Source: Synechococcus sp. PCC 7336 | GTDB lineage: Bacteria > Cyanobacteriota > Cyanobacteriia > Thermostichales > PCC-7336 | Reading direction: 5' to 3' | DNA length: 64,000 nt | Assembly: GCF_000332275.1 (NCBI RefSeq) | Contig: NZ_CM001776.1 | Span: forward strand, 3,656,008 to 3,720,007 | Part shown: positions 1 through 64,000 of the stretch, piece by piece | Layout of the letters: each line of letters opens with the position of its first letter | Position numbering within the stretch: the stretch's first letter is position 1 | Notes under the pieces: generated by a model | Seen by the model: only the letters and a program-made list of their open reading frames with translations | Database searches by the model: none | Told to the model about the DNA's origin: nothing | Program-made: the position numbers and the translations under genes

Positions 1-1
1 A

Positions 2-394
2 GGCACCGATCTGTATAAAAGCAATCTGGAAGAGGCGGTGTTGTGCGATGCCATTCTCAACCGCGCTCAACTGCGTCGCACCAATTTGACTGGTGCCATT
101 CTGGCGCGCAGCATTCTGCAGCAAGCGAATTTGCAAGAAGCCAATTTGAGCGACGCCAACTTTCAGCAGGCCAATCTCACCGACGTCAACCTGACGCGCA
201 CAGATCTGATTGGGACCGATCTGAGAGGGGCAGATTTGCGGGGAGCCGATCTCAGTGGCGCAGTGATGTTAGGCACCAATTTAAGCCATGCCGATCTCCG
301 CAAGGCCAAGCTGGACAAAGTGGATATGAGTGCTGTGACGTTCGATAGCACCATCATGCCGGATGGCAATGTGCTGACCAATCCTAACGCCTAA
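2..394 (+). CDS. Pentapeptide-repeat protein, 3' part (5' end outside window)
   Basis: The reading frame is open from the first bases of the window. It encodes about 130 residues of almost uninterrupted A(D/N)Lxx pentapeptide repeats, for example NLTDVNLTRTDLIGTDLRGA, which are expected to form a right-handed quadrilateral beta-helix. A GTG lies at position 38, but the repeats continue in frame upstream of it, so the gene almost certainly starts before the window. The C-terminus (MPDGNVLTNPNA) leaves the repeat pattern, as is usual at the end of such proteins. Cyanobacterial genomes carry many of these proteins, mostly of unknown function. A GC-rich repeat begins about 15 bases after the stop. 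Confidence 0.85.
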   Translation, partial: GTDLYKSNLEEAVLCDAILNRAQLRRTNLTGAILARSILQQANLQEANLSDANFQQANLTDVNLTRTDLIGTDLRGADLRGADLSGAVMLGTNLSHADLRKAKLDKVDMSAVTFDSTIMPDGNVLTNPNA

Positions 395-408
395 AGCGCC
401 ACCTACTT

Positions 409-498
409 CTCCCCTCTCCCTAGGGAGAGGGGCCGGGGGTGAGGGGTCGGGGGTGAGGGGTCGGGGGTGAGGGCCATGCAGAGCGATCGAACGCAGGT
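409..498 (-). repeat. MITE-like GC-rich intergenic repeat, copy 1 (partial)
   Basis: Read on the minus strand, this starts with the family's left end (ACCTG, then GTTCGAT, then CTCTGCATGGCCCTCACCCC) and runs into the CCCCTCTCCC palindrome. Positions 433-473 carry three tandem copies of a 14-base unit (TCGGGGGTGAGGGG and variants), an internal expansion that the other copies lack. The family's left terminus falls on the stop codon of the small gene at 498-686. Related copies are at 13287, 29777, 34765, 42276 and 50447. Confidence 0.75.
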
Positions 499-686
499 CA
501 TTCAACACTTGTTTCTTCTGTCTTCGCCCGACTCACCTGAGCTTCAATCGAGGAGATCGCTGCATTCAAGCCCGCCAAACGGGTTTCCATGTCATCCCGC
601 ATCCATTTGAGGAATTTGAGTTTGCCCTCTTGATATTCCGTGTGGCTCATCTTCTTGCCACAACACATCCCAAGAAATGGAAACAT
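498..686 (-). CDS. Small conserved-looking protein, function unknown
   Basis: The predicted product has 62 residues. The ATG at 686 is chosen because an AGGGGG Shine-Dalgarno-like run lies about 6 bases upstream. An in-frame ATG at 713 would add nine residues but has no such support. The N-terminus carries a CC pair and lysines (MFPFLGMCCGKK). It is followed by an acidic/basic helical segment (KLKFLKWMRDDMETRLAGL) and a second helix, with no signal peptide. The stop codon coincides with the terminus of a MITE-like repeat, so the natural C-terminus may have been altered by that insertion. I do not recognise the family. It lies downstream of trpF on the same strand. Confidence 0.55.
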   Translation of the reverse strand: MFPFLGMCCGKKMSHTEYQEGKLKFLKWMRDDMETRLAGLNAAISSIEAQVSRAKTEETSVE

Positions 687-780
687 GGTTCGACCCCCTG
701 CAAGCGAATGCAATAGTTAGGAGAAATATGTGTTGAGTGTAGCTTAATTCCCTCGGGGAAGTGGGCGATAATCCCTGCAT

Positions 781-1467
781 CTAACCAGAGCGATCGCGAT
801 TTGGCTCGACGGATCGCTCAACTGCTTGCACGACGCTCAGCAATTGCTCCACTCGGTCGAGATCCTTCAGCCCCGGTTGCCGCTCGACACCGCTAGACAG
901 GTCGATACCGTCGGGAACCGCAGTGGCGATCGCCTGCCGCACATTTTCAGGGGTCAATCCCCCGGCCAACATCCACGGCAGTAGCGGGCGAAATCCTTTC
1001 AATAAACTCCAGTCAGCCGCTATCCCCGTCCCCCCTAGCTGTTGGGGGTGATAAGCATCGATTAAGTAGGTATCCACCTCATCCCCATAAGCTTCCAATT
1101 GCGCTAAGTCGTCTTGCTGGCGCAATCGCAATGCTTTGATCAGACGGATATGCGGCAGAGCTCGCCTCAGACTGCGGCAATAATCGGGCGACTCGTTGCC
1201 GTGCAGTTGCACGCCGGAGAGTGCCGTTTGGGCCGCAATCTCTACGACGCGATCGCATGTCTCGCCTGCAAACACCCCAATCGTTTCCACCCCTGGCGGC
1301 ACAGCCTCTACGATCGCCGCAGCCTGCTCGGGGGCAACATAGCGTTTGGAGGCCAAAACGCTAATAAACCCCAACCCACAACGTCCAGCCATGCCGTAGC
1401 GCTGGAAGGCGCGGGCGATCGCCACTCCTTGATCCACCTGGGTAATCCCGCAAATTTTGACAAACAT
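781..1467 (-). CDS. trpF: Phosphoribosylanthranilate isomerase
   Basis: The product (228 residues) isomerises N-(5'-phosphoribosyl)anthranilate to CdRP in tryptophan synthesis, in the cytosol. The diagnostic N-terminus MFVKICGIT carries the catalytic Cys in KICG. The general-acid Asp lies in YLIDAYH, and the phosphate-binding end reads LAGGLTPENV and GIDLSSGVE, as expected for this (beta/alpha)8 barrel. The ATG at 1467 is chosen over upstream codons because MFVKICG is the usual family start. It lies 5 bases after the stop of the LOG-family gene, so the two are probably cotranscribed. Confidence 0.95.
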   Translation of the reverse strand: MFVKICGITQVDQGVAIARAFQRYGMAGRCGLGFISVLASKRYVAPEQAAAIVEAVPPGVETIGVFAGETCDRVVEIAAQTALSGVQLHGNESPDYCRSLRRALPHIRLIKALRLRQQDDLAQLEAYGDEVDTYLIDAYHPQQLGGTGIAADWSLLKGFRPLLPWMLAGGLTPENVRQAIATAVPDGIDLSSGVERQPGLKDLDRVEQLLSVVQAVERSVEPNRDRSG

Positions 1468-1472
1468 CGGTT

Positions 1473-2528
1473 TTACTTGCGTTCGGGATGGGGGTTGGTC
1501 TGGCGATCGATACAATCGAGAGTGTTGAGCGTGCGAACGAGTTGCCAGAGACGACCGAAGTTGCGTTGGTTGAAATGCATTGCCAAGCGGGGTAAATGCT
1601 CGACGTCTTTCTTCCCTTCGGCCGGTAAGGCACGTGTTTTCTTGATTTTGCCCGAGAGCAAAATATCGCTGAATTTGTCGTTAAGAATCTCGACCGATTC
1701 GTCGGTGAGTTCGGCGTTGAGGCGAATGATGAGGCGATCGCCAACAAAGCGATTGCTGTGGAACGTGCGATAAAAACTGGCGATCTCGTTGCAGGCGACG
1801 GTCACGTCGTCAGTAATTCGGTAAATTTCGACGTCTTCGGGACTAACCAAGCCGCGAGCCAATAGGTGCGATCGAATGTAATCATCCCATTCGTGCCAGT
1901 ATCGCCCGCCCGGGCGATCGACTAACACCAGCGGCATTAACTGCGCTTTTCCTGTTTGCATCAAGGTCAGGGTTTCAAACCCCTCATCCTGCGTGCCAAA
2001 GCCGCCGGGAAACAGCACCACAGCATCGGATTCCTTGAGGAAAAACAGCTTGCGAATGAAAAAGTACTTGAATTGAATCTCGCGATTGCTACTGGCAATG
2101 ACGGGGTTAGATTCCTGCTCGAAGGGCAACTGAATATTGAGGCCGAAGGAGTTCTCTAAACCGGCCCCTTGGTTGCCCGCTTCCATAATGCCGCTGCCCC
2201 CTCCAGTCATCACGGCAAACCCTTGTTGGGCAATAAACTTGGCAAAGTCGCGAGCCTGTCGATACTCGGCAGAATCGGCAGGCGATCGGGCGGAACCGAA
2301 CAGCGTCACTTTGCGGGTGTGTTGGTGCTGGGCAAAGGCTCGATACCCCGCCTCCATATCCTTCAACGTTGCCCTAAGAATCTTGGTATCCAGATGGGTC
2401 AGATCTAGATGTCCAATGTCTACGAGAGTCTGCAAAGCACCCGTCCAAACATCTCGATTGGAGTTATCGGAAAGCTGTTCGAGCAGTTGCCCGCAGGCAG
2501 TTAAAGTTTCAGAGACAGGTTCTTTCAA
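1473..2528 (-). CDS. LOG-family protein (TIGR00730-type nucleotide phosphoribohydrolase)
   Basis: This is a 351-residue, probably cytosolic, Rossmann-fold protein. The core carries GGGSGIMEAGNQGA and the hallmark PGGFGTQDE (PGGxGTxxE) motif, which place it in the LOG family. Such enzymes release the base from nucleoside 5'-monophosphates. Many older annotations call them lysine decarboxylases, which is incorrect. The extra N-terminal helical region of about 90 residues and the C-terminal extension are typical of the long cyanobacterial form. The start is a TTG at 2528 with AGG about 8 bases upstream, and an in-frame stop just before it rules out a longer form. It is upstream of, and probably cotranscribed with, trpF. 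The true substrate is unknown. Confidence 0.85.
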   Translation of the reverse strand: MKEPVSETLTACGQLLEQLSDNSNRDVWTGALQTLVDIGHLDLTHLDTKILRATLKDMEAGYRAFAQHQHTRKVTLFGSARSPADSAEYRQARDFAKFIAQQGFAVMTGGGSGIMEAGNQGAGLENSFGLNIQLPFEQESNPVIASSNREIQFKYFFIRKLFFLKESDAVVLFPGGFGTQDEGFETLTLMQTGKAQLMPLVLVDRPGGRYWHEWDDYIRSHLLARGLVSPEDVEIYRITDDVTVACNEIASFYRTFHSNRFVGDRLIIRLNAELTDESVEILNDKFSDILLSGKIKKTRALPAEGKKDVEHLPRLAMHFNQRNFGRLWQLVRTLNTLDCIDRQTNPHPERK

Positions 2529-2608
2529 GAATGCCTACTGATAGATCCATAGATTCTAAGATGCTCAGATGCATAAACGATCGAGCGGCGGGCCTGGAGT
2601 CAAGCGGT

Positions 2609-2932
2609 TTAGAGATGTTTTTCTAGCGTGCTGGCCAGCGTAGCCTTGGGGACCGCCCCGACGACCACATCAACTTTTTGGCCCCCTTTGAACACCATCA
2701 AGGTCGGAATGCTGCGAATGCCGTACTCGCTAGCCACCTTAGGATTCTCGTCCGTGTTCATTTTGACGACCTTGACTTTGCCGTCGTATTGCTCGGCAAT
2801 TTCTTGCACCACCGGAGCCACCATTCGGCAAGGACCGCACCAAGGAGCCCAAAAATCTACCAATACGGGTACTTCTGCACCTAAAACCTCTTGTTCGAAG
2901 GAAGCATCGAGAACGTCAATGGCTCCAGACAT
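2609..2932 (-). CDS. trxA: Thioredoxin
   Basis: This 107-residue protein is a classical soluble thioredoxin. It has the redox site WCGPC with the preceding [11 protein letters not shown] context, the cis-proline motif RSIPTLMVF, and a C-terminal helix, with no signal peptide. It reduces disulfides in cytosolic targets such as Calvin-cycle enzymes and PAPS reductase, and a cysH gene lies elsewhere in this window. The ATG has AGGAG about 10 bases upstream. It is transcribed alone, with about 80 bases to the LOG gene. Confidence 0.97.
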
Positions 2933-3051
2933 GGCCGGAGAACTCCTTGTAAAGCAAACTACTGTTCGGTTGACATCGTATCACAGCGGTCCGAGCCGAA
3001 TTCTCAGTTGCGTCGGGATATCTCGCTATTTTGCGAGAACTGACACAAGTT

Positions 3052-3462
3052 TTAATCTTGCTTTTGAGGTTGGGATTGCGTGCCATCCACTGTTTCGGGC
3101 TCGGCGTCGCGCGACGGCGGCTCGCGTTCTAGTGAATTTTCTAGGGGAGCGCTAACGGCTTTCCCCACAAAACCCTGCCAGACGAGCTGCCCGATGTAGG
3201 CTGTTAGGCCCACCGCGACCATGACAAACATAAAGGCCATCAATCCAATTGAGCCCACCAGCAAGTAACGCACGGCTACAGAAATATTGCGGGCAAACAC
3301 TGGGCCATCTAAAGCGATCGGAGGCAAATGGGCCACGATGCTCTGCAGCAGTCGAATCAATAGATAGGCCATTCCCCCCGAGATTGAGGCTCCCAACAGA
3401 ACTTTGAGAAATTCGGCCCGAGCATTTGCTGGAGGAGAGCTAGAGGGGACTGGAGAGGTCAT
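3052..3462 (-). CDS. DUF3082-family membrane protein
   Basis: This gives a protein of about 136 residues. A Pro/Ser-rich N-terminus (MTSPVPSSSPPANAR) is followed by two hydrophobic segments, GASISGGMAYLLIRLL and RYLLVGSIGLMAFMFVMVAV, and a charged C-terminal tail. This matches the cyanobacterial DUF3082 layout. Its function is unknown. The open frame extends upstream to 3582, into the start of the divergent J-domain gene. The MTSP start at 3462 fits related proteins best, but neither start has a strong ribosome-binding site. ATG 3510 is an alternative. Confidence 0.65.
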   Translation of the reverse strand: MTSPVPSSSPPANARAEFLKVLLGASISGGMAYLLIRLLQSIVAHLPPIALDGPVFARNISVAVRYLLVGSIGLMAFMFVMVAVGLTAYIGQLVWQGFVGKAVSAPLENSLEREPPSRDAEPETVDGTQSQPQKQD

Positions 3463-3555
3463 GGTTGGCGCCGGCGCTAAGGATTGGGGGGCTAAAACTT
3501 GTCGCCCCATCCCCTCGATTCTACGTAGAATAGGGGGCGATGTCGGATTGTTCTC

Positions 3556-4266
3556 ATGCCTTCCCGCCGCCAGCGAACCCACTATGACGTCCTAGAAGTG
3601 ACTGCCAATGCTTCCGCTGAGGAGATCAAGCGGGCCTATCGGCGGTTGGTCAAACAACACCATCCCGATCGCCAAACCAGTAGTGCCTTGGATGCGGTGG
3701 CGAGTGCCGAGCGCATTCGTCAGGTGAACGCTGCCTACGAGATTTTGAAACATCGCCAATCTCGACAGGATTACGACAATCGCATGAGTCAGCATGCGCG
3801 AGACAGGGCCACTCGCGCTCAATCGGTGGCGGACATGCCGCGCCAACCCACTGCCTCCGACGAAGAACTGGCTCGGCAAGTGTGGATTCAAAAAGTCTAT
3901 ACCCCCCTCAACCGCAAACTGAGTAGCCTATTGCGATCGCTTGCTCCCCAACTCAAGGTCCTCTCTGCCGATCCCTACGATGAGGTTTTGACCGACGAGT
4001 TTGCGGCTTATGTCGATCGCAGTCGGATCGAGTTTGCCAGAATCGAAAGGTTATTTCGCCAGCACCCCAATCCCAGCACGTTGGCAGGGGTGGCCTCGCG
4101 GCTGTATTACTGCATCAACCAATTGGGAGATGCGTTGGAGGAGTTGCGATATTTTCCCCTCAACTTCGACGATCGCCACTTACACACCGGACAAGAACTG
4201 TTTCGTATTGCCCGAGGCTTGCGCCAAGAAGCCGCTGAGACATTGCAGGCGTCGATACAGCGATAG
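3556..4266 (+). CDS. J-domain (DnaJ-like) protein
   Basis: This is a 236-residue protein. Residues about 9-75 form a J domain (HYDVLEVTANASAEEIKRAY) with the invariant HPD in KQHHPDRQ, the motif that stimulates Hsp70 ATPase. It has no Gly/Phe-rich region and no zinc fingers, so it is a type III J protein. The C-terminal 150 residues are helical (NRKLSSLLRSLAPQLKVL). This resembles a J protein conserved in cyanobacteria, but the client is unknown. It is divergent from the DUF3082 gene, with an intergenic space of about 90 bases or less. Confidence 0.85.
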   Translation: MPSRRQRTHYDVLEVTANASAEEIKRAYRRLVKQHHPDRQTSSALDAVASAERIRQVNAAYEILKHRQSRQDYDNRMSQHARDRATRAQSVADMPRQPTASDEELARQVWIQKVYTPLNRKLSSLLRSLAPQLKVLSADPYDEVLTDEFAAYVDRSRIEFARIERLFRQHPNPSTLAGVASRLYYCINQLGDALEELRYFPLNFDDRHLHTGQELFRIARGLRQEAAETLQASIQR

Positions 4267-4323
4267 TCTGGAACGGGGGCTCCCTCTACTGCCGCCGCCC
4301 CATCGGGTTTTGGGTAAGGTAGT

Positions 4324-7300
4324 GTGTCCTCCAGTCCGCAATCAGTGGCTTACCCCAGTTCCGCAGCGACTTCGCAGAGATCTATGGACGATCGCCTCCC
4401 ACTGGAAGACCCGTTGGAAGCACTCAACGCCTGTTTTCTCAGCTTCACCAGCGATCCAGATGCCAATATCAACCGCCTGCTCGGTATTTGCGGTCAATTG
4501 CTACAAGCCTCTTTCACCCTTTACAACCGCCTGCAACCGGATGGCACGATTGTTCCCCTCGGTCAGTGGAACGCCCCTCTAAACTGCCAGCCCATCAACC
4601 CCCCTGAAGGGAATCTCTGCTACGACATCATCCAACAACGGGGGGAGCAAGAGCCCCTAGTGGTTCGAGACCTGCCTAACAGCCCCTACGTTCGCACCGA
4701 TCCCAACATCGAGACCCATAACCTAAAAACCTATGTGGGAATGGCCGTTACCTGGAACCGAGAGGTGGTGGGCTCGTTGTGCGTCTTGTACCGCACCGAT
4801 GTTGCCCCCAGCCCCAAACAACTGCAGTTAATGCAGATTGTGGCAGCGGCGATTGGGGTAGAAGAGGAACGCAAACAGGCACAGTTGGCCCTGCAAGACA
4901 GCGAGTCTGCCATTCGCGATTTATATGCAATTGTGGCCGCTTCCGATCTCACCTTCTCCGAGCGATTGCATCAATTGCTCAAAATGGGCTGCAGCCGCTT
5001 CGGGCTCGACTTAGGCATTCTCTCCCGCGTCCGAGGCGATCGCTATACGGTGATGGCGGTCATCGATCCCAATGGGGCGATCGTCAGCGGCACCACATTC
5101 GAGCTGGCCCACACCTATTGCCGCGAGACCCTGCAGGCCAATGGTCCTTTAAGCTTCGAACGGGCCAGTCAGTCGGCCTGGTGTCGCCACTCCTGCTACG
5201 CTCGCCATAAGCTGGAAGCTTACCTCGGGGTTCCGGTGTTGGTGGGGGGAATTGCAGACGGCACGCTGAATTTCTCCAGCGCTAAGCCCAGACGTACTCC
5301 CTTCGGGGCCGCCGATCGAGAACTGTTGCAGTTGATGGGTCAGTGGGTGGGGGTAGAACTGGAGCGACAGCAGGCCAAAACCACCCTAGAGCACCAATAT
5401 CAGCGGGCTCTGCTGCTGCGGGAACTCACCCACGACATTCGCCAAAGCCTTAATGCTAACACTATTTTCCAAACCACCGTCACCCGTTTGGGCCAAATGT
5501 TTGGCGTCAATCGCGTCCACCTGCACACCTACATCGAGCACCCCACCCCCCACCTGCCCTGCGTCTCGGAATATTTATCCCACAATACTTCCTCCAGCCG
5601 CCATGCCGTCATTCCCGTTGCAGACAATCCCCACGCCCAAGCGGTCTTGTCCGGCGATGTTGCCATTGCTACTGACTGCGTCTGGAGCGATTCCCTCACG
5701 CAGACCTTAATCCCCTTCTGCCAGAGTCTAGAAATTGAGTCTATGCTGGCAGCACGAACCTCTTATCGAGGCCAGCCCAATGGCATGTTGGTCTTGCACC
5801 AATGCGACAACCCCCGCCAGTGGCAGCCGGATGAGGTGGAATTTGTCGAGGCGATCGCCGCCCAAGTGGGAATTGCTTTAGCTCAGGCCGACCTGCTGGC
5901 AGAGGCCGATCGCGCCCGCCAAGCGGCTGAAGCCGCCAACCTCGCTAAAAGTGAATTTCTGGCTGTGATGAGTCACGAAATTCGGACGCCCCTCAATGCT
6001 GTGATTGGAATGGCAGGGTTGCTGTTGGATACCCCCCTAACAGCTCAACAGAAAGATTTTGCCGAGACCGTTCGCCACAGTAGCAACGCATTAGTGGAGA
6101 CGATCTCCGATATTCTCGATTTCTCCAAAATTGAAGCGGATCGATTGGAATTAGAGGAACAGCCCTTTTCGCTGCGCCAAGGTGTCGAAGATATTTTAGA
6201 TGTGCTCGCCCCTCTGGCCTCCCAAAAAGGTCTGGAACTCGTGGCGTCGATCGCCCCAGAGGTTCCCCCTTACATTCTTGGCGATGTGACTCGACTGCGA
6301 CAGATTCTGATGAACCTAGTGGGGAATGGCATCAAGTTTACAGAGTGGGGGGAGGTTGTCGTCACAGTCTCGCTAGCAGTCGATCTCGCCAGCGAAGGTG
6401 GCACCAGAGAAGATGGCACCCCAGCGACAGCAGCTTGTCGAAGCGATCGCTATATGCTGCAGTTTGCGGTGCGAGATACCGGCATCGGCATTGCCCTCGA
6501 CCGGCTGGATCGGCTGTTTCAGCCCTTCAGCCAAGTGGATGCATCGACAACCCGCCAGTATGGCGGCAGCGGCTTGGGGCTGGCAATTTGCAAGCGACTG
6601 TGCGAGATGATGGGGGGTCGTATTTGGGTGGAGAGCGATCTCAGTCGAGGCTCTACATTCTACTTCACCATCTGTGCTGCGATTGCCGAAGCTGCTAGCG
6701 CCCCCGAATTGAATGCAGGAGAGGTGCTGGCAAACAAGCGAATTTTAGTGGTGGACGATAACGATACCAATCGAAAACTTCTATGCTTGCAGTTGCAGGG
6801 GGTCGGCCTGTCGGTTGAAACGGCGGCCTCGGGAGCTGAAGCCCTCGTAAAGCTGAAGCGAGCCACCCACGATTATCATCTAGCTATTCTAGATATGCAG
6901 ATGCCGGAAATGGACGGCCTCACCCTTGCCTCCATTCTGCGGCAGCTCCCCAGCAGCCAGCACTTGCCGCTGATTTTAATGACTTCATTGGGTTCGCAAG
7001 ACACCGAGGAACCCGAGCTCATCTCCCGCTATCTCGTCAAACCGGTTAAGCGATCGCAGCTCTACGCCGCCGTGGCTTCGCTATTAGGCAGTCGCAATCG
7101 CCCCGATCGAGCCGCCCCAGACGATCGCCCCCGGCTGGATACTAGCTTTGCCCGTCAAAAACCCTTAAGCATTCTGCTAGTAGAGGACCACAGCATCAAT
7201 CAAAAAGTCGCCTGTCTGATGTTAGGCAAGCTAGGTTATCGAGCCGACATTAGCAATAATGGGGTGGAGGCGATCGAGGCTCTGTCGCGCCAGCAATACG

Positions 7301-7545
7301 ACCTCTTGTTGATGGATATCCAAATGCCGCAGATGGATGGTTGGGAGGCGACCCGACGCATTCGCCAGCACTATTGCGGCCAACAACCGTGGATTGTTGC
7401 CATCACGGCTAGCACCCATCAGGAGTTTCGCGATCGCTGTCTGGAGGCAGGCATGAACGATTTTCTCAGCAAGCCGCTCCTGTTGGCGGATTTAGCCCAG
7501 TCGATCGCGCGAGTGGAGTTGCCTGAGGAGATGTCGCTCGGATGA
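4324..7545 (+). CDS. Multi-GAF hybrid sensor histidine kinase with two receiver domains
   Basis: This is a 1073-residue soluble kinase. Three GAF-like modules occupy about 35-185, 205-350 and 370-525. They are followed by a coiled linker, HisKA with phospho-acceptor His551 in [14 protein letters not shown], and an HATPase domain ([24 protein letters not shown]). Two REC domains follow, with phospho-acceptor Asp857 ([13 protein letters not shown]) and Asp998 ([12 protein letters not shown]). No membrane segment is visible. No chromophore cysteine was obvious, though GAF2 has several Cys, including [10 protein letters not shown], and could be checked for bilin binding. The GTG at 4324 has AAGG five bases upstream; an ATG at 4384 is the alternative. 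It has no Hpt domain and no adjacent partner. Confidence 0.9.
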
Positions 7546-7720
7546 CTTTGAGACCGATCTCCGATGACGGGTGCAATGACTGATAGCACTGGGGACGGTC
7601 TGCACCATGCATTCAACGGTAGATCTGGAATGGGTGTGGGCAATGATGTTGCGTCGCGTCCTGCTGCGATCGCCGCAGGATCGAGCTATTCTGAACGGGA
7701 ATTTGGCTGGAGATGACGGG

Positions 7721-8092
7721 ATGGCTGGCTTGAAACGGTTGGGACTGGGATATCGGAGAACGGCGATCGCTCTGCTGTTGTGCCTAGTGACGCTGTCGAG
7801 TTGCGGCCAAATCGCGCGTCTCACAGCCACCACAACACCGATTGCAACGGCGATCGAGTCTGCTGGAGATACGCAAGAAATTTATATTCGCGGTCGGGTT
7901 GTCAGCCAGTTTGCGTTTTTGGGACAGGGGGCTTACCAAGTTGAAGATGACAGTGGCAGCATTTGGGTGACCACCGATTCGGGATTGCCTGCAATAGATT
8001 CCAATGTCGTGGTCAAAGGCACAACCAGGACTGGAGTTAGAATTGGCACTCGCAACTTTGGGGTAACCCTGACTGAAATCGAGCGGCTCTAA
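7721..8092 (+). CDS. Small OB-fold-like lipoprotein
   Basis: This is a protein of about 123 residues. The N-terminus has a lipoprotein signal: basic MAGLKRLGLGYRR, hydrophobic TAIALLLCLVTL, then lipobox LSSC. The mature part (IYIRGRVVSQFAFLGQGAYQ, then VEDDSGSIWV) resembles the small bacterial OB-fold family in which a strand-rich domain of about 80 residues binds nucleic acid or ligands. The ATG at 7721 is chosen because it puts the signal peptide at the N-terminus and has GGAG upstream; the frame is open to 7607. It is probably anchored to the outer face of the plasma membrane or to the thylakoid lumen side. It is convergent with the PEP-CTERM gene. Its ligand is unknown. Confidence 0.7.
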   Translation: MAGLKRLGLGYRRTAIALLLCLVTLSSCGQIARLTATTTPIATAIESAGDTQEIYIRGRVVSQFAFLGQGAYQVEDDSGSIWVTTDSGLPAIDSNVVVKGTTRTGVRIGTRNFGVTLTEIERL

Positions 8093-8145
8093 TCAAGCTA
8101 AAATCCCTATTTTTCGGTTTGAAATCGATTGATTGTATAAACAAA

Positions 8146-8181
8146 AAAGTGATGCAAGGAGCAAAATTCTTGCATCACTTT
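8146..8181. terminator. Bidirectional Rho-independent terminator
   Basis: A perfect 13-base-pair inverted repeat (arm AAAGTGATGCAAG) has a 10-base spacer. On the minus strand it is followed by TTTTTTGT, and on the plus strand it starts with an A-run and ends in TTTG. It lies between the convergent OB-fold lipoprotein and PEP-CTERM genes, so it can serve both, with the better U-tract for the minus-strand gene. Confidence 0.85.
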
Positions 8182-8209
8182 GTTCATATGAACTTGCGGC
8201 CTATGTAAC

Positions 8210-8902
8210 CTAGCTTCGATGAGTGCGGCGCTTGCGTAAGCCCAAGCTACCGAGTGCGGCGATCGTGGATCCTACAATGGTCATAGGCTCAGGAATTACT
8301 GTGCCAGGGGTGACAAAAACATCGCTTTCGTCATTAGGGTCAATAGACCTGACGTGAATTCCAACCAAAAGTTCTCGACTATTTAGGGCAGCAGCAACAT
8401 CGGCCAAAACACCGTCAAACTCAAGTACTAAGCTATCTCCGACCTGCAGTGCCCCTGCTGTTCCATTTAATCCATCAGGATTCCCCATAAGGTTAATGTT
8501 AGCGACGCCAAAATCCTCATTAAAAGCATCGCCATTGGGGTGATCGAGAATATTATTGCTTTGAGGCAGGTTGGCAGTTGTGGATCCGAATTGGACGCCA
8601 TCAGCAGCACCACTTAAGATTGTTAAGTTGCTCAGCAGATCGGTTGAGTCTGAGAAGGCAATTTGCGCTACAGCTGCAGTGACGGTATTGGTTGTAAAAA
8701 AGCTAAATAAAACTTGACCGCCACCTGTATCAGAAACATCGAAACCAAAGTCACCAACAATACTGTCGCCAAAGGTGTCGCCAGGAAATATATTCTCAAA
8801 ACCAAACATTGATGCTGCATTAGCTGGAGCCACTACAACCGTTGAAGCTAACCCCAAAGCTAATGTGGCCAGCGAACTGCGCCAAGTCACACTTGAAATC
8901 AT
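8210..8902 (-). CDS. PEP-CTERM-type exported protein
   Basis: This is a 230-residue protein. An N-terminal signal peptide (SSLATLALGLASTVVV, cleavage near ANAA) is followed by a serine/threonine- and aspartate-rich, nearly Cys-free body. The C-terminus is a PEP-CTERM sorting tripartite: IPEP, hydrophobic MTIVGSTIAALGSLGL, then RKRRTHRS. Such proteins are exported and handled by an exosortase, usually together with exopolysaccharide. No exosortase gene is in this window. The gene sits in DNA clearly richer in A+T than its neighbours. The body sequence is not one I can assign to a defined family. Confidence 0.85.
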   Translation of the reverse strand: MISSVTWRSSLATLALGLASTVVVAPANAASMFGFENIFPGDTFGDSIVGDFGFDVSDTGGGQVLFSFFTTNTVTAAVAQIAFSDSTDLLSNLTILSGAADGVQFGSTTANLPQSNNILDHPNGDAFNEDFGVANINLMGNPDGLNGTAGALQVGDSLVLEFDGVLADVAAALNSRELLVGIHVRSIDPNDESDVFVTPGTVIPEPMTIVGSTIAALGSLGLRKRRTHRS

Positions 8903-9366
8903 TTATAAGACCCCACTATCGAAATTCACAACGGCAAAATAAATACGTGTTCTGTGAAGCTTCCCTCAGTGATTATACAGTACTTCTGCTAGGATCTCAA
9001 GAAAATGCACTGTAGTTTAAGTGTAAATACGGTTGCCTCCGCCTAACACTACAAACGCTCTTAGATGTAGCTCTAATGTTTCGATTTATTTCATGGTCTA
9101 ACACCATGCAAGCTGCTATTTGGCTATATATTCCTAAGTTTGCTGCTTTAAAGAATTAAAAAATATACTTTGCCTTTCTTGTTTGCTTTCCAAGGCAGAC
9201 TCTTTAATCTGCCGAACACTGAGATAGAGTCTCTTCAGCTTCAATCAGATACCGCCTCGGCTGCCACAAAGCAGGTCAAGTGCTTCGCCAGTAGAGCGCT
9301 ACGATCGCCACCGACAGGCCAGCAATTTTGCCTAACGCGGTGAATCCCCTCAATGCTGGTTTGACG
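8903..9366. other. AT-rich gene-free stretch
   Basis: About 460 bases separate the PEP-CTERM gene from the end of the kinase gene at 9367. The left two thirds is AT-rich. I see no RNA gene or convincing coding frame. The only uninterrupted short frame is 9076-9159 (27 codons, hydrophobic), which I do not consider a gene. The promoter of the PEP-CTERM gene should lie at the left end. Confidence 0.6.
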
Positions 9367-10884
9367 TCAGTCCGAGCGATTGTCGCCTTCGGTGACAGGA
9401 ATCCGCACGACAAACGTTGTTCCCTCCCCCTCAGCCCCCGCCACCAATACAGAGCCTCCGTGCCGATCCACGCACTTTTTCACCACCGCCAGTCCCAACC
9501 CCGAGCCCTCGATCTGACCGACGTTCCCACCGCGATAAAATAACTCGAAGAGGCGATCGCGATCGCCCGCTAGAATCCCAATCCCCCGATCCGCTATCTC
9601 AAAAGTCACAACCTCTTCCCCCACAGACACCTGCAAGGCCACCTCAGCCCCTGCGGGAGAATACTTACGTGCGTTCGAAAGCAGATTCGTCAAAATCGAA
9701 TGCAACAGCTTGCGATCGAGACAAACCCCATCGCCTCGACCCGAGCAGACAAACTGAATTGAGCTTGACTGTTGCGCATCAGTCGACTCCATTTCCTCCA
9801 CAATCTGGCGGCATTCCTCAAACAAATTCAGAGGTTGGGGATCGAACTCGAGTTTCTGAGCCTCAGCCCTGGCAATGGTGAGGATGTCCGTCAGCATTTG
9901 ACTCATACTTTTGGCAGCATCCTGAATCCGGTGCAAATTGCGCAGCTTTTTAGCATCGAGCCACTCCGGCTCCGAATGTTCCAGCATTTGTGCTGCCATC
10001 AAAATCACACTCAGTGGGGTACGGAATTCGTGGGAGGCCATCGAAAAGAAACGCAGCTTCAGTTCGGTCAACTCCCGCTCCCGCTCGAGAGCGCGACGCA
10101 TCTCCTCTATCTGCAACCGGGCGGTAATATCGCGAGCGCAAACCACACAGCCCGAAAACCTGGTTGCATCGTCAAACCGTTTGACGATCGCTTCAAACAC
10201 CCGCCAATCCCCTTGCCGATGTCGCCAGCGCCACTCGGCAGTTTGCACGGTGCCATCAGCAGCAAGGACCGTTGCTAATATCTTTGCTGCAGGAGTGCGA
10301 TCGTCGGGGTGCAACCAATCTGCAAAGGGTTGACCGAGGGTCTGTTGGGGGTCGATATCTAAGCTGCGTCGCACGGATGGGCTGGCATATTGCACGCTAC
10401 CCGCTCTATCCAGCAGCAGAATAATGTCAGAGGCATTTTCAATCAGTGCCCGAAATCGCTGTTCGCTGCGGCGCAGCCCCTGTTCCGCCATCCGCCGCTG
10501 CCGCCGTTCTCGGGCTTCTCGCAGTTCCCGCTCCACGGCAGGCAGGAGTCGAGCCCATTGACCCTTCATCAAATAATCGTGGGCTCCCAATTTCATCGCC
10601 GCCACCGCTCGATCTTCGCCAATGGTGCCAGACACCACAATGAATGGCAGATCGATCTGCATCGATTGCAGCAGCGCTAACGCAGCCGGGGCACTGAATT
10701 GCGGCAGCGTGTAGTCGGCGATCGCCAGATCCCAAGTTTGCTTTTTCAGGGCGGTCTGCATGGCGGTAGCCGTTTCTACCCGTTCGAACTCGACTCGATA
10801 TCCTCCTCTGCGCAACAGCCTCACTGTCAGCAGCGCGTCATCCTCCGAATCTTCCACAATCAGCACTCGCAGGGGCTTGTCCAT
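9367..10884 (-). CDS. Hybrid receiver-PAS-histidine kinase
   Basis: This is a 505-residue soluble protein. Its domains in order are an N-terminal REC with acceptor Asp57 (LAIADYTLP), a PAS domain (FRALIENASDIILLLDRAG) with a PAC tail, HisKA with His285 in MASHEFRTPLSVI, and HATPase (ILTNLLSNARKYS, IADRGIGI, GSGLGLAVV). A REC at the N-terminus of a kinase suggests that it receives a phosphate or is allosterically controlled by an upstream kinase. ATG 10884 is preferred to TTG 10893; neither has a strong Shine-Dalgarno sequence. It is the third gene of a same-strand cluster with the regulator at 10918 and the kinase at 11420. Confidence 0.9.
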   Translation of the reverse strand: MDKPLRVLIVEDSEDDALLTVRLLRRGGYRVEFERVETATAMQTALKKQTWDLAIADYTLPQFSAPAALALLQSMQIDLPFIVVSGTIGEDRAVAAMKLGAHDYLMKGQWARLLPAVERELREARERRQRRMAEQGLRRSEQRFRALIENASDIILLLDRAGSVQYASPSVRRSLDIDPQQTLGQPFADWLHPDDRTPAAKILATVLAADGTVQTAEWRWRHRQGDWRVFEAIVKRFDDATRFSGCVVCARDITARLQIEEMRRALERERELTELKLRFFSMASHEFRTPLSVILMAAQMLEHSEPEWLDAKKLRNLHRIQDAAKSMSQMLTDILTIARAEAQKLEFDPQPLNLFEECRQIVEEMESTDAQQSSSIQFVCSGRGDGVCLDRKLLHSILTNLLSNARKYSPAGAEVALQVSVGEEVVTFEIADRGIGILAGDRDRLFELFYRGGNVGQIEGSGLGLAVVKKCVDRHGGSVLVAGAEGEGTTFVVRIPVTEGDNRSD

Positions 10885-10917
10885 TGCAGCCAAATCTAGT
10901 GGTGACGGATCTCGAGC

Positions 10918-11355
10918 TCACTGCGGCAGCGGTGGCGCTTCGTTGAGTAACAGCCAGTAGATACCCAATTGTCTGACGGCTTCTGTGAACCGAACAAAAT
11001 CGACGGGCTTGCGGATGTAGCTATTGCATCCCAAACGGTAGCTGGCCAGTCGGTCCTGTTCTTCCTGCGATGTAGTGAGTACGACTACGGGCACTAGTTT
11101 CGTGCGATCGTGCGATCGCAGCTCTTTCAATACCTCTAACCCGTCTATCTTCGGAAGCTTCAAATCGAGCAGGATCGGGGTCGGCAAGACTGCGCAATCG
11201 ACATACTCTCCCCGGCCAAACAGAATATCTAACGCCTCTACTCCATCGCGTGCCACGACGATCTTGTTAGAAATGCGATTGCGCTTTAGGGCTCGCAGGG
11301 TGAGTGCTTCATCGTCGGGGTTATCTTCGACTAACAAGATCGCTTTGTGATTCAC
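10918..11355 (-). CDS. Rcp1-like single-domain response regulator
   Basis: This 145-residue protein is a stand-alone receiver domain. The acidic pocket is in LLVEDNPDDE, acceptor Asp64 is in ILLDLKLPKIDG, the conserved Thr is in VVLTTSQEEQD, and Lys is in YIRKPVDF. The extended loop (RGEYVDCAVLPTP) between alpha2 and beta3 is typical of the Rcp1 regulators that partner phytochrome-type kinases. It lies between two kinase genes on the same strand, 64 bases after the PAS-GAF kinase, so it probably shuttles phosphate from one to the other. It has no output domain. Confidence 0.92.
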   Translation of the reverse strand: MNHKAILLVEDNPDDEALTLRALKRNRISNKIVVARDGVEALDILFGRGEYVDCAVLPTPILLDLKLPKIDGLEVLKELRSHDRTKLVPVVVLTTSQEEQDRLASYRLGCNSYIRKPVDFVRFTEAVRQLGIYWLLLNEAPPLPQ

Positions 11356-11419
11356 AGGTTCCTGAGGAGAATCATTTGAAATATCCTAGCTTCAATTGGT
11401 TGGGAAAGAGATCGAGTGT

Positions 11420-13144
11420 TCAGAGCGTAAAGAAGAATGTTGCGCCGCGATCGACTTCGGCCTCAGCCCATACCCGGCCTCGATGGCGGTTAATAATGCG
11501 TTTAACAGTGGCCAAGCCAATTCCCGTCCCCGAAAATTCAGCCATTCTATGGAGCCGTTGAAAGGGGCCGAACAACTTATCTGCATAGGCCATATCGAAG
11601 CCAGCTCCGTTATCCCGCACGAAATAAACCAGCCCCTCCGCTTCTGGCAGCGTGCCAAACTCAATTTGGGCCTGAGGAGTTTTGGAGGTGAATTTCCAGG
11701 CATTGCCGAGCAGATTTTCCAACATTACGCGCAACAAGCGGTCATCTCCTCGCACTTCGGGGGCGATCGCGATCGCCACATCCACCTGTCGATCGCGATC
11801 GGTTTGTTGGAGCAACTCTACAATCTCCGCTGCCAGTGCGCTCAGATCCACAGTTTCCCAGCGCAGTTCTTGGCGAGTGACGCGGGAGAGGGCGAGCAGA
11901 TCGTCGATCGCCTGCCCCATGCGCTGAGTGGCGGCCCGAATGCGTTGCAGGAAATCTTGCCCGATGTCGTCGAGCACAGCCTCATAATCCTCTAACAGCG
12001 CTTGACTGAAGCCATCGATCCCCCGCAAGGGAGCGCGCAAATCGTGAGACACCGAATAACAAAACGATTCCAGTTCCTCATTGGTCGCGGCCAGTTGTGC
12101 CGTGCGCTCCAACACCCGTTGTTCCAAATCGCTATTGAGCTGACGAATCTCGGTCTCAGCCTGCTGCCGCTGTAGGGCATTGGTGATAATTTCCCCCACC
12201 ATTCTCAACAGGTGCCGATAGCCGCGCGACCAATTGCGAACTGGCTTCAAAGAGCCAAGCCCCACCCATCCAATCGCCTCCCCTTCATAGCTGAGCGAGA
12301 CGGCAACGAATGCTGCAAACGGAAAGGCTCGGTCGCGATCGCCTCCTGCTATCTCGGGGAGCTCGGCCACATTCGCCACCTCGATAACATTTCTGTCTTG
12401 CTGTTCGCAATGAAGTCGAGGAAAGCTCTCGGGCAGCAGGCTGGGAGCGCGATCGAGCCGAGATTCGATGCCTTCTGCCACCCATTGGCGGGCCACGATC
12501 GGGGTTTCGAGGTTGTCTGAGAACCGAAAGACAAAGCTGGAATCTACTCCAGCAAATTGGCCGATCTCCTGTAGGGCGCGATCGAGCCCGTCGGAGATCT
12601 GCTCGCAAGGCAAGTTAATGAAGCGAGTGGAAATATTGGCAATCAGGCGATCGATCTCCAATTGGCGTTGTAGGGCAAATTCGGCCCGCTTGCGCTCGGT
12701 AATGTCGTGGGCGACGCAGTAAAGTAATTGCCGTTCGGGGAAGGGGGTAGCATTCCACAACAGCCAGCGGTAGGAGCCATCTTTGCATCGATAGCGATTT
12801 TCAAATGCAATCGTGTTGATGCCGACATCCGCCAGCTTGCGGGCTTCCGCTATGGTGGACTCGCGATCGTCGGGATGAATGAAGTCGAGATAGGGCTCGG
12901 CCAACAATTCTGCCTGCGTGTAGCCGAGAGTTTTCTCCCAGATGGGGTTGAGACGTTTGAAGTAGCCGTCAAACCCGGCAATGCAGAGCATATCTATCGA
13001 CAGCGTGAAGAACCGCTCGAGGTTGCCCTCTTCTACCCCGCTGTCTGGAGGTAAAGCGGAATGGAATGACTGCTCGGTCTCGCTGGCAGCTCCGTTCGAG
13101 CTTGCGATCGCCTTCAATTGGGGATTAGAGGAGTCGTCGTTCAT
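11420..13144 (-). CDS. PAS-GAF sensor histidine kinase (phytochrome-like kinase module)
   Basis: This is a 574-residue protein. PAS spans about 45-155 (MLCIAGFDGYFKRLNPIWEK, with a WLLWNATPF PAC region). GAF spans about 170-325, then a coiled segment (QRQQAETEIRQLNSDLEQRV). HisKA has acceptor His367 in CYSVSHDLRAPLRGIDGFSQ, and HATPase has LENLLGNAWKFTSK, RDNGAGFDM and GTGIGLATV. The HisKA/HATPase module is of the kind found in phytochromes and phytochrome-like kinases. The GAF lacks an obvious bilin-binding DIP/Cys motif and there is no PHY domain. It starts a probable operon with the Rcp1-like regulator and the REC-PAS-kinase. The stimulus is unknown. Confidence 0.9.
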   Translation of the reverse strand: MNDDSSNPQLKAIASSNGAASETEQSFHSALPPDSGVEEGNLERFFTLSIDMLCIAGFDGYFKRLNPIWEKTLGYTQAELLAEPYLDFIHPDDRESTIAEARKLADVGINTIAFENRYRCKDGSYRWLLWNATPFPERQLLYCVAHDITERKRAEFALQRQLEIDRLIANISTRFINLPCEQISDGLDRALQEIGQFAGVDSSFVFRFSDNLETPIVARQWVAEGIESRLDRAPSLLPESFPRLHCEQQDRNVIEVANVAELPEIAGGDRDRAFPFAAFVAVSLSYEGEAIGWVGLGSLKPVRNWSRGYRHLLRMVGEIITNALQRQQAETEIRQLNSDLEQRVLERTAQLAATNEELESFCYSVSHDLRAPLRGIDGFSQALLEDYEAVLDDIGQDFLQRIRAATQRMGQAIDDLLALSRVTRQELRWETVDLSALAAEIVELLQQTDRDRQVDVAIAIAPEVRGDDRLLRVMLENLLGNAWKFTSKTPQAQIEFGTLPEAEGLVYFVRDNGAGFDMAYADKLFGPFQRLHRMAEFSGTGIGLATVKRIINRHRGRVWAEAEVDRGATFFFTL

Positions 13145-13286
13145 CGCAGCCCTGCCCAGACCAATTTGCTAGGAATAGCCATACCACCGAGTGAGCGAGT
13201 CGCTAACTCACCTCTATACCGATGTCGGTCCTTCGATGTGCATCCTATCAGTTTCGCTAAGAGACCGTCTCGGCCAGAACCAAAAT

Positions 13287-13322
13287 AACCTGAGTTCGAT
13301 GGCTCTGATGGCCCTCACCCCT
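13287..13322 (+). repeat. Fragment of the MITE-like repeat (left end only)
   Basis: About 36 bases match the left terminus of the repeat family (AACCTGAGTTCGATGGCTCT, then GATGGCCCTCACCCCTC). The central palindrome and right end are absent. It lies in the space between the divergent kinase (11420-13144) and OmpR-type regulator genes. Confidence 0.65.
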
Positions 13323-13418
13323 CGCATTTCTGACCTGTTCGCAATTGAGATCTAAAGTTGACTCGACATCGCTCCTTTGGGAATACTTACTACCAATGGC
13401 TGAGGCTGCACGTTAAGA

Positions 13419-14096
13419 ATGAGACTCTTATTGGTCGAAGATGATATCCGTCTGGTTGAGGTTTTAGCTGAAGCACTACAGGACTATTCTTATGTCGTCG
13501 ATGTGGTCGGCGATGGAGAAGCGGGTCTGGACCAGGCGATTCGGGAAGAATACAGCTTGATTCTGCTGGATGTGATGCTGCCTAAACTGGATGGGGTGAG
13601 TCTCTGCAGGTCACTGCGATCGCGCGGTTGTGCGATACCCATTTTGATGGTGACAGCTCGCGATGCCAGCACCGATAAAGTCGCAGGATTGGATGCCGGA
13701 GCCGACGACTATCTTGTCAAACCTCTGGACTTGCCAGAATTGTTAGCCCGCATTCGAGCCCTCTTGCGACGGGGGCAAGCGATCGCTCAACCCGTTCTTC
13801 AGTGGGGGGCATTGCAGCTCGACCCCAGCTGCTATTCAGTCACCTACAATCGCTCCCCCCTACATCTAACCCCCAAAGAGTTTTCACTGCTGGAACTGTT
13901 CCTGCGCAGCGGCCAGCGGGTGTTGAGCCGACGAACCATTGTCGGCCAACTGTGGAGCTATGACGATCCGCCCGTGGAAGACTCTGTCAAAGCCCATGTC
14001 AAGGCATTGCGCCACAAACTCAAAGCAGTGGGAGCCCCCCCCGATGCGATTGAAAACATTCGCGGTGTGGGCTATCGGCTCAAGCAGTTGGCCTGA
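13419..14096 (+). CDS. OmpR/PhoB-type response regulator
   Basis: This is a 225-residue protein. The REC domain spans about 1-118, with the acidic pair in LVEDD, acceptor Asp51 (LILLDVMLPKLDG), Thr in VTARD and Lys in LVKPLDLPEL. It is joined to a winged-helix DNA-binding domain (LTPKEFSLLELFLRSGQRVL, RGVGYRL). It resembles the cyanobacterial RppA/ManR-like group. No sensor kinase follows on this strand. The nearest kinases are in the divergent cluster at 9.4-13.1 kb, so a functional link is possible but unproven. The stop is only 3 bases from that of the convergent gene at 14100. Confidence 0.93.
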   Translation: MRLLLVEDDIRLVEVLAEALQDYSYVVDVVGDGEAGLDQAIREEYSLILLDVMLPKLDGVSLCRSLRSRGCAIPILMVTARDASTDKVAGLDAGADDYLVKPLDLPELLARIRALLRRGQAIAQPVLQWGALQLDPSCYSVTYNRSPLHLTPKEFSLLELFLRSGQRVLSRRTIVGQLWSYDDPPVEDSVKAHVKALRHKLKAVGAPPDAIENIRGVGYRLKQLA

Positions 14097-14099
14097 CCT

Positions 14100-14357
14100 T
14101 TACGCTGCAGAGTCTTCAGCTAGGCCGAGGTCTCGCTGGCTCTGTTGTAGCTGTTCCCAGCAGAACAGAATGCCGTCGTAGGCTTTCTCGCGATCGATCT
14201 TGCCTTCGGTCTCCATTGCTCGAATGGCACCGATGCGTCGAATAAATCGCTTCAAACAATCCCTGTAGATTGCCTGTGCGGGGGTTGATGTCAGGTAAGA
14301 CAATTTCTCTAGGGCTCGGGCGGGATAGCCGAGATCGAGCGTCCGGTTAGAGGTCAT
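14100..14357 (-). CDS. Small protein of unknown function
   Basis: This is an 85-residue, soluble, largely helical protein. The central part, KRFIRRIGAIRAMETEGKI, and the end, AYDGILFCWEQLQQSQRDL, are reminiscent of small cyanobacterial proteins of the DUF7219 type, in which a Glu-Gly-Lys-Ile-containing helix pair precedes a W-containing helix. The match is by eye and weak. It is convergent with the OmpR-type regulator and downstream of the unknown gene at 14433 on the same strand, with a gap of 75 bases. No function is assigned. Confidence 0.55.
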   Translation of the reverse strand: MTSNRTLDLGYPARALEKLSYLTSTPAQAIYRDCLKRFIRRIGAIRAMETEGKIDREKAYDGILFCWEQLQQSQRDLGLAEDSAA

Positions 14358-14432
14358 GAGTGATACTCTCCAGCAAGGGTATTCAATTGAGTTTGCAAGC
14401 GGCGAGTGCCGCGAGATGGCCAGAAAAATATC

Positions 14433-14783
14433 TCACCCGAACCAACGGGAAGGTTCGTCACTGTAGCGATAGTTACCGATTCGGGCAAACTGGCAGTGAC
14501 TGCTGTTGTCTTGCAACACCTCCGCGAGGCCCAAATGGACGAGCAGTCGCACTCGGTCGAGTTGTACGTCCAAATCTTGCCGGTCGGACTCTATCTTGCC
14601 TGCGCGCGCGCGATCGATCGAGGCTTGACCGAGCACCTGCTTGAGAACGTAGTCAATCAATTGCTGCTTGACTTCAGAAATCGCAAACACCCTTTGATAG
14701 GGTTCTGGGGGATAGGTTGGCAAAATAGAGTCGATTTCGCGGGCGATAACCGTCGGTAGCACCCTGACTATTGCGTAGCTCAT
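14433..14783 (-). CDS. Protein of unknown function
   Basis: This is a 116-residue protein with no signal peptide or membrane segment. The first 55 residues (MSYAIVRVLPTVIAREIDSI, then LPTYPPEPYQRVFAISEVKQ) look like a compact helical domain. The second half is basic and helical (SIDRARAGKIESDRQDLDVQ) with one Cys near the end. GGAAG-like sequence near the start may act as a ribosome-binding site. It precedes the unknown gene at 14100 on the same strand and may form an operon with it. I do not recognise the family. Confidence 0.55.
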   Translation of the reverse strand: MSYAIVRVLPTVIAREIDSILPTYPPEPYQRVFAISEVKQQLIDYVLKQVLGQASIDRARAGKIESDRQDLDVQLDRVRLLVHLGLAEVLQDNSSHCQFARIGNYRYSDEPSRWFG

Positions 14784-14942
14784 CTTCCTTCTCTCTAAAG
14801 GGATTGGAGGCAGTTTTTCACCTCGATGCCCACTCTAAAGAGCCTGGGAGAAAGAAGGGGGAAGAAAGCGAGAAGAAAGCGGGAAGTATGGGAAGATCGC
14901 GCCTAAATTCGAGCCGGAACAGCAAATGCACTCGAAGCGCGT

Positions 14943-16961
14943 CTATTGCACGGGAGCCCCGTCCTCTTGCTGAGGTAACGTCAGATCGCCAGCATCATCT
15001 CTAAAGCGATAGAACAAATACCGGTCTAAAAACGGCTGTTCGTCCAAAACATGCTGAATCATCCCCCGATCCATCAGAATCTGACCGATCTGAGTTGCAT
15101 TCTCCCGCGTTGTCCGCTGATTCTCCATCAACCATTCCACCGCCTCAGCTCCCACAAAACAGTTTCGATACGTCGTTAGCCGATAGCGGCGATCGCGAAT
15201 TTCCACGCCGCCCTCCCCCCGCATCTTCTCCACCAACTCGGTCACCTGCGTCTCTGTAAAAGCATCCTGCAACTGCAGCGGCGTCAAAAATTCCTTCGAC
15301 CAAGCATCTTCTACAAAGGGACGCTCTTCCGCTTCACAGCCCGCGAGCAGTTCCTCAAGTTCTGCTAACGACTCTGAATCCACTTGCTGTTTCAGCCAAA
15401 CCCCGGCCATTTTTTCTAAGTGAGGCGATCGCAAATGCACGTCCCGCTGCGGAAATGGCACTTGAACCCCCAACTTGCGCAAGTTGGCTTCAATTCGATA
15501 ATTCAAGTCACTTTTTAGACTAAACTGCTGTCGAGGATCGGCCAGCCATACCAAGAGCTCGAAATTTAGAGCACTGTCTCCAAACCCTTGAAACCAGACC
15601 TGCGGTCGAGGATATTGCAACACTGTCGGATGGCTGCGAGCTGCTCTCAATAGAACTGCGCGCACTTGACGAATGTCGGAACCGTAGGCCACCCCGAGGG
15701 GAACGTGCAAGCGAGAAACGGCATGACCTTGACTCCAGTTGATTGCCTCTCGATCCAAAATGTGGGAGTTGGGCACGACGATCGCGACGCGATCGAGGGT
15801 GCGAATTGTGGTGCTGCGGGCTCCAATTCGCTCTACCGTTCCCACCAACGAGCCGATGTTGACAAAATCCCCCACCTGCACGGGACGATCCAACAAAATC
15901 ACCCAACCACTAATGAAATTCCTGAAGATATTCTGCAGGCCAAATCCCACTCCCACACTAAAAACACTGGCCACAATGGTCAGGGATGTCAGATCCAGCC
16001 CCCAAGCCTGCAAGATCGCAATCGTGCCCACAATGAGCAGAGCATATTGAATGGTCGTTGCCACGCCATCCGGCAGGCTGGCTTCAGCCCCCAGTGGTTG
16101 CAAAATCTGAGATTTGAGCAGGCGGGTCGAGGCGATCGCCCCCGCCCAAACTCCCGCCAGCAGCCCCAGCAACACCATCAAGTCGAGCAGAGAAAACCCG
16201 CCACTGGCCCCCATCGTGACAATTAAGGGTTCCTGAAAACTGGTGGTTAAAAACTGCAGGAACTGATAGCGCCCCCGCCGCAAGAGCGGCCATAATTCCG
16301 CAATCCAAAAGCTAACCCCCAGCCAACAGCCCAAACGACCCAGGATGAGTCCCAAAGCTAACATCAGTCTGGCCAACTGTTGCGATCGCCTCTGCTGTGG
16401 CTGGCGGCGATCTCGGCGCGACATCAGCCGATGCCCAAAACCAAGCCCGAGATGAATCGCGATCGCCCCCAGCAGAATCCCCCCGCTGCGCCAGAGCGCC
16501 TGACGGCGATAGCCTGGAGTGCGTTCTTGCAATGCCCGCTCTAAAGAAAACTGAAGCCGCCGCTCCCACAAGCGCGCTTGTAACTCGGGGGTGAGACCGG
16601 GGAGAGTGTCTCGTTCTGTAACGGTGAGGAGATGGTTGCCGCCAGCACTAATATTGGCTTGCAATCCCTCCGTATCGGTCGTGAGGGCTAAATCCCTCGG
16701 GTTGCGCGATCGCAGTGCTTCTCGCAGATTGGCATTAATGTATCCAGCTCGATTGCTCGCAGTCAGGGTATCGGTGGCATGGATGCGAAATAGTTCGCGA
16801 CCGTCCAGCACCACTGGAGCTGTTCGAGAGAGTGCGTCGAGAGGGGATTGAGCAAGGACGGGCAGGGGGGCGATCGCCCAGCCGAATAGAAGAATCGCGA
16901 CTGCGATGACGAGGCCACTCCAACGGCGAAGCGATCTCAACTGAACGGGTTGGGCGAGCAT
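14943..16961 (-). CDS. MscS-type mechanosensitive channel with C-terminal DEP domain
   Basis: This is a 672-residue protein. An N-terminal signal or first membrane segment (LVIAVAILLFGWAIAPLPVL) is followed by a periplasmic region of about 110 residues. Several membrane segments (about 155-175, 195-225, 258-285, 305-325) lead into the MscS pore helix and beta-domain (VFSVGVGFGLQNIFRNFISG, LLDRPVQVGDFV, VPNSHIL). After the MscS C-terminal domain, residues about 575-655 form a DEP domain with the hallmark CFVGAEAVEWLM, then a helix pair, then FLDRYLFYRF. MscS proteins release solutes on hypo-osmotic shock, while DEP domains usually bind membranes or partners. The fusion suggests a cytoplasmic regulatory module. 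It is monocistronic. Confidence 0.88.
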   Translation of the reverse strand: MLAQPVQLRSLRRWSGLVIAVAILLFGWAIAPLPVLAQSPLDALSRTAPVVLDGRELFRIHATDTLTASNRAGYINANLREALRSRNPRDLALTTDTEGLQANISAGGNHLLTVTERDTLPGLTPELQARLWERRLQFSLERALQERTPGYRRQALWRSGGILLGAIAIHLGLGFGHRLMSRRDRRQPQQRRSQQLARLMLALGLILGRLGCWLGVSFWIAELWPLLRRGRYQFLQFLTTSFQEPLIVTMGASGGFSLLDLMVLLGLLAGVWAGAIASTRLLKSQILQPLGAEASLPDGVATTIQYALLIVGTIAILQAWGLDLTSLTIVASVFSVGVGFGLQNIFRNFISGWVILLDRPVQVGDFVNIGSLVGTVERIGARSTTIRTLDRVAIVVPNSHILDREAINWSQGHAVSRLHVPLGVAYGSDIRQVRAVLLRAARSHPTVLQYPRPQVWFQGFGDSALNFELLVWLADPRQQFSLKSDLNYRIEANLRKLGVQVPFPQRDVHLRSPHLEKMAGVWLKQQVDSESLAELEELLAGCEAEERPFVEDAWSKEFLTPLQLQDAFTETQVTELVEKMRGEGGVEIRDRRYRLTTYRNCFVGAEAVEWLMENQRTTRENATQIGQILMDRGMIQHVLDEQPFLDRYLFYRFRDDAGDLTLPQQEDGAPVQ

Positions 16962-17091
16962 GTAGTTTTTGCTGCAGTATCAGATGGCGATGCTGACTGC
17001 GGAAGATTGAGGCAGTGGAGGCGATCGCTATTTGCCAACAGGCTATCCTAGAAACCCAGTCTTAGGGCTGACCGAGAGCGAAGCTAACGGT

Positions 17092-20000
17092 TTATGCGAC
17101 TGTGGATTGGCGCTCTTGCAGGCCAATGCCGATGAGGAAAGATAGAGCAGCGATGACCGCCTTTTCGCAGTGATAGGGAGAACGCTCGTAGAAGGCACTC
17201 CAGGCGCGGGCTCGCAAACCGCCGTCAAACCGATAGCGATCGCGATGCTCGGGATGCTCTTCCAGCCATGCCAAGCGGACGGCATGACCGATGACTACAT
17301 CCATCACTAGATCGTCTTCGATTTGCAGATCGGGGTTCGCCTCGACAGCCTGCGAGAGGGCCATTAGAGCCTCCACGTTGAGTTGGCGATATTCGGGAGC
17401 TGCGGTTTTGTTGAGCAAATGCTCGATCGCGCGGGCAAAGTTCTGCTCGCCAGGGGTCATCTCTGCCAAAATCAACTGACTGTCGAGGTGGTTGCGGCGC
17501 TCTAATTTATCTCCGATCGCCAACCCTTTACAGTGACCCATCAAGTTCCACACCCGGCGGTAAAAGTCGGGGGGGACGCGGTTGAGACTGCCTTCCATGC
17601 GGCGGCGGCGCAGCCAACCCCCTGCTGGTAGGGGCTCTTGGGCGTCGGGCACCTCCACTTGCTGCAAATCGGGGCGATGGGTGCGAATGTGCAACGATTC
17701 TTGCTGGACGACAGCACGATCGAACTGGTTGTATTCCTCCAATACCTGCTTTAGGTGAGTCTTAATTTCAAAGGGGCTCATGGCCATCATGCGATCGTAG
17801 GCGTCCTCCTGCCCCAACTCAAACGCTTGAGCGATCTCGCCAGTAATCAACAGGATCAAATTGCTCACCCGCAACGTGATGAGATTGTCGAACAAACTGG
17901 GGTTCGAGCGCACTAGCAGGCTCAAGAAGATCGTAATTTCCTGGGTGAGAACGTGCTCCCGCACATCTTCACTGCAAAATCGCAGAATCTTGGCAAAGAT
18001 TTGCTCCTGCGATTGGGGACTGGAAATGGTAGAAGCTTCGGTATAGGCTTTGCCCACCGCCACCACCTTTTGTCGCACTAAAATATCGGTAACTGCATCC
18101 GCCAGTCCAATATCCACTTTGCGCAGCAAGCCCGCTGCCCGTCGCACCACCGACCACAACTGCAGCCGACCCGCTCGGTTGTAAAGCTCGTCCAGCAAAT
18201 CTTGAATGGTGACCTCGAGGCTGTGGTGCCGACCGAAGCCCGTGTCGCAGTCAGCTCCCTCCAGGGGCAGCAACGTACTTAAAACCTCTACCTGCTCGTA
18301 GGGATTGCCCGAGCGTCGCAATCGCTTCAGTAGAGCCTCGACATCCGTTTCGCACTCCAATAATAATTCCTGATTGCTGCTGAGAGGGTGAGTCTCGGCC
18401 TCGTCATATCGCAGGTATGAGGGCAACACTTGCTCGCCCGCCAGAGGTTGGGATACTAATTCGAAGTCGTGCAGATAATCGATCCGCTCGGTCCCCGCCG
18501 TCAGCTTCAATTGGTCGATCCGACCCAACTGCACCGTGACGCCATTGCAACTGCCCTCTTGCAATTCCTGCATGAGATCGAGTAGAGCGGTACTGCCCGA
18601 TCGCAGCAGATTGCGGGTAATCATCAACACCATTGTGGGGCGACCGAGAGTGCGCCAATGTTGTTGCAGGTAAGCCAGTTCGGAGCGGATGGTGGCGACT
18701 AAAAAGTGATAGTCGATGGTGAGGTAGAACTGGCGGCGATCGAGAAAGGCGGGCAGGAACAGAGTGGGTTGACCCTTGAGGCGAAAAATTCGGGAGGTGG
18801 CGAGACTGCGCATCCGCTGCAGGGGACAGCCGCTCAGTCCCAGGCGATCGTTGCGGCCCACCTGCATGTAGGCTTTCGCCAGGCGATCGGCACTCCACAC
18901 CTGAATTGGGACGATTTCTGCTAGCGTTTGGGTGTCGATGCCGCGGGCGGCCAATTCCGCTTGCAAGGGCTTATCTTCCGCTAACAACGCCAGTTGGACA
19001 ATGGGAACGGCTCGCGAGTTGAGGCTATTGCGACGGCCTAAGGGGTCGATATCGGAGACGGACAGCAATCCTTCGGCTACCATTTCGCCCAGTAAATATA
19101 GGCTTTGTGCCCACACCAGTGGCAGGTTGGCATTGGGATAGCGCTGTTGGCTGCCCGGTTGGGCGCGCTCGTCCTCGATCGCGTCGAGGGGTACGAAATA
19201 GAGTTCGGGCAGTAACTGTTGGCCGTCTTTTTCGACTAAGAGGGCCTCGAGTTTGCTGCGGTATGCCTCAGCCCGATCGCGATCGCCCAGACAGAGGGCA
19301 TCCAACAGAGAGTAGGTGAAGAACAGCGGCCATTCGCATTCAATGTGCTCGAACTGCTTCAGTTCTGAGGGCTCGTAATGCAAGCGACGGGTATCTTCGA
19401 TCGCCGTTTGGTGCCCGTCTCGCAAAAACCGCTTGCAGCCGTAGCGGCCCTCTAATTGGTTTCGAATCTTGTTACGGGTGGTTTCGACTAGGTCTCGATG
19501 TTCGACTGCATAGGCGGGGTAACCGATGATGCTGAGGGTGGCGGCGTCCACCTCTTTCGAGCTGGATTCGCGCGGGAGCAGGGACTCTAAGGTGACGCGA
19601 GCGCGGGCGATATCGTGGGCCAAGACGTGAACGACCGAGGCTTGGCCGCCATTGAGGCCGAACAGATTGAAATCGTTCATTGCCTCTAGAGCCGCCTTGG
19701 CCATCCCCACAGAACTGGCGTTGAGTTCGGGCTTGCCGTGGTTGATTTTGTTACCCCGTTCCCAAATGCCGTAATCGGGGGTTTGGTAGGCCTTCCCGAT
19801 ATAAAAGACAAGATTTTGCACGAACGCCACCTCGTCCGAGGTGAAGATGACGCGCAATCCCGAGGCCGTCATTTGAGCCAGAAACAGTAAGAATAATGAG
19901 GTAGCGTCGAGTTGCAGGTGGCCCCACTCTCGATCTCCGACGACTACATCCCCTGTCGAGGTGTCGTATTTGGCGTGCAAGGCGTCGAGAGGATCTTGGC

Positions 20001-20331
20001 TGTGTTTGAACTGCTCCACTTTGTGGGCTTGCTTCATCATGGCAGCCAGAAGGCCGCGCATGAGTTTGACTGTGCTTTGTTCCAATTCGTAGGCGCGACC
20101 GTTGGTGTCGTCAGTATCGCGATAGGCAAGTGCTAGCCCCCAAACGGCCAAAATGCTGTAGACGTTGTCTCGCACCCAGGCATCGGTATAGTCTCCATGC
20201 TCGTTGACGGCAGTGCTGGCTGGCAGCAGGCCGGTGATGGGGTGTTGGCGAGCGAGAATGGTGGCGCGGACTTGGCTGTAGTAAAAGTCGAGGCGCGATC
20301 GCTGCTGGTGAGGTTGGAGAGGGACGGACAA
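17092..20331 (-). CDS. GH15 / phosphorylase-kinase alpha-beta-like protein
   Basis: This is a 1079-residue cytosolic protein. The N-terminal 500 residues resemble the (alpha/alpha)6 barrel shared by GH15 glucoamylases and eukaryotic phosphorylase kinase alpha/beta subunits: DAWVRDNVYSILAVWGLALA, GDREWGHLQLDATSLFLLFL, and FTYSLLDALCLGD. The long C-terminal half (DELYNRAGRLQLWSVVRRAA, EYRQLNVEALMAL) also follows phosphorylase-kinase alpha/beta. A conserved form of this length is common in cyanobacteria, and its activity is not established. A role in glycogen metabolism is a reasonable inference from the fold, and glgA is also in this window. The start ATG is at 20331. Confidence 0.82.
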   Translation of the reverse strand: MSVPLQPHQQRSRLDFYYSQVRATILARQHPITGLLPASTAVNEHGDYTDAWVRDNVYSILAVWGLALAYRDTDDTNGRAYELEQSTVKLMRGLLAAMMKQAHKVEQFKHSQDPLDALHAKYDTSTGDVVVGDREWGHLQLDATSLFLLFLAQMTASGLRVIFTSDEVAFVQNLVFYIGKAYQTPDYGIWERGNKINHGKPELNASSVGMAKAALEAMNDFNLFGLNGGQASVVHVLAHDIARARVTLESLLPRESSSKEVDAATLSIIGYPAYAVEHRDLVETTRNKIRNQLEGRYGCKRFLRDGHQTAIEDTRRLHYEPSELKQFEHIECEWPLFFTYSLLDALCLGDRDRAEAYRSKLEALLVEKDGQQLLPELYFVPLDAIEDERAQPGSQQRYPNANLPLVWAQSLYLLGEMVAEGLLSVSDIDPLGRRNSLNSRAVPIVQLALLAEDKPLQAELAARGIDTQTLAEIVPIQVWSADRLAKAYMQVGRNDRLGLSGCPLQRMRSLATSRIFRLKGQPTLFLPAFLDRRQFYLTIDYHFLVATIRSELAYLQQHWRTLGRPTMVLMITRNLLRSGSTALLDLMQELQEGSCNGVTVQLGRIDQLKLTAGTERIDYLHDFELVSQPLAGEQVLPSYLRYDEAETHPLSSNQELLLECETDVEALLKRLRRSGNPYEQVEVLSTLLPLEGADCDTGFGRHHSLEVTIQDLLDELYNRAGRLQLWSVVRRAAGLLRKVDIGLADAVTDILVRQKVVAVGKAYTEASTISSPQSQEQIFAKILRFCSEDVREHVLTQEITIFLSLLVRSNPSLFDNLITLRVSNLILLITGEIAQAFELGQEDAYDRMMAMSPFEIKTHLKQVLEEYNQFDRAVVQQESLHIRTHRPDLQQVEVPDAQEPLPAGGWLRRRRMEGSLNRVPPDFYRRVWNLMGHCKGLAIGDKLERRNHLDSQLILAEMTPGEQNFARAIEHLLNKTAAPEYRQLNVEALMALSQAVEANPDLQIEDDLVMDVVIGHAVRLAWLEEHPEHRDRYRFDGGLRARAWSAFYERSPYHCEKAVIAALSFLIGIGLQERQSTVA

Positions 20332-20401
20332 AGGTACGAATAGTAATTCACATCACTATTGTGGGGGGGAAGGGGGAATCGGTAAATGGCTTCTATACCT
20401 A

Positions 20402-20448
20402 GTAAAACTCTCGACTTGGTAAAACTCTCGACTTGGTAAAACTCTCGA
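20402..20448. repeat. 17-base tandem repeat
   Basis: The unit GTAAAACTCTCGACTTG occurs twice in full and is followed by 13 bases of a third copy with no mismatch. It sits in the short space upstream of the GH15-like gene (start 20331, minus strand) and after the SPOR-like gene, so it lies in the probable leader or promoter region of the former. Exact identity implies a recent slippage or duplication. Confidence 0.9.
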
Positions 20449-20468
20449 ATCTCGTGACAATCCCGAAG

Positions 20469-21347
20469 TTATTGCAAAATCAGCACGGGAACTCCCTGTC
20501 TGCGGAGATTGTCAGCCATGTGACGGGCGTATTCTAGCTGTTCGAATGCGGCCAGTTGAACGTAGGTTTCGTCGCCGAGCTGTTTGACAAAGGCCCCTTG
20601 CGAATACTGTTGCGCTCGAGCCAAGCTGCCATCGTCTTGGTAAGTCATTAAGACGAGAAAGGTGCCCGAACCGAGGTTGGGTCCGAGCCCGTCCACAGAA
20701 GGGGTGACGGGAGTGGCAAACGCCACATTTTGACTTTCAACCTGTTCGGTTGTTGGAGAACCGGCCTCGAAGAGATCTGCTTCGCTAGATTCAGTTCCTT
20801 GCCCCGCAGCGTTCGCAACCGCCTCGCCATCTGGACCGATATCGTTGGCCCGCTGCCACCTAGGATTCGATCGAATGCGAGCTGTTTCAGAGGGAGAGAC
20901 TGGAATCAGAGGTAGTTCTTCCAGCGGAATGCTAATCAGTCCTGTTTCCGGTTGCTGCACCACAGGTGAATCTTGGCGATCGTCTCGGGTCGTCTGCGGA
21001 TTGGGACTTGTCAGCCACGAGAACGCTAGCCCAATGCCCGCAGCAGCAGCCAACAAACTCAGCAGTGCCACAAAGGGAAATAAATTGATGCCTCTGCGAG
21101 AATCGTCTTCCATGTCGAGATCTTCAAAATACGGTTGAGGGTGGGTCGATTGGGGAGGATTCCCCCCTCTGGAAATGTTGCTTGCTTGGCGATCGCCGAG
21201 CGGCGAGTTGACTCGGTTCTCTTGCCAGCGACGAAATGCCTCCAGCTCTTCCTCTGCGTCTAAGTCGAGATAGGCGAGAGCTTGCTGCAGTCGCTTGTCT
21301 GAGGATTGACGTAAATCGGAGTTCGGGCGGGGTGAAAAGGGCTTCAT
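20469..21347 (-). CDS. Single-pass membrane protein with SPOR-like C-terminus
   Basis: This is a 292-residue protein. The cytoplasmic N-terminal part of about 90 residues contains DKRLQQALAYLDLDAEEELE. It is followed by one membrane segment (LFPFVALLSLLAAAAGIGLA), a Pro/Ser/Glu-rich linker, and a C-terminal domain of about 70 residues (GTFLVLMTYQDDGSLARAQQ, YVQLAAFEQLEYARHMADNL, then GVPVLIL) with the layout of a SPOR domain. SPOR domains bind denuded glycan strands at division sites. The stop-to-start gap from the sigma-like gene upstream is 68 bases, and both are on the minus strand, so a functional pair is likely. Whether the N-terminal part binds that sigma-like protein is untested. Confidence 0.65.
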   Translation of the reverse strand: MKPFSPRPNSDLRQSSDKRLQQALAYLDLDAEEELEAFRRWQENRVNSPLGDRQASNISRGGNPPQSTHPQPYFEDLDMEDDSRRGINLFPFVALLSLLAAAAGIGLAFSWLTSPNPQTTRDDRQDSPVVQQPETGLISIPLEELPLIPVSPSETARIRSNPRWQRANDIGPDGEAVANAAGQGTESSEADLFEAGSPTTEQVESQNVAFATPVTPSVDGLGPNLGSGTFLVLMTYQDDGSLARAQQYSQGAFVKQLGDETYVQLAAFEQLEYARHMADNLRRQGVPVLILQ

Positions 21348-21415
21348 GTCACCTTAGAGGCCAACTGACAGAGGGAAATCTCAATGGGAGTGGAAAGACC
21401 TTCCAGCTCAATAGG

Positions 21416-22021
21416 CTAGAAAAATAAACTGAGGATGTCGCTTGGTAGTAATTGTAACAATCTTTCGCGCGATCGCGAAATAGCCTGCTGCACCTGTTCC
21501 AACGATAGCGCATATCCTTCAGCGGCCAATTGAGCGCTAATTTGCTCGGGCTGCCATTGAAACACCTCGGCGAAGACCAGAATAAATCGCAGATCCCCCG
21601 GCAGTGAGGCGATCGCCTGTTGTAGGTAGCACCACAGTGGCGGAGATACAGCGGCACTGCCGCGAGCAAGTCGGCTGTCTGGTTCGATCGACCCTGGCAA
21701 TTTCGGGGCTGGCAGTTGGGGGAAGACTTGGGGCAGTTGAGTTGTTATCCACACATCCAGGCGCTCCCATTGGGGAGCGGTGTCGTCAGCATCGAGCCAA
21801 GTTTGGTAAAACTGCTGCCAGAGTCGATTCAGGTAGTGGGCACGTTCGGCAGGTTGCGGACAAAAGCGGCGGACGAGTTCTTTGAGTAAAGCGCGATAGC
21901 GGCAGTAAAGGGCAACTGAGTAGCGTCCCGACTCGGGATGGAGCTGCAGCATTTGCACGAGTTCGCGATCGGAGAGCGAGTCGAGCGATCGCACCATTTG
22001 GCTGTCACAGGGTGTGGGCAT
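21416..22021 (-). CDS. Sigma-70/ECF-like protein, degenerate
   Basis: This is a 201-residue protein. The N-terminal part (SDRELVQMLQLHPESGRYSV, ALYCRYRALLKELVRR) resembles sigma region 2 of ECF-type factors. The C-terminal part (ASLPGDLRFILVFAEVFQW, SLEQVQQAISRSRERLLQLL) resembles region 4, with an extended helix-turn-helix. Conservation is weak, so it may be a diverged sigma factor or a regulator derived from one. The next gene, on the same strand, encodes a single-pass membrane protein, an arrangement like sigma/anti-sigma pairs. The start (MPTPC) lies 11 bases after the cysH stop, on the same strand. Confidence 0.6.
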   Translation of the reverse strand: MPTPCDSQMVRSLDSLSDRELVQMLQLHPESGRYSVALYCRYRALLKELVRRFCPQPAERAHYLNRLWQQFYQTWLDADDTAPQWERLDVWITTQLPQVFPQLPAPKLPGSIEPDSRLARGSAAVSPPLWCYLQQAIASLPGDLRFILVFAEVFQWQPEQISAQLAAEGYALSLEQVQQAISRSRERLLQLLPSDILSLFF

Positions 22022-22032
22022 GGGGGTGAAAA

Positions 22033-22794
22033 CTACAACGAACTCGCGTTGAGACTATCGGCTTCCCCTCGCGTCAGGGGCAAGTGCAAGCCGCACTCTT
22101 GTTTGAGGCCGTTAAAGCGGGTGTCGCGCTCGTCGGTATCTTCTAGCGAAAGCGGACGGCTGGAATGCCAATCGCCCACGCTGGTGTAGCCGCGATCGAA
22201 GAAGGGATGGTAGGGCAGGTCGTGGGCTGTGAGGTATTCGTAAACATCTTTTGCACTCCAGTGCAGGATTGGGTGCAATTTAACAATGCCCGACTGCATC
22301 TCAATGCGACGGAGGGTTTTGCGGTGATTGGTTTGGCTGGTGCGCAAACCTGCCAGCCACGCCATGGCATCGAGTTCGCGCAGGGCACGCCACATGGGCT
22401 CCACTTTGCGGATTTGATTGTAGCGATCGAGGGACTCAACCGTATTGTCTTCCCACAAGCGTCCGTACAGTGCTTCCATGCGGGCGGGGCTCATGGTGGC
22501 TTGGTACACCTCGATATTGAGCTGTAACCGCTCGATCAGCTCTTCTGCAAATTGATAAGTCTCGGGAGGTAAATAACCGGTATCCACCCAAATCACGGGG
22601 ATGTTGGGGATAATCTGGGTCACCAGATGCAGCATCACGGCCGCTTGGATGCCGAGGCTACTGCTCATGACGAGGCGATCGCCAAACATCTCGGCCCCCC
22701 ATTCCACAACCTCTCGGGCGCTAGCATCGGCTAAGCAGCGATTGGCTGTATCCAGGTCGATATTGCAGTTGAGTTCGAGGGATTTCAAAACCAT
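22033..22794 (-). CDS. cysH: Phosphoadenylyl-sulfate (PAPS) reductase
   Basis: This is a 253-residue protein. It reduces PAPS to sulfite with thioredoxin in assimilatory sulfate reduction. It has the PP-loop-type N-terminal fold ([19 protein letters not shown]), the [15 protein letters not shown] motif, [12 protein letters not shown], and the C-terminal catalytic Cys in ECGLHL. The CC...CxxC iron-sulfur ligands of APS reductases are absent, which argues for PAPS rather than APS as substrate. ATG 22794 is preferred to GTG 22815. It may be cotranscribed with the sigma-like gene that follows 11 bases later. trxA is also in this window. Confidence 0.93.
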
Positions 22795-23100
22795 ATCGAA
22801 CGAGAGCGGCAGCACGAACGCAGCCCAACAATGTTACGACATGCCAAGCTCCTTGGTCCGAACTCGACATGGCTCTCTCCTAGGGTACAGGAGAACTCAG
22901 CAGACGACAGGCCGTTATCCTACCCCCGCCAAGAAGTGATTGATTTTACCTTACGGATCTCAAACGGTTACTTACCTAGAGAGAGATCCGTACTTTTGAG
23001 CAGAACTTAAGGTTGTTTTTTATCGACTGTGCTGCACAATACGGCGGAAATCTCGATATCCTAGGAGCAATTACGGTGGGCTTGAGATACAAATTTTGCC

Positions 23101-24516
23101 ATGACGACAACAGCGATTCAGTTTGGCACAGATGGATGGCGCGGTGCCATTGCCGGGGATTTTACATTTGCAAATGTTCGCCGTGCAACGCGGGCGATCG
23201 CCTGCTACTTAGACACTACCTACGAGCGCACCCGCCCCGTCTTAGTGGGCTACGATACGCGCTTTTTGGCCGATCGATTTGCCCGTCAGGCAGCGGAAGT
23301 GCTCGCTGCTGAGGGCTGGAAGGTATTGGTGACCGAACGGGATTGCCCCACGCCGGCCCTCGCCTTTGCGGCCCGATTGCGCCGTTCGGCTGGAGCCTTA
23401 ATGTTTACTGCCAGCCACAATCCCTCCACCGACTGCGGTCTGAAGTACATTCCCGACTATGCCGGTCCTGCGACAGCAGACATTACAGATGCCATCTCCA
23501 GCTATCTAGAGCGAGTGCCGGACGGGCTGCCCGACTTAAAGGGAGTTGAGGTGGGACAGTTCGATCCGCGACCCACCTATCTCGATTGCCTCTATTCGTC
23601 GATTGACCTGGATCGTATCCGTGCAGCTAACTTTTCTGTGGTCTACGATGCCCTCTACAGCACCTCTCGCGGCTATCTCGACGAAGCACTGCGCTACTGT
23701 CTCTGCGACGTCAGCGCCCTCCATACCTATCGCGATGTCCTGTTTGGGGGCAGCCTGCCAGAACCGCGCGCCCCACAGTTGGGGGAGATGTTGGCGGCTA
23801 TCTTGCAGGCGGGGGCAGCTGTAGGAATGGCAACGGATGGAGATGCCGATCGCTTCGGCATTGCAGACGAACGGGGACAGATGTTAAGCCCCAATACCGT
23901 CCTGATGGTGTTGACTCGCCATCTGGCCGTCCATCGCGGCTGGAAAGGGGCGGTTGTGCGTACGGTGGGTACTACCCATCTGCTCGATCGCCTAGCGGCC
24001 CAGTACGGTCTAGAGGTCTACGAAACTCCGGTGGGATTCAAGCACATCGGTCAAAAGATGCGGGAATTACCTGTCTTGATCGGCGGAGAGGAGTCGGGGG
24101 GGGTGAGCATCTTGGGGCACATTCCCGAAAAGGACGGTATTCTGGCCAATTTATTAGTCCTTGAGGCAATGGCCTACGAACAAAAGCCCCTCAGCCAGAT
24201 TGCAGCGGAGGCGATCGCCGCAGCGGGCGGCCCCACCTACACCCATCGCATCGATCTGCGGTTGACTCCAGAGCACAAGCAAGCGGCCATGGAACAGTTA
24301 ACAGTCAGTCCGCCAGAGAACGTGGCGGGTCTGGATGTGGTGAATGTGGGGTCCAAAGATGGTGTTAAACTCCAGCTCGGCAGCAACGCTTGGGTATTGG
24401 TGCGTCCGTCGGGGACCGAGCCCCTGCTGCGGATTTCAATGGAGGCTGACTCTCGCGACCAACAGGAGGCGATCGCGAGGGCCATGCGCGCAGCGATCGA
24501 GATTCTGAAACCGTGA
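23101..24516 (+). CDS. Phosphoglucomutase/phosphomannomutase family protein
   Basis: This is a 471-residue alpha-D-phosphohexomutase. Domain 1 starts with FGTDGWRGAIAGDFT and carries the phospho-serine loop in FTASHNP. The metal loop is DGDADRFG, the sugar-specificity loop GEESGGVSI, and the C-terminal phosphate-binding loop VRPSGTEPLLRI. All four active-site motifs are intact. The length and motifs fit the bifunctional PGM/PMM or GlmM-like group, and substrate preference cannot be read from sequence. Products would feed glycogen, sugar nucleotides or cell-wall synthesis. It is divergent from cysH with 300 bases between starts, and is monocistronic. Confidence 0.92.
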   Translation: MTTTAIQFGTDGWRGAIAGDFTFANVRRATRAIACYLDTTYERTRPVLVGYDTRFLADRFARQAAEVLAAEGWKVLVTERDCPTPALAFAARLRRSAGALMFTASHNPSTDCGLKYIPDYAGPATADITDAISSYLERVPDGLPDLKGVEVGQFDPRPTYLDCLYSSIDLDRIRAANFSVVYDALYSTSRGYLDEALRYCLCDVSALHTYRDVLFGGSLPEPRAPQLGEMLAAILQAGAAVGMATDGDADRFGIADERGQMLSPNTVLMVLTRHLAVHRGWKGAVVRTVGTTHLLDRLAAQYGLEVYETPVGFKHIGQKMRELPVLIGGEESGGVSILGHIPEKDGILANLLVLEAMAYEQKPLSQIAAEAIAAAGGPTYTHRIDLRLTPEHKQAAMEQLTVSPPENVAGLDVVNVGSKDGVKLQLGSNAWVLVRPSGTEPLLRISMEADSRDQQEAIARAMRAAIEILKP

Positions 24517-24566
24517 GGCACGACCCATCTCAGCACGAACGACCCGTCTGAGCACAAGCGATCGGT

Positions 24567-25184
24567 CTAGCTCAAGACAATATCCTCAGCCGGTCGCTGG
24601 GCCAGTCGCTTGAGATTTTGGTACCGCAAAACATCCAGCAGTTCATTCCCCGATCGCCCTTCCAACCGCGCCTCAATGTGCAGCGCTTGCCCCAGCGCCT
24701 CCACCGCCTGAATCCGAGGCAACCCTCTCAACACCAGCCGATCTACGGCATAGGCATCTGCCGCTAACAAGCGGCGATCGCTGGCCCGATCCTTAATGAG
24801 CTGCCAAATAGCCAGTCCCCCCAATCCCCCAGACACTGCAATTCCCACCGGATCTCGCTGAAACCCTTCCACCACCATACTGACCCCCCCCAGACCCGCC
24901 AAAGCCGCGTAGAAGTCTAAGGTGCGGGTGAGCGAGCGGCTGTGATAGCCCACTTTATGCAGGAACACTGTGGATCGCTGATTGGGGGTAAATTGCTCCC
25001 ACTCTCGAGGCTTAATTAAAATCTTCAGTCGCCTCTGCCAAGGCAGCAGGCGACTTCCCCGGATGACCTCCACTTGGCTAAACGGTGCCGCCAAAATCTC
25101 AATCGAATCGCGACTGCTGGCCGGAAGTAAATCCTTCAACCGCTGCACTTCCCGTTCGTCCAGCATTGACGTTTCAGCGTACAC
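24567..25184 (-). CDS. DUF3318-family protein
   Basis: This is a 205-residue protein with the cyanobacterial DUF3318 pattern. A charged N-terminus (LDEREVQRLKDLLPASSRDS) is followed by a region with RLKILIKPREWEQFTPNQR, LFLHKVGYHS-like segments and two short hydrophobic stretches (AALAGLGGVSMVVEGF, VGIAVSGGLGGLAIW). A C-terminal helical part (AVDRLVLRGLPRIQAVEALG) closes the protein. It is possibly membrane-associated, and its function is unknown. The GTG at 25184 has AGGAGG about 10 bases upstream; ATG 25166 is the alternative. It is monocistronic and convergent with the phosphohexomutase. Confidence 0.75.
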   Translation of the reverse strand: MYAETSMLDEREVQRLKDLLPASSRDSIEILAAPFSQVEVIRGSRLLPWQRRLKILIKPREWEQFTPNQRSTVFLHKVGYHSRSLTRTLDFYAALAGLGGVSMVVEGFQRDPVGIAVSGGLGGLAIWQLIKDRASDRRLLAADAYAVDRLVLRGLPRIQAVEALGQALHIEARLEGRSGNELLDVLRYQNLKRLAQRPAEDIVLS

Positions 25185-25443
25185 GTTCGCAGCACCTCCT
25201 CAAGGGACACCCATGCAATCGTTCAACCCATGCAATCATCTTTAAGCGGTCACCTTCAGCCTGTCGCAGCCCAGCTCGTACCCCACTCGGCAGAATCGAT
25301 CGACTAACTGACAGCATTGCAATTGCCAAAACTGTTCCACTGCTGCTTCGAGCACTGTCGCTTCAGTCGCAAAAGTAAGCACAGTCTATTCTCTTATTAT
25401 GGGCGATCGCCAGCCTCGGCGGTTCGGTGTTGGGGGGACAGCC

Positions 25444-27585
25444 CTACACCGCCACATAGGTGGAACTGAGGGTAACCCGCTTGGCGTGGGATAGCAAGTG
25501 CAGTCCGCCATCGCTTGCAGGAGCCAGTTCTGCCATCAGGGTTTCTGCAAACTGGAGCGGTCTCGGTAATGATAGCAGCCCGCCGCTGGCCCCCATCTCT
25601 TTGGCAAATTCCCGCAATAGGCGATCGGTCTCCGTTAGGGGTTCCGTACTGGCGATCGCAAACACTTCCGCCAGTCCCCCAGGTGCTCGGACCGCCAGCT
25701 TCATCCCCAGCAATTCGGCCAAATCGAGCTTGGTTTGAGGCGGGATCGCGATCGCGGGGAGCTCTTCATCTGACGGATGAGCCAGGGCACACAGCGCACC
25801 CAGTCCGTCTAGCACCAACACTGCAGCATACAGGGGCCGATCGCCGCGATTGTCGAGGGCATAGGATAGCGGCGTTCCCATCGCCAGTTGTGGCATGCCG
25901 CCATCACTGTTGCCTTGACGCAGTAGCGGCGTACGATTGGTCGCTATAGCAGTTCCCTGCTGCCAGCGGATCGATGCGCTGGCAATCTCCAAAACCAGGG
26001 GCAGAGCGGAAGCGCTTTCGTTGATAGTTGCCCGCAACCGCTTGGCCGCCAATAGATGCTGCAGGCGATGCACCAACCGCTGTACTGCCCCTTTGGGGGC
26101 TTCACCTGCTTCACCAAACGTATCCAGAATGGGGACTCTGCCCGATCGCAACAAACCATAGCTACCCAGGGGAGGAGGCTCCGGCAGACTGGCTTGCAGT
26201 TCGGGGGTCATGCGGCCAAACAGACAATCCACCTGGCGCTCGTGCAATTTCGCCGTTTCGATCGAGTGTAATTCTCCCGCCAGCGATGTACTGGACAGAG
26301 CACTGGTGGCATCCACTTTCTCAATCCGCGTCAAGCTGTCGTCGAGGGCGATCGCTAACTTAACTGCCGCCAGTGCCCGCTGTACCTCTGACACCAAAGC
26401 CCCCTCCTGTGGCGGAGTCGCTTCTGTCAGGGTCTCGTCCAAGCCCAGCGTTGCCGTCAACTTATCCCGCGACTTCAGCACCCATTCGCTGCCACCGTCA
26501 TAACAGCGGAACCGCGTTCCCACCCCCAAAAATGGCAGAATCATGGGCGGAATCCCCCCCAGCCAGAGCTCCGCCCGCGTTCCCTCCACCGTTTGAATGG
26601 CTCCTGCAATTCCCCCCTCGACAGTTGCCGAAGATAGCTTTGAGTAGGGGCGATCGGGTTGATTGCCCTTACCGTGGAGCGCCAATTTCTCTGGACGGGC
26701 CGCCACCTGCTCCGCTTTAATGCGGGCGATCTGAAACACCTGCCGCCAGGTATCCGAGGCTGCGCTCTCCCATAGAGATTGGGTCAGCAGATAGGTGAGC
26801 AATCCGGCACTAAATCCATCCCATACTCCTTCTGCCGCAGGTTGGCCCAGAGGGGCAGCTAACAGCCAAGTACCGCTGGTGCGATCGATGCGGCTGGGGT
26901 CGAATGTCCCGGGCACCGAGGTGCGATAGTCTCGAAAGATCTGTTGCTGGCGCTCTAGCACGGCGGGCGCAAATTGATAGCCTTCCGCGATCGAGAGATC
27001 GGCAGGCGATCGCAGCCGCCAGTTTCCCTCTGCCGCAGCCTTTGCAGACTGAAAGCCACAATCGAGCACGATGCTGATGCGTTTGCTGGGGAGGGCTTGA
27101 ACTAATAGAAAGAGGGTTTCTAACGGTAGAACGTTGGCAGTGTCGGTGGAGATATCGCTGGAGAAGTCTGCCGGTAGCAGCACTGAGGTACCGTCTGGGA
27201 GGGTCTGACCGTAGCCGCTGAAGTGAAAGACAATCGCATCATCGGGGCTGGCCTGCTGCACGAGATGGGTTAAAAAAGTGTCAGCGATCGCCTCTCCTGT
27301 CGCATCTGTATCGGCTAGGGTGACGATCTCGTCAAAGCCGAACCGATATTCCAGCACCTCCTGCTGCAGTGCGACATCTGTGCCACTACCCGCCAGGGGG
27401 GTGAGGGGATCGGCATAGCGATCGATCCCCACTAGCAAGGCCAGCTTTCGTCCCGTAGTCGCTGCAAAAGCACTACCATACGTTTGCGATCGGCAGGTTG
27501 CCAACCACTCTAGGGCGGGGGCTAACGCCAAGCCAGCAACGCCACAAGCTCCCCGAGTCAAAAATTCGCGTCTGCTCGTACTCAC
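25444..27585 (-). CDS. Tat-exported caspase-fold protein lacking the catalytic dyad (orthocaspase-like)
   Basis: This is a 713-residue protein. The N-terminus has a twin-arginine signal (SRREFLTRGACGVAGLALAP). Residues about 45-290 form a caspase (C14) p20-like domain: RKLALLVGIDRYAD, a DDAIVFHFSGYGQ strand where active family members have SGHG, and ISIVLDCGFQS where active members have D(S/C)CHSG. Both catalytic positions are therefore replaced (His to Tyr, Cys to Gly), and proteolysis is not expected. The C-terminal region (VLEIASASIRWQQGTA, RPLYAAVLVLDGLGALCALA) resembles the DUF4384-type domain often fused to cyanobacterial orthocaspases. Inactive orthocaspase-like proteins are known in cyanobacteria. 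It is monocistronic. Confidence 0.85.
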   Translation of the reverse strand: MSTSRREFLTRGACGVAGLALAPALEWLATCRSQTYGSAFAATTGRKLALLVGIDRYADPLTPLAGSGTDVALQQEVLEYRFGFDEIVTLADTDATGEAIADTFLTHLVQQASPDDAIVFHFSGYGQTLPDGTSVLLPADFSSDISTDTANVLPLETLFLLVQALPSKRISIVLDCGFQSAKAAAEGNWRLRSPADLSIAEGYQFAPAVLERQQQIFRDYRTSVPGTFDPSRIDRTSGTWLLAAPLGQPAAEGVWDGFSAGLLTYLLTQSLWESAASDTWRQVFQIARIKAEQVAARPEKLALHGKGNQPDRPYSKLSSATVEGGIAGAIQTVEGTRAELWLGGIPPMILPFLGVGTRFRCYDGGSEWVLKSRDKLTATLGLDETLTEATPPQEGALVSEVQRALAAVKLAIALDDSLTRIEKVDATSALSSTSLAGELHSIETAKLHERQVDCLFGRMTPELQASLPEPPPLGSYGLLRSGRVPILDTFGEAGEAPKGAVQRLVHRLQHLLAAKRLRATINESASALPLVLEIASASIRWQQGTAIATNRTPLLRQGNSDGGMPQLAMGTPLSYALDNRGDRPLYAAVLVLDGLGALCALAHPSDEELPAIAIPPQTKLDLAELLGMKLAVRAPGGLAEVFAIASTEPLTETDRLLREFAKEMGASGGLLSLPRPLQFAETLMAELAPASDGGLHLLSHAKRVTLSSTYVAV

Positions 27586-27769
27586 AAGCTACTGCCACAC
27601 TCCGAAATATCTCGGGTTGGGGTCCAACTGGCACAACACGCAGTGCGCGGAGGTTTCGAATGTTCCCCAACCCACTCTAGGTCATTGCTGGCGCTACTGC
27701 CTATGGCAGTTGTGCTTATTTCAAATTTATTTCAAAGATTGATTTTAGCGAGCGACAACTCCAGGTTGG

Positions 27770-28369
27770 CTACACGCGGGCAACAATGACTTCTTGGGGT
27801 TGGTCTTGATATTTCCCAGCGCGATCGGCGTAGGTGGTGGCGCAGGGTTCGCCTTCTAAAAACAGCAGTTGCACCACGCCCTCGTTGGCATAGATGCGGC
27901 AGTCCGCGCTGGAGGCATTGGAAAATTCGAGGGTGAGATGGCCGCGCCAACTGGCTTCGGCAGGGGTGAGATTGGCGATAATGCCACAGCGGGCGTAGGT
28001 GCTTTTGCCAATGGAAATAACGGTGATGGTGGGGGGAACCTCCAGCCGTTCGATCGCCACACCGAGGCCGTAGGAATGGGCGGGCAGGATGAAGAAGTCA
28101 CCGCTCTCTTCAGAATGTAGTTCGGTGGGTTGAAGATTGGCGGGGTTGAAGTGTTTGGGGTCCACCACTGTTCCGGGAATGTGGCGGAAGATGCGGAAAT
28201 CGGCGGGAGAGAGGCGGATGTCGTAGCCGTAGGAGGAAAGCCCGTAGCTGAGCACTTGGCGGGGGGCATACCCGTTGGGGGATTCGATTTGACGCACTAG
28301 ATCGGGCTCGAAAGGCTCAATCATGCCTACTCGGGCGCGGGCAACAATCCAACGGTCGTTTTTGATCAT
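27770..28369 (-). CDS. dcd: dCTP deaminase
   Basis: This is a 199-residue enzyme that converts dCTP to dUTP for thymidylate synthesis. Motifs in order are SYGLSSYGYDIRLSPADFRI, LPAHSYGLGVAIERLEVPP, VISIGKSTYARCGI, TPAEASWRGHLTLEFSN and YANEGVVQLLFLEG. The Glu in GHLTLEFSN is the catalytic base, and the Arg of KSTYARCGI completes the site. Its length is slightly above the E. coli type. It is soluble and monocistronic, and lies between the caspase-like and aminotransferase genes on the same strand. Confidence 0.95.
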   Translation of the reverse strand: MIKNDRWIVARARVGMIEPFEPDLVRQIESPNGYAPRQVLSYGLSSYGYDIRLSPADFRIFRHIPGTVVDPKHFNPANLQPTELHSEESGDFFILPAHSYGLGVAIERLEVPPTITVISIGKSTYARCGIIANLTPAEASWRGHLTLEFSNASSADCRIYANEGVVQLLFLEGEPCATTYADRAGKYQDQPQEVIVARV

Positions 28370-28476
28370 ATAAATTCAGTCGATATGGCAGGTTGGCGCG
28401 ATTTCCGCCCTCTGTAGTGTCGCACAACGTGAATTCGAAGCGGTCGAACTGCCCTCACCCCTGGTGCAGTCTGGCG

Positions 28477-29631
28477 TCAGCCAGCCAGTACGCGAGCGGC
28501 TGCCGTGACGCCAGCACCGGGGCTAAACCCTTCGTAGCCCACCTCTCGCAGGGCAGATTCGAGGGCGGCAAAGGTGGTGAGAATATCGCGATCGCAGATA
28601 AAGCCCAGGTGGCCGATGCGGAAGATTTTGCCTTTGAGCTGGTTTTGACCGGCAGCTAAAGCAATGTCGAATTTCTTCATGACAAGGCTGCGAATGTCAT
28701 CTGCGTTAATGCCTGCAGGGGCCTCGATCGCCGTCACGGCAGAGCTGGGGTGGCTGTCGGGGGCGAGCAAGCCCAAACCGAGGGCTCTGGCACCCGCTCG
28801 GGTGGCATCGCGCAACAGAGCGTGACGGGCAAAGATTGCCTCTAACCCCTCTTCCTGCATCATTGTCAAGGTCTCTTGCAGGGCGTAGATTAAGTTCACA
28901 GCAGGGGTAAACGGCGTCGTGTTTTTGCTTAGGTTCTTTTTGGCCATGGCAAAACTCCAGTAATACTTGGGCAGAGTGGAGGTTTGGGTTGCTGCCATCG
29001 CGCGATCGCTGACGGCCACAAAGCCCAAGCCGGGGGGCATCATATACCCTTTCTGAGAGCCGGAAGCCACAATATCCAAACCCCATTCATCCATCGGTAC
29101 GCTAGCTGCGCCAAGACTCGTCACTGCGTCCACGATGACCAGAGCTTCGCCGTGTTCCTGCGCCAGTTTGGCGATCGCCTCCACATCGTTTTGTACGCCA
29201 CTAGAGGTTTCGCTGTGGGTCAGAATGACTGCTTTGATGGCCCTCGCGGTATCTGCCTGCAATTTCTCAGCAAACGCCTCCACAGAGTAAGGGGTACCCC
29301 ACTCCGACTCGATCCGCTCGCACTGTAGGCCGAACACATCTGCCATATCGGCCCAACGTTCGCCAAACTTGCCGTTGACGCCACACAAGACGCGATCGCC
29401 GGGGCTGAGCACATTCACCAGTCCGGCTTCCATTGCGCCAGTGCCGCTGGCCGACAGAATAAATACGTCATTTTGGGTTTGATGCAGCCAGCGCAGTCCT
29501 GCGGTGACTGCGGCGATCGTGTCAGAAAATGCTTTACTGCGGTGTCCGATCGGGTGTTTGGCCATGGCCAACAAGGCCCGTTCCGGCACTGGGGTTGGCC
29601 CCGGAATCATCAGTTGCAGCTTGTCTTTCAT
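28477..29631 (-). CDS. Class V PLP aminotransferase (alanine-glyoxylate / serine-pyruvate type)
   Basis: This is a 384-residue cytosolic enzyme. The N-terminus (LQLMIPGPTPVPERALLAMA) and LTHSETSSGVQNDVEAIA are characteristic of the AGT/SPT group. The PLP-binding Lys is in SGSQKGYMMPPGLGF, with the preceding VDAVTSLGA Asp. Cyanobacterial members were historically labelled soluble hydrogenase 42-kDa subunit, but the fold and motifs are those of an aminotransferase. A photorespiratory role (glyoxylate to glycine) is the likely inference. The start ATG is at 29631, and the product ends VAGVTAAARVLAG-like after the C-terminal domain. Confidence 0.9.
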   Translation of the reverse strand: MKDKLQLMIPGPTPVPERALLAMAKHPIGHRSKAFSDTIAAVTAGLRWLHQTQNDVFILSASGTGAMEAGLVNVLSPGDRVLCGVNGKFGERWADMADVFGLQCERIESEWGTPYSVEAFAEKLQADTARAIKAVILTHSETSSGVQNDVEAIAKLAQEHGEALVIVDAVTSLGAASVPMDEWGLDIVASGSQKGYMMPPGLGFVAVSDRAMAATQTSTLPKYYWSFAMAKKNLSKNTTPFTPAVNLIYALQETLTMMQEEGLEAIFARHALLRDATRAGARALGLGLLAPDSHPSSAVTAIEAPAGINADDIRSLVMKKFDIALAAGQNQLKGKIFRIGHLGFICDRDILTTFAALESALREVGYEGFSPGAGVTAAARVLAG

Positions 29632-29776
29632 CGTTGCCCCAGGCTTCTATCTCGACACAGTTCCACCATTGTTACACGCAGGGCAGAATGTGCATCCTTA
29701 AAACAAGGTTTTGCTCGGGATGACAGATGTCCTCGGCGATCTCGGCGAGTTTCCCCGATCGCAATTGACTTGAGGG

Positions 29777-29967
29777 AACCTGAGTTCGATGACTCTGCAT
29801 GGCCCTCACCCCCAGCCCCTCTCCCAAATTTGGGAGAGGGGAGCAACAGCCTCAAACCCGCAATCTACCGTTCTGTTCCCCTTCCTCCAAAATTACGGCT
29901 GACGCCACGCTTCGCGAGGGGGGAAGGGGCTAGGGGATGGGGGCCAGACGCCTGTCGAACTGACGTT
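29777..29967. repeat. MITE-like repeat, complete copy with target duplication
   Basis: This 191-bp element begins AACCTGAGTTCGATGACTCT and ends with an inverted, partly matching terminus (GGCCAGACGCC, then TGTCGAACTGACGTT). It contains a perfect 26-base palindrome at 29816-29841 (half site CCCCTCTCCCAAA) and a second GC-rich hairpin. Both sides carry the direct repeat TTGAGGGA (29770-29777 and 29966-29973), of which at least GAGGG lies outside the element, as expected for a target-site duplication. It codes for no protein. It is the reference copy for the other repeats in this window and sits in the 470-base gene-free gap 29632-30104, where I see nothing else. Confidence 0.82.
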
Positions 29968-30104
29968 GAGGGAGATGGCCAGCAGCCTAAAGCCTTCTGC
30001 ACAGACATTATGCTCGGCGAGGCTGGATGGTTCGCTCTCCATGCTGCTAGGTCGCAGAGTGACTGCGGATGGTAACTTCTTGGCGGTGACTCTTAGGAAC
30101 GAGC

Positions 30105-31799
30105 GTGGCTCAGCATCCATCTATTTCGATCGCGCAGGCCCTGCCAGTGCCGATGCGGGACGGCACTCTACTCTACGCGGATGTATACCGCCCCAAACAA
30201 CAGAGCGAGCCGCTGCCAATCCTATTAATGCGACTGCCCTACGGTCGGGAAATCGCCTCGACGGTGGTCTACGCTCACCCCAGTTGGTACGCCGCACAGG
30301 GGTTTATTGTCGTCATTCAAGCGGTGCGGGGGTGCGATCGCTCGCAGGGGCAGTTTTATCCCATGCAGGCGATTGAAATGGACGACGGGTTCGACACACT
30401 GCAGTGGTGCCAAACGTTGCCGGGGACGAACGGCAAGATCGGCATGTATGGCTTTTCCTATCAAGGCATTACCCAATTTCAGGCGATGGCGGCAGGGGGA
30501 GCGCAGGTGGGCCTGACGGCGATCGCGCCGGGGATGGGGGCGATCGATTTTTATCGGGGCTGGTGCTATTGGGGGGGAGCGCTGGCCTTGAATGTGGCAC
30601 TGCCTTGGGGGGTGCAGCTAGCCCAGGACCAAGCACAATTCCACCAGTTAGAACCCCACGCGACGGAATTGGGGCGAGCCCGATCGCGGCTGGCTGACTG
30701 GCTCGACTTTACCCCTCTAGACCGCCTCGAACTATTGCGCGATCGCCCGGTGGGAGAGTTTTATTTCGACTGGGTGAAAGAGGCGATCGCCGATTCGGAC
30801 TACTACCGCCGCCTCAATCCCCAAGTTTATCTAACGGGGCAATGCGATCTGCCAGGACTGCACATTGCCGGTTGGGCCGATAGCTATTTGGCTGGAACGC
30901 TTCAAGCCTACGAATGGATGGTACAGCAGAGCGATGCCCCCCAACATCTGATTGTGGGGCCTTGGCAACACCTCCCCTGGTCTCGCCGAGTCGGACAGAT
31001 GGATTTCGGTCCCGAGGCCAGCCCGCAGATCGATCGCCTGCAAGTGCAATGGTTTAACCGCTGGCTGAAGGGAAAGTCCGGCTTTGACTCCGAAGCGCCC
31101 GTCCGACTGTTCGAAATGGGGGCCAATCGCTGGCGAAGGTTCGAGTCTTGGCCCCCGCCGACGCGATCGCAACGGTTGTGGCTTGCCAGTGACGGCTTAG
31201 CCAACGGTCCCGACAGTGACGGACGCCTGCTGCGCGATCGTTGGGATGGCTGCGGGTTCGACACTTACGTTTGCGATCCGCGCATTGCCAACCCCACTAC
31301 CCCCTACGGTCCTTACGATCAGCGAGTGGTTCACCAGCGTTCCGATCTGCTGCTCTATAACAGCGAACCGCTGCAGGAGCAGCTCGCGATCGCGGGGGCT
31401 CCCACGCTTCACTTCTACGCCTCTAGCACGGCTGTCGATACCGATTGGGTGGTCAAGCTCGTGCGCGTCACCCCTTCTGGCGAAGCTCTGCTAATGACTG
31501 CTGGGGTGTTGCGGGCGCGCTTTCGCCAGTCGCGATCGCAGCCACAATTGCTGACTCCCGAGGCGATCGAGCATTACGTTATTCCCCTGCGGGCCACCTG
31601 CTGGCAGGTGCGAGTGGGGGAACGCTTACAAGTGGCGATCGCCAGTGCTGCCTTTCCTTGGATCGACCGCAATCCCAATACGGGACAGTGGCCCGCCAGC
31701 GCCTCTTTCAGCGATTTTCACGTGGCGACGCAAACCATCTTTCACTCGACGCAATACCCTTCCCATCTGGAACTGCCACTCCTGCACGAACCCAGATGA
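30105..31799 (+). CDS. CocE/NonD-family serine hydrolase (X-Pro dipeptidyl-peptidase fold)
   Basis: This is a 564-residue protein. An alpha/beta-hydrolase core has nucleophile Ser118 in MYGFSYQGITQFQ (GxSYxG) preceded by DTLQWCQTLPGTNGKIG. A cap region follows (GWADSYLAGTLQAYEWMV, LIVGPWQH), and the beta-jelly-roll domain of the family is at the C-terminus (LTPEAIEHYVIPLRATCWQ). Members cleave esters, amides or acyl-peptides, and the substrate is unpredictable. The GTG at 30105 has AGGA eight bases upstream. There is no signal peptide, so it is cytosolic. It lies about 140 bases downstream of the MITE-like repeat. Confidence 0.88.
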   Translation: MAQHPSISIAQALPVPMRDGTLLYADVYRPKQQSEPLPILLMRLPYGREIASTVVYAHPSWYAAQGFIVVIQAVRGCDRSQGQFYPMQAIEMDDGFDTLQWCQTLPGTNGKIGMYGFSYQGITQFQAMAAGGAQVGLTAIAPGMGAIDFYRGWCYWGGALALNVALPWGVQLAQDQAQFHQLEPHATELGRARSRLADWLDFTPLDRLELLRDRPVGEFYFDWVKEAIADSDYYRRLNPQVYLTGQCDLPGLHIAGWADSYLAGTLQAYEWMVQQSDAPQHLIVGPWQHLPWSRRVGQMDFGPEASPQIDRLQVQWFNRWLKGKSGFDSEAPVRLFEMGANRWRRFESWPPPTRSQRLWLASDGLANGPDSDGRLLRDRWDGCGFDTYVCDPRIANPTTPYGPYDQRVVHQRSDLLLYNSEPLQEQLAIAGAPTLHFYASSTAVDTDWVVKLVRVTPSGEALLMTAGVLRARFRQSRSQPQLLTPEAIEHYVIPLRATCWQVRVGERLQVAIASAAFPWIDRNPNTGQWPASASFSDFHVATQTIFHSTQYPSHLELPLLHEPR

Positions 31800-31809
31800 T
31801 GGCGGAGAC

Positions 31810-32244
31810 CTATTCAGCGAGGGACGAGCCAAAGGGGGGGGGCTGCCGCAGAGTATAGTCCCAACCCTTCACAAATAGGGTGTTGTAGGGGGACATCTGG
31901 CGGTCTAACTCTGCCTGCAACTCTGCTGGAAAAGCGTGCCAAGCTTCCCGATTGGTCCAATAAATTACAAAGGTCACTGCCTCGGGATTCTCCGGCGGCA
32001 GCCAAATGGACTTGTGGACGAACCCCGGTTGCTGGCGCAAAGCCGCCGTCCAGACGCGATCGTCCAGCTCTATAAACCTCTCTCGGTCCTCAGCAGGAAC
32101 GCGAAACTCCAAAACCTCTACCACTGTCGGTGTCAGTGCCTCAGTTGCGATCGCCACAGGACCTCCGATAAAGACCATTCCCATTAGCACCAGAGCGCAC
32201 ACTCCGGCCGCCACCACCGGCCGCACTGCCCTTGCGAGCAGCAT
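31810..32244 (-). CDS. TIGR03792-family exported protein
   Basis: This gives a protein of about 144 residues. A signal peptide (MLLARAVRPVVAAGVCALVL, cleavage near GPVAIATEA) is followed by a ferredoxin-like, dimeric alpha+beta-barrel domain (VVEVLEFRVPAEDRERF, VIYWTNREAWHAFPAEL) as in the cyanobacterial TIGR03792 family. These are related in fold to antibiotic-biosynthesis monooxygenases but without assigned function. An in-frame ATG at 32346 gives a 34-residue longer form that would bury the signal peptide, so 32244 is preferred. The stop is 10 bases from the stop of the convergent CocE-like gene. Confidence 0.8.
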   Translation of the reverse strand: MLLARAVRPVVAAGVCALVLMGMVFIGGPVAIATEALTPTVVEVLEFRVPAEDRERFIELDDRVWTAALRQQPGFVHKSIWLPPENPEAVTFVIYWTNREAWHAFPAELQAELDRQMSPYNTLFVKGWDYTLRQPPPFGSSLAE

Positions 32245-32383
32245 TGCCAGATTGAAGTTCTCGCATCGTCCCTGGTTTGCAAGAGGACTCTCCCTCAATT
32301 CGTTAAAATCTGCTGATACTGAGTCCCCGCATCGCTCTCGATCCATTGTGCCAATTCCGATATGTTAGCGGCGATCGCCATCA

Positions 32384-32413
32384 GTATGGCTCTTTATGCG
32401 CATAGAGCCATAC
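32384..32413. promoter_or_regulatory. Inverted repeat upstream of two divergent genes
   Basis: A perfect 10-base-pair inverted repeat (arm GTATGGCTCT) has a 10-base centre (TTATGCGCAT) that is itself nearly palindromic. It lies between the divergent TIGR03792 and ligase genes. It is followed by CTTTTAG, so a weak plus-strand terminator is possible, but no plus-strand gene ends just before it. That makes an operator or processed leader structure an equal possibility. Confidence 0.5.
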
Positions 32414-32613
32414 CTTTTAGGTCGTCAGTTCCAATAGGCGAGAATGGGGTTAGGGGTTGCTGTCTGACAAAAAGTGTAGCGGCCGCGCGTTCGATCGCCT
32501 GCTCGACGTTGATGCTTTTAAAGAGAAAAGATGCTTTAAAAACACGGTCCGAACGAGGCAGCTACCGCTCGGGGTAGCAAATCCCATTGAACCGAACCGA
32601 TGGGGACACTCTC

Positions 32614-34707
32614 ATGACCGCACAACTCTCGCTCGAACAAGTTGTCGCTTGCGGTGTAGAGAAATCCATCGCAATTGAGATCCTGCCGACCTTCAACCAA
32701 TGTCTCGCCGATGGATCTCCCTCAAACAACTGGCAGCACCTCACCCAAACTATCCTCACCCCCGATCTGCCGTTTGCCCTGCACGAACTCCTGTACAAAA
32801 CTGTCTTCTCCAACTGGGATGCCAGCCAGGGAGTTCCTCCAGCCTGGTTTCCGACAGAAGCGCAGATCCAAGCCACTCATATCGCTGCACTCCTGCACGA
32901 GCTAGGTCTGCAGTCCTATACCGAATTCCATGCCTGGACAGCCCGCCATCGTGCCCAGTTTTGGGAGCTGATGGTGCAACGCCTCGGCATTCGCTTCCGG
33001 CAGCCCTATCGAGCTGTTCTCGATCTAGCCAATGGCATCGAATCGCCCCAATGGTTGCTGGACGCCCAATTCAATATTGTTGAAAGTTGCTTCCAAGCTC
33101 CTGCAGAGGCTCCCGCAATTGTCTTTCAAGCCGAAGGAGAGTCGCTGTTAACTCTGACCTATGGCGAACTTCGGACTCTGACCGATCGGGTTGCCAATGG
33201 GCTTATCGAACTGGGCTTCTGCCCTGGCGATGCGATCGCGATCGACCTGCCCATGACCGCAGAGTCAGTCGCCCTCTACCTGGGGATTGTCGAAGCTGGC
33301 TGCACAGTCGTCTCCATTGCCGATAGTTTTGCCGCCGATGCAATAGCCACGCGCTTGCGCATTTCTGCTGCTAAGGGAATCTTCACGCAGGACACCATTC
33401 TGCGGGCTGGCAAAGAGCTACCACTCTATGCCAAAGTCATCGAGGCCAATGCTCCGCAGGCAATCGTGCTGTCGAGTGGCGTATCCTCCTCTATCCCCTT
33501 ACGTGCGGGCGATCTGGCCTGGGAAGCATTTTTGAGCGATCGCGATCGCTTCGATGCCATCCCTGCTCAGCCCGACGATCGCACCAACATCCTGTTTTCT
33601 TCGGGGACGACCGGCGAACCCAAAGCAATTCCCTGGACGCAAACCACCCCGATTAAATGCGCAGCGGACGGGTTCTTACATCACGATATCCACCCCGGCG
33701 ATCGGGTGGCGTGGCCGACCAATTTGGGTTGGATGATGGGACCGTGGCTCATTTATGCCAGTCTGATCGATCGAGCGACCATCGCCCTTTACTACGGCGC
33801 GCCCACGGGACGAGCCTTCGGCCAGTTCGTGCAAGACGCGGGTGTCTCGATGTTGGGTGTGGTACCCAGCTTGGTGAAATCCTGGAAAACCAGTGGCTGT
33901 ATGCAAGGGCTCGACTGGAGCGCTATCAAAGTATTCAGCTCGACGGGGGAATGTTCCAACCCGCAAGAAATGCTCTTTCTGATGTCCCTTGCCGGATACA
34001 GACCCATTGTCGAATATTGCGGCGGCACGGAAATCGGCGGCGGCTATCTCACCGGTACGCTCGTTCAGCCCTGTGCCCCCTCCACCTTTACGACGCCAGC
34101 TCTCGGTCTAGACATTGCTGTCCTCAACGAAGCCGGACAGCCCGCCACTGCCGGAGAAGCCTACATCGTGCCGCCATCGATCGGGCTTTCCACCGAGTTA
34201 CTCAATCGGAACCACCACCAAGTCTATTTCGATCGCCCCCCTCACCTACCCAATTCCACCATTCCTCTCCGTCGCCACGGCGATCGCGTGGAGCGACTGC
34301 CCAACGGCTACTACCGCGCCCTGGGCCGCGTGGACGACACCATGAACCTCGGCGGCATCAAGGTCAGTTCTGCCGAAATCGAGCGAGTTCTCAATGCCGA
34401 AGCGGGCATTTGCGAAACGGCTGCCATCGCAGTCTCTCCACCGGAAGGGGGACCGAGTCAGTTAGCGATCTATGCGGTATTGGAGCCAGATAGCGATCGC
34501 GATCGGGATGACCTTGCTGCTGCCTTGCAGAGCGCCATTCGACAGCATCTCAATCCCATGTTTAAGATTCGCGACCTTCGCATCGTTGATGAGTTGCCCC
34601 GCACCGCCTCCAACAAAGTGATGCGTCGAGTATTGCGCGATCGATTTCGATGCCTCCAAGCTGATAGGTTCGAGCCAGCGCGAATTGCAATCGAAACGAG
34701 GACTTAG
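32614..34707 (+). CDS. AMP-forming acyl/acetate-CoA ligase family protein
   Basis: This is a 697-residue ANL-superfamily enzyme. An unusual N-terminal region of about 140 residues (LEQVVACGVEKSIAIEILPT) precedes the adenylation core. The core has FSSGTTGEPKAIPW (P-loop-like A3), YCGGTEIGGGYLTGT (A5), and HGDRVERLPNGYYRALGRVD then GGIKVSSAEIERV (A8). The A10 lysine is in RTASNKVMRRVL. The N-terminal extension and motif set resemble the plant AAE17/18-like group of peroxisomal acyl-activating enzymes. The substrate is unknown. The start ATG at 32614 is supported by GGGGA upstream; a TTG at 32587 is less likely. It is monocistronic. Confidence 0.85.
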   Translation: MTAQLSLEQVVACGVEKSIAIEILPTFNQCLADGSPSNNWQHLTQTILTPDLPFALHELLYKTVFSNWDASQGVPPAWFPTEAQIQATHIAALLHELGLQSYTEFHAWTARHRAQFWELMVQRLGIRFRQPYRAVLDLANGIESPQWLLDAQFNIVESCFQAPAEAPAIVFQAEGESLLTLTYGELRTLTDRVANGLIELGFCPGDAIAIDLPMTAESVALYLGIVEAGCTVVSIADSFAADAIATRLRISAAKGIFTQDTILRAGKELPLYAKVIEANAPQAIVLSSGVSSSIPLRAGDLAWEAFLSDRDRFDAIPAQPDDRTNILFSSGTTGEPKAIPWTQTTPIKCAADGFLHHDIHPGDRVAWPTNLGWMMGPWLIYASLIDRATIALYYGAPTGRAFGQFVQDAGVSMLGVVPSLVKSWKTSGCMQGLDWSAIKVFSSTGECSNPQEMLFLMSLAGYRPIVEYCGGTEIGGGYLTGTLVQPCAPSTFTTPALGLDIAVLNEAGQPATAGEAYIVPPSIGLSTELLNRNHHQVYFDRPPHLPNSTIPLRRHGDRVERLPNGYYRALGRVDDTMNLGGIKVSSAEIERVLNAEAGICETAAIAVSPPEGGPSQLAIYAVLEPDSDRDRDDLAAALQSAIRQHLNPMFKIRDLRIVDELPRTASNKVMRRVLRDRFRCLQADRFEPARIAIETRT

Positions 34708-34764
34708 TGGTTCGCGAGCTTAATCCTCAAATCGCAAGGATTGATACGCGGGATGTTGCACTTG

Positions 34765-34870
34765 CCCCCTAGGGAGAGGGGAGCAACAGCCTCAAACCCG
34801 CAATCTACCGTCCGGTTCCCCATTCCCCAATTTTGGGGGATGGGGGCCAGACACCTGCCGAACTGACGTT
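34765..34870. repeat. MITE-like repeat, left-truncated copy
   Basis: This copy starts in the CCCCTAGGGAGAGGGG palindrome and continues with the shared core (AGCAACAGCCTCAAACCCGC). It ends with the family right terminus (GGCCAGACACC, then TGCCGAACTGACGTT). The left terminus is missing. It sits between the ligase and SIMPL genes. The core matches the reference copy at 29777 very closely. Confidence 0.78.
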
Positions 34871-34982
34871 ACTCAATGGCGATCGCCAGCTCTCCTCCAT
34901 CGCTTGTTACAAAAATCGATCTCTGACACGTTCCCTCTTCATTCTTCGCTAGCGTGAAACTAGCAAAGATAGAGATTCTCCC

Positions 34983-35675
34983 ATGCGCCGACTGCTCCCC
35001 CCCCTCTTCGCAGCCCTGCTGCTCAGTTTCTCTCTCGCCCTCCCCCTCTCTGCCCGAGAAGAGCTCGATCGCACCCTCACCGTCACCGGTCGAGGCACAG
35101 TCGCAGTGGAAACGGCGATCGCCACCATCCGATTGGGGGTCGCCGTAGAAGGAGAATCAGCTAGCGAGGTCCAGGCAGAAGTCGCCGAACGGACGGATAG
35201 TGTTGTTTCGAAATTGCAGGAATTAGCCATCGATAACCTACAAACCACCGGCATTTCCCTCTATCCCCAAACCTTCACGCGAGAAGACACCAGGATTACC
35301 TCAGTGCGGGGCGAAAATACTGTGCAGTTTGAGGTACCAGTCGAGGTGGCAGGTAAGACTTTGGACGATGCTGTCGGAGCCGGAGCCAGTCGCATTCATT
35401 CAATCTCGTTTCGACCGACAGACGAAAACGCCGAAGCGGGGCGCGACGAAGCACTACGATTGGCCGTGGACGATGCCATCTCCCAAGCAGAAGTCGTCTT
35501 AGACGCCCTCGACTTCGAACTCACCTCCATTCGGACGATTCAAGTGAATAGTGCCAGCAACAATCCCATTCCCGTGGTGCAGTTTGGGGAACTGAGTCGG
35601 GCTGCTGCGACCACCCCTGTGGTGGGGGGCGATCGCGACATTAGTGCTACCGTCACGGTGACGGTCGAGTACTGA
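34983..35675 (+). CDS. SIMPL (DUF541) domain protein, exported
   Basis: This is a 230-residue protein. A signal peptide (MRRLLPPLFAALLLSFSLAL, cleavage near LSAREE) is followed by a DUF541/SIMPL domain: LTVTGRGTVAVETAIATIRL, SKLQELAIDNLQTTGISLYP, then DDAVGAGASRIHSISF and the C-terminal strands ISATVTVTVEY. Such proteins are periplasmic or membrane-associated, and the founding member interacts with a mouse kinase-associated protein. Bacterial roles are poorly known, with some linked to oxidative stress. It is monocistronic and nearly abuts the convergent uvrC (18 bases). Confidence 0.88.
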   Translation: MRRLLPPLFAALLLSFSLALPLSAREELDRTLTVTGRGTVAVETAIATIRLGVAVEGESASEVQAEVAERTDSVVSKLQELAIDNLQTTGISLYPQTFTREDTRITSVRGENTVQFEVPVEVAGKTLDDAVGAGASRIHSISFRPTDENAEAGRDEALRLAVDDAISQAEVVLDALDFELTSIRTIQVNSASNNPIPVVQFGELSRAAATTPVVGGDRDISATVTVTVEY

Positions 35676-35693
35676 AAGGGAGGGAGGGAATTT

Positions 35694-37577
35694 CTAAGTG
35701 GTCTCGATCTCCGACGCAGCCGCTTCGGGATGGAAGTAATCGTAGATCTGTTGGGCTAACTTCGGGCCAATTCCCGCCACCCGAGCCAGCTCCTCCGGCT
35801 TAGCGATCTGAATGCGGGAGACCGTCTGGAACTCGGCCAATAATAGTTTTTGTCGGTGGGCTCCCAAACCGGGGACATCGTCGAGACTGGAATATTGCTG
35901 GCGAACTTTGCGCTGCTGGCGGTGAAAAGTAATGGCAAAGCGGTGGGCTTCATCTCGCAAACGCTGTAGCAGCAAGCGCCCCGGATCGTCATTGTCGAGC
36001 ACAATCGGCTGCGATCGCTCCGGTAGAAAAATAGCCTCCTCCCGCTTCGCCAGCCCCAAAACAGGCAGATCCTCCAACCCCAATTCCTCCAGCACCGCCA
36101 TCACCGCAGAGAGCTGACCCTTGCCCCCGTCGATCAACACCAGATCGGGAATCTCTCCATCTGCCAGCTTGCCAAACCGGCGGCGGGCCACCTCGGCATG
36201 GCTGGCAAAGTCGTCAGACCGACCGATATGCACGTCGGGGTTGCGGATTTTGTAGCGGCGGTAATGTTGATTGGCGGGCAAACCGTCGATAAAGACGACG
36301 CGACTGCCCACCGCATCCGAGCCCTGAATGTGGGAAATATCGTAGGCTTCCATGCGGTGGGGGGGAGCGGGGAGATCTAACACATCGGCCAGACGTTGCA
36401 GGGCGACGGCATCGCGATCGGCGAGGCGTTGGGTGCGATCGAGTTCGTATTGGGCGTTGCGCTCCACCATCTCCAACAGCTCGGCCTTCATCTGTCGTTG
36501 AGGGGCTAGCAACGAGATTTTGCGGCCCTTTTTCTGACTCAGCCACGCTTCCAAAAAGTCAGCATCGGGGAGGGGATATTGGGTCGAGATCTCTGGGGGG
36601 ATTTCCACCGGATCGCAGTTTTGATAGTGCTCCTCCAAGACCCGCTGCAGAATTGTGGCCGGATCGTACCCTTGGTTTTCAGCGATAAAGCCCAACCGCC
36701 CCACCAGTTTGCCCGCCCGCACTTGGAACAGTTGAATGCAGGCGCGATGGGGATTGGCGGCTAGAGCGATCGCATCGCGGGAAGCTGTCGAGTTGGGCAA
36801 TGATACCTTCTGCCGCTCCCCCAACTGCTGCAAGCCCTGAATTTGGTCCCGAAACCGAGCTGCTGCCTCGAAATTCTCCTCGGCAGCGGCCCCATACATG
36901 CGCGTTTCTAACTGGGCCAGCAGCTCATCCGCCTGCCCCTGAAATACCATTGCCACCCCTTCCAAGGTTTTGTGATAGTTCTGCGGGTCGATCGACCCTT
37001 GACAGACGCCGGGACAGCGACCGATGTCGTAATTGAGGCAAGTGCGATCTTTGTAGAGGGGTTTGGACCGCTGGCGCAGGGGGAAAATTCGTTTGACTAA
37101 TCGCAGGGTATAGCGGAGGGAGCTGACATCGGTGTAGGGACCGTAATAGCGATCGCGCTTGCCGCTTTTCTCCTTCTGCATCCTGCGGTTGCGGGTGATG
37201 AACAGTTGCGGATAGTCCTGCGACCAGGTGATGCAGAGGTAAGGATATTTCTTGTCGTCTTTGAGCAGGACGTTATAGGGAGGTTGGTGGCGCTTGATTA
37301 AGTTGTCTTCGAGGGCGAGGGCTTCGGCTTCGGTGTCGGTGACAATAAATTCGATTTCCCACACCTGCATCACCATTCGCTGCTTGCGCGGCGTCAGGTC
37401 CGAGCTGAAGCGGAAATAGGACCGTACCCGCGATCGCAATTTCTTCGATTTGCCCACGTACAAAATATTGTCGGTTTTATCCCGCATCAGATAGACCCCC
37501 GGTTCGAAGGGGATCTCTTGGAGGCGCGCTTCCAGCACCTCGCGGTTTTGCAATAGCGGCACGGCGGTGGCGCTCAT
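35694..37577 (-). CDS. uvrC: Excinuclease ABC subunit C
   Basis: This is a 627-residue nucleotide-excision-repair endonuclease. The N-terminal GIY-YIG nuclease reads [20 protein letters not shown], then [10 protein letters not shown] cysteine region reads [19 protein letters not shown] motif follows ([20 protein letters not shown]), then the RNase H-like UvrC domain ([31 protein letters not shown]). Two helix-hairpin-helix motifs near the C-terminus ([34 protein letters not shown]) complete it. All nuclease and DNA-binding parts are intact. It makes the 3' and 5' incisions with UvrB. It is monocistronic, and no other uvr gene is in the window. Confidence 0.97.
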
Positions 37578-37654
37578 ACCCGAAATACGCTCTGGGAGGT
37601 TATTTCAGGTTAGCGCAATGGCTGGCGATCGAGGCATCGATCGCTCCCGCAGAC

Positions 37655-38905
37655 CTACTCCGCTTCAGTGTTATCCAGCTCAACTGCCTCTAGAAAACGG
37701 GGGAGGAAATCGGGTAGAGCACTTTGAATGCGCTCCCAACTATGAATAAAGGGGGTTTCCATAGGATTGGCCAAAAAGATATCTCCAGCGGTGATAATGC
37801 TTTCCGCAAAGACTTCAACAGCCTGTTCTTCTTCGTGGCGATCGAACTTCAGCGCGTTGATAATTGCATTATTTTGGTGAACTGCCACCAAGTCTAAAGC
37901 GAGACGATAGTAAGTGGCTTTGAGAGTACGGAAAGTTTCCTGCGTGAGGATGTGGCCTTGGATAGCTAATTTGCGGAACAGAGCCTTAGTAATATCGAGG
38001 CTCATTTTGGCCAAGCCTGCATGTTTATCCTTATCGGCTAGCGCTCGATCTTCGGGACCGCCATATAGAGATTTATGTTTGTGATCGTAAATGTCTAAAA
38101 TTTCTGTTTGGCAGATGCGATGGGGGGCATGATTGCGCTGAATTTCTGACAGGACGCCAATTTCTAGCCCCCAATCGCTGGGAATGCGCAGTCCGGGAAT
38201 GATATGTGCCATTAGGGCAAATTCACCGGCAAGAGGATATCGAAAACTATCGAGATAGTCTAGATATGGCGTACTGCCTAAAGTCAGTTTCATGGCCCGC
38301 AGTAAAGGGGTCACCAGCAGGCGAGTGACCCGCCCCTTGAGTTTCCGATCGCCACTGACGCGAGCGTAATAGCCTTTGCAAAAGCGGTAGTCGAAGTTGG
38401 GATTGGCCACCGGGTAAAGCAACCTGGCCAGCAGACTGCGATCGTAGGTGGCGATATCGCAGTCGTGCAGGGCGAGCGCATCGCAGCGCTGGGAGGCCAT
38501 CATATAGCCCAAGCAATACCAGACATTGCGACCTTTACCCATTGCTTGAGGTGCTAAATCCAGCACAGCCAGTTCTCGTTCGAGGGCTTGCAAGCGAGGG
38601 CCGTCGTTCCAAAGAATGCGGTGATGTTGGGGCAGTCGAGAGAAATATTCGCGGGCGTACAGCCACTGGTCGAGATTGGCGCGATCGAGGCCAATCACGA
38701 TTTCTGACAGATAGGGTACCTGCTTCAGCTCCATCAGAATCTGCGGCAAAGCATCGGATTCTAATTCCGAAAACAGGGCTGGCAGCACCAGACCCAAACG
38801 CCGCTGTTGAGAAAATTGAATCAGGTCGGCTTCCAATTCGGCCGTGGAACGATCGGTTAGGTTGTGCAAAGTGGCGATCGCGCCATGCTGAAAGAAGTCC
38901 GCCAT
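37655..38905 (-). CDS. gpgS: Probable glucosyl-3-phosphoglycerate synthase (GT81)
   Basis: This is a 416-residue, GT-A-fold glycosyltransferase. The nucleotide-sugar metal site is in LALHDCDIATY (DxD-like). It is followed by FCKGYYARVSGDRKLKGRVT, an acceptor/catalytic region typical of GpgS/MpgS, and PSDWGLEIGVLSEI, HAPHRICQTEILDIYDHKHK. It should transfer glucose (or mannose) to 3-phosphoglycerate for a compatible solute. The ATG at 38905 has AGGAG five bases upstream; the frame is open to 39028, overlapping the next gene's stop. It directly follows the phosphatase gene on the same strand, making a two-gene operon. Glucose versus mannose donor is not decided by sequence alone. Confidence 0.78.
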   Translation of the reverse strand: MADFFQHGAIATLHNLTDRSTAELEADLIQFSQQRRLGLVLPALFSELESDALPQILMELKQVPYLSEIVIGLDRANLDQWLYAREYFSRLPQHHRILWNDGPRLQALERELAVLDLAPQAMGKGRNVWYCLGYMMASQRCDALALHDCDIATYDRSLLARLLYPVANPNFDYRFCKGYYARVSGDRKLKGRVTRLLVTPLLRAMKLTLGSTPYLDYLDSFRYPLAGEFALMAHIIPGLRIPSDWGLEIGVLSEIQRNHAPHRICQTEILDIYDHKHKSLYGGPEDRALADKDKHAGLAKMSLDITKALFRKLAIQGHILTQETFRTLKATYYRLALDLVAVHQNNAIINALKFDRHEEEQAVEVFAESIITAGDIFLANPMETPFIHSWERIQSALPDFLPRFLEAVELDNTEAE

Positions 38906-38976
38906 GTCTCTCCTATCCTTAAACCCACTTGAGAATAGCTTGTTTGGGTCGATGGACGGTGATGTCCCAAATACAG

Positions 38977-39798
38977 CTAGAGATTCAAACTCCGCTCCTC
39001 GAGAATATGGGTCACAGCCTCCGTCCATCCTAAGGGACCGGGCTGCTCTGGCTGCAAGAGGTTCTTCACCCCCGTCACCTCAAAACTGGCACGATGGGGA
39101 TTGGGGATCGAGACACCAATGTCGGCTACTCGCAACATCGGCAGATCGTTGGGGCTATCGCCCAAAGCCACCACAATCCACTCTTGTTGAGGGAACGCCC
39201 TGCGATATCTCTCAACTAGCCAGCTTAAAGCCTTGCCTTTATCTGCTTTGGCCGTGACGTGGCGGAACCTGCCCCCGCGAGTGGTTTGTAGCCCCCTGTT
39301 CGCGATCGCCGCCACAAACTCTCCATAGGCCGTTTCGCTATCCTCCCAAAGCAGCGGTTCCGACCCCGATCGCTGTTTGGCCGCCACAGCCCCTTCCACA
39401 GACAGGCCCGTAATTTCAGCCAGCTCTGCCGCACTCAGATCGGCAAATCCGCGAAAGCAATATCCCCGTTGCTGTCGCAGGCGATCGATTTGCCTGACAA
39501 GGTCGGCGTAGGGCGGTCCGAAGACCTCGATTTCTGGGTTCGGCGATCGGGCTGGGCGATCGAGTTGGCCGGAGGGAATGACCACTGCAGCGCCATTCTC
39601 AATGATGAAAGGAGCGCGGATATGCAGGGTTTCCCGCAACAGTGTTTGTTCTGCGAGGGTTTTGCTGGAATTGAAGACGATGGGATAGCCTCGCGCTTGA
39701 AGGCGGGCAATAGTGGGTAGGGTCGCTTCGCAGCTATAGGTTTTATGGTCGAGCAAAGTCCCATCTAAATCTGTCGCGACCAGCAGTTTTTTCGTCAA
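38977..39798 (-). CDS. gpgP: Glucosyl/mannosyl-3-phosphoglycerate phosphatase (HAD-IIB)
   Basis: This is a 273-residue Cof-type HAD phosphatase. Motif I is ATDLDGTLLD (nucleophile and acid Asp), motif II is in VFNSSKTLAEQ, motif III Lys is in TAKADKGKALSWLV, and motif IV is VVALGDSPNDLPMLRVAD. The cap residues (YCFRGFADLSAAELAEITGL) match the MPGP/GpgP group. It would remove phosphate from glucosyl- or mannosyl-3-phosphoglycerate made by the adjacent glycosyltransferase, giving a neutral compatible solute. In some cyanobacteria this solute accumulates in nitrogen starvation. The start ATG is at 39798. Confidence 0.82.
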   Translation of the reverse strand: MTKKLLVATDLDGTLLDHKTYSCEATLPTIARLQARGYPIVFNSSKTLAEQTLLRETLHIRAPFIIENGAAVVIPSGQLDRPARSPNPEIEVFGPPYADLVRQIDRLRQQRGYCFRGFADLSAAELAEITGLSVEGAVAAKQRSGSEPLLWEDSETAYGEFVAAIANRGLQTTRGGRFRHVTAKADKGKALSWLVERYRRAFPQQEWIVVALGDSPNDLPMLRVADIGVSIPNPHRASFEVTGVKNLLQPEQPGPLGWTEAVTHILEERSLNL

Positions 39799-40037
39799 AA
39801 TCGCACCTCAGTAGGACCTATGAAAGGTTAACCGCCACAAATGTCCAATCGTGGCGGAGGCGAGTTGCACGAGGGCAAGCCCGCAAACCGCAGGATTATC
39901 GTAGCGGGTGGCGATATCGCCCCACTAGCCAATCTGCCCCATTCATTTGACTCGCAATTGCTGCCAGTGCTGAATGCCAGAGCGAAATCGAGCAGCATAA
40001 GTCAAGATGGGGATGACTGTCAGCCTGTGCGATCTCC

Positions 40038-42239
40038 ATGACTGCTCCCGACACGCAACTCAGCTCGCCCTCCACCCCCAAGAGTGACCCCCACAATGGC
40101 GCTGGAGGAGTGCAACTGATATCTGTCGATGGACCTGCAGAGTTGACACTGCCAACTGAGCCACTCGAGAAAGTTCCCCCCGAGTATTATCTCAATCGAG
40201 AATTGAGCTGGTTGGAATTCAACCGACGCGTCTTGCACGAAGCCCTCGACGATCGCACGCCCCTACTCGAACGATTGAAGTTTCTAGGCATCTTTTCCAG
40301 TAACCTGGATGAATTTTTCATGGTGCGGGTGGCAGCGATCCAACAGCAGATCGAAGCAGGGGTGACCTCCAGAACCGCCGACGGCCTCACCCCTCCCGAA
40401 CAATTGGGACGCATTCAAGAACATCTGCGCCCCATCGTGGCACAGCAACATAAGTGTTTCGAAAAGGTGCTGCGCCCCGCCCTCGCCCAACTGGGGGTGC
40501 GCATTCTGAGCTACGCAGATCTCGATCGCCAGCAGCAAGATTATCTCAAGGATTACTTCGAGTGCCATATCTTCCCCATTCTCACCCCCCTAGCCGTCGA
40601 TCCCGGTCACCCCTTTCCTTACATTTCTAACCTCAGCCTCAACCTGGCGGTCTTGGTTTACGACCCCCGCGACGGCCTGGAACATTTTGCCCGCGTCAAA
40701 GTGCCCCGCGCCCTCAACCGGTTTATTCAGTTGGGAGATAGTTTAGATTTTGTGCCGCTAGAGCACGCCATTGGCAACAATCTGGAGCCCTTGTTCGAGG
40801 GCATGGAAATTCGGACGTACCACCCCTTCCGCATTACCCGCAATGCCGATTTAGCGATCGAAGAAGAAGAGGCAGGCGATCTACTTCTCGCGATTGAAGA
40901 GGAACTTCGCAAGCAGCGCTTGGGGGGCTCTGCCGTGCGGCTGGAGCTGTCTGCCGGTACCCCCGACAAGATTCGCAATAAGCTCGTGGATCAATTGGAG
41001 CTAGACGAGCGATGCATTTACGAGATTGACGGCCTGCTGGGCCTCGATAGCCTGTTTGCCTTTATGTCGCTGGATTTTCCAGGGTACAAAGATACCCCCT
41101 GGACGCCCACCGCTCCCCCCCGCTTCAGACACCTGGACAGCGACAATCCCGCCGCTATTTTTGCGGCGATTCGCAAAGGGGATATTCTCGTCCACCATCC
41201 CTACGACTCGTTTAGCGGCAGTGTCTTGCGGTTTATTCAAGCGGCCTCTCGCGATCGCAATGTCATGAGTATCAAGCAGACGCTCTATCGCACCTCGGGC
41301 GATTCGCCAGTGATTCAGGCCCTAATCGATGCAGCGGCCGCGGGCAAACAGGTGGCCGTGTTGGTGGAACTGAAAGCTCGCTTTGATGAAGCGAATAATA
41401 TTCAGTGGGCGCGACGGCTAGAAAACGCAGGCGTTCACGTCGTTTACGGGGTGATCGGACTCAAGACCCACACTAAATTGTCGCTGGCGGTGCGCAAGGA
41501 AGACGATTGCCTGCGCAGCTACGTTCACATCGGCACGGGCAATTACAATCCCAAAACCGCCCGTCTCTACACCGATTTGGGCTTATTCAGCTGCGATGAA
41601 GCGTTAGGAGCAGATGCGATCGATCTGTTTAATTTCTTGACCGGATATTCTCATCAGCAGTCCTATCGCAAACTGTTGGTGGCTCCGGTATCGCTGCGAT
41701 CGCGCATTACCGAAATGATTCGTCGCGAAACGGCTCGCCAACGTAGGTTTAACCAGACAGGCGAGGGCAAGGGGGGTCGCATCATCGCCAAGATGAACTC
41801 GTTGGTGGATGCCCAAATCATTGAAGCCCTCTACGAAGCGGGGAAAGAGGGGGTGGAAATCGATCTGATTGTGCGGGGAATTTGCTGTCTGCGCCCTGGC
41901 GTGCCCGGTTTGAGCGAGAGTATTCGGGTTATCAGTGTGATTGGCCGCTTTTTGGAGCACTCGCGGATTTTCTATTTTGCCAATGGAGGGGAAGAGGAAA
42001 TCTACATTGGCAGCGCCGACTGGATGACTCGAAACCTAGATCGGCGGGTGGAAGCAGTCACTCCGGTGAGCGATCCGAAGTTGATGGCAGAGCTGTTGGA
42101 GTTATTGCGGGTCATGTTGGCAGACAATCGCCAAGCTTGGGACTTGCAGTCGGACGGCAGCTACAAGCAGCGGCGACCCCACAGGGGAAAACATCGCAGT
42201 ACCCATCAGGTCTTAATGGCCCGAGCCTTAGAGCGCTGA
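40038..42239 (+). CDS. ppk1: Polyphosphate kinase
   Basis: This is a 733-residue PPK1. The N-terminal domain begins PEYYLNRELSWLEFNRRVLH. The autophosphorylated His is in YGVIGLKTHTKLSLAVRK, and the conserved HIGTGNYNPKTARLYTDLGL and IDLIVRGICCLRPGVPGLSE are present. A second catalytic His region, EHSRIFYFANGGEEEIYIGS, completes the site. It reversibly makes polyphosphate from ATP as phosphate and energy storage. The N-terminal 40 residues are a disordered Pro/Ser-rich leader. The ATG at 40038 is preceded by a short AT-poor leader. It is monocistronic, and the 3' end is followed by a MITE-like repeat. Confidence 0.97.
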   Translation: MTAPDTQLSSPSTPKSDPHNGAGGVQLISVDGPAELTLPTEPLEKVPPEYYLNRELSWLEFNRRVLHEALDDRTPLLERLKFLGIFSSNLDEFFMVRVAAIQQQIEAGVTSRTADGLTPPEQLGRIQEHLRPIVAQQHKCFEKVLRPALAQLGVRILSYADLDRQQQDYLKDYFECHIFPILTPLAVDPGHPFPYISNLSLNLAVLVYDPRDGLEHFARVKVPRALNRFIQLGDSLDFVPLEHAIGNNLEPLFEGMEIRTYHPFRITRNADLAIEEEEAGDLLLAIEEELRKQRLGGSAVRLELSAGTPDKIRNKLVDQLELDERCIYEIDGLLGLDSLFAFMSLDFPGYKDTPWTPTAPPRFRHLDSDNPAAIFAAIRKGDILVHHPYDSFSGSVLRFIQAASRDRNVMSIKQTLYRTSGDSPVIQALIDAAAAGKQVAVLVELKARFDEANNIQWARRLENAGVHVVYGVIGLKTHTKLSLAVRKEDDCLRSYVHIGTGNYNPKTARLYTDLGLFSCDEALGADAIDLFNFLTGYSHQQSYRKLLVAPVSLRSRITEMIRRETARQRRFNQTGEGKGGRIIAKMNSLVDAQIIEALYEAGKEGVEIDLIVRGICCLRPGVPGLSESIRVISVIGRFLEHSRIFYFANGGEEEIYIGSADWMTRNLDRRVEAVTPVSDPKLMAELLELLRVMLADNRQAWDLQSDGSYKQRRPHRGKHRSTHQVLMARALER

Positions 42240-42275
42240 AGTATCTGAGAAAAGGTGAACAGGCTATTCCTCTCA

Positions 42276-42330
42276 TCTCCCCTGGGAGAGGGGCTGGGGG
42301 TGAGGGTAATGAGGAGCCATCGAACCCGAG
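42276..42330 (-). repeat. MITE-like repeat, partial copy
   Basis: Read on the minus strand it begins TTCGATGGCTCC near 42330, continues with CCCTCACCCCCAGCCCC and ends in the CTCTCCCAGGGGAGATGAG palindrome. It represents the left terminus and first hairpin only. It lies between the converging ends of ppk1 and argF and may serve as their transcription end. Confidence 0.65.
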
Positions 42331-42332
42331 GC

Positions 42333-43271
42333 TCAGCCATCGTCAGTCATCAGGCTGACCAACAATGCCTTCTGCGCGTGCAAGCGATTTTCCGCCTGCT
42401 GCCACACCCGAGAGCGAGGCCCTTCCATCACCTCGTCCGTAATCTCCTCCCCGCGATGGGCGGGCAGACAGTGGAGCACGATCGCCTCGGCATCCGCTCG
42501 GGCCAACAAAGATTCGTTGAGTTGATAGGGCTCGAAAATGGGAATGCGGGACTCCGCCAGTGCCTCTTGACCCATGCTGGCCCACACATCCGTGTAGAGC
42601 ACCTGCGCCCCCTCCGCTGCCGCAACGGGATCGCTCAGAATATCGATCTGGCTGCCTGTCCGAGTGCTAGAGGCGATCGCCTTAGCCCGCTCCACAATTT
42701 CCGGCTTGGGCTCGAATCCCGTCGGGGTGGCCACCCGCACATTCATCCCCGTCAGTGCCCCCCCCAACAGCAAGGAATGAACAATGTTATTGCCATCGCC
42801 ACAATAGGTCAGAGTCAGCCCTTCAATTTGGCCGAAGACCTCTCGAATCGTCAGCAAATCCGCCAAAATTTGGCAGGGATGGTAAAGATCGGTGAGGGCG
42901 TTAATGATGGGAATATCGGCGAATTCGGCAAATTCCTCAATTTCCGTCTGATCGAAGGTGCGAATGGCTAAGGCATCCAGATAGCCGGACAAAATGCGGG
43001 CGGTGTCGCGGATGGGCTCCCCCCGACTGACCTGCATTGTGGTGGGCATCAGATCGAGTACCGACCCGCCACATTGGGCGATCGCCGCCGCAAAACTCAC
43101 CCGCGTGCGAGTAGACGCCTTGCGAAATAGCAGCCCTAACACCCGCCCCTGCAAACTCGCCCGCTCTCGGCCAGCCTTCAACTGTGCGGCCAACTGCAGC
43201 AGCAGGGCGACTTCCTCTGGAGACCAGTCGTTCAAGCTCAATAAATCGCGACCGTAAAGGGAATTTGCCAT
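42333..43271 (-). CDS. argF: Ornithine carbamoyltransferase
   Basis: This is a 312-residue enzyme that makes citrulline from ornithine and carbamoyl phosphate in arginine synthesis. The carbamoyl-phosphate loop is RKASTRTRVSFAAAIAQ, followed by HPCQILADLLTI, the ornithine site in YTDVWASMGQE, and the C-terminal HCLPAHRGEEITDEV, all intact. ATG 43271 is chosen because GGAAGG precedes it by 6 bases; the frame continues upstream to 43346 through a tandem repeat, which is not expected to be coding. It is monocistronic. Arginine-linked nitrogen storage is possible, but no cyanophycin genes are in the window. Confidence 0.95.
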   Translation of the reverse strand: MANSLYGRDLLSLNDWSPEEVALLLQLAAQLKAGRERASLQGRVLGLLFRKASTRTRVSFAAAIAQCGGSVLDLMPTTMQVSRGEPIRDTARILSGYLDALAIRTFDQTEIEEFAEFADIPIINALTDLYHPCQILADLLTIREVFGQIEGLTLTYCGDGNNIVHSLLLGGALTGMNVRVATPTGFEPKPEIVERAKAIASSTRTGSQIDILSDPVAAAEGAQVLYTDVWASMGQEALAESRIPIFEPYQLNESLLARADAEAIVLHCLPAHRGEEITDEVMEGPRSRVWQQAENRLHAQKALLVSLMTDDG

Positions 43272-43320
43272 AGAGCCTTCCAAAGCGATTGCGGGCAAGC
43301 AACAAACCTCGAGGTTCCTG

Positions 43321-43360
43321 CCAATGACAGACCAATGACAGACCAATGACAGACCAATGA
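43321..43360. repeat. 11-base tandem repeat upstream of argF
   Basis: The unit CCAATGACAGA occurs three times without mismatch (43321-43353) and is followed by the first seven bases of a fourth copy. It lies about 50 bases upstream of the argF start, in the likely promoter or leader. Exact identity suggests recent expansion and possible length variation. Confidence 0.9.
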
Positions 43361-43438
43361 AAACAGAAACTCTGGCCCCGCGAACGACGCCAGAATTTTC
43401 GCTTTTATTATCCTGTGTTGGCGACCCGTAGAAAAGGA

Positions 43439-44734
43439 TTAATTTGCGTTATGGGGGCCTGCTAATGCCTGCGGCTGGGCAGTTCTGCTGGCAAGCTGCA
43501 GTTTTAGGTTCTGTACGGCAGCCGCGTATTGCGGATCCGCTAGCGTGGCGACCAAGTCGCGATCGCTCGACAGCCGCTCTAGATCTGCCTCGCTCAACTC
43601 CGTCACGATATCGGGCGCAATGCCTTTATGGTCGATATCTCTGCCGCTGGGGGTGTGGTAGCGGGCGATGGTGACGGCTAAGCCCGAGTCTCCCGACAGG
43701 GCATGTACGGATTGGACTAGACCTTTACCAAACGTTTGGGTGCCTACTAAGACAGCGCGATGGTTATCTTGCAAGGCCCCCGCCAAAATTTCGCTAGCGC
43801 TGGCAGAGCCACCGTCCACTAAAACGGTTAGAGGCTTATCCGTTAGCGCCCGCCCGTTGGCAGAAATACTATCCTGAACCCCCTGACGGTTGATGGTGGA
43901 CACAATGCCGCCTTCATTTAAGAATAGGCGGGCAATTTCTGCACTGGAATACAACAGTCCTCCAGGATTGCCCCGCAGATCGAGGATGTAAGCTACCGCC
44001 CCCTGCACTTCTAAATCTTTGATGGCGGCACGCATTTTCTCAGAGGCATTGGCACTAAATTGCGTCAGCCGAATGTAGCCCACCAGATCGCCATTTTCGT
44101 TGTGGGTTTCGTATCGGACAGCCTGCAGTTCGATGCGATCGCGGGTGATTTCAAAATCAATTTCTTCTTCGCCGCGCAGAATCGTGAGGACGACCGTCGA
44201 ACCAATCTCGCCTCGAATCAAGTTCACGGCACCATTCACATCCATCCCTTCAGTATCGGTACCGTCAATACCAATGATGATGTCCTGAGACTGAACTCCC
44301 GCTTCAAACGCGGGAGAATCTTCAATCGGGGACACCACCAAGAGGCGACCGGTCTCCTCTTCCGCCCCCAGTTGAATCCCTACCCCTGTCAGTTCGCCCG
44401 AGGTATCGATCTGCATACTGGCAAATTGCTCGGGGTCCATAAACCGCGTGTAGGGATCGTCCAGTTCCCCCAGAGCATCTCGAATTGCGTTGTAGGCTTC
44501 TTCTTCAGTGGTGTAGTCGCGGGCCAGTAAGTCTCGGCGGGTTTGCTCCCAATCGACATTGTTAAAATCGCCATCGACGTATTCGCGATTGATAATCTGC
44601 CAAGCTTCGTCCACAACTTCTTTCGGATTGCTGCGAAAGCCCGCCCAACTGGGAGCCGCAATTTGTACGCCAACTAAAGTTACTAGGGCAGCCACAGAAG
44701 CAGTAGTGCTGAGTACGAAGCCACGCTTATTCAT
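43439..44734 (-). CDS. ctp: Carboxyl-terminal processing protease (S41, CtpA/B/C family)
   Basis: This is a 431-residue exported protease. A signal peptide (MNKRGFVLSTTASVAALVTL, cleavage near SWAG) is followed by the family N-terminal helical region (NPKEVVDEAWQIINREYV) and a PDZ domain (TGVGIQLGAEEETGRLLVVS, EAGVQSQDIIIGIDG). The S41 core has the Ser nucleophile in VDGGSASASEILAGAL and the general-base Lys in QTFGKGLVQS. Cyanobacteria carry three paralogues. CtpA matures the D1 protein of photosystem II, while CtpB and CtpC have other roles, and which one this is cannot be decided here. It is monocistronic. Confidence 0.93.
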   Translation of the reverse strand: MNKRGFVLSTTASVAALVTLVGVQIAAPSWAGFRSNPKEVVDEAWQIINREYVDGDFNNVDWEQTRRDLLARDYTTEEEAYNAIRDALGELDDPYTRFMDPEQFASMQIDTSGELTGVGIQLGAEEETGRLLVVSPIEDSPAFEAGVQSQDIIIGIDGTDTEGMDVNGAVNLIRGEIGSTVVLTILRGEEEIDFEITRDRIELQAVRYETHNENGDLVGYIRLTQFSANASEKMRAAIKDLEVQGAVAYILDLRGNPGGLLYSSAEIARLFLNEGGIVSTINRQGVQDSISANGRALTDKPLTVLVDGGSASASEILAGALQDNHRAVLVGTQTFGKGLVQSVHALSGDSGLAVTIARYHTPSGRDIDHKGIAPDIVTELSEADLERLSSDRDLVATLADPQYAAAVQNLKLQLASRTAQPQALAGPHNAN

Positions 44735-44990
44735 GTTGCAGATATCCTCGAGATTAATAGGGACTCAGAGCAGAAGATCTCAAACTCAAAAAAGCCGTCA
44801 CCTAGCTCAGATCTAGCATTCACCATAGCGAATGTTGGACCTAGTGACCGCTTCCGATGATAGCAACCTGTCAAACGAACTCAGTCTCCGTATGAGGTGC
44901 CCTGAAATGAATGTGCCCAATTTAGCATAGGTATCGAGTTTGCGCTGTGGGTTTTTTCGCGGAATTTTTGGCGCTCAATTAAACCTTAAG

Positions 44991-45329
44991 TTACTGCGAT
45001 CGCGATTCGGTTAAGAGCTGCTCGTCCAGCCAATCGAGATAGCTTTGACTGCCCGCCACCAACGGCACGGCCACAATCTCGGGTAGTTCGTAGGAATGCT
45101 GTTCTACAATCGCCTGCTCTAGTTGGGCATAGAGGCGAGCATGGGTTTTCACTGCACATTGCCATTCGGTTGCCGATTGCATCTGCCCCTGCCAGCGGTA
45201 GTAGCTGACAACAGGACCGACAATTTGGACGCAGGCCGCCAGGTGGCGGGTGACGAGCAGCTCTGCTAACTGCCGAGCCTCCGCTTCGGTGGCGGTGGTA
45301 GTGGTGACTTGTAGAAACGCAGGAGTCAC
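44991..45329 (-). CDS. cutA: CutA1-like divalent-cation tolerance protein
   Basis: This is a 112-residue, soluble trimeric ferredoxin-like protein. Its motifs are FLQVTTTTATEAEARQLAEL, VTRHLAACVQIVGPVVSYYR and SYELPEIVAVPLVAGSQSYL, the usual CutA1 core with the conserved Cys and aromatic cluster. Family members bind metal ions, but their physiological role is debated. GTG 45329 is chosen because AAGGAC lies about 10 bases upstream and the family usually starts just here. A TTG at 45350 abuts the glgA stop. It is downstream of glgA on the same strand, so probably cotranscribed. Confidence 0.9.
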   Translation of the reverse strand: MTPAFLQVTTTTATEAEARQLAELLVTRHLAACVQIVGPVVSYYRWQGQMQSATEWQCAVKTHARLYAQLEQAIVEQHSYELPEIVAVPLVAGSQSYLDWLDEQLLTESRSQ

Positions 45330-45350
45330 GATCGCAGTCCTTCGCGGCAA

Positions 45351-46826
45351 CTATTTGTGACGGATACGATCGTATAGCGCCACATATTCAGCACCCGGTA
45401 AATTCCAAGAATTATCGTATTTCATCCCCTGCAGAGCCAACTGCTCGAAATCGTTCGATTTTTCATACCATAGGTCGATCGCCCGTCCCAGTGCCGATTC
45501 CAAGGCAGGATAGTCCCCTTGATAGAAGACGAAGCCATTGCGCTCTTCGAGCGGTTTATTGGGATCGTAATCGCGATCGAACACCGTATTCACCAAACCG
45601 CCTACCCCCCGCACTACGGGGACCGTACCGTATTTCAAGCCAATGATTTGGGTGAGGCCGCAGGGCTCGTAATTACTCGGCACCACAATGATGTCAGAGC
45701 CCGCATAGATGAGATGGGCCAGTTCTTCGTTAAAGCCAATTTCCAGATGGGCGTTGGGATTGTTGTTGAGGTGGACTTTTTCCCGCCAGAAATGGTCGTT
45801 AATGCCGGATTCGGTTGCGGACCCCAGCAGGACGAACTGTGCGTTTTTGAACAGCGAATAGTAGATGGCGTGTTGGACGAGATGCACCCCCTTCTGCTGG
45901 TCTAGTCGACCGATGAAGCTGACGATTGGTTTATCGACATCCTGCAGTAAGAGGCGATCGCGCAGTGCCTTTTTATTTAACCGCTTGCCGGTCAAGTCTT
46001 CTGGGGTGTAGTGATATGGAATTTGGCTGTCAACTTCGGGATTCCAAAACTCGTAGTTGATGCCGTTGAGGATACCGCTGAATTTGTCTTGGTGGAAGTG
46101 CAGGGTATGGCCGAGGCCGTAACCAATATCGGTGTACTGGGCTTCCCAAGCATGATGGGGGGAAACGGTGGTGACGTGGTTGGAATAGACAATCCCCCCC
46201 TTCATGTAATTGATCGCAAAGGGATTGAAGTTATCTTGCAGTCGCTCGTTGTTGAAGTAGTAGGACTCGCGGTTGAGGCCAGTGGCCCAAAGGGTTTTAA
46301 CTCCGCCAATGCCTTGGTGTTTGAAGTTGTGAATGGTGTAGCAGACTCGCTGATTGCCCATGCCCTGATACTGATAGATCTCGTAGAGCAGGACGGGGAC
46401 TAAGCCGGTTTGCCAGTCGTGGCAGTGAATCACGTTCGGGCGTTTGTTACTCTGCAGCAAAAATTCCAAGGCGGCTTTACTGAAGAAGGCAAACCGCATT
46501 TCATCGTCGTCGCTACCGTAGTAATGACCGCGATCGAAGTAGAAATCCTCTGAGTGGGGCTCGATAAAGAAGCACAATTGACCGTGGACCCAACCGCAAT
46601 GCACCGAACAGTGGATCGCGCCGCCGTACCAGGGCACCCACAGATCGCGATAGGCTTCGTGCAGCCCCCAAATGTGGTCGTAACGCATGCAGTCGTACTT
46701 CGGTAGAACAATCTCGACCGTATGCTGCTGCAGGCTCAATTCGCGGCTGAGACCGTACACGACATCGCCCAAGCCCCCGGCCTTAATGACTGGCGCACAT
46801 TCGGAGGCAATCTGAACAATGTACAT
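45351..46826 (-). CDS. glgA: Glycogen synthase (ADP-glucose-dependent)
   Basis: This is a 491-residue GT5 enzyme extending alpha-1,4-glucan from ADP-glucose. The substrate-binding KxGGL is present in ECAPVIKAGGLGDVVYGL. HCHDWQTGLVPVLLYEIY, FIGRLDQQKGVHLVQHAI and the C-terminal PSNYEPCGLTQIIGLKYGTV, then RGVGGL, complete the GT-B active site. Many cyanobacteria have two glgA genes, and I cannot say which class this is. The start ATG is preceded by GGAGT. It is cotranscribed with the downstream cutA. A 13-base-pair palindrome lies about 70 bases upstream. Confidence 0.96.
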   Translation of the reverse strand: MYIVQIASECAPVIKAGGLGDVVYGLSRELSLQQHTVEIVLPKYDCMRYDHIWGLHEAYRDLWVPWYGGAIHCSVHCGWVHGQLCFFIEPHSEDFYFDRGHYYGSDDDEMRFAFFSKAALEFLLQSNKRPNVIHCHDWQTGLVPVLLYEIYQYQGMGNQRVCYTIHNFKHQGIGGVKTLWATGLNRESYYFNNERLQDNFNPFAINYMKGGIVYSNHVTTVSPHHAWEAQYTDIGYGLGHTLHFHQDKFSGILNGINYEFWNPEVDSQIPYHYTPEDLTGKRLNKKALRDRLLLQDVDKPIVSFIGRLDQQKGVHLVQHAIYYSLFKNAQFVLLGSATESGINDHFWREKVHLNNNPNAHLEIGFNEELAHLIYAGSDIIVVPSNYEPCGLTQIIGLKYGTVPVVRGVGGLVNTVFDRDYDPNKPLEERNGFVFYQGDYPALESALGRAIDLWYEKSNDFEQLALQGMKYDNSWNLPGAEYVALYDRIRHK

Positions 46827-46894
46827 GGGGACTCCTCATCACACACCTTCATAAAAGTTCATTTATCGCCATTCAGTCAAGCTCAACGATGCCG

Positions 46895-46923
46895 TTGCAA
46901 CATCTCAAACTGAGATGTTGCAA
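46895..46923. promoter_or_regulatory. Perfect palindrome upstream of glgA
   Basis: A perfect 13-base-pair inverted repeat (TTGCAACATCTCA) has a 3-base centre (AAC). It lies about 70 bases upstream of glgA. There is no adjacent T-run on either strand, so a Rho-independent terminator is unlikely, and a protein-binding site or a leader hairpin is more plausible. No nearby coding frame explains it. Confidence 0.6.
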
Positions 46924-47108
46924 GCTATACAACCATTCAAATGGCTTGGAAGACCAGCAGCTACACGGGAGGAGCACGAATTCCTGCTGCTAGGGGAGAG
47001 TTACTCTCGAATCTGGCTAGAGAGGCTAAAAATGGGCATGAAAGAGCAATGGGTTTGCATTACCCAACGAGTCAAGCCAGTAAAAGACTGGCTGCAGCGT
47101 TCGTAAAC

Positions 47109-47760
47109 TTATTGAGGAGTTCCCGCACCTGAATCCGCTGACAGGCTAAGGGGATCGAGTCCAGAAAGCTCCAGGGCTTCTTGTTCTGAGAAGCCCCTCC
47201 TGAGTAGCTTGTCAAAAACTTCGCGAGCTTTTTCATTTCTACCCTCTTGCTTGCCTTCCTGCTTGCCTTCCTGCTTGCCTTCTTGCTTGCCTTCTTGCTT
47301 GCCTTCTTGCTTGCCTTCCTGCTTGCCTTCGGCAAAAATCTCCTGATAAGCCCGAGTATCCTTAAGATCGGCAAAGCCTAGCATCTGCGCAACCTCCTGC
47401 GGGGAAAGAGAGGGAAATCGTTCAATAACCATTTCTTCGATTAGCTTAATTATCTCATCTCTGAGAGTGGGGTTGCTAATTTCCTGACGAGCCAATTTGG
47501 CCACCTGCGAAAACCGTTCCCCCGTTCGCTCCGCCTGATTGAACCTCAGTGAATATCGTCGGTTTCCCTGACTCTGGCTGACGCGGTCGAAATACTCCAT
47601 CAATGCGGTAAGCCTTGTTTTTAATCTCGACCTGAAGCCTTTCTTTCACCTCAACAGAATCGAACAGGTAGTCAGCCGCTACTTCCGGTTGACCGACCAA
47701 CTGAAAGAAACTGGCAGGATATTTGGCAAACAGCTTGTAAAACGCCGAATCATTCTTCAA
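47109..47760 (-). pseudogene. Decayed DUF2887 (PD-(D/E)XK transposase-like / Rpn family) gene
   Basis: The first part, from TTG at 47760, encodes a typical DUF2887 N-terminus ([20 protein letters not shown], then YRIDGVFRPRQP and TIFTEVQ). It then loses the family pattern and stops near 47476. A second frame (47109-47603) carries the family C-terminus (DEIIKLIEEMVIERFPSLSP, EVAQMLGFADLKDTRAYQEI). A middle part of roughly 100 residues is missing, so the gene has an internal deletion plus a frameshift. The tail is (EGKQ)7, encoded by a 12-base repeat at 47244-47330. The TTG start overlaps the ureD stop. Intact family members are often linked to transposons. Confidence 0.8.
47244..47330. repeat. 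12-base tandem repeat encoding EGKQ units
   Basis: About seven copies of the unit CTTGCCTTCCTG or CTTGCCTTCTTG (plus strand) read as repeated EGKQ on the minus strand. Two unit variants are present, so the array expanded in steps. It lies within the decayed DUF2887 gene. Such Glu/Gln/Lys-rich tails of variable length are common at the C-terminus of this family. Confidence 0.9.
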
Positions 47761-48556
47761 CGTTCGAGCTCCCGATCGCTTTCAATCTCAATCCGATGCT
47801 GACAAAGCTGTCCCAAATGGCGATCGCTCGATCGCCCACTGCCCGCAGAATTCGATCGCCCCTTGGCGATCTCGCCGACCACTGGGTTTCGCTCTGCGGC
47901 CAATCTAACTCCGGCCAAGCCCCAAACAGATATAGCGACCCCCAACAGGGGTAATGCCCCAAAACGCCAGGAGAGGTCAGTGCTGAATGGGGAAATTGGC
48001 TGGCGATCGCCTCTCGCAAAACCGGTAGCCCCTCGCGATCGACTGCAAGGCGATTGCTCAAACGTTTAAATTGCCACTGTTCTGCTGCTGCTACCCCTAC
48101 AGGCGCAAATGCCTGACTCATTGCCAGCCGCCCCGCTGTCCACACTTCGCCATAAGCCAAACGAGCAGAAGGCGCTAACTGTACCCTCACTTGCTGCTCG
48201 AACTCCGTGGCCGCGCCAGGAATCAGGGGATGGGCAATCCAAATCAAACTGCTGCGATCGCCCAAGCTCATCTGGATCTGCTGTCGAGAGCGACCGGGAT
48301 GCAGGCGAGTGGCACTCTGGGTGAGGATTTCGAGTTGGGCATCTGCTTGCAGATCCAGCCGGATGGTCTGTAGATCTCCCCCCAACAAGCCGCCGTTGGG
48401 ATTGCGTAGGAACAGCCTGGGGCGATCGCGATTGGGTTCGAGGGGGCCGAGCCATTGTAGGGGGGCACGGGAATATTGGTGAGAAACAATCGTGCGATCG
48501 CCTGCAGAGGTTGCCACCAGTTCGGCATAGCCTCGGTTTGTTAGGGCGGCGTTCAC
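47750..48556 (-). CDS. ureD: Urease accessory protein UreD
   Basis: This 268-residue accessory protein helps UreF and UreG deliver nickel to the urease active site. It has LELTFRN-like beta-rich features of UreD/Ure[52 protein letters not shown] and [11 protein letters not shown]. The GTG at 48556 overlaps the ureG stop (GTGA), so the two are translationally coupled. A longer form starting at 48598 would overlap ureG by 46 bases and is less likely. No urease structural genes or ureE/ureF are in the window; cyanobacterial ure genes are often scattered. Confidence 0.88.
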
Positions 48557-49179
48557 GACGCGGCGACAGGGGCGAACAGGACTTCTCGATCGAGCCATTC
48601 GATGACCCGATCCAATCCCTCACCCGATCGCAGATTGGTCATGAGAAACGGCTTGGTGCCGCGCATCCGCTCGGAATCGCGGGCCATGACCTCCAGGTCG
48701 GCCCCCACGTAAGGGGCTAAATCAATTTTGTTAATGACTAATAAATCGGACCGCGTGATGCCGGGACCGCCTTTGCGAGGAATTTTGTCCCCCTCTGCCA
48801 CATCAATGACATAGATGCAGGCATCCACCAATTCAGGGCTGAACGTTGCCGCTAGATTATCTCCCCCCGACTCCACTAGGACGAGATCCAAAGGTTGAAA
48901 TTGACGTTCTAACTGGGCGATCGCATCCAAATTCAACGAGGCATCTTCCCGAATGGCCGTATGGGGGCAACCGCCGGTCTCCACCCCGACAATCCTCTCC
49001 GCTTCTAGTGCCCCTGCCCGCACCAGAAACTCGGCATCTTCGCGGGTGTAAATATCGTTTGTGACGACTGCGAGGGAAAGCCGCGATCGGAGAGATTTGC
49101 ACAATCTCTCCACCAAGGCTGTTTTGCCCGACCCAACCGGACCGCCAATGCCCACTCGTATCGGTTGCGCTCCAGACAT
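48553..49179 (-). CDS. ureG: Urease accessory GTPase UreG
   Basis: This is a 208-residue GTPase. The P-loop is [15 protein letters not shown], the metal-binding and dimerisation site is [15 protein letters not shown] (CPH), switch regions lie in [15 protein letters not shown], and the base-recognition motif is [12 protein letters not shown]. It provides GTP-driven nickel delivery to apo-urease. The ATG at 49179 has GGAGAT a few bases upstream. The stop overlaps the ureD start. It heads a probable two-gene operon. Confidence 0.97.
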
Positions 49180-49335
49180 GCCATCTCCTTCCCAGTAACG
49201 TCACCATCATTCGCCCCCCACCATAGCGCGTTCTTTTAACAGTGGACCTTTCACCACACTCTAGATCTGGCGCTTGGAGGGAAGTTTCGAGCCAAACTGA
49301 TTTAGCATGAATGAAAAATAGCTGCTGCGGCTGAT

Positions 49336-50391
49336 ATGGCTTTTCCTACATTTACTCCTCCCCTGTTCCTGCGGGATGGCCTCTCCATGACGCTGTATGC
49401 AGCCCTCAAGTGCGGTAAAACCTGGGAGGCCCAAACTGCTCTGCCAGAGCCCGACTACCGAGAAACGATTTTCGTGGGGGCGGGCGGTGTACCGATTTAT
49501 GGTTGGGTCGCTATACCCGAACGCCCGCGCGGTACCTGGGTGGCCACTTACGGCATTACTGGCTGCTTAGAGGATCAATGGTTCTTAAGGGTGTTGGGTC
49601 GCAAAGCCTTGGCCCAAAATTATGCGGTAGTCCTGTTCGACTGGCGCGCCCACGGCAAAACTGCCGAATTGTCTCCCACCCTCACCTCCGATGGGTTAAA
49701 TGAAGGGGAAGATTTTGTCTGTATCGCTGCCGCCGCCAAACAAATGGGATGTCCCGCACCGTTTTGGTTTGCGGGCTACTCCTTGGGAGGTCAACTGGCT
49801 CTATGGGGGGTGAAAGCTGCTCAGACGGTCGATCCGGGCACCCATTCCGGTCTGCAGGCAGACGACATTCTGGGGGCTGCAGCCATTTGCCCCAGCCTCG
49901 AATCGCAGCGATCGCTCAGCTACCTAGTCCGCGATCCCCTCGGCAAGCGCCTAGAACAGCGAATTGCGAAAGAATTGAAAAAATTGGCGTACTCGATCCA
50001 CGCCGCTCACCCTGGCGCACTCGATCCGGCAGCGATTGAGCGTGCAGATACCATTTGGGGCTTCGATCGCGAGTTGGTCATCGGTCCGTTAGGCTTCCCG
50101 TCGGTGGAAGCCTATTACCAGGCCAGCAGCCCCCTCTACATTCTGCCGCAATTATCTAAATCCACCCTGATCGTCTATGCAGAAGACGACCCCATGTTCG
50201 ATCCCACTTTGGTACCCGACTTGCAGGCAGCTTGCGATCGCAATGATGCCCTTCATCTATTGCTGACTCAGTACGGCGGCCATGTGGGCTATGTGAGCAA
50301 CAAAACCTGCCAGCGAGAAGCTGGAGATCCCGATCCTTGGTGGGCTTGGAACCGCGTTTTGGATTGGTGCGATCGGATGAGTTACAGCTAA
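49336..50391 (+). CDS. Alpha/beta hydrolase
   Basis: This is a 351-residue protein. The alpha/beta-hydrolase core has nucleophile Ser149 in WFAGYSLGGQLALWG, an oxyanion segment in WVATYGITGCLEDQWFLRVL, the late acid in IVYAEDDPMFDPTLV, and His in LTQYGGHVGYV. The resemblance is to the YheT/YbgI-like group in cyanobacteria. There is no signal peptide and the substrate is unknown. The N-terminus (MAFPTFTPPLFLRDGLSMTL) fits YheT-like proteins. It is divergent from ureG, with 156 bases between the starts. Confidence 0.85.
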   Translation: MAFPTFTPPLFLRDGLSMTLYAALKCGKTWEAQTALPEPDYRETIFVGAGGVPIYGWVAIPERPRGTWVATYGITGCLEDQWFLRVLGRKALAQNYAVVLFDWRAHGKTAELSPTLTSDGLNEGEDFVCIAAAAKQMGCPAPFWFAGYSLGGQLALWGVKAAQTVDPGTHSGLQADDILGAAAICPSLESQRSLSYLVRDPLGKRLEQRIAKELKKLAYSIHAAHPGALDPAAIERADTIWGFDRELVIGPLGFPSVEAYYQASSPLYILPQLSKSTLIVYAEDDPMFDPTLVPDLQAACDRNDALHLLLTQYGGHVGYVSNKTCQREAGDPDPWWAWNRVLDWCDRMSYS

Positions 50392-50446
50392 CGACAAGCA
50401 AAAAGGGCTCTTCCGAGCTTTTGGCGATCTAGGGAAACCCTTTAGG

Positions 50447-50800
50447 ACCTGAGTTCGATGGCGCTGCATGGCCCTCACCCCCGGCCCCTCTCCCAAGTTT
50501 GATACTGCTGGCCAATTGAACATTTAGAAATATTGGCATGGTGCAAGTCCTCTGCATGGCCCTCACCCCCGGCCCCTCTCCCAAGTTTGGGAGAGGGGAG
50601 AAACAGCCGAAAATCCTTACGGGGCCTTGTTCCCCTGCCCCCAAAGTTGGGGGTAGGGGTTAGGGGAAGGGGGCTACAGGCATCTAGACAAATGGCCAAT
50701 GTTTCGGAATATGAATTTCGCCAGCAGCATCAATTTTGGGCGAGGGGAGCAACAGCCTCAAACCCGCAATCTACCGTTCTGTTCCCCTTCCCCCAATTCT
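50447..50800. repeat. MITE-like repeat (outer copy) split by a nested element
   Basis: The left half (50447-50500) carries the family left terminus ACCTGAGTTCGATGGCG, then CTGCATGGCCCTCACC. It breaks in the middle of the palindrome, at CTCTCCCAAGTTT. The right half resumes at 50738 with GGGCGAGGGGAGCAACAGCC and continues through the core to about 50800. Between them lies the element at 50501-50731. The right terminus of the outer copy is not recognisable. It is in the gap between the hydrolase and rsmG genes, 50392-50885. Confidence 0.75.
50501..50731. mobile_element. MITE-like element nested in a repeat copy
   Basis: This 231-bp element has imperfect terminal inverted repeats of 37 bases (50501-50537 and 50695-50731, 28 of 37 matching by hand alignment). 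The outer ends are GATACTGCTGGC and the inverse of GATGCTGCTGGC. Its interior carries a second GC-rich repeat core with CTGCATGGCCCTCACCCC and the CCCCTCTCCC palindrome. It is flanked by AAGTTT on the left and AATTTT on the right, a near-match that may be a target duplication. It has no coding capacity, so it would need a transposase supplied in trans. Confidence 0.7.
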
Positions 50801-50885
50801 GACAGCAGGGGCACTCCCTCCAAAATATTCGAACGGGGCGAAGCGATTCCGCTACAGTGGAACTCGACTGTTTCCGATCGCCCCA

Positions 50886-51695
50886 TTGTCTCAGCACCAC
50901 CCGTCCAAGCCCATCCAGCTACCCACCGCTGTCCCCCCTAGCCTGCAACCCCAATGCCGCGCTTGGCGGGACCTGCTGCAGGCGACGGACTGGGTGGCAT
51001 CGTTAGGCTGGCAACCCAATCCGAGCCAATTAGAACAGTTGGAGCGCCTGTACGAAGTGGTGATTTTGGGCAATACTCTGCTTAACCTCACCCGTCTGAC
51101 CGAACCGAGCGAGTTTTGGGAGAAGCATTTGTGGGATTCACTGCGGGGACTCCTCAGTTTAGGCAGTTGGGACGAACTAACCGAGCAATCCCTGACGGCG
51201 ATCGATATTGGCTCGGGACCGGGATTTCCAGGCTTGCCAGCGGCGATCGCCTTACCGAATGGCTCATTCGCCCTGCTCGACTCGACCAAGCGCAAAGTGG
51301 ATTACCTGCAGCAGGCGATCGATCGCGTGGAGCTCTCCAATACGGCGGCGATCGCTTCTCGGGTGGAGCTGTTGTCGCAACGGGAGCAATACGACTTAGC
51401 GATCTTGAGGGCGATCGGTCCGGCAGAAGTGTGTGCGGAATATTGTTTTCCCCTGCTGAAGCAGGGCGGTCGGGCCATCCTGTATCGCGGTCGGTGGACT
51501 TTAGAGGAGGAATCGACCTTGGCGACAGCGGCAGAAATTCTGGGCGGCGAGATCGCCACAGTGGATGCCTTTGCTACCCCCACCAGTCAAAGCGTTCGCC
51601 ACTGCATCGTGCTACAAAAGACGGCGGAAACTCCTGCCAAATTCCCGCGAGCTCCTGGCTTTGCCGCACGGCAACCGCTCGGATGCAAGAGGTAG
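50886..51695 (+). CDS. rsmG: 16S rRNA (guanine-527-N7)-methyltransferase
   Basis: This gives a product of about 269 residues. The SAM site is IDIGSGPGFPGLPAAIALP (GxGxGxxG), preceded by LLNLTRLTEPSEFWEKHLWD. The tail is SQSVRHCIVLQKTAETPAKF, then PRAPGFAARQPLG, as in cyanobacterial RsmG. The TTG at 50886 is chosen because the upstream frame (open to 50736) is a translation of the nested repeat, giving peptides also found in repeat copies elsewhere. No strong Shine-Dalgarno sequence was found. Loss of RsmG in other bacteria gives low-level streptomycin resistance. The gene directly abuts mobile repeat DNA. Confidence 0.9.
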   Translation: MSQHHPSKPIQLPTAVPPSLQPQCRAWRDLLQATDWVASLGWQPNPSQLEQLERLYEVVILGNTLLNLTRLTEPSEFWEKHLWDSLRGLLSLGSWDELTEQSLTAIDIGSGPGFPGLPAAIALPNGSFALLDSTKRKVDYLQQAIDRVELSNTAAIASRVELLSQREQYDLAILRAIGPAEVCAEYCFPLLKQGGRAILYRGRWTLEEESTLATAAEILGGEIATVDAFATPTSQSVRHCIVLQKTAETPAKFPRAPGFAARQPLGCKR

Positions 51696-51736
51696 CCAAG
51701 CATCGGGCAATCATTAGAGTCGGAGCGTCTGGAGCC

Positions 51737-51883
51737 ATGAAGGAACTGACAGAGTCCCAATGGGTCGGCATTGATGTGAGTCAATCCTGTCTAGATATCG
51801 CCGTACGCCCAGCAGATGAGCACTGGCAACCTGAGTTCGATGCTGAAGGCGTCTTCAATCTTGGCAACAGCAGTACCGCCTAG
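51737..51883 (+). pseudogene. IS110-family transposase remnant (N-terminal fragment)
   Basis: Forty-eight residues starting with the ATG at 51737 (SQWVGIDVSQSCLDIAVRP) match the N-terminus of the IS110-family DEDD transposase, whose first catalytic Asp sits in the GIDVS motif. A stop follows after 48 codons, and no further transposase sequence follows before the regulator at 51973. It is a 5' remnant only. The stretch around 51830 (CAACCTGAGTTCGATG) matches the left end of the MITE-like repeat for about 14 bases, which may be coincidence. It is 40 bases after the rsmG stop. Confidence 0.8.
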
Positions 51884-51972
51884 CCTGTCGTTCGTGCCAA
51901 ATTTTAGCCCCGCCAATATCGGCTAAGCTGAGCTAAAGCAATCAACTCGGTGTGTCTCCAAAGGTTTCTATT

Positions 51973-52644
51973 ATGGCCGATGCCGCACAAGCAGCTTCAC
52001 TTAAGTTTTTAGTGGTCGAAGATCATCCCGAAGTGGCCCAAAATAACTGCGAATGGCTCAAACGTTTAGATGAAAGTGCTATTTGCACGACTGTTTCCAA
52101 CCCTCAAGAAGCTTCTATGCGTCTGGAGCGAGAAATCCCCAGTTTGATGGTAGTGGACTTACTTTACGGCCAGACCAGTGGCGAACAGTCGGGAGAGCCA
52201 GGTTTGGATCTGCTGCGCCACGTGTTCGAGAGTTATCCCAGTTTGAACGTGATGGCCTATTCTAGCGAGCCGCTCTTACTCACTCCGCTGGTGGCGGCGA
52301 TCAGTCGCCATCAGGGGGGCTTTGCTGCAGTGAATAAAATGGAACGGCGCACGCAGTTTTTGGATGGAGCCAAGAGTGCTCTCAATGGCGAGCTGCGGAT
52401 GCCCCGAGAGCTGCGCGGTTTGACTAAGCTGACCGAGCGAGAAATTGAAGTGCTGACGTTGTTGTGCAAGGAAGCTCTGACGGATCAGGCGATCGCCGAT
52501 CGCATCCACACGAGTAAAAAAACGGTCCAGAATTGTATCCAGCGGCTGAAGGAAAAATTGGATGTGTATGGGGTCGAGGACGAAACCAATCCCCGCGTGG
52601 CCATGTGTATGGTGGCGGTGAAAAATAAAGTGATTCAATGGTAG
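51973..52644 (+). CDS. LuxR/NarL-type response regulator
   Basis: This is a 223-residue protein. The REC domain (KFLVVEDHPEVAQN, acceptor Asp62 in MVVDLLYG) spans about 8-135. It is followed by a LuxR-type helix-turn-helix: LTKLTEREIEVLTLLCKEAL, DQAIADRIHTSKKTVQNCIQ, RLKEKLDVYG. The second REC half (FAAVNKMERRTQFLDGAKSA) replaces the usual Lys with VNK, so the pocket is slightly atypical. ATG 51973 is preferred over GTG 51952 because of AAAGG upstream. No kinase partner is adjacent. Its 3' end and terminator are repeated downstream of higBA. Confidence 0.88.
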   Translation: MADAAQAASLKFLVVEDHPEVAQNNCEWLKRLDESAICTTVSNPQEASMRLEREIPSLMVVDLLYGQTSGEQSGEPGLDLLRHVFESYPSLNVMAYSSEPLLLTPLVAAISRHQGGFAAVNKMERRTQFLDGAKSALNGELRMPRELRGLTKLTEREIEVLTLLCKEALTDQAIADRIHTSKKTVQNCIQRLKEKLDVYGVEDETNPRVAMCMVAVKNKVIQW

Positions 52645-52677
52645 AGAACTAAAGATCCTCTAGTCCAATAAAAATAG

Positions 52678-52701
52678 GGCAGTTCGCGATCGCAGGCTGC
52701 C
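52678..52701. terminator. Terminator hairpin after the LuxR-type regulator
   Basis: A 24-base inverted repeat (GGCAGTTC...GGCTGCC) has the HIP1 octamer GCGATCGC at its centre. It has some wobble pairs and one mismatch. It is followed by TTGTGTTG, a weak U-tract. A closely related hairpin occurs at 53424-53445. Confidence 0.7.
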
Positions 52702-52742
52702 TTGTGTTGCGTGATGCGCAACTCGCTATCTATGATGGCAGT

Positions 52743-53021
52743 GTGATTATCTCTTTTCGACATAAAGGACTCAAGCGGTTCTTCGAAACTGGAAAGACAT
52801 CTGGCATACAAGCCAAACACGCCAAGAGGCTGCGCATACAGCTAGCGGCTTTAGATACCGCCCAATCAATTGAAGATGTCGATCTACCTGGTTTCCGACT
52901 TCACCCGCTTAAAGTCAAACAGCAAGGCCGCTGGTCTATCTGGGTCAATGGGAATTGGAGACTGACGTTCGCTTTTGAAGATGGAAACGCGCAAATTCTA
53001 GACTACGAGGACTATCACTGA
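52743..53021 (+). CDS. higB: HigB-type toxin (RelE superfamily mRNA interferase)
   Basis: This is a 92-residue protein of the proteic-killer HigB group. The N-terminus IISFRHKGLKRFFETGKTSG, the middle AKHAKRLRIQLAALDTAQSI, and the C-terminus GRWSIWVNGNWRLTFAFEDG then ILDYEDYH are all conserved. These toxins cleave mRNA on ribosomes when the antitoxin is lost. The GTG at 52743 is chosen to match the family N-terminus. Its stop overlaps the higA start by one base. The module lies between two diverged copies of a regulator 3' end. Confidence 0.9.
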   Translation: MIISFRHKGLKRFFETGKTSGIQAKHAKRLRIQLAALDTAQSIEDVDLPGFRLHPLKVKQQGRWSIWVNGNWRLTFAFEDGNAQILDYEDYH

Positions 53022-53314
53022 TGGAGATGCATAATCCCCCTCATCCTGGAGAGTTCATTCGAGAGATCTATCTGGAACCATTCGATCTCAGCATTCGGCA
53101 GCTAGCTAAGGGACTCGGAGTCTCGCCGTCTACCCTTAGCCGAGTTGTTAAAGGTCAGAGCGGAGTTACGCCCGAAATGGCCCTACGGTTATCAAAAGGG
53201 TTGGGTCGCTCTCCTGAAAGTTGGCTTTTAATGCAAAGTCATTACGATCTATGGCATGCAAGACAGAATACCGATCTATCGCAGATACAAGAACTCAACT
53301 TTGACGCTGCCTGA
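53021..53314 (+). CDS. higA: HigA-type antitoxin
   Basis: This is a 97-residue helix-turn-helix protein typical of HigA. The N-terminal MHNPPHPGEFIREIYLEP is followed by an XRE-type HTH (LSIRQLAKGLGVSPSTLSRV, then TPEMALRLSKGLGRSPESWL). It neutralises HigB and represses its own promoter in characterised modules. The start ATG at 53021 overlaps the higB stop (TGATG), so translation is coupled. An ATG at 53027 is an alternative start. Confidence 0.93.
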   Translation: MEMHNPPHPGEFIREIYLEPFDLSIRQLAKGLGVSPSTLSRVVKGQSGVTPEMALRLSKGLGRSPESWLLMQSHYDLWHARQNTDLSQIQELNFDAA

Positions 53315-53375
53315 GGATGACATTCAGCCAATCCCTGCGTTGCGCCAAACGGGAAACTTCGTCCTGACGTATAGC

Positions 53376-53447
53376 GATTCAGTGGTAGGGCATTAGAAGG
53401 TCTTCTAGTCAAATAGTGATGGAGCAGTTTGCGATCGCGAACTGCCT
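53376..53447. repeat. Second diverged copy of the regulator 3' end
   Basis: This matches 52632-52703 over about 72 bases. Both read GATTCARTGGTAG (last codons IQW and the stop of the regulator), then a shared stretch with one one-base gap and about two thirds identity, then a hairpin around GCGATCGC. The two copies flank higBA and the sequence between them. Confidence 0.75.
53424..53445. terminator. Terminator hairpin (second copy)
   Basis: This is a 22-base near-perfect palindrome (GCAGTTTGCGATCGCGAACT) containing HIP1, followed by CTTTTTGG. The T-tract is better than in the first copy, and it could end transcripts from higBA. Confidence 0.75.
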
Positions 53448-54134
53448 TTTTGGCGATCGAATGGGCATTCCTGCCCCTATCCCGTTCGCAGGACTGGCAG
53501 CTTTTCAGGGGGATACAATAGGTTAACTGCGTATCCTTCCAGACCGATAAATGCTTGCCCGTTAGGTCGCTTGCGTCCCAGACGAACAGGGTTTGCCCGC
53601 TCCAACTACAATGTAGATTGTTGAACGAACTACGCTCGATTTTCAGGGCAAAACTTGAGAAAGGGGGCCGAGTGTCAAGCCTTTTAGGGTTTCTAGCTAA
53701 AATGACTGCGACGCCGAAACGAGCGAGCACCTAGATCGCAGAATTCTGCTCCAGGTAGCCAAAACTGCAATGGAAGTCGATAGATAACTGGAGTAAGCTG
53801 ACTGGCTGTAAGGTTATTGAGCGGAGTACGAGAGCGATCGGTGCGCTCCACCTAACAAAACTTGAAGAATTTCAAGAAAAATAGGGCTGCCTACAGCCTA
53901 CTACTGCTAGCTCTCGCCCCGCGCTCAACCGTTAGCAACTTTCGTCGAGATGAATTCTACAACTACTGGGAAAATCCCGTTCGATCTGCCCGAGTTACGA
54001 TGCGCTTCGGTTGGCTCAACCCGACTGGGAAGCTTCTCTCGGCGCACTCTCAATAGCATTGAAGATGCTAAGAGGACTGGGAGCGATCGGGCATAGCTCC
54101 AAGATAGACGGGCATCTCCCGACGAGTTAAAAGC

Positions 54135-54512
54135 TTATTCCTCCATATCGAGTCGCTCTAGCTTAATATTGCGACTGCCCAGTTTAATTTCAAACTCGTC
54201 ACCGGGGTTTAAGCCCATTTCCTTCGTATAGGCTGCACCGATCAGCAAATTTCCATTCTTGTGAACGGAAACTCGATAGGTCGGCGCGCGACCTCGGGTG
54301 CCCACCTGATCGGTGGCATCTAAATCGACGTCTTTTGCTGCCAAAATCGCATTGTAGAACTGCATCAGATTGACGCGCTCTTGTCCGTTTTTGGTTTGAG
54401 TGACGTATCCACAGGCTTTGGCCTTTTCTTTCTTGTCAGCGTTACCCAGTTCTTGTACTTTAGCTAAGAGGTCTTTACCCGTGAGTGGCTTCTTCTGTGT
54501 AGTAGTAGGCAT
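54135..54512 (-). CDS. cyAbrB transcriptional regulator
   Basis: This 125-residue protein has the cyanobacterial AbrB architecture. An N-terminal segment (LTGKDLLAKVQELGNADKKE, then ACGYVTQTKNGQERVNLMQF) precedes a C-terminal AbrB-like DNA-binding half (APTYRVSVHKNGNLLIGAAY, LNPGDEFEIKLGSRNIKLER). Family members regulate nitrogen, carbon and hydrogenase genes in cyanobacteria. The two paralogous groups (cyAbrB1 and cyAbrB2) cannot be separated here with certainty. It is monocistronic, with the promoter in the space to its right (54513-54990). Confidence 0.9.
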   Translation of the reverse strand: MPTTTQKKPLTGKDLLAKVQELGNADKKEKAKACGYVTQTKNGQERVNLMQFYNAILAAKDVDLDATDQVGTRGRAPTYRVSVHKNGNLLIGAAYTKEMGLNPGDEFEIKLGSRNIKLERLDMEE

Positions 54513-54990
54513 ATTTCCTGCAACTCAATCGTTAATAATTCTGCATTTAGTGTAGCTAAGTTACCGGTACGAGCGCAAGCAATTTTCAACTGAATTTGCT
54601 TGATAAACACAATTTTCATGCAAGCTTCACTTCTAGATTGACTGGCTGGCCTCTGGGGGAGAACAGATATCTATTGTCATGAAGAAACTATGCTTGGAGA
54701 GGCTAAAGATAGGTTCATCCCAGCGAGATTGGGCTGTCGGGGCAAGCGGACTTAGCAATTGGTAAACCTAGGCGATCGCGATCGAAGGCGATCGCGCTAA
54801 CCTTGACGGCATGGCATTCTGACTTGTGCCCTCAATCGGTCCAATCTCCTACACCCCTCCAGCAAGTATTGTAATCGAACGGATAGTTCTCGAACTTGTC
54901 CCAATCCGAACTTTCCTAAACTCAGACTGTGTTAACCTCAGAGGCTTTACCGGCAAGATTTGCCCCAACAGATCGCTCATTCCAACCACC
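54513..54990. other. Intergenic space between cyAbrB and rarA
   Basis: This is about 480 bases between divergent genes. It must hold both promoters. A reading frame from 54826 joins rarA in frame, but its first 55 codons lack family similarity, so I treat it as leader. The middle is AT-richer and has no repeat or RNA gene that I can see. Confidence 0.55.
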
Positions 54991-56283
54991 ATGCAAACCA
55001 GTCTCTTTACCCCTCAATCCCCTTTAGCCGATCGCCTGCGACCGCAAACGTTAGAAGACGTCATTGGCCAGCAACACTTGCTGGGGGCTGGCTGCCCATT
55101 GCGGGCCTGGTTAGAACGAGGGGCGCGGCGGTCGATCGTCCTGTGGGGACCGCCGGGGGTGGGGAAAACCAGCTTGGCACGGTTAGCGGCCAGTTATAGC
55201 GCTTTGCCCTATCGAGAATTAAATGCTGGGGTGAGCGGGGTCGCCGAAATCCGCAAATATATCGCTCTCGGCAAAGAGCGGGGACTCTTGTTACTAGCGG
55301 ACGAACTGCATCGCTGGAGCCGCTCCCAAACGGAAACCTTGCTGGAGGCGTTGGAAAAAGGATGGATCGTGCTGATTGGAGCGACCACTGAAAATCCCTT
55401 TGTGGCGATTGAGCGAGCCTTATTGTCGCGCTTGCAGGTGTTTGAATTGCGCGGCCTCGGCCCGCAGGGGCTCAAGCGAGCCTTACAGCGGGCGATCGCC
55501 CATCCGAATGGAATTCACCTGTCACTGACCCCCGAAGCCGAGCAGGTGCTGTTGCAAAGTTGCGGCGGCGATATTCGGCGACTCTATACCCTTTTAGAAG
55601 CCTGCGAGGAGTTGTCAAAGTCCCCCTCGCCAGACACCCCAAACTCGGACGATTCAGTAGCAGCGCAACCGCAGACGATCGCGCTAGAAATGGCCGAACG
55701 GGTCTGCAGTTCTCTCTATGTGGGCTGCGACGACACTACCTACTATCAGCTCGTATCTGCTCTTCAAAAGAGTATTCGAGGTAGCAGTCCCCAAGCCGCG
55801 ATATTTTACTTGGGACGATTGCTGGTGGCAGGAGCCGATCCGGTGCGGGTGGCCAGACGGATTGTGGTAACGGCTAGTGAAGATATTGGCTTGGCCGATC
55901 CGCAGGCATTGGGGGTGGCGACTGCCGCCAGTCAAGCGGTTGCCAGTTTGGGCATGCCGGAATGTCGCTACGCTCTGGCTGAAGCGGTGTTATATCTCGC
56001 CCACGCCCCCAAAAGCAATCGAACAGCAACAGCGATCGATCGCGCTATGGAGGCCGGTCGCTATCCCCATCCAGTGCCAAATCACCTCAGTCGCGATCGC
56101 GCCAGCGGCTATCAATATCCCCACGACTACCCTGGCGGGTATGTAGAGCAGAATTATTTTCCAACCACCCTCCGAGACAGACTGTTTTACCAGCCGGTGC
56201 GACGGGGATGGGAGGCTCGATATTGCGACTGGACTCCAGGCTCCCCTGACGATAGCGCGGCTTCGATGGAGGACTCGGGTTGA
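54991..56283 (+). CDS. rarA: Replication-associated recombination protein A (AAA+)
   Basis: This 430-residue AAA+ ATPase acts at stalled replication forks (MgsA/WRNIP1 family). Its motifs are LADRLRPQTLEDVIGQQHLL, Walker A in GPPGVGKTSLARLAAS, Walker B in LLADELHRWSRSQ, sensor 1 in GATTENPF, and an Arg finger region in ALLSRLQVFEL. The C-terminal oligomerisation domain has YYQLVSALQKSIRGSSPQAA and the family tail YPHDYPGGYVEQNYFP. ATG 54991 (MQTSLF) matches the family N-terminus. It is monocistronic. Confidence 0.93.
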   Translation: MQTSLFTPQSPLADRLRPQTLEDVIGQQHLLGAGCPLRAWLERGARRSIVLWGPPGVGKTSLARLAASYSALPYRELNAGVSGVAEIRKYIALGKERGLLLLADELHRWSRSQTETLLEALEKGWIVLIGATTENPFVAIERALLSRLQVFELRGLGPQGLKRALQRAIAHPNGIHLSLTPEAEQVLLQSCGGDIRRLYTLLEACEELSKSPSPDTPNSDDSVAAQPQTIALEMAERVCSSLYVGCDDTTYYQLVSALQKSIRGSSPQAAIFYLGRLLVAGADPVRVARRIVVTASEDIGLADPQALGVATAASQAVASLGMPECRYALAEAVLYLAHAPKSNRTATAIDRAMEAGRYPHPVPNHLSRDRASGYQYPHDYPGGYVEQNYFPTTLRDRLFYQPVRRGWEARYCDWTPGSPDDSAASMEDSG

Positions 56284-56452
56284 GGTCGATGCGGCTAGTC
56301 GAATTCACGTCGTGCAGAATTGTGTCTCAATCGGCCGAAAAAGCGATCGCAATTGGCAGCCGAACGTCCTCGATACCCTGAAAATTCAGGCTTTACTTAG
56401 CTCTGGACAGATAAACTTTGTTATGATCTGATTGCATTACCGATGCAAGCCA

Positions 56453-56884
56453 ATGGATTGGCGTCAAATTCTAGGTCAACTGGGCGATCGTTCGCGAGAT
56501 GATTCTTTAGGAGCGCTCGAAACTCTCAAGCGTTTAAATGACACTGTGACCGAAGCGCTAGCATCGATCGAGCAAGAGCCCGTCCAAGCAAGAGAAAAAG
56601 TGGCGGAGGCTTTACCCCAGCTCTTGGAAGCTATGCATTCGTTGGGGGTCGATCCGATTCAGGCACTGCGACACCAATCGGGACTGGCCAATACCTCGCA
56701 GCCCTTGATTTATATTGAGGGCAATAAGGTTGAAGTGCGCGTGAATGACGAATTGCGCGGCAGTTGGAGTATTTGGTCGATCGCCGATTTGAAAGAGGTA
56801 TGCCGTTTGGCTGAAGAATTTGATTGCGGTCTGGTGTACTCTATCATCGGCGATTTACAGGGGCCTGAAGTTTCAGCCCGCTAG
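56453..56884 (+). CDS. Conserved cyanobacterial-type protein of unknown function
   Basis: This is a 143-residue soluble protein. The N-terminal half is helical (MDWRQILGQLGDRSRDDSLG, ALASIEQEPVQAREKVAEAL). The C-terminal half is a compact alpha/beta part (LIYIEGNKVEVRVNDELRG, EVCRLAEEFDCGLVYSIIGD). No motif or signal peptide is seen. ATG 56453 is preferred; the frame extends to a non-ATG start at 56432. It is followed, 56 bases downstream, by the pseudouridine synthase gene on the same strand and may share its transcript. Confidence 0.6.
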   Translation: MDWRQILGQLGDRSRDDSLGALETLKRLNDTVTEALASIEQEPVQAREKVAEALPQLLEAMHSLGVDPIQALRHQSGLANTSQPLIYIEGNKVEVRVNDELRGSWSIWSIADLKEVCRLAEEFDCGLVYSIIGDLQGPEVSAR

Positions 56885-56940
56885 TCCCCCCTGGAAATCC
56901 CGACAGTTGATGGGCGGGGTCGCACCGATCCCGAGCGAGC

Positions 56941-57711
56941 GTGGTAGAGCCGCAGCGATTGCAAAAGATTATGGCCCGTTGGGGGGTGGCCTCTCGGCGT
57001 CAGGCCGAGGCCATGATTGTGGCTGGACGGGTGCGCTTGAATGGAAAGGTGGTTGCAGAATTGGGCACCAAAGCGGACCCGCAGCGCGATCGCATCGAAC
57101 TGGATGGCAAACCTCTCGCCCGCGCGAGTTCCAACTTCTCTATTGCCCCGCCCCAACTGCGCTACATTCTGCTCCACAAGCCTGCAGGGGCGATTTCCAC
57201 CTGCTCCGATCCGAAAGGACGGCAAACTGTGCTGGATTTGCTGCCCGAGGCATGGCGATCGCAAACGCGCTTTTTCCCCGTTGGCAGACTGGATGCCGCT
57301 AGCACTGGGGCGCTGCTGTTAACCAATGACGGCGATTTCACCCTCAAACTCACCCATCCTCGCTATCATCTCCCCAAGACCTACCGAGTGGAAGTGGAAG
57401 GGCATCCGTCGGAAACTGTATTGCAACAGTGGCGCGAGGGGGTGGCATTGGAAGATGGCCGAACATTGCCAGCTCGCGTACATAAAGAACGGATAAAGCC
57501 CCATCGCCATTGCACAATTCTGACGGTAGTCTTGCAGGAGGGGCGCAATCGCCAGATCCGACGCGTCGCTGCCCAACTTGGCTTTCCCGTGCGATCGTTG
57601 CACCGCCAAGCCATTGGCTCGCTCCAGTTGGGCCAGCTCAAACCGGGCCAATTTCGGCTCTTGCAAAAGGCCGAAATTCATATGATTAAATATGAACAGC
57701 TTCGGACCTAA
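56941..57711 (+). CDS. RsuA/RluB-family rRNA pseudouridine synthase
   Basis: This is a 256-residue protein. The N-terminal S4 RNA-binding domain reads LQKIMARWGVASRRQAEAMI. The catalytic domain contains GRLDAASTGALLLTNDG with the nucleophile Asp in GRLD. The C-terminal VLQEGRNRQIRRVAAQLGFP and VRSLHRQAIGSLQLGQLKPG are typical of the small-subunit/RluB/RsuA group. It isomerises specific uridines in rRNA. The GTG at 56941 is the best start for the S4 domain. RsuA versus RluB is not decided. A RodZ-like gene follows on the same strand after 45 bases. Confidence 0.92.
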   Translation: MVEPQRLQKIMARWGVASRRQAEAMIVAGRVRLNGKVVAELGTKADPQRDRIELDGKPLARASSNFSIAPPQLRYILLHKPAGAISTCSDPKGRQTVLDLLPEAWRSQTRFFPVGRLDAASTGALLLTNDGDFTLKLTHPRYHLPKTYRVEVEGHPSETVLQQWREGVALEDGRTLPARVHKERIKPHRHCTILTVVLQEGRNRQIRRVAAQLGFPVRSLHRQAIGSLQLGQLKPGQFRLLQKAEIHMIKYEQLRT

Positions 57712-57756
57712 ACTCCTGACTTCCGTTGCATATTAGGAGCAAATCCGAGATCGAGC

Positions 57757-58650
57757 ATGGCTAGAACAGACTCCCTACCGCCACATACCTTAGTGGATAT
57801 TGGCACTCAACTGCGAGAGGCCCGCGAATCTCGGGGCCTTTCACTTGAGGCCATTGCCCATTCGGTCCATATTCGGTGCGTCTATTTAGAGGGGATCGAG
57901 TCGGCCAATTTCGACCTCTTGCCAGAGCCAATCTACGTGCGCGGCTTTCTCAAAACCTATGGCAACTATCTCGATTTAGACGGTAGCGCGCTGGCAGAAC
58001 AGTTTACACAGACGGTACCGCAACTGAGCGATCGCAAAGTGGTGAAAGAGCAGCCGCAAACGCGATCTCTGCAGGGCATTCAACTGCGTCCCTTCCACGC
58101 TTGGCTCGCCTATGTATTCCTGGTGGTGGCAGCCGTGGGTGGCATTTCTGTGTTTTGGGAACGAACGGGAACGGGGGAGAGACCGCAGACATTGCCTCCA
58201 ACCGCGAATCGAGCTGGCGGATCGGTCAATCCGACCCCCGATATTGAGCTAGGTCCTGCAGGTACCGGAGAATTACCCCCCTTTCAAACCCTGAGTGATT
58301 GGACCTACATCGCGGGCGTGTTTCCCGAGCGGGATAATTCGGCAGTGACGGTGAACCCCAGTGATAGTGGTTTGCAGGACGATCTGCTGCACTTGGGCAT
58401 TCGGGTAGTCGATCGGGCTTCGTGGTTGCAAGTGGTGGCCGATCGCAAAACTGTGTTTGAAGGCATATTGCAACCCGGTGCCGAACTGGAATGGGAAGCG
58501 GATGAGTCGATTGTCTTGCGGGCAGGCAATGCCGGCGGCGTTTTGGTCACGTTTAATGACGAGCAGTTGGGGGTAATGGGAGAGTTTGGCGAAGTGCGCC
58601 AGCAAGAGTTTAAGCGGGGGGTACCGGTGGAGAGAGAAACGGTACAGTAG
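57757..58650 (+). CDS. rodZ: RodZ-like cell-shape protein
   Basis: This is a 297-residue membrane protein. The N-terminal helix-turn-helix (XRE-like) domain (GTQLREARESRGLSLEAIAH, CVYLEGIESANFDLLPEPIY, then VRGFLKTYGNYLDLD) is followed by one membrane segment (AWLAYVFLVVAAVGGISVFW). The periplasmic C-terminus is a DUF4115-type beta-rich domain (LLHLGIRVVDRASWLQVVAD, GAELEWEADESIVLRAGNAG). In other bacteria RodZ links MreB to the wall-synthesis machinery. The start ATG follows AGGAGC-like sequence. It is transcribed with the pseudouridine synthase and perhaps opcA. Confidence 0.88.
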   Translation: MARTDSLPPHTLVDIGTQLREARESRGLSLEAIAHSVHIRCVYLEGIESANFDLLPEPIYVRGFLKTYGNYLDLDGSALAEQFTQTVPQLSDRKVVKEQPQTRSLQGIQLRPFHAWLAYVFLVVAAVGGISVFWERTGTGERPQTLPPTANRAGGSVNPTPDIELGPAGTGELPPFQTLSDWTYIAGVFPERDNSAVTVNPSDSGLQDDLLHLGIRVVDRASWLQVVADRKTVFEGILQPGAELEWEADESIVLRAGNAGGVLVTFNDEQLGVMGEFGEVRQQEFKRGVPVERETVQ

Positions 58651-58762
58651 CGATCGTCCTCGAATGGCCTCCGACCCCCACATCCTGAGAGAAGCATAAA
58701 GACTCAGCATCCAATTAGATCCCGTCATTAAGATAGAGGCGAACCTGCACTAGGTAAGTTCA

Positions 58763-59890
58763 ATGGATACCGCCGCCGTTCTGCCCCTACAAGCGCCTAA
58801 AGATGTCTCGGTCGAAGAAATTCAAGCGGAGCTCAGACAAATTTGGGAATCGAAAGGGGAAAGCGTAGCCGCTCGTGCCGCCACCTTTAACCTGATCGTG
58901 TTTGAGTCCCAAGCCGATCGCCCGCAAGCCTTTTCGTCCACCGTTGACGCGATCGCCTCCCAAAACCCCTGTCGCGTCATCGACTTACAAGCAATGCCCA
59001 GCGGCACGGGGGAAATTTTGCAAGCACAGGTGGCTGCCTACTGTCCCATTCGCCAAGAGCGCAGCTCGCTTGTCTGTTGCGAGTACATCACCTTGCAAGC
59101 CTCTCCAGAATCCTTCGAGCGCGCCTGCAGTACTATTTCTTCCCTGCTGATTGGCGATTTGCCCACCTATCTGTGGTGGCAGGGAGATTTGGATCTCGAC
59201 AGTCGTCTGTTTCAACTCATGGTCGGGCTCAGCCATCGCATCATTGCTGATTCCAGCACCTTTGTAAATCCTGAAGAAGACCTGCAGGAGATGCACCTGC
59301 TCGCTAGCAGGGATAACTATGTCGGGGATCTCAACTGGCGTCGACTCAACTCCTGGCAAGAACTCACCGCCCAAGCCTTCGATCCACCCGAACGGCGCAC
59401 CTTCCTCAGTTCGGTCGATCTAGTCACGATCGATTACCAAGCCGATAACCCCTGCCAAGCTTGGCTGTATCTGGGCTGGTTTGCCAGCCGCTTGGGCTGG
59501 GAACCCAGCTCGCGCAAACGGCACCAAGAGCACGATTATCTGATCGATCGCATTGCTTTTCGATCGCCAAGCGATCTCGCCATACAAGTCGAACTGGCTT
59601 CCGTTCCTACTATTACCACCACCCCTGGCGAGCTGGTGGGGTTGCGCCTCAATTCCACCGATCCAGCCGCCGATGCTTGCACTGTCTTGTGCTCTGAAAC
59701 CACTGGCTGTATGCGGATGGAGGAGAAAGGAGGAGCTCAACGCTGCCGAATTCAACAGGTCTCTCCGATCGAGCAGCAGACCGCAGAGACTCTCTTATCT
59801 CAGCAACTTCAGCGGGTTGGCAAAGATCTCCTGTATGAAGAGAGTCTGGCGATGGTTGAGGCCATCTTGACTGCCCCGCAAACGGATTGA
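58763..59890 (+). CDS. opcA: Glucose-6-phosphate dehydrogenase assembly protein OpcA
   Basis: This 375-residue cyanobacterial protein allosterically activates Zwf, switching on the oxidative pentose phosphate pathway, with redox control through thioredoxin. Family patterns are EIQAELRQIWESKGES, DIGD-like segments such as LIGDLPTYLWWQGDLDLDSR, and several Cys including SSLVCCEYI and PCQAWLYLGWFASRLGWEP. Those Cys are plausible redox sites. opcA often lies beside zwf, but here zwf is not in the window. The start ATG is at 58763, 112 bases after rodZ. Confidence 0.93.
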   Translation: MDTAAVLPLQAPKDVSVEEIQAELRQIWESKGESVAARAATFNLIVFESQADRPQAFSSTVDAIASQNPCRVIDLQAMPSGTGEILQAQVAAYCPIRQERSSLVCCEYITLQASPESFERACSTISSLLIGDLPTYLWWQGDLDLDSRLFQLMVGLSHRIIADSSTFVNPEEDLQEMHLLASRDNYVGDLNWRRLNSWQELTAQAFDPPERRTFLSSVDLVTIDYQADNPCQAWLYLGWFASRLGWEPSSRKRHQEHDYLIDRIAFRSPSDLAIQVELASVPTITTTPGELVGLRLNSTDPAADACTVLCSETTGCMRMEEKGGAQRCRIQQVSPIEQQTAETLLSQQLQRVGKDLLYEESLAMVEAILTAPQTD

Positions 59891-59946
59891 GGTTCTTGGC
59901 GGTTCTGCCCTGACGGTCTGTTCCCACTGGCTGGACTGACGATAAC

Positions 59947-59966
59947 GCCCCCGTACTCGCGGGGGC
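59947..59966 (+). terminator. Rho-independent terminator after opcA
   Basis: A perfect seven-base-pair hairpin (GCCCCCG/CGGGGGC, six-base loop) is followed by ATTTTGC. It lies 57 bases after the opcA stop, in the gap before ycf39. Confidence 0.85.
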
Positions 59967-60043
59967 ATTTTGCTAGAGATCCGTGGCTCCGACTGTCATC
60001 GCAGTCTGATAAACTGATGAGACATTAAGAAATACGAACTTTC

Positions 60044-60997
60044 ATGAATGTACTTGTGGTTGGCGCGACTGGTACCCTCGGTCGCCAAGTTGCACGCAAA
60101 GCAATTGAGGCGGGTCATGCGGTCACCTGTCTCGTCCGCAACCCAACGAAAGCTGCATTTTTAAGTGAATGGGGTGCGAAACTCAAAGTTGGCAGTCTGA
60201 CCCAGCCAGACACGCTTGCCCCGGCACTGGAGGGGATGGAGGTGGCGATCGATTGCGCGACGGTGCGCCCGTCCAGCAGTCTGAGTCTAAAGGAAGTCGA
60301 TTGGGACGGTAAAGTTGCCCTAATCAACGCAGCCCGCGCGGCAGAAATTAAGCAGTACATGTTTTTCTCGGTCTTGCGAGCCGAAGAATTTCCCACTGTG
60401 CCCCTGATGAATTTCAAGCACCACATTGAGAATTACCTCAAACAATCGTTAGTGCCCTACACCATTTTCCGGCCCTGCGGTTTTATGCAAGGGCTAATCG
60501 GTCAATATGCCATTCCGATTCTGGAAGACCAATTGGTCTGGACTACTAAACCGCCCACGGCAATTTCTTACATTGACACCCTAGATGCTGCAGCGATCGC
60601 AGTGAAGGCGATCGGTTGCGAAGGAGCACTCCGACAGACTCTGCCTTTAGCGGGCTCTAAGGCTTGGACCCCGAGCGAAGTGATTGCTCTGTGCGAGAAA
60701 CTCTCGAACAAAACTGCCAAGATCGCCACTATGCCGATCGGTATTTTGCGGGGGGCGCGCAATATCGCCAATTTCTTCCAGTGGACGTGGAATATTGGCG
60801 ATCGCCTCGCCTTTGCTGAAGTGTTGGCGTCTGGAAAGCCGATGCATGCAGAGATGCAAGGGGTGTACGAGCTGCTCGATATCGATCCCGAGGAGCTCAC
60901 CACTCTAGAGGGATATTTGCTGGAATATTTCGAGCGGATCTTGAAGAAGCTGCGCGATACCAACTATAAAGATCCCAAGAAAATGACGCGATTCTAA
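60044..60997 (+). CDS. ycf39: Ycf39/HCF244-like NmrA-family dehydrogenase homologue
   Basis: This is a 317-residue protein. The NAD(P)-binding Rossmann start is LVVGATGTLGRQVARKAIEA. The body follows the Ycf39/HCF244 pattern: GHAVTCLVRNPTKAAFL, PYTIFRPCGFMQGLIGQYAI, LAGSKAWTPSEVIALCEKLS. It is an NmrA-type atypical short-chain dehydrogenase homologue. Ycf39 binds early D1 assembly intermediates of photosystem II and may act in chlorophyll delivery. The C-terminus is charged (LRDTNYKDPKKMTRF). The start ATG is at 60044. It is monocistronic, convergent with the hydrolase gene at 61024. Confidence 0.93.
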   Translation: MNVLVVGATGTLGRQVARKAIEAGHAVTCLVRNPTKAAFLSEWGAKLKVGSLTQPDTLAPALEGMEVAIDCATVRPSSSLSLKEVDWDGKVALINAARAAEIKQYMFFSVLRAEEFPTVPLMNFKHHIENYLKQSLVPYTIFRPCGFMQGLIGQYAIPILEDQLVWTTKPPTAISYIDTLDAAAIAVKAIGCEGALRQTLPLAGSKAWTPSEVIALCEKLSNKTAKIATMPIGILRGARNIANFFQWTWNIGDRLAFAEVLASGKPMHAEMQGVYELLDIDPEELTTLEGYLLEYFERILKKLRDTNYKDPKKMTRF

Positions 60998-61023
60998 ATG
61001 AGCAGCGATCGCCTTCAGGCAGT

Positions 61024-61914
61024 TCAGCGGCCCAGAAACTCCAACAACAACCGATTTACCGTCTGCGGAGCCTCTTGCTGAGCCCAATGGCCGCAATCTC
61101 GAATGATTTCCAGTTGCAGCTTGCGGGTAAAAAACGACTCCATATTCTCCGTCAATTTGCGGCTGAGGGCAAAGTCTTCTTCACCCCAAATCAATAGGGT
61201 CGGAGCCTGAATCTGGCGAATTGGATTGAGCAACCAATTTTGTAGCGTGCGCCAGTGAAACATCTGCCGATAGTAGTTCATGGCAGAGGTCAAGACCTTC
61301 GGCTTCGACAGGGCCATTCGGTACACTTCCAAATCTGCCTTGCTAAACGCCCCTTTCCGAATCGCCGTTTCTCGAAAAATCTGGCGAACGGCATTGCCCA
61401 AATTACTCTGTAGCAACCACTCCGGCAGGAGGGGAAGTTGCATTAAAAGCATGTACCAACTGCGACGTAGTTGATCGACATTACTCAATAACTCCCGTCG
61501 AAAACAAGCGGGATGCGGCGAGTTGAGCACCACTAACTTGCGCACCTGTTCGGGAAACTGCTCCGCCCAGTGCCAAGCGATCGCCCCGCCCCAGTCGTGG
61601 GCCACCACCATTGCCGTTTTTTCTCCCAACCCCTCTACCAAACCGCGCACGTCAGCCGTCAGCGTCTCGATGTCATAGCCAGAATCGGGTTTATCGGAGT
61701 CGTTGTACCCTCGCAGATCGGGTACCACCACCCGGAAGCTGCAGGCCAATGCCGGAATTTGATGCCTCCAGGAATACCAAAACTCGGGAAAGCCGTGCAG
61801 GAGGACGACTAAATCTCCTTCTCCTTGTGTAACGTAATGCAGTCGAATACCGTTGGTGCTGATGTAACCGTGCTGCCAGGGGCCAACTAATGCCGCCGAA
61901 TGAGTTGCTGCCAT
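61024..61914 (-). CDS. Epoxide-hydrolase-like alpha/beta hydrolase
   Basis: This is a 296-residue protein. Its motifs are VVLLHGFPEFWYSWRHQIPA (HGxP oxyanion region), the nucleophile Asp107 in VVAHDWGGAIAWHWAE, a late acid near PTLLIWGEEDFALS and the catalytic His in IRDCGHWAQQEAP. An Asp nucleophile (not Ser) is typical of epoxide hydrolases and haloalkane dehalogenases. The cap region (MLLMQLPLLPEWLLQSN) is helical. The ATG at 61914 is preferred over a TTG at 61953. The substrate is unknown. It is convergent with ycf39. Confidence 0.88.
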   Translation of the reverse strand: MAATHSAALVGPWQHGYISTNGIRLHYVTQGEGDLVVLLHGFPEFWYSWRHQIPALACSFRVVVPDLRGYNDSDKPDSGYDIETLTADVRGLVEGLGEKTAMVVAHDWGGAIAWHWAEQFPEQVRKLVVLNSPHPACFRRELLSNVDQLRRSWYMLLMQLPLLPEWLLQSNLGNAVRQIFRETAIRKGAFSKADLEVYRMALSKPKVLTSAMNYYRQMFHWRTLQNWLLNPIRQIQAPTLLIWGEEDFALSRKLTENMESFFTRKLQLEIIRDCGHWAQQEAPQTVNRLLLEFLGR

Positions 61915-62185
61915 ATGTGCTCGAATGGGAACAAAAGGATTGCGTCTTCTCAATTGTAGTGAAGAACACTGAGTTCTGCTGGTTGTTCAACCGCCCAACC
62001 TGCTGGAGATAGCCTAGGGCAGAACGCCTTGCGTCGCTCGCTATCCTCGCAAGTGACAAAAGTAAATCTTCGAGCTACTGCCTGAAAAGAATCTGAGTCG
62101 ATTGGAAGTTCATTCAAATGGGCTCGGGCGATCGCTTATCCTGAGAACGGCTCAGTTGGATCCACTCGCATTGGAGGGAAAATTG

Positions 62186-62563
62186 ATGGCTCGCCTATTC
62201 GTGCTCATCGGGGCTATTTTGGCCGGGTTGTCGGTGGCAGGAGGAGCTTTCGGCGCTCATGCCCTAGCGGCGCAATTGGAGGAGAACGCCCTAGCTACGT
62301 TCGAGACAGCGGCCCGCTATCAGATGTATCATGCCCTGGCCTTAGTCGCTGTCGGGCTATCGATCTATACAACTGGGGGGAATGGGCCTCTGATGGCCGC
62401 TGGCATTGCCTTCTCCATCGGTGTTGTCTTCTTTTGCGGCTCTTTATATGTCCTCAGTCTCTCTGGCGTCAAGATCTTGGGGGCGGTAGCACCCATGGGT
62501 GGGTTGGCGTTTATGGTGGGCTGGGTCTGTCTGGCGATCGCCAGTTGGAAGCTGCTCGCGTAG
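62186..62563 (+). CDS. DUF423-family membrane protein
   Basis: This is a 125-residue protein with four hydrophobic segments. The N-terminus (LFVLIGAILAGLSVAGGAFG, then AHALAAQ) is characteristic of DUF423, and the later helices read MYHALALVAVGLSIYTTG, AGIAFSIGVVFFCGSLYVLS and GGLAFMVGWVCLAIASW. Function is unknown. ATG 62186 is chosen because GGAGG lies upstream; the frame is open to 62102. It is monocistronic and ends just before the tRNA gene. Confidence 0.88.
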   Translation: MARLFVLIGAILAGLSVAGGAFGAHALAAQLEENALATFETAARYQMYHALALVAVGLSIYTTGGNGPLMAAGIAFSIGVVFFCGSLYVLSLSGVKILGAVAPMGGLAFMVGWVCLAIASWKLLA

Positions 62564-62643
62564 CTCGTCCTCGGGTCGCTCGGCTAACTCTGTACCAATT
62601 GCTTGGATGAGGTATTCTGTTGTGCTAGTTTAATGAGTGCTTT

Positions 62644-62716
62644 GCTGGTGTAGCTCAGTTGGTAGAGCAGCTGATTTGTAATCAGCAGGTCGCAAGTTCG
62701 AGTCTTGTCGCCAGCT
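62644..62716 (+). tRNA. tRNA-Thr (anticodon TGT)
   Basis: The 73-base cloverleaf has acceptor GCTGGTG/CGCCAGC, D-arm GCTC/GAGC, anticodon stem GCTGA/TCAGC with loop TTTGTAA (anticodon TGT, threonine ACA), and T-arm with TTCGAGT. The discriminator base is T. No CCA is encoded. It sits at the edge of the DNA-modification gene and probable integrase remnant, so it may be the attachment site of a genomic island. Confidence 0.97.
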
Positions 62717-62836
62717 TTAGTTTCCAGCCCCTGACTTAAGAATGAAGCACTACCTTGGCCTAAGTTAGGCTTATTGGGCACCTGGAAACCGATAATTATT
62801 GAAATATTTTTAGGCCATCTCTAGGCCAGATGCGGA

Positions 62837-62970
62837 ATGGACATTGACACGGCCGCTACGAGGCTGAAGGAAGTGCGGGCAAGTTTAGTTTTGTAGGTGA
62901 GGGGCAAAGCGGGGCGACTGGTTTTGCGGGGGACATTCCCAGCAAAATCCGACAGCGATCGCATCTCCGC
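62837..62970 (+). pseudogene. Possible integrase remnant (N-terminal part)
   Basis: From the ATG at 62837, the frame reads MDIDTAATRLKEVRASLVL and then a TAG at 62894. After it the same frame continues VRGKAGRLVLRGTFPAKSDS, which resembles the N-terminus of the tRNA-associated phage-type integrases in cyanobacteria (RG-RL-LR-T-P-K). An in-frame stop and the short length mean it is inactive. It lies about 120 bases after tRNA-Thr. The match is by eye and needs a search. The 340-base stretch from 62717 to 63060 holds nothing else that I can see. Confidence 0.4.
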
Positions 62971-63060
62971 AATCGAAAATCAGGATAAAATCCAAAATTG
63001 CTTTAGGAGGCGATCGCCGAACCCTCGAGCACTGCCCCCTGAGCTGTTTATAGTCGGAAT

Positions 63061-64000
63061 ATGAATGCAGTCGAAATCGAAGAAGCCGTTTCAAAGCTCG
63101 CTGAAGCCCCCTTCGACTCAGAGGCGTTCCCCTTTGCATTCCTCGAAGCCTTCGGCAACAAGCCGACGACCCTCAAGCGGCTCAAAAGCAAACGCAGTAG
63201 CTCGAACCAATCCGATCTGCCAGACGGCGTACTCCAGCGTAACAATATCCACCTGAAGGTTTGCCCGGAAGGGGAGGTAACCGCCACCCTCACAGCTTTG
63301 CGAGAGAGTCCAGCCACCACCAAATACAAGGCCAAGTTCATCCTCGCTACGGACGGCAAAAGTTTTGAGGCGGAAAACCTGGCCGATGGCGAGACGGTAG
63401 CCTGCGACTATTCCGACTTTCCCGACCACTTCGGTTTTTTCTTGCTGCTGGCGGGCATTACGACGGTCGAGCAGATCCGCGAGAATGCCTTTGACATTAA
63501 GGCAACGGGTCGCCTCAATCGCCTCTACTGCGAGCTGCTGAAGGAGAATCCAAACTGGGACACGGAGGATCGCCGGCAGGATCTGAACCACTTTATGGCC
63601 CGACTGATCTTCTGCTTCTTCGCTGAGGATACGAATATCTTTCACAGCAATGGCCTCTTTACGGCCACCGTCGAGCAGATGAGCGCGCGCGATTCCTCGA
63701 ATACCCACGAGGTGCTATCCGAGCTATTTCGGGCGATGAGTACCCCGATCGAGGCGCGGGAGGCTGCCCAGGTCCGCAATTGGGCCAATGGGTTTCCCTA
63801 TGTAAATGGGGGGCTCTTTTCTGGCGGTGTGGATGTGCCCCGCTTTAGCAAGATTGCTCGCTCTTACCTGCTGCATGTGGGCAATCTCGACTGGACGAAA
63901 ATCAACCCGGATATTTTCGGGTCGATGATTCAGGCGGTGGCGGATGAGAAGGAGCGCGGTGCTCTGGGGATGCACTACACCAGCGTGCCTAATATTCTGA
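63061..64000 (+). CDS. MmeI-type class I SAM-dependent DNA methyltransferase (5' part, runs off window)
   Basis: The frame is open for 313 codons from the ATG at 63061 to the window end without a stop. The visible part follows the MmeI-like DNA-methyltransferase N-terminus and helical spacer: FPFAFLEAFGNKPTTLKRLK, KFILATDGKSFEAENL, IKATGRLNRLYCELLKENPN, HFMARLIFCFFAEDTNIF, FPYVNGGLFSG, and NPDIFGSMIQAVADEKERGA, then LGMHYTSVPNIL. The catalytic MTase domain lies past the window. No PD-(D/E)XK nuclease site is obvious in the visible N-terminal 100 residues. It is an island gene next to tRNA-Thr. An in-frame stop at 63040 supports this start. Confidence 0.85.
   Translation, partial: MNAVEIEEAVSKLAEAPFDSEAFPFAFLEAFGNKPTTLKRLKSKRSSSNQSDLPDGVLQRNNIHLKVCPEGEVTATLTALRESPATTKYKAKFILATDGKSFEAENLADGETVACDYSDFPDHFGFFLLLAGITTVEQIRENAFDIKATGRLNRLYCELLKENPNWDTEDRRQDLNHFMARLIFCFFAEDTNIFHSNGLFTATVEQMSARDSSNTHEVLSELFRAMSTPIEAREAAQVRNWANGFPYVNGGLFSGGVDVPRFSKIARSYLLHVGNLDWTKINPDIFGSMIQAVADEKERGALGMHYTSVPNIL

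Follow-up and report, generated by a model that had tools for sequence, protein, structure and literature searches.

The window analysed in this study, a stretch of 64,000 nucleotides from Synechococcus sp. PCC 7336, contains on its minus strand an open reading frame of 672 codons without interruption, whose 672-residue product is a channel of the MscS superfamily carrying a DEP domain in its C-terminal tail (MscS-DEP). The gene and the parts of its product are the following, with the evidence used to delimit them.

14943..16961, minus strand: MscS-DEP channel gene (open frame, Pfam, alignment with 21 full-length homologues)
16839..16931, minus strand: N-terminal hydrophobic segment, residues 11-41 (hydropathy peak 2.46)
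16512..16838, minus strand: putative periplasmic domain, residues 42-150 (alignments, 34% mean identity)
15924..16499, minus strand: transmembrane region, residues 155-346 (hydropathy and alignment)
15732..15932, minus strand: MscS beta-domain PF00924 (MS_channel_2nd), residues 344-410 (73.9 bits, cut-off 20.2)
15465..15701, minus strand: MscS C-terminal cage domain PF21082 (MS_channel_3rd), residues 421-499 (73.4 bits, cut-off 21)
15240..15425, minus strand: variable acidic linker of about 60 residues, 513-574 (net charge -10, 15% identity among homologues)
15003..15209, minus strand: DEP domain PF00610, residues 585-653 (84.8 bits, cut-off 32.7)

The three elements that define the MscS superfamily (pore helix, beta-domain, and cage) are all present, the last two with scores far above their cut-offs; the product may also share the homoheptameric build and the opening under membrane tension that characterise the superfamily. 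The DEP match spans the full PF00610 profile, positions 1-72 of 72, with an E-value of 3.9e-24 (hmmscan against Pfam). The fusion proposed in the preliminary description of this DNA is thus real, since all three domains exceed their thresholds and the tail clears the gathering score that could have spoken against it. That description had also placed the DEP domain right after the MscS fold; the domain does lie in the C-terminal tail, but the junction is not direct, because the acidic linker stands between the two. At the other end of the protein, the hydrophobic segment, which ends in LPVLAQ, is probably signal-peptide-like. The putative periplasmic domain gave no match in a Pfam search and is kept across the family, with G54, F58, A68, R71, and D118 among its invariant positions in the alignment. 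It is followed by about five hydrophobic helices, the last of which is a typical MscS pore helix (VGVGFGLQN), and this odd number of helices after the periplasmic domain would place the DEP domain in the cytoplasm. In sequence searches of the PDB, the channel part matched MscK (7uw5, E 1.5e-50) and the tail matched the DEP domain of DEPTOR (7dkl, E 3.8e-29) as well as those of P-Rex, Epac, Iml1, GPR155, and Dishevelled; 39 of 77 residues (51%) are identical to human DEPTOR DEP1. From these sequence matches to solved DEPs, the tail is predicted to adopt the DEP fold, a three-helix bundle with a beta-hairpin finger. The genome, a single contig of 5.07 Mb, holds 11 matches to the MscS beta-domain, and a DEP domain occurs in one protein only. 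A paralogue in the same genome (L009) joins MscS to a cyclic-nucleotide-binding domain (bCNG type), which shows that a regulatory tail on an MscS channel is nothing alien to this organism.

Judged from the alignment, the DEP domain is constrained like the pore. The mean identity of the protein to its 21 full-length homologues is 57% in the DEP domain, 58% in the pore and beta-domain, and 57% in the cage, whereas the periplasmic part is at 34% and the linker at 15%, a pattern indicating that the tail has kept a function. A tree of the channel part, built with 35 DEP-bearing and 16 DEP-less sequences, needs three changes of DEP state, compared with a mean of 13.7 after shuffling, which is compatible with one old gain followed by a few losses; the window sequence forms a long, unplaced branch in it. 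Copies with and without the DEP domain coexist in two genomes (L045 and L153 in G105; L048 and L150 in G062). In a homologue from G111 (L049:8645-10405), the pore helix motif (VLGVGIGFGLQNI) has diverged while the DEP and beta-domains are kept, and this protein may be non-conducting. The MscS-DEP gene of Cyanothece UBA12306 (L068:4167-6261) is split into two overlapping frames, owing to a frameshift or an assembly error.

The distribution of the fusion was determined in several sets of genomes. A scan of genome contigs with the single protein found no relative, and an alignment of DEP domains was used instead. Among 386 sampled cyanobacterial genomes, 23 encode a DEP domain and 11 encode MscS-DEP channels (13 genes). 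A pattern scan of 84,980 species genomes retrieved 57 loci, of which about 29 encode MscS-DEP, and these counts are lower bounds because the scan used one degenerate DEP peptide. About 28 MscS-DEP loci in named cyanobacteria were thereby added to those of the 11 sampled genomes; the hosts include Moorena, Symploca, Crocosphaera watsonii WH 8501, Xenococcus PCC 7305, Roseofilum, Hormoscilla, and an Acaryochloris MAG, among others. By title, all the MscS-DEP loci of the pattern scan are cyanobacterial except one contig of a 'Crocinitomicaceae' MAG (L066). We rejected this apparent case in Bacteroidota as a misbinned contig, since in the channel tree its channel and the one from cyanobacterium SU3 form a pair whose end branches measure 0.015 and 0.0066. 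A DEP domain was found in none of 348 further genomes of Pseudomonadota and in one of 197 further genomes of Thermodesulfobacteriota (L175), and none of the non-cyanobacterial DEP proteins whose architecture was resolved, a set that does not include L175, is a channel; those examined are tandem-DEP proteins and DEP-oxidoreductases. It is important to note that Bacillota, Actinomycetota, and archaea were covered by the pattern scan only, and that the search was confined to prokaryotes. As far as the search extended, then, the combination is cyanobacterial, and by sequence MscS-DEP is a scattered, well conserved cyanobacterial channel subfamily.

The other DEP proteins found in bacteria are of several kinds. 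The DEP domain is N-terminal on a pyridine nucleotide-disulphide oxidoreductase in four proteins of Gammaproteobacteria and Thermodesulfobacteriota (L106 and L109, according to Pfam, and L110 and L111, placed with them by DEP grouping). Six loci (L075, L102, L104, L105, L107, and L036) encode small tandem-DEP proteins, in which the sole match to another known domain is a weak PIN-like one (L104). Two cyanobacterial proteins (L169:5324-7135 in G085, and L022 in G241) are Ser/Thr kinases fused to DEP. In a tree of DEP domains, based on 88 columns only, six eukaryotic DEPs are split from all the bacterial ones with a support of 97/95, and for this reason a recent transfer of the domain from a eukaryote is not favoured. 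The earlier remark that DEP domains are mostly eukaryotic holds if the entire family is considered; within it, however, bacteria form a lineage of their own, in which the domain occurs in several architectures.

Special attention was given to the genes that accompany the channel. The gene upstream of the window channel (17092-20331, minus strand) encodes a GH15 glucoamylase-like protein with a phosphorylase b kinase C-terminal domain (KPBB_C), and the channel gene has no conserved neighbour apart from generic response-regulator and kinase matches. In the relatives, an all-against-all comparison of neighbouring genes revealed a gene for a protein of 180-220 residues that combines an FHA domain (PF00498, 47-54 bits) with one C-terminal hydrophobic segment (FHA-TM). 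This gene is found, in the same orientation, directly upstream of the channel gene in 15 of 38 MscS-DEP loci, with gaps of about 1-187 bp and one slight overlap; three of the 38 have too short an upstream flank for a judgement. None of 17 DEP-less homologues, each with several kb of flank, has it as a neighbour (Fisher p 0.002 for 15/38 vs 0/17, the rows not being independent). In the channel tree, the FHA-linked loci occupy two branches that lie apart from each other. The window locus lacks this arrangement, and its genome contains no FHA-TM gene, linked or elsewhere; the evidence on a partner is therefore drawn from the relatives.

The association of the FHA-TM gene with DEP proteins extends to whole genomes. 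A stand-alone FHA-TM gene occurs in eight of the 386 cyanobacterial genomes, all eight of which encode a DEP protein, given a base rate of 23/386 (hypergeometric 4e-11, or 1.5e-7 at the genus level, both uncorrected for descent). Six of them have it directly upstream of an MscS-DEP gene. In the remaining two (G085 and G241, of one genus), FHA-TM adjoins a CHASE2-Ser/Thr kinase and the DEP domain is fused to a Ser/Thr kinase, while the channel homologue of G085 has no DEP domain. In G085 the FHA-TM gene follows the CHASE2-Ser/Thr kinase gene directly, with no channel adjoining (L165:6270-6842 and 6874-9066), and G241 shows the same arrangement (L177). Around the channels themselves, a Ser/Thr kinase gene lies just past the FHA gene, in divergent orientation, in six loci, and both of the kinases scanned contain TPR repeats; at L069 the channel gene is directly preceded by another Ser/Thr kinase gene. 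One MscS-DEP gene, of the Acaryochloris type, is followed directly by a gene for an FHA-GAF-GGDEF-EAL protein (L062:3522-6227). The combination of DEP, FHA, and Ser/Thr kinase thus turns up repeatedly, in several forms. The positions of the FHA domain that bind phosphothreonine (GRE, SRxH, and NGT) are conserved in the alignment of the partner proteins. Just past the FHA domain there is an invariant threonine, T121, in a DLxATExN-type motif, which could be a phosphosite for self-binding.

The best overall explanation of these observations, to which we assign a probability of roughly 0.45, is that the DEP domain is a docking site for a signalling partner, which tunes the channel or positions it under phosphorylation by a Hanks-type kinase. 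It draws on the constraint on the DEP domain, its linkage to FHA-TM, the conserved FHA binding positions, the neighbouring kinases, and the precedent of the bCNG channels. In this model, each subunit of the channel would carry one DEP domain flexibly tethered to the cytoplasmic cage, which would give seven per channel if the protein forms heptamers as MscS does. The DEP domain would act as the docking module, and its partner in many relatives would most likely be the co-encoded FHA protein, anchored in the membrane and reading threonine phosphorylation set by the adjoining Hanks-type Ser/Thr kinase. Docking could then set the tension threshold or the inactivation of the channel, or its placement in the membrane, and the window channel, whose genome has no FHA gene, would use another partner in the same way. 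What counts against this explanation is that the window genome itself has no FHA-TM gene and that more than half of the MscS-DEP loci have none either. A more specific version, in which MscS-DEP channels are controlled by Ser/Thr phosphorylation and a DEP-docked FHA membrane protein links the osmotic release of solutes to signalling by Hanks-type kinases, is possible and, in our view, somewhat doubtful.

The preliminary description had left the choice between a lipid and a protein partner open when it suggested that such a partner might gate or localise the channel. Lipid binding is the main rival to the docking of a signalling protein. According to this rival, which we consider unlikely, the DEP domain would be an anchor for an anionic lipid (phosphatidic acid, PG, or alike) of the plasma or adjoining thylakoid membrane, and would couple membrane composition to gating or placement. 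Eukaryotic DEPs do bind anionic lipids: the DEP tandem of DEPTOR binds phosphatidic acid (PMC8439649), and the finger of the Dishevelled DEP supplies basic residues and a Trp for binding PS/PA (PMC11776049). The window DEP has the identity to DEPTOR DEP1 given above, and in an alignment with the Dishevelled DEP the finger positions are partly conserved in the family (R/K589 in 14, R591 in 22, and Y593 in 18 of 22 sequences). However, across the 22 homologues the net charge ranges from +3 to -5 in the DEP domain and from 0 to -11 in the linker, the C-terminus of MscS is at the end of the cage farthest from the membrane according to its established structure, and a lipid anchor leaves the FHA and kinase linkage unexplained. 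The genome context in the relatives, together with these DEP charges and the mostly acidic linker, points to a protein or phospho-signalling partner (FHA protein, Ser/Thr kinase) more than to a lipid.

Two further explanations dispense with any outside partner. The DEP domains could stabilise the oligomer or cap the cage through DEP-DEP contacts, altering inactivation or the passage of solutes; seven copies per channel would sit close together, and tandem DEP pairs are frequent in eukaryotes (DEPTOR, P-Rex) and also occur in some bacterial proteins. We find this quite improbable, as the domain is also carried by kinases, oxidoreductases, and small proteins with no other known domains, and the conserved linkage to FHA would again have no explanation. 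The patchy occurrence in 11 of 386 genomes would fit a passenger domain, fused by chance and without function; yet the DEP domain is as well conserved across distant cyanobacteria as the pore, with many invariant residues beside a linker at 15% identity, and L049 keeps it despite its diverged pore helix. This conservation speaks against a passenger, to which we give a probability close to negligible.

Both domains are known and are visible in any Pfam run; what appears to be new is an MscS subfamily bearing a DEP domain as its putative regulatory tail, together with its linkage to FHA-TM. Our literature search, which left most subscription articles outside its coverage, found nothing linking the DEP domain, MscS mechanosensitive channels, and cyanobacteria, nor anything joining MscS, the FHA domain, and cyanobacteria. 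Papers that treat the DEP domain together with cyanobacteria or a mechanosensitive channel do not, in the portions available, concern an MscS-DEP fusion, in agreement with the first impression that no characterised channel of this kind had been described. MscS channels are usually viewed as passive relief valves, and DEP domains are most familiar from animal proteins. With its eukaryote-like docking domain and the phospho-readers that are often encoded beside it, this conserved subfamily makes kinase control of a bacterial tension-gated channel testable, and suggests that these channels may answer to cell signalling besides membrane tension. If the phosphorylation-controlled version is true, they would be a bacterial counterpart of the ion channels that are regulated by kinases. 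They may also serve as a simple bacterial system for studying what a DEP domain does alone.

Several known systems share part of this architecture. The FHA protein and Ser/Thr kinase adjoining many MscS-DEP genes resemble the known pairs of a Hanks-type kinase and an FHA protein, although none of those pairs was found to act on an MscS channel in the literature searched. The DEP domain belongs to the same Pfam family as those of DEPTOR and P-Rex, with the similarity to DEPTOR DEP1 already described; it differs in being single and on a bacterial channel, within the separate bacterial branch, and the protein has one DEP and no PDZ domain in Pfam, in contrast to the DEPTOR-type mTOR regulators with their tandem DEP and PDZ. 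GPR155/LYCHOS is likewise a multi-pass membrane protein with a cytoplasmic C-terminal DEP (PMC9330825), but it is eukaryotic and its transporter-fold membrane domain is unrelated to MscS. MscK and MscM share the periplasmic N-terminal part, and MscK gives the best full-channel matches (7uw5 and the NCBIfam MscK model); the window protein, however, scores 216.9 bits where the equivalog cut-off is 991 (NF008438), is far shorter than MscK and MscM, and has the DEP domain that MscK lacks. The bCNG channels, found in cyanobacteria including the genome studied here, also join an MscS-superfamily pore to a C-terminal cytoplasmic regulatory domain; the window protein is separated from them by its DEP domain, having no cNMP_binding match in Pfam. 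In the MscS superfamily, 15 subfamilies that carry extra domains have been described, some of them not tension-gated (PMC4560390), and the addition of regulatory parts to MscS channels is well recognised.

Follow-up and report, generated by a model that had tools for sequence, protein, structure and literature searches.

A protein with a predicted ECF-sigma fold is encoded beside, or fused to, a SPOR-type membrane protein in cyanobacteria

Two neighbouring genes of Synechococcus sp. PCC 7336 encode a sigma-like protein, here called ORF A, and a single-pass membrane protein, ORF B, whose C-terminus is predicted to adopt a SPOR fold. We propose, with a probability of about one half, that ORF A derives from an ECF sigma factor and is tethered to the membrane as an adaptor or sigma mimic, placed at sites of peptidoglycan remodelling via the SPOR domain of ORF B. 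The genes lie in a window of 64,000 nucleotides (the whole stretch of DNA that was analysed), taken from a genome of 5,066,637 bases in a single contig. The first-pass annotation had described them as adjacent, co-directional and 68 bases apart; the ORF coordinates agree, and both genes are on the minus strand. The features of the locus, in positions of the window, are:

21416 to 22021, minus strand: ORF A, 201 amino acids, ATG start; cyanobacterial protein with a predicted sigma fold, diverged ECF regions 2 and 4
20469 to 21347, minus strand: ORF B, 292 amino acids, ATG start; predicted single-pass membrane protein with a C-terminal domain of predicted SPOR fold
21348 to 21415, minus strand: intergenic gap of 68 bp between ORF A and ORF B, ORF B being downstream of ORF A
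21713 to 21973, minus strand: region-2-like domain, about residues 17-103 of ORF A (VIA-align to E. coli sigmaE region 2; HHalign)
21422 to 21655, minus strand: region-4-like domain, about residues 123-200 of ORF A (Pfam Sigma70_r4_2; VIA-align to SigW region 4)
21219 to 21290, minus strand: conserved N-terminal motif, about residues 20-43 of ORF B, starting LQQALAYLDLDAEEELEAFRRWQ (alignment and pattern search)
21036 to 21092, minus strand: predicted transmembrane segment, residues 86-104 of ORF B (hydropathy)
20664 to 21035, minus strand: linker between membrane and SPOR domain, residues 105-228 of ORF B (alignment A2)
20472 to 20663, minus strand: predicted SPOR-fold domain, about residues 229-292 of ORF B (AlphaFold2 model; PDB matches CwlC, RlpA, DedD and DamX)
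22033 to 22815: CysH-like PAPS reductase, 11 bases upstream of ORF A (Pfam, E = 2e-55)

We weighed the CysH-like gene as a possible operon partner of ORF A but discarded it; six loci of family f2 have an aminotransferase/CobD-like gene before A instead.

Judged by curated profile scores (Sigma70_r2, Sigma70_r4_2 and TIGR02937), ORF A does not qualify as an ECF sigma factor. Pfam Sigma70_r4_2 matched it with E = 7.9e-5 and 22.7 bits, under the cut-off of 25.7, a single-sequence search with Pfam Sigma70_r2 gave no match, and NCBIfam returned weak ECF models, with TIGR02937 at 11.1 bits against a cut-off of 42.9. The HMM check that had been suggested for the two sigma regions was thus borne out in part, for region 4 at a score below threshold and not for region 2. 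Within the family, r4_2 was matched by 25 of 30 members and r2 by two of 30 at E ≤ 1 (Pfam).

Profile and structure comparisons bring out both regions. HHalign aligned the profile of the A family with five ECFs over 186 columns, including both regions, at a probability of 97.3% and E = 2e-11. An AlphaFold2 model built from 30 homologues of ORF A (alignment A1) had a pLDDT of 91.4 and a pTM of 0.85. When this model was searched against the PDB with Foldseek, rows 1-22 all belonged to ECF sigma factors, and E was ≤ 0.001 for two of these chains; the whole-chain TM-scores against ECFs were ∼0.3, and only the separate domains therefore match well. Specifically, VIA-align superposed region 2 on E. 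coli sigmaE (4lup; Z 7.9, rmsd 3.2, 89 aligned) and region 4 on SigW (6jhe; Z 7.8, rmsd 1.4, 53 aligned); these Z values are middling when taken alone, and nearly all of the 50 rows shown were sigma factors. By sequence, the best PDB row for the A profile was SigG1 of Streptomyces (E = 1.5e-4), and we attribute the many TAL-effector rows beneath it to noise from repeat composition. With regions 2 and 4 present in order by AlphaFold2, Foldseek, VIA-align and HHalign, ORF A has a confidently predicted ECF-sigma fold, as its earlier description as a diverged ECF sigma-like protein had it. An artefact reading, which started from the weak Pfam results (SPOR at E = 0.02, no region 2), was overturned by structure prediction and profile comparison.

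ORF A shares its two-domain fold with the group 4 (ECF) sigma factors, such as RpoE of E. coli and SigW of B. subtilis. In contrast to these, ORF A scores under the Pfam and NCBIfam cut-offs, has mostly lost several contact positions, and carries ∼5 extra residues in the helix-turn-helix of region 4 and a conserved PPLWCY-like segment between regions 2 and 4 (alignment A1).

The lost contacts were determined by comparing 30 A family members with 23 ECF controls in sigmaE numbering. The controls comprised E. coli RpoE, three ECFs of the source genome, L090 and 18 proteins from the class; the latter are weak matches of the family profile, and any bias is therefore towards the family. The mapping of contact residues spans the 5-residue insertion, and R149 was left out of it. 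Equivalents of D48 and E52, which we take to be the region 2.2 acidic positions facing core polymerase, are D or E in all 23 controls, but in none (with two gaps) and two, respectively, of the 30 A family members. The equivalent of N80 in region 2.4 is S or N in 23/23 controls as against 0/30 in the family (again two gaps), while that of N84 is D or N in every control and D in 2/30. The −35 contact positions of sigmaE include T169, R171, S172 and R173 (PMC6713349, partial text). Here, T was found at the T169 position in 23/23 controls and 1/30 family members, K or R at R171 in 23/23 and 15/30, S or T at S172 in 23/23 and 1/30, and R at R173 in 21/23 controls compared with R or K in 9/30. Positions R176, R178 and F175 vary among the controls too and do not discriminate. 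Two aromatic positions are retained, the equivalents of F54 and W73 being W in 30/30 family members.

On both the region 2.2 acidic positions and the −35 contacts, the A family thus departs from ECF membership. Judging from these residues, the fold has probably been kept while many RNA polymerase and promoter contacts, several −10 and −35 positions among them, were eroded and mostly lost, unlike in a working ECF. Some DNA binding by ORF A is still allowed, because K or R is present at R171 in half of the family (15/30) and ORF A itself carries an R at the equivalents of both R176 and R178.

For ORF B, the description of a protein with one membrane segment and a SPOR-like domain was confirmed. 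Hydropathy gives a single hydrophobic segment (residues 86-104). The charge over the 15 residues flanking it is −4 on the N side, where an Arg-Arg lies close by, and 0 on the C side; by themselves, these flank charges do not support a cytoplasmic N-terminus, which is nevertheless the orientation that we infer. Pfam SPOR (PF05036) gave a partial and weak match (E = 0.02, 15.6 bits, cut-off 21), i.e. the HMM check proposed for this domain detected it in part and under threshold. Five relatives of ORF B gave two scores above the cut-off (22.5 and 21.4), two below it and one without a match; genome G000 had no match to PF05036 at E ≤ 0.001.

The C-terminal 77 residues of ORF B and 20 relatives were aligned (alignment A3), and AlphaFold2 predicted a beta-alpha-beta-beta-alpha-beta order for the last 77 residues of ORF B, with a pLDDT of 87.5 and a pTM of 0.74. 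The best Foldseek row for this model was the SPOR domain of CwlC (E 0.036, probability 0.99). Likewise, the top three of VIA-align were CwlC (Z 6.9) and, twice, the RlpA SPOR domain (Z 5.9), which are middling values; DedD (Z 5.1) and DamX (Z 4.1) came lower in this list, amid unrelated folds. One of the RlpA SPOR structures matched was solved with denuded glycan. On these comparisons, the C-terminus of ORF B is a predicted SPOR fold. SPOR domains bind denuded glycan, as the title of structure 6i09 also states; ORF B can probably grip the cell wall and, with it, would probably place a complex at remodelled peptidoglycan. Searches of Pfam and NCBIfam at E ≤ 5 matched ORF B to no anti-sigma family, and a minimal, unrecognised anti-sigma domain may be present.

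The conserved N-terminal motif of ORF B reads LQxALxSLDVxLEEELxRYRR, and an alignment of 14 B proteins (alignment A2) shows no variation at its first L or at the E-L. A pattern search retrieved 51 distinct forms from 117 ORFs with a SPOR match (a set with many redundant or incomplete members and members of other SPOR types) and none from the non-SPOR ORFs of at least 150 amino acids in the scanned loci; the scan left aside loci of more than 16,000 bases (L229-L232, L234 and L235). The pattern fixed the final L and left the residue before it free to be E, D or Q, and this residue was E in 51/51 forms. Among 20 loci with weak SPOR hits the motif was present in 18; G126 has a variant recognised by eye, and the SPOR protein of G095 is of another type. 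In the fused proteins of L174 and L175, described below, the motif comes directly after the sigma domain (L174: LQLTLQGLEFDLDLEREGFRQWYSQQ; L175 alike), and it is shorter in family f14.

To follow the pair across cyanobacteria, 145 genomes of the class were surveyed, with E ≤ 1e-10 defining family-level A. Such an A is present in 127 of them, usually in single copy; two more genomes, G011 and G069, have ECF-level A matches only (129 counted in all). Neighbours were assigned from mechanical ORFs, and SPOR counts refer to the matches listed, with some weak SPOR places unseen, e.g. in G072 and G102. On this basis, A and B lie side by side and in the same direction in at least 22/145 genomes, namely at the source locus, in 7/8 genomes of f2 (the SPOR gene of the f2 genome G008 is broken), in G027 (f21), in 12/12 of f24 and in G065 (f30). 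In at least eight of the 145 genomes, A and B form one reading frame: G020, G039, G052, G075, G085 and G113 of f14, and G095 and G104 of f33. These are 8/8 of f14 and f33, which presumably correspond to the Gloeobacterales (Gloeobacter relatives and Anthocerotibacter). By eye, the order in the fused proteins is sigma domain, B motif (clear in L174 and L175), transmembrane segment, linker and SPOR domain. In L178, the A and B genes overlap by 4 bp, downstream of a second A copy.

Adjacency or fusion thus spans seven families, and the pairing of A and B is genuine and goes beyond chance. The linkage that co-occurrence analysis was expected to bring out does recur. The first-pass annotation was to stand or fall with a sigma fold in the first protein and with linkage in other genomes: the fold is predicted and the genes are linked or fused in seven families, but 97 of the 127 genomes with A show no adjacency to B among the matches listed, and the annotation holds in part. 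As the fusions demonstrate, a single chain can accommodate working A and B; a shared membrane complex is therefore likely, and the fused form makes the partnership directly testable. ECF41 and SnoaL-type SigJ proteins also consist of a sigma fold with an extra C-terminal domain; in contrast to their extensions, that of the fused A-B proteins is a transmembrane segment with a SPOR domain.

When the states linked-or-fused versus unlinked were mapped on a tree with 78 rows of A, three changes were required, and the linked and fused states cluster. One of the three changes stems from coding, as G002 (L059) had been given the linked state and L111, its near-copy, the unlinked one; no B motif lies in the 1.2 kb that follow A in G002 (L059), and we counted this genome as not linked. 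The fused rows together with L178, then the source with f2, branch off beside the midpoint root, and f21 and f24 form one linked clade amid unlinked rows. We read this as a linkage that may be ancestral and was mostly lost later, with the root and the order uncertain where the long branches meet.

The genomes that lack A or B speak partly for the partnership and partly against it. In its favour, both are absent from 13/13 genomes of f3, among the matches listed, and A is missing from G028 and G043, where the SPOR matches are different proteins that do not carry the motif. Against it, a very diverged A occurs with no detectable B in G018 and G037, G140 encodes a B with the motif but lacks A, and G011 combines a B match with its ECF-level A match. 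The SPOR match of G069 (E = 1.2e-4) is a 166-amino-acid frame. Outside the class, only ECF-level matches were listed in a 194-genome draw of the phylum, in two genomes (9.9e-5 and 3.6e-6), and tracing A to plasmids gave no match.

In our preferred reading, ORF A would have descended from an ECF sigma factor, keeping the fold and losing many of the residues that contact polymerase and promoter. Its present place of work would be the inner membrane, in company with ORF B, whose N-terminal motif may dock on, or lie beside, ORF A in the cytoplasm. By binding glycan, the periplasmic SPOR domain of ORF B would place the complex where peptidoglycan is stripped of its peptides, i.e. at division sites or in damaged wall. 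There, ORF A would serve as an adaptor in the cytoplasm, or would bind a regulator by mimicking a sigma factor, and would not be a promoter-reading sigma freed by an anti-sigma factor; we prefer adaptor or mimic to a released sigma because ORF A is without several of the standard sigma contacts. Overall, the data suggest a sigma fold that is reused to report on, or to organise, the envelope. A bolder form of this proposal, which we offer tentatively, is that the sigma fold has left transcription altogether: A, widespread in cyanobacteria, would form the cytoplasmic half of a complex that the SPOR domain anchors where peptidoglycan is remodelled or cells divide, in a role that belongs to FtsN-like proteins elsewhere, and the fusion in the presumed Gloeobacterales would preserve or expose that physical complex.

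Two of the more specific explanations weighed below, a scaffold and a sigma mimic, are particular forms of the preferred reading, and their odds overlap with it. FtsN, DedD and DamX are bitopic divisome SPOR proteins with an N-terminal segment, one transmembrane segment, a long linker and a C-terminal SPOR domain. ORF B shares this layout of one transmembrane segment, linker and C-terminal SPOR fold, and could be a cyanobacterial stand-in for these proteins within a scaffold for cell division or wall remodelling, with ORF A as a cytoplasmic adaptor that has no link to transcription. The DedD and DamX SPOR domains among the structural matches are consistent with this, as are the fused forms, which fix the sigma fold to a transmembrane segment, and the listing of ftsN as not detected in cyanobacteria (PMC4748335, partial text). 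However, ORF B differs from FtsN, DedD and DamX in its N-terminal motif and in being paired with a sigma-fold protein, and the recurrent neighbours of B in the loci examined are PspA/IM30, which it is often beside, and a divergent DUF721-like gene; none of these neighbours stood out as a division gene. Moreover, both genes are missing from the 13 f3 genomes, which argues that they are not universally needed for division. The scaffold is thus possible but doubtful. If A does not read promoters, it would be a candidate partner of a SPOR-type component of the envelope or division machinery in cyanobacteria.

Less probable is the explanation closest to the original suggestion of a sigma/anti-sigma pair, in which ORF A is a genuine, though very diverged, ECF sigma and ORF B an unusual anti-sigma factor that keeps it at the membrane. 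ORF A would be freed to turn on envelope genes when the SPOR domain loses contact with the wall or by proteolysis, and the fused forms would be freed by proteolysis. In RpoE-RseA, SigW-RsiW and the cyanobacterial SigG-SapG (PMC2758279, partial text), a gene for a sigma-fold protein is likewise followed directly by that of its partner. This gene order and the single-pass anchor, the complete fold of regions 2 and 4 and the tryptophans kept at the F54 and W73 positions all speak for such a sigma. In contrast to known pairs, ORF B has no recognised anti-sigma domain, a SPOR fold lies outside the membrane, at least 8/145 genomes have the two proteins fused, and adjacency was not seen in 97/127; together with the eroded contact positions, this makes a released sigma unlikely. 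Of the suggested pair, the sigma fold, the single transmembrane segment with a SPOR fold and the evolutionary pairing stand; a standard pair that acts on promoters is not supported. Should A read promoters after all, a regulator has been missed that could connect the state of the wall with gene expression.

We rate just as low a PhyR-like sigma mimic, in which the target of ORF A would be an anti-sigma factor or some other regulator that binds sigma, and ORF B would control the availability of ORF A, so that the state of the envelope reaches transcription indirectly. PhyR, of the alphaproteobacterial general stress response, provides a published precedent of a correct ECF fold whose core and promoter regions are degenerate (PMC8103513, partial text), and its sigma-like domain is among the VIA-align rows of ORF A (3t0y_C; Z 7.7, 117 aligned), but with a large rmsd of 12.0 and tied with many ECFs. 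ORF A shares with PhyR a degenerate sigma-like domain; unlike PhyR, it has no receiver domain (no receiver family at E ≤ 5), and its partner is a SPOR membrane protein. If A does not read promoters, its sigma fold would have been put to a new use much as in PhyR, with the difference that it is anchored to the wall.

Finally, chance neighbourhood of a sigma-like gene and an unrelated SPOR protein, to which the genomes without adjacency might point, was rejected as very improbable in view of the fusions and the spread over seven families (f24, 12/12 neighbours; f14 and f33, 8/8 single ORFs).

We found no description of the A family or of the A/B pair in the titles and opening lines of abstracts of the open-access literature on SPOR, FtsN and cyanobacterial sigma and anti-sigma factors, nor did we meet the family in the partial texts of PMC11119718 and PMC2758279 on cyanobacterial sigma factors. 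The latter names SigF to SigJ types. In the former, the cyanobacterial sigma classification of Gevin et al. (2024), the available text includes a K.1 'region-4_2 only' family, and SPOR is not among the most represented accessory domains that it quotes. Members of the A family above the Pfam cut-off would probably fall in K.1, although their fold has region 2 too.

Other neighbours accompany A and B where the two part. The 80 named A loci are the best 80 of 224; a secreted TPR protein (∼350 amino acids) is encoded directly after A in 54 of them and B in none, five of the non-TPR loci having < 1,200 bases downstream. Among the first relatives of ORF A, the TPR protein follows A in 10. For B, 40 SPOR loci were examined, which are mostly better-scoring matches and not a random sample. 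Where B stands apart from A, a PspA/IM30 gene is downstream in 19/33 fetched loci and a divergent DUF721/DciA-like gene is present in 30/33; the labels DUF721/DciA-like, CobD-like, yebC-like, malQ-like and 'secreted' were assigned by eye. The PspA/IM30 neighbours constitute a membrane-maintenance context of B. G027 joins both contexts, with A, B, a small holin-like membrane protein and PspA in one row.

Within the window, the pair formed by the sigma-fold gene (ORF A) and the SPOR gene (ORF B) is found in the company of the following genes:

17092-20331, GH15/phosphorylase-kinase C-terminal-like protein, 1079 aa, downstream of ORF B
22033-22815, CysH-like PAPS reductase, ending 11 bases before ORF A
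25444-27585, ORF of 713 aa that by eye has a caspase-like peptidase look and a twin-arginine-like start

The position upstream of the sigma-fold gene is held by another gene, not CysH-like, in six loci of family f2. A divergent gene precedes the sigma-fold gene in nine of the first loci, and the one copy scanned gave a weak glyoxalase match. Often, the next gene after the sigma-fold gene encodes a TPR protein of ∼350 aa, secreted as judged by eye; this is so in L062 (7206-8240), in L066 and in 54/80 named loci (the best 80 of 224 for ORF A).

Variants of the pair itself were seen at two further loci:

L178 (genome G065), 2721-4184, two tandem sigma-fold copies, the second overlapping the SPOR gene by 4 bases
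L056 (genome G008), 751-2033, broken SPOR gene after the sigma-fold gene

What breaks the G008 copy is a frameshift, a stop or a mistake in the assembly. In both f12 genomes (L085 and L086) the sigma-fold gene has been kept but has diverged strongly; its neighbours are, as judged by eye, a yebC-like gene on one side and a malQ-like gene on the other, and no SPOR partner was detectable in either genome.

The SPOR gene family also has a recurrent context of its own. Among 33 fetched loci unlinked to ORF A, mostly better-scoring matches, a divergent DUF721/DciA-like gene (label by eye) lies beside the SPOR gene in 30 and a PspA/IM30 gene downstream in 19. Loci showing this context are L055 (8550-9798), L210-L214, L221, L222, L224, L227, L228, L236-L240 and L244-L247. 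At some SPOR-gene loci, the PspA-like genes occur as tandem pairs.
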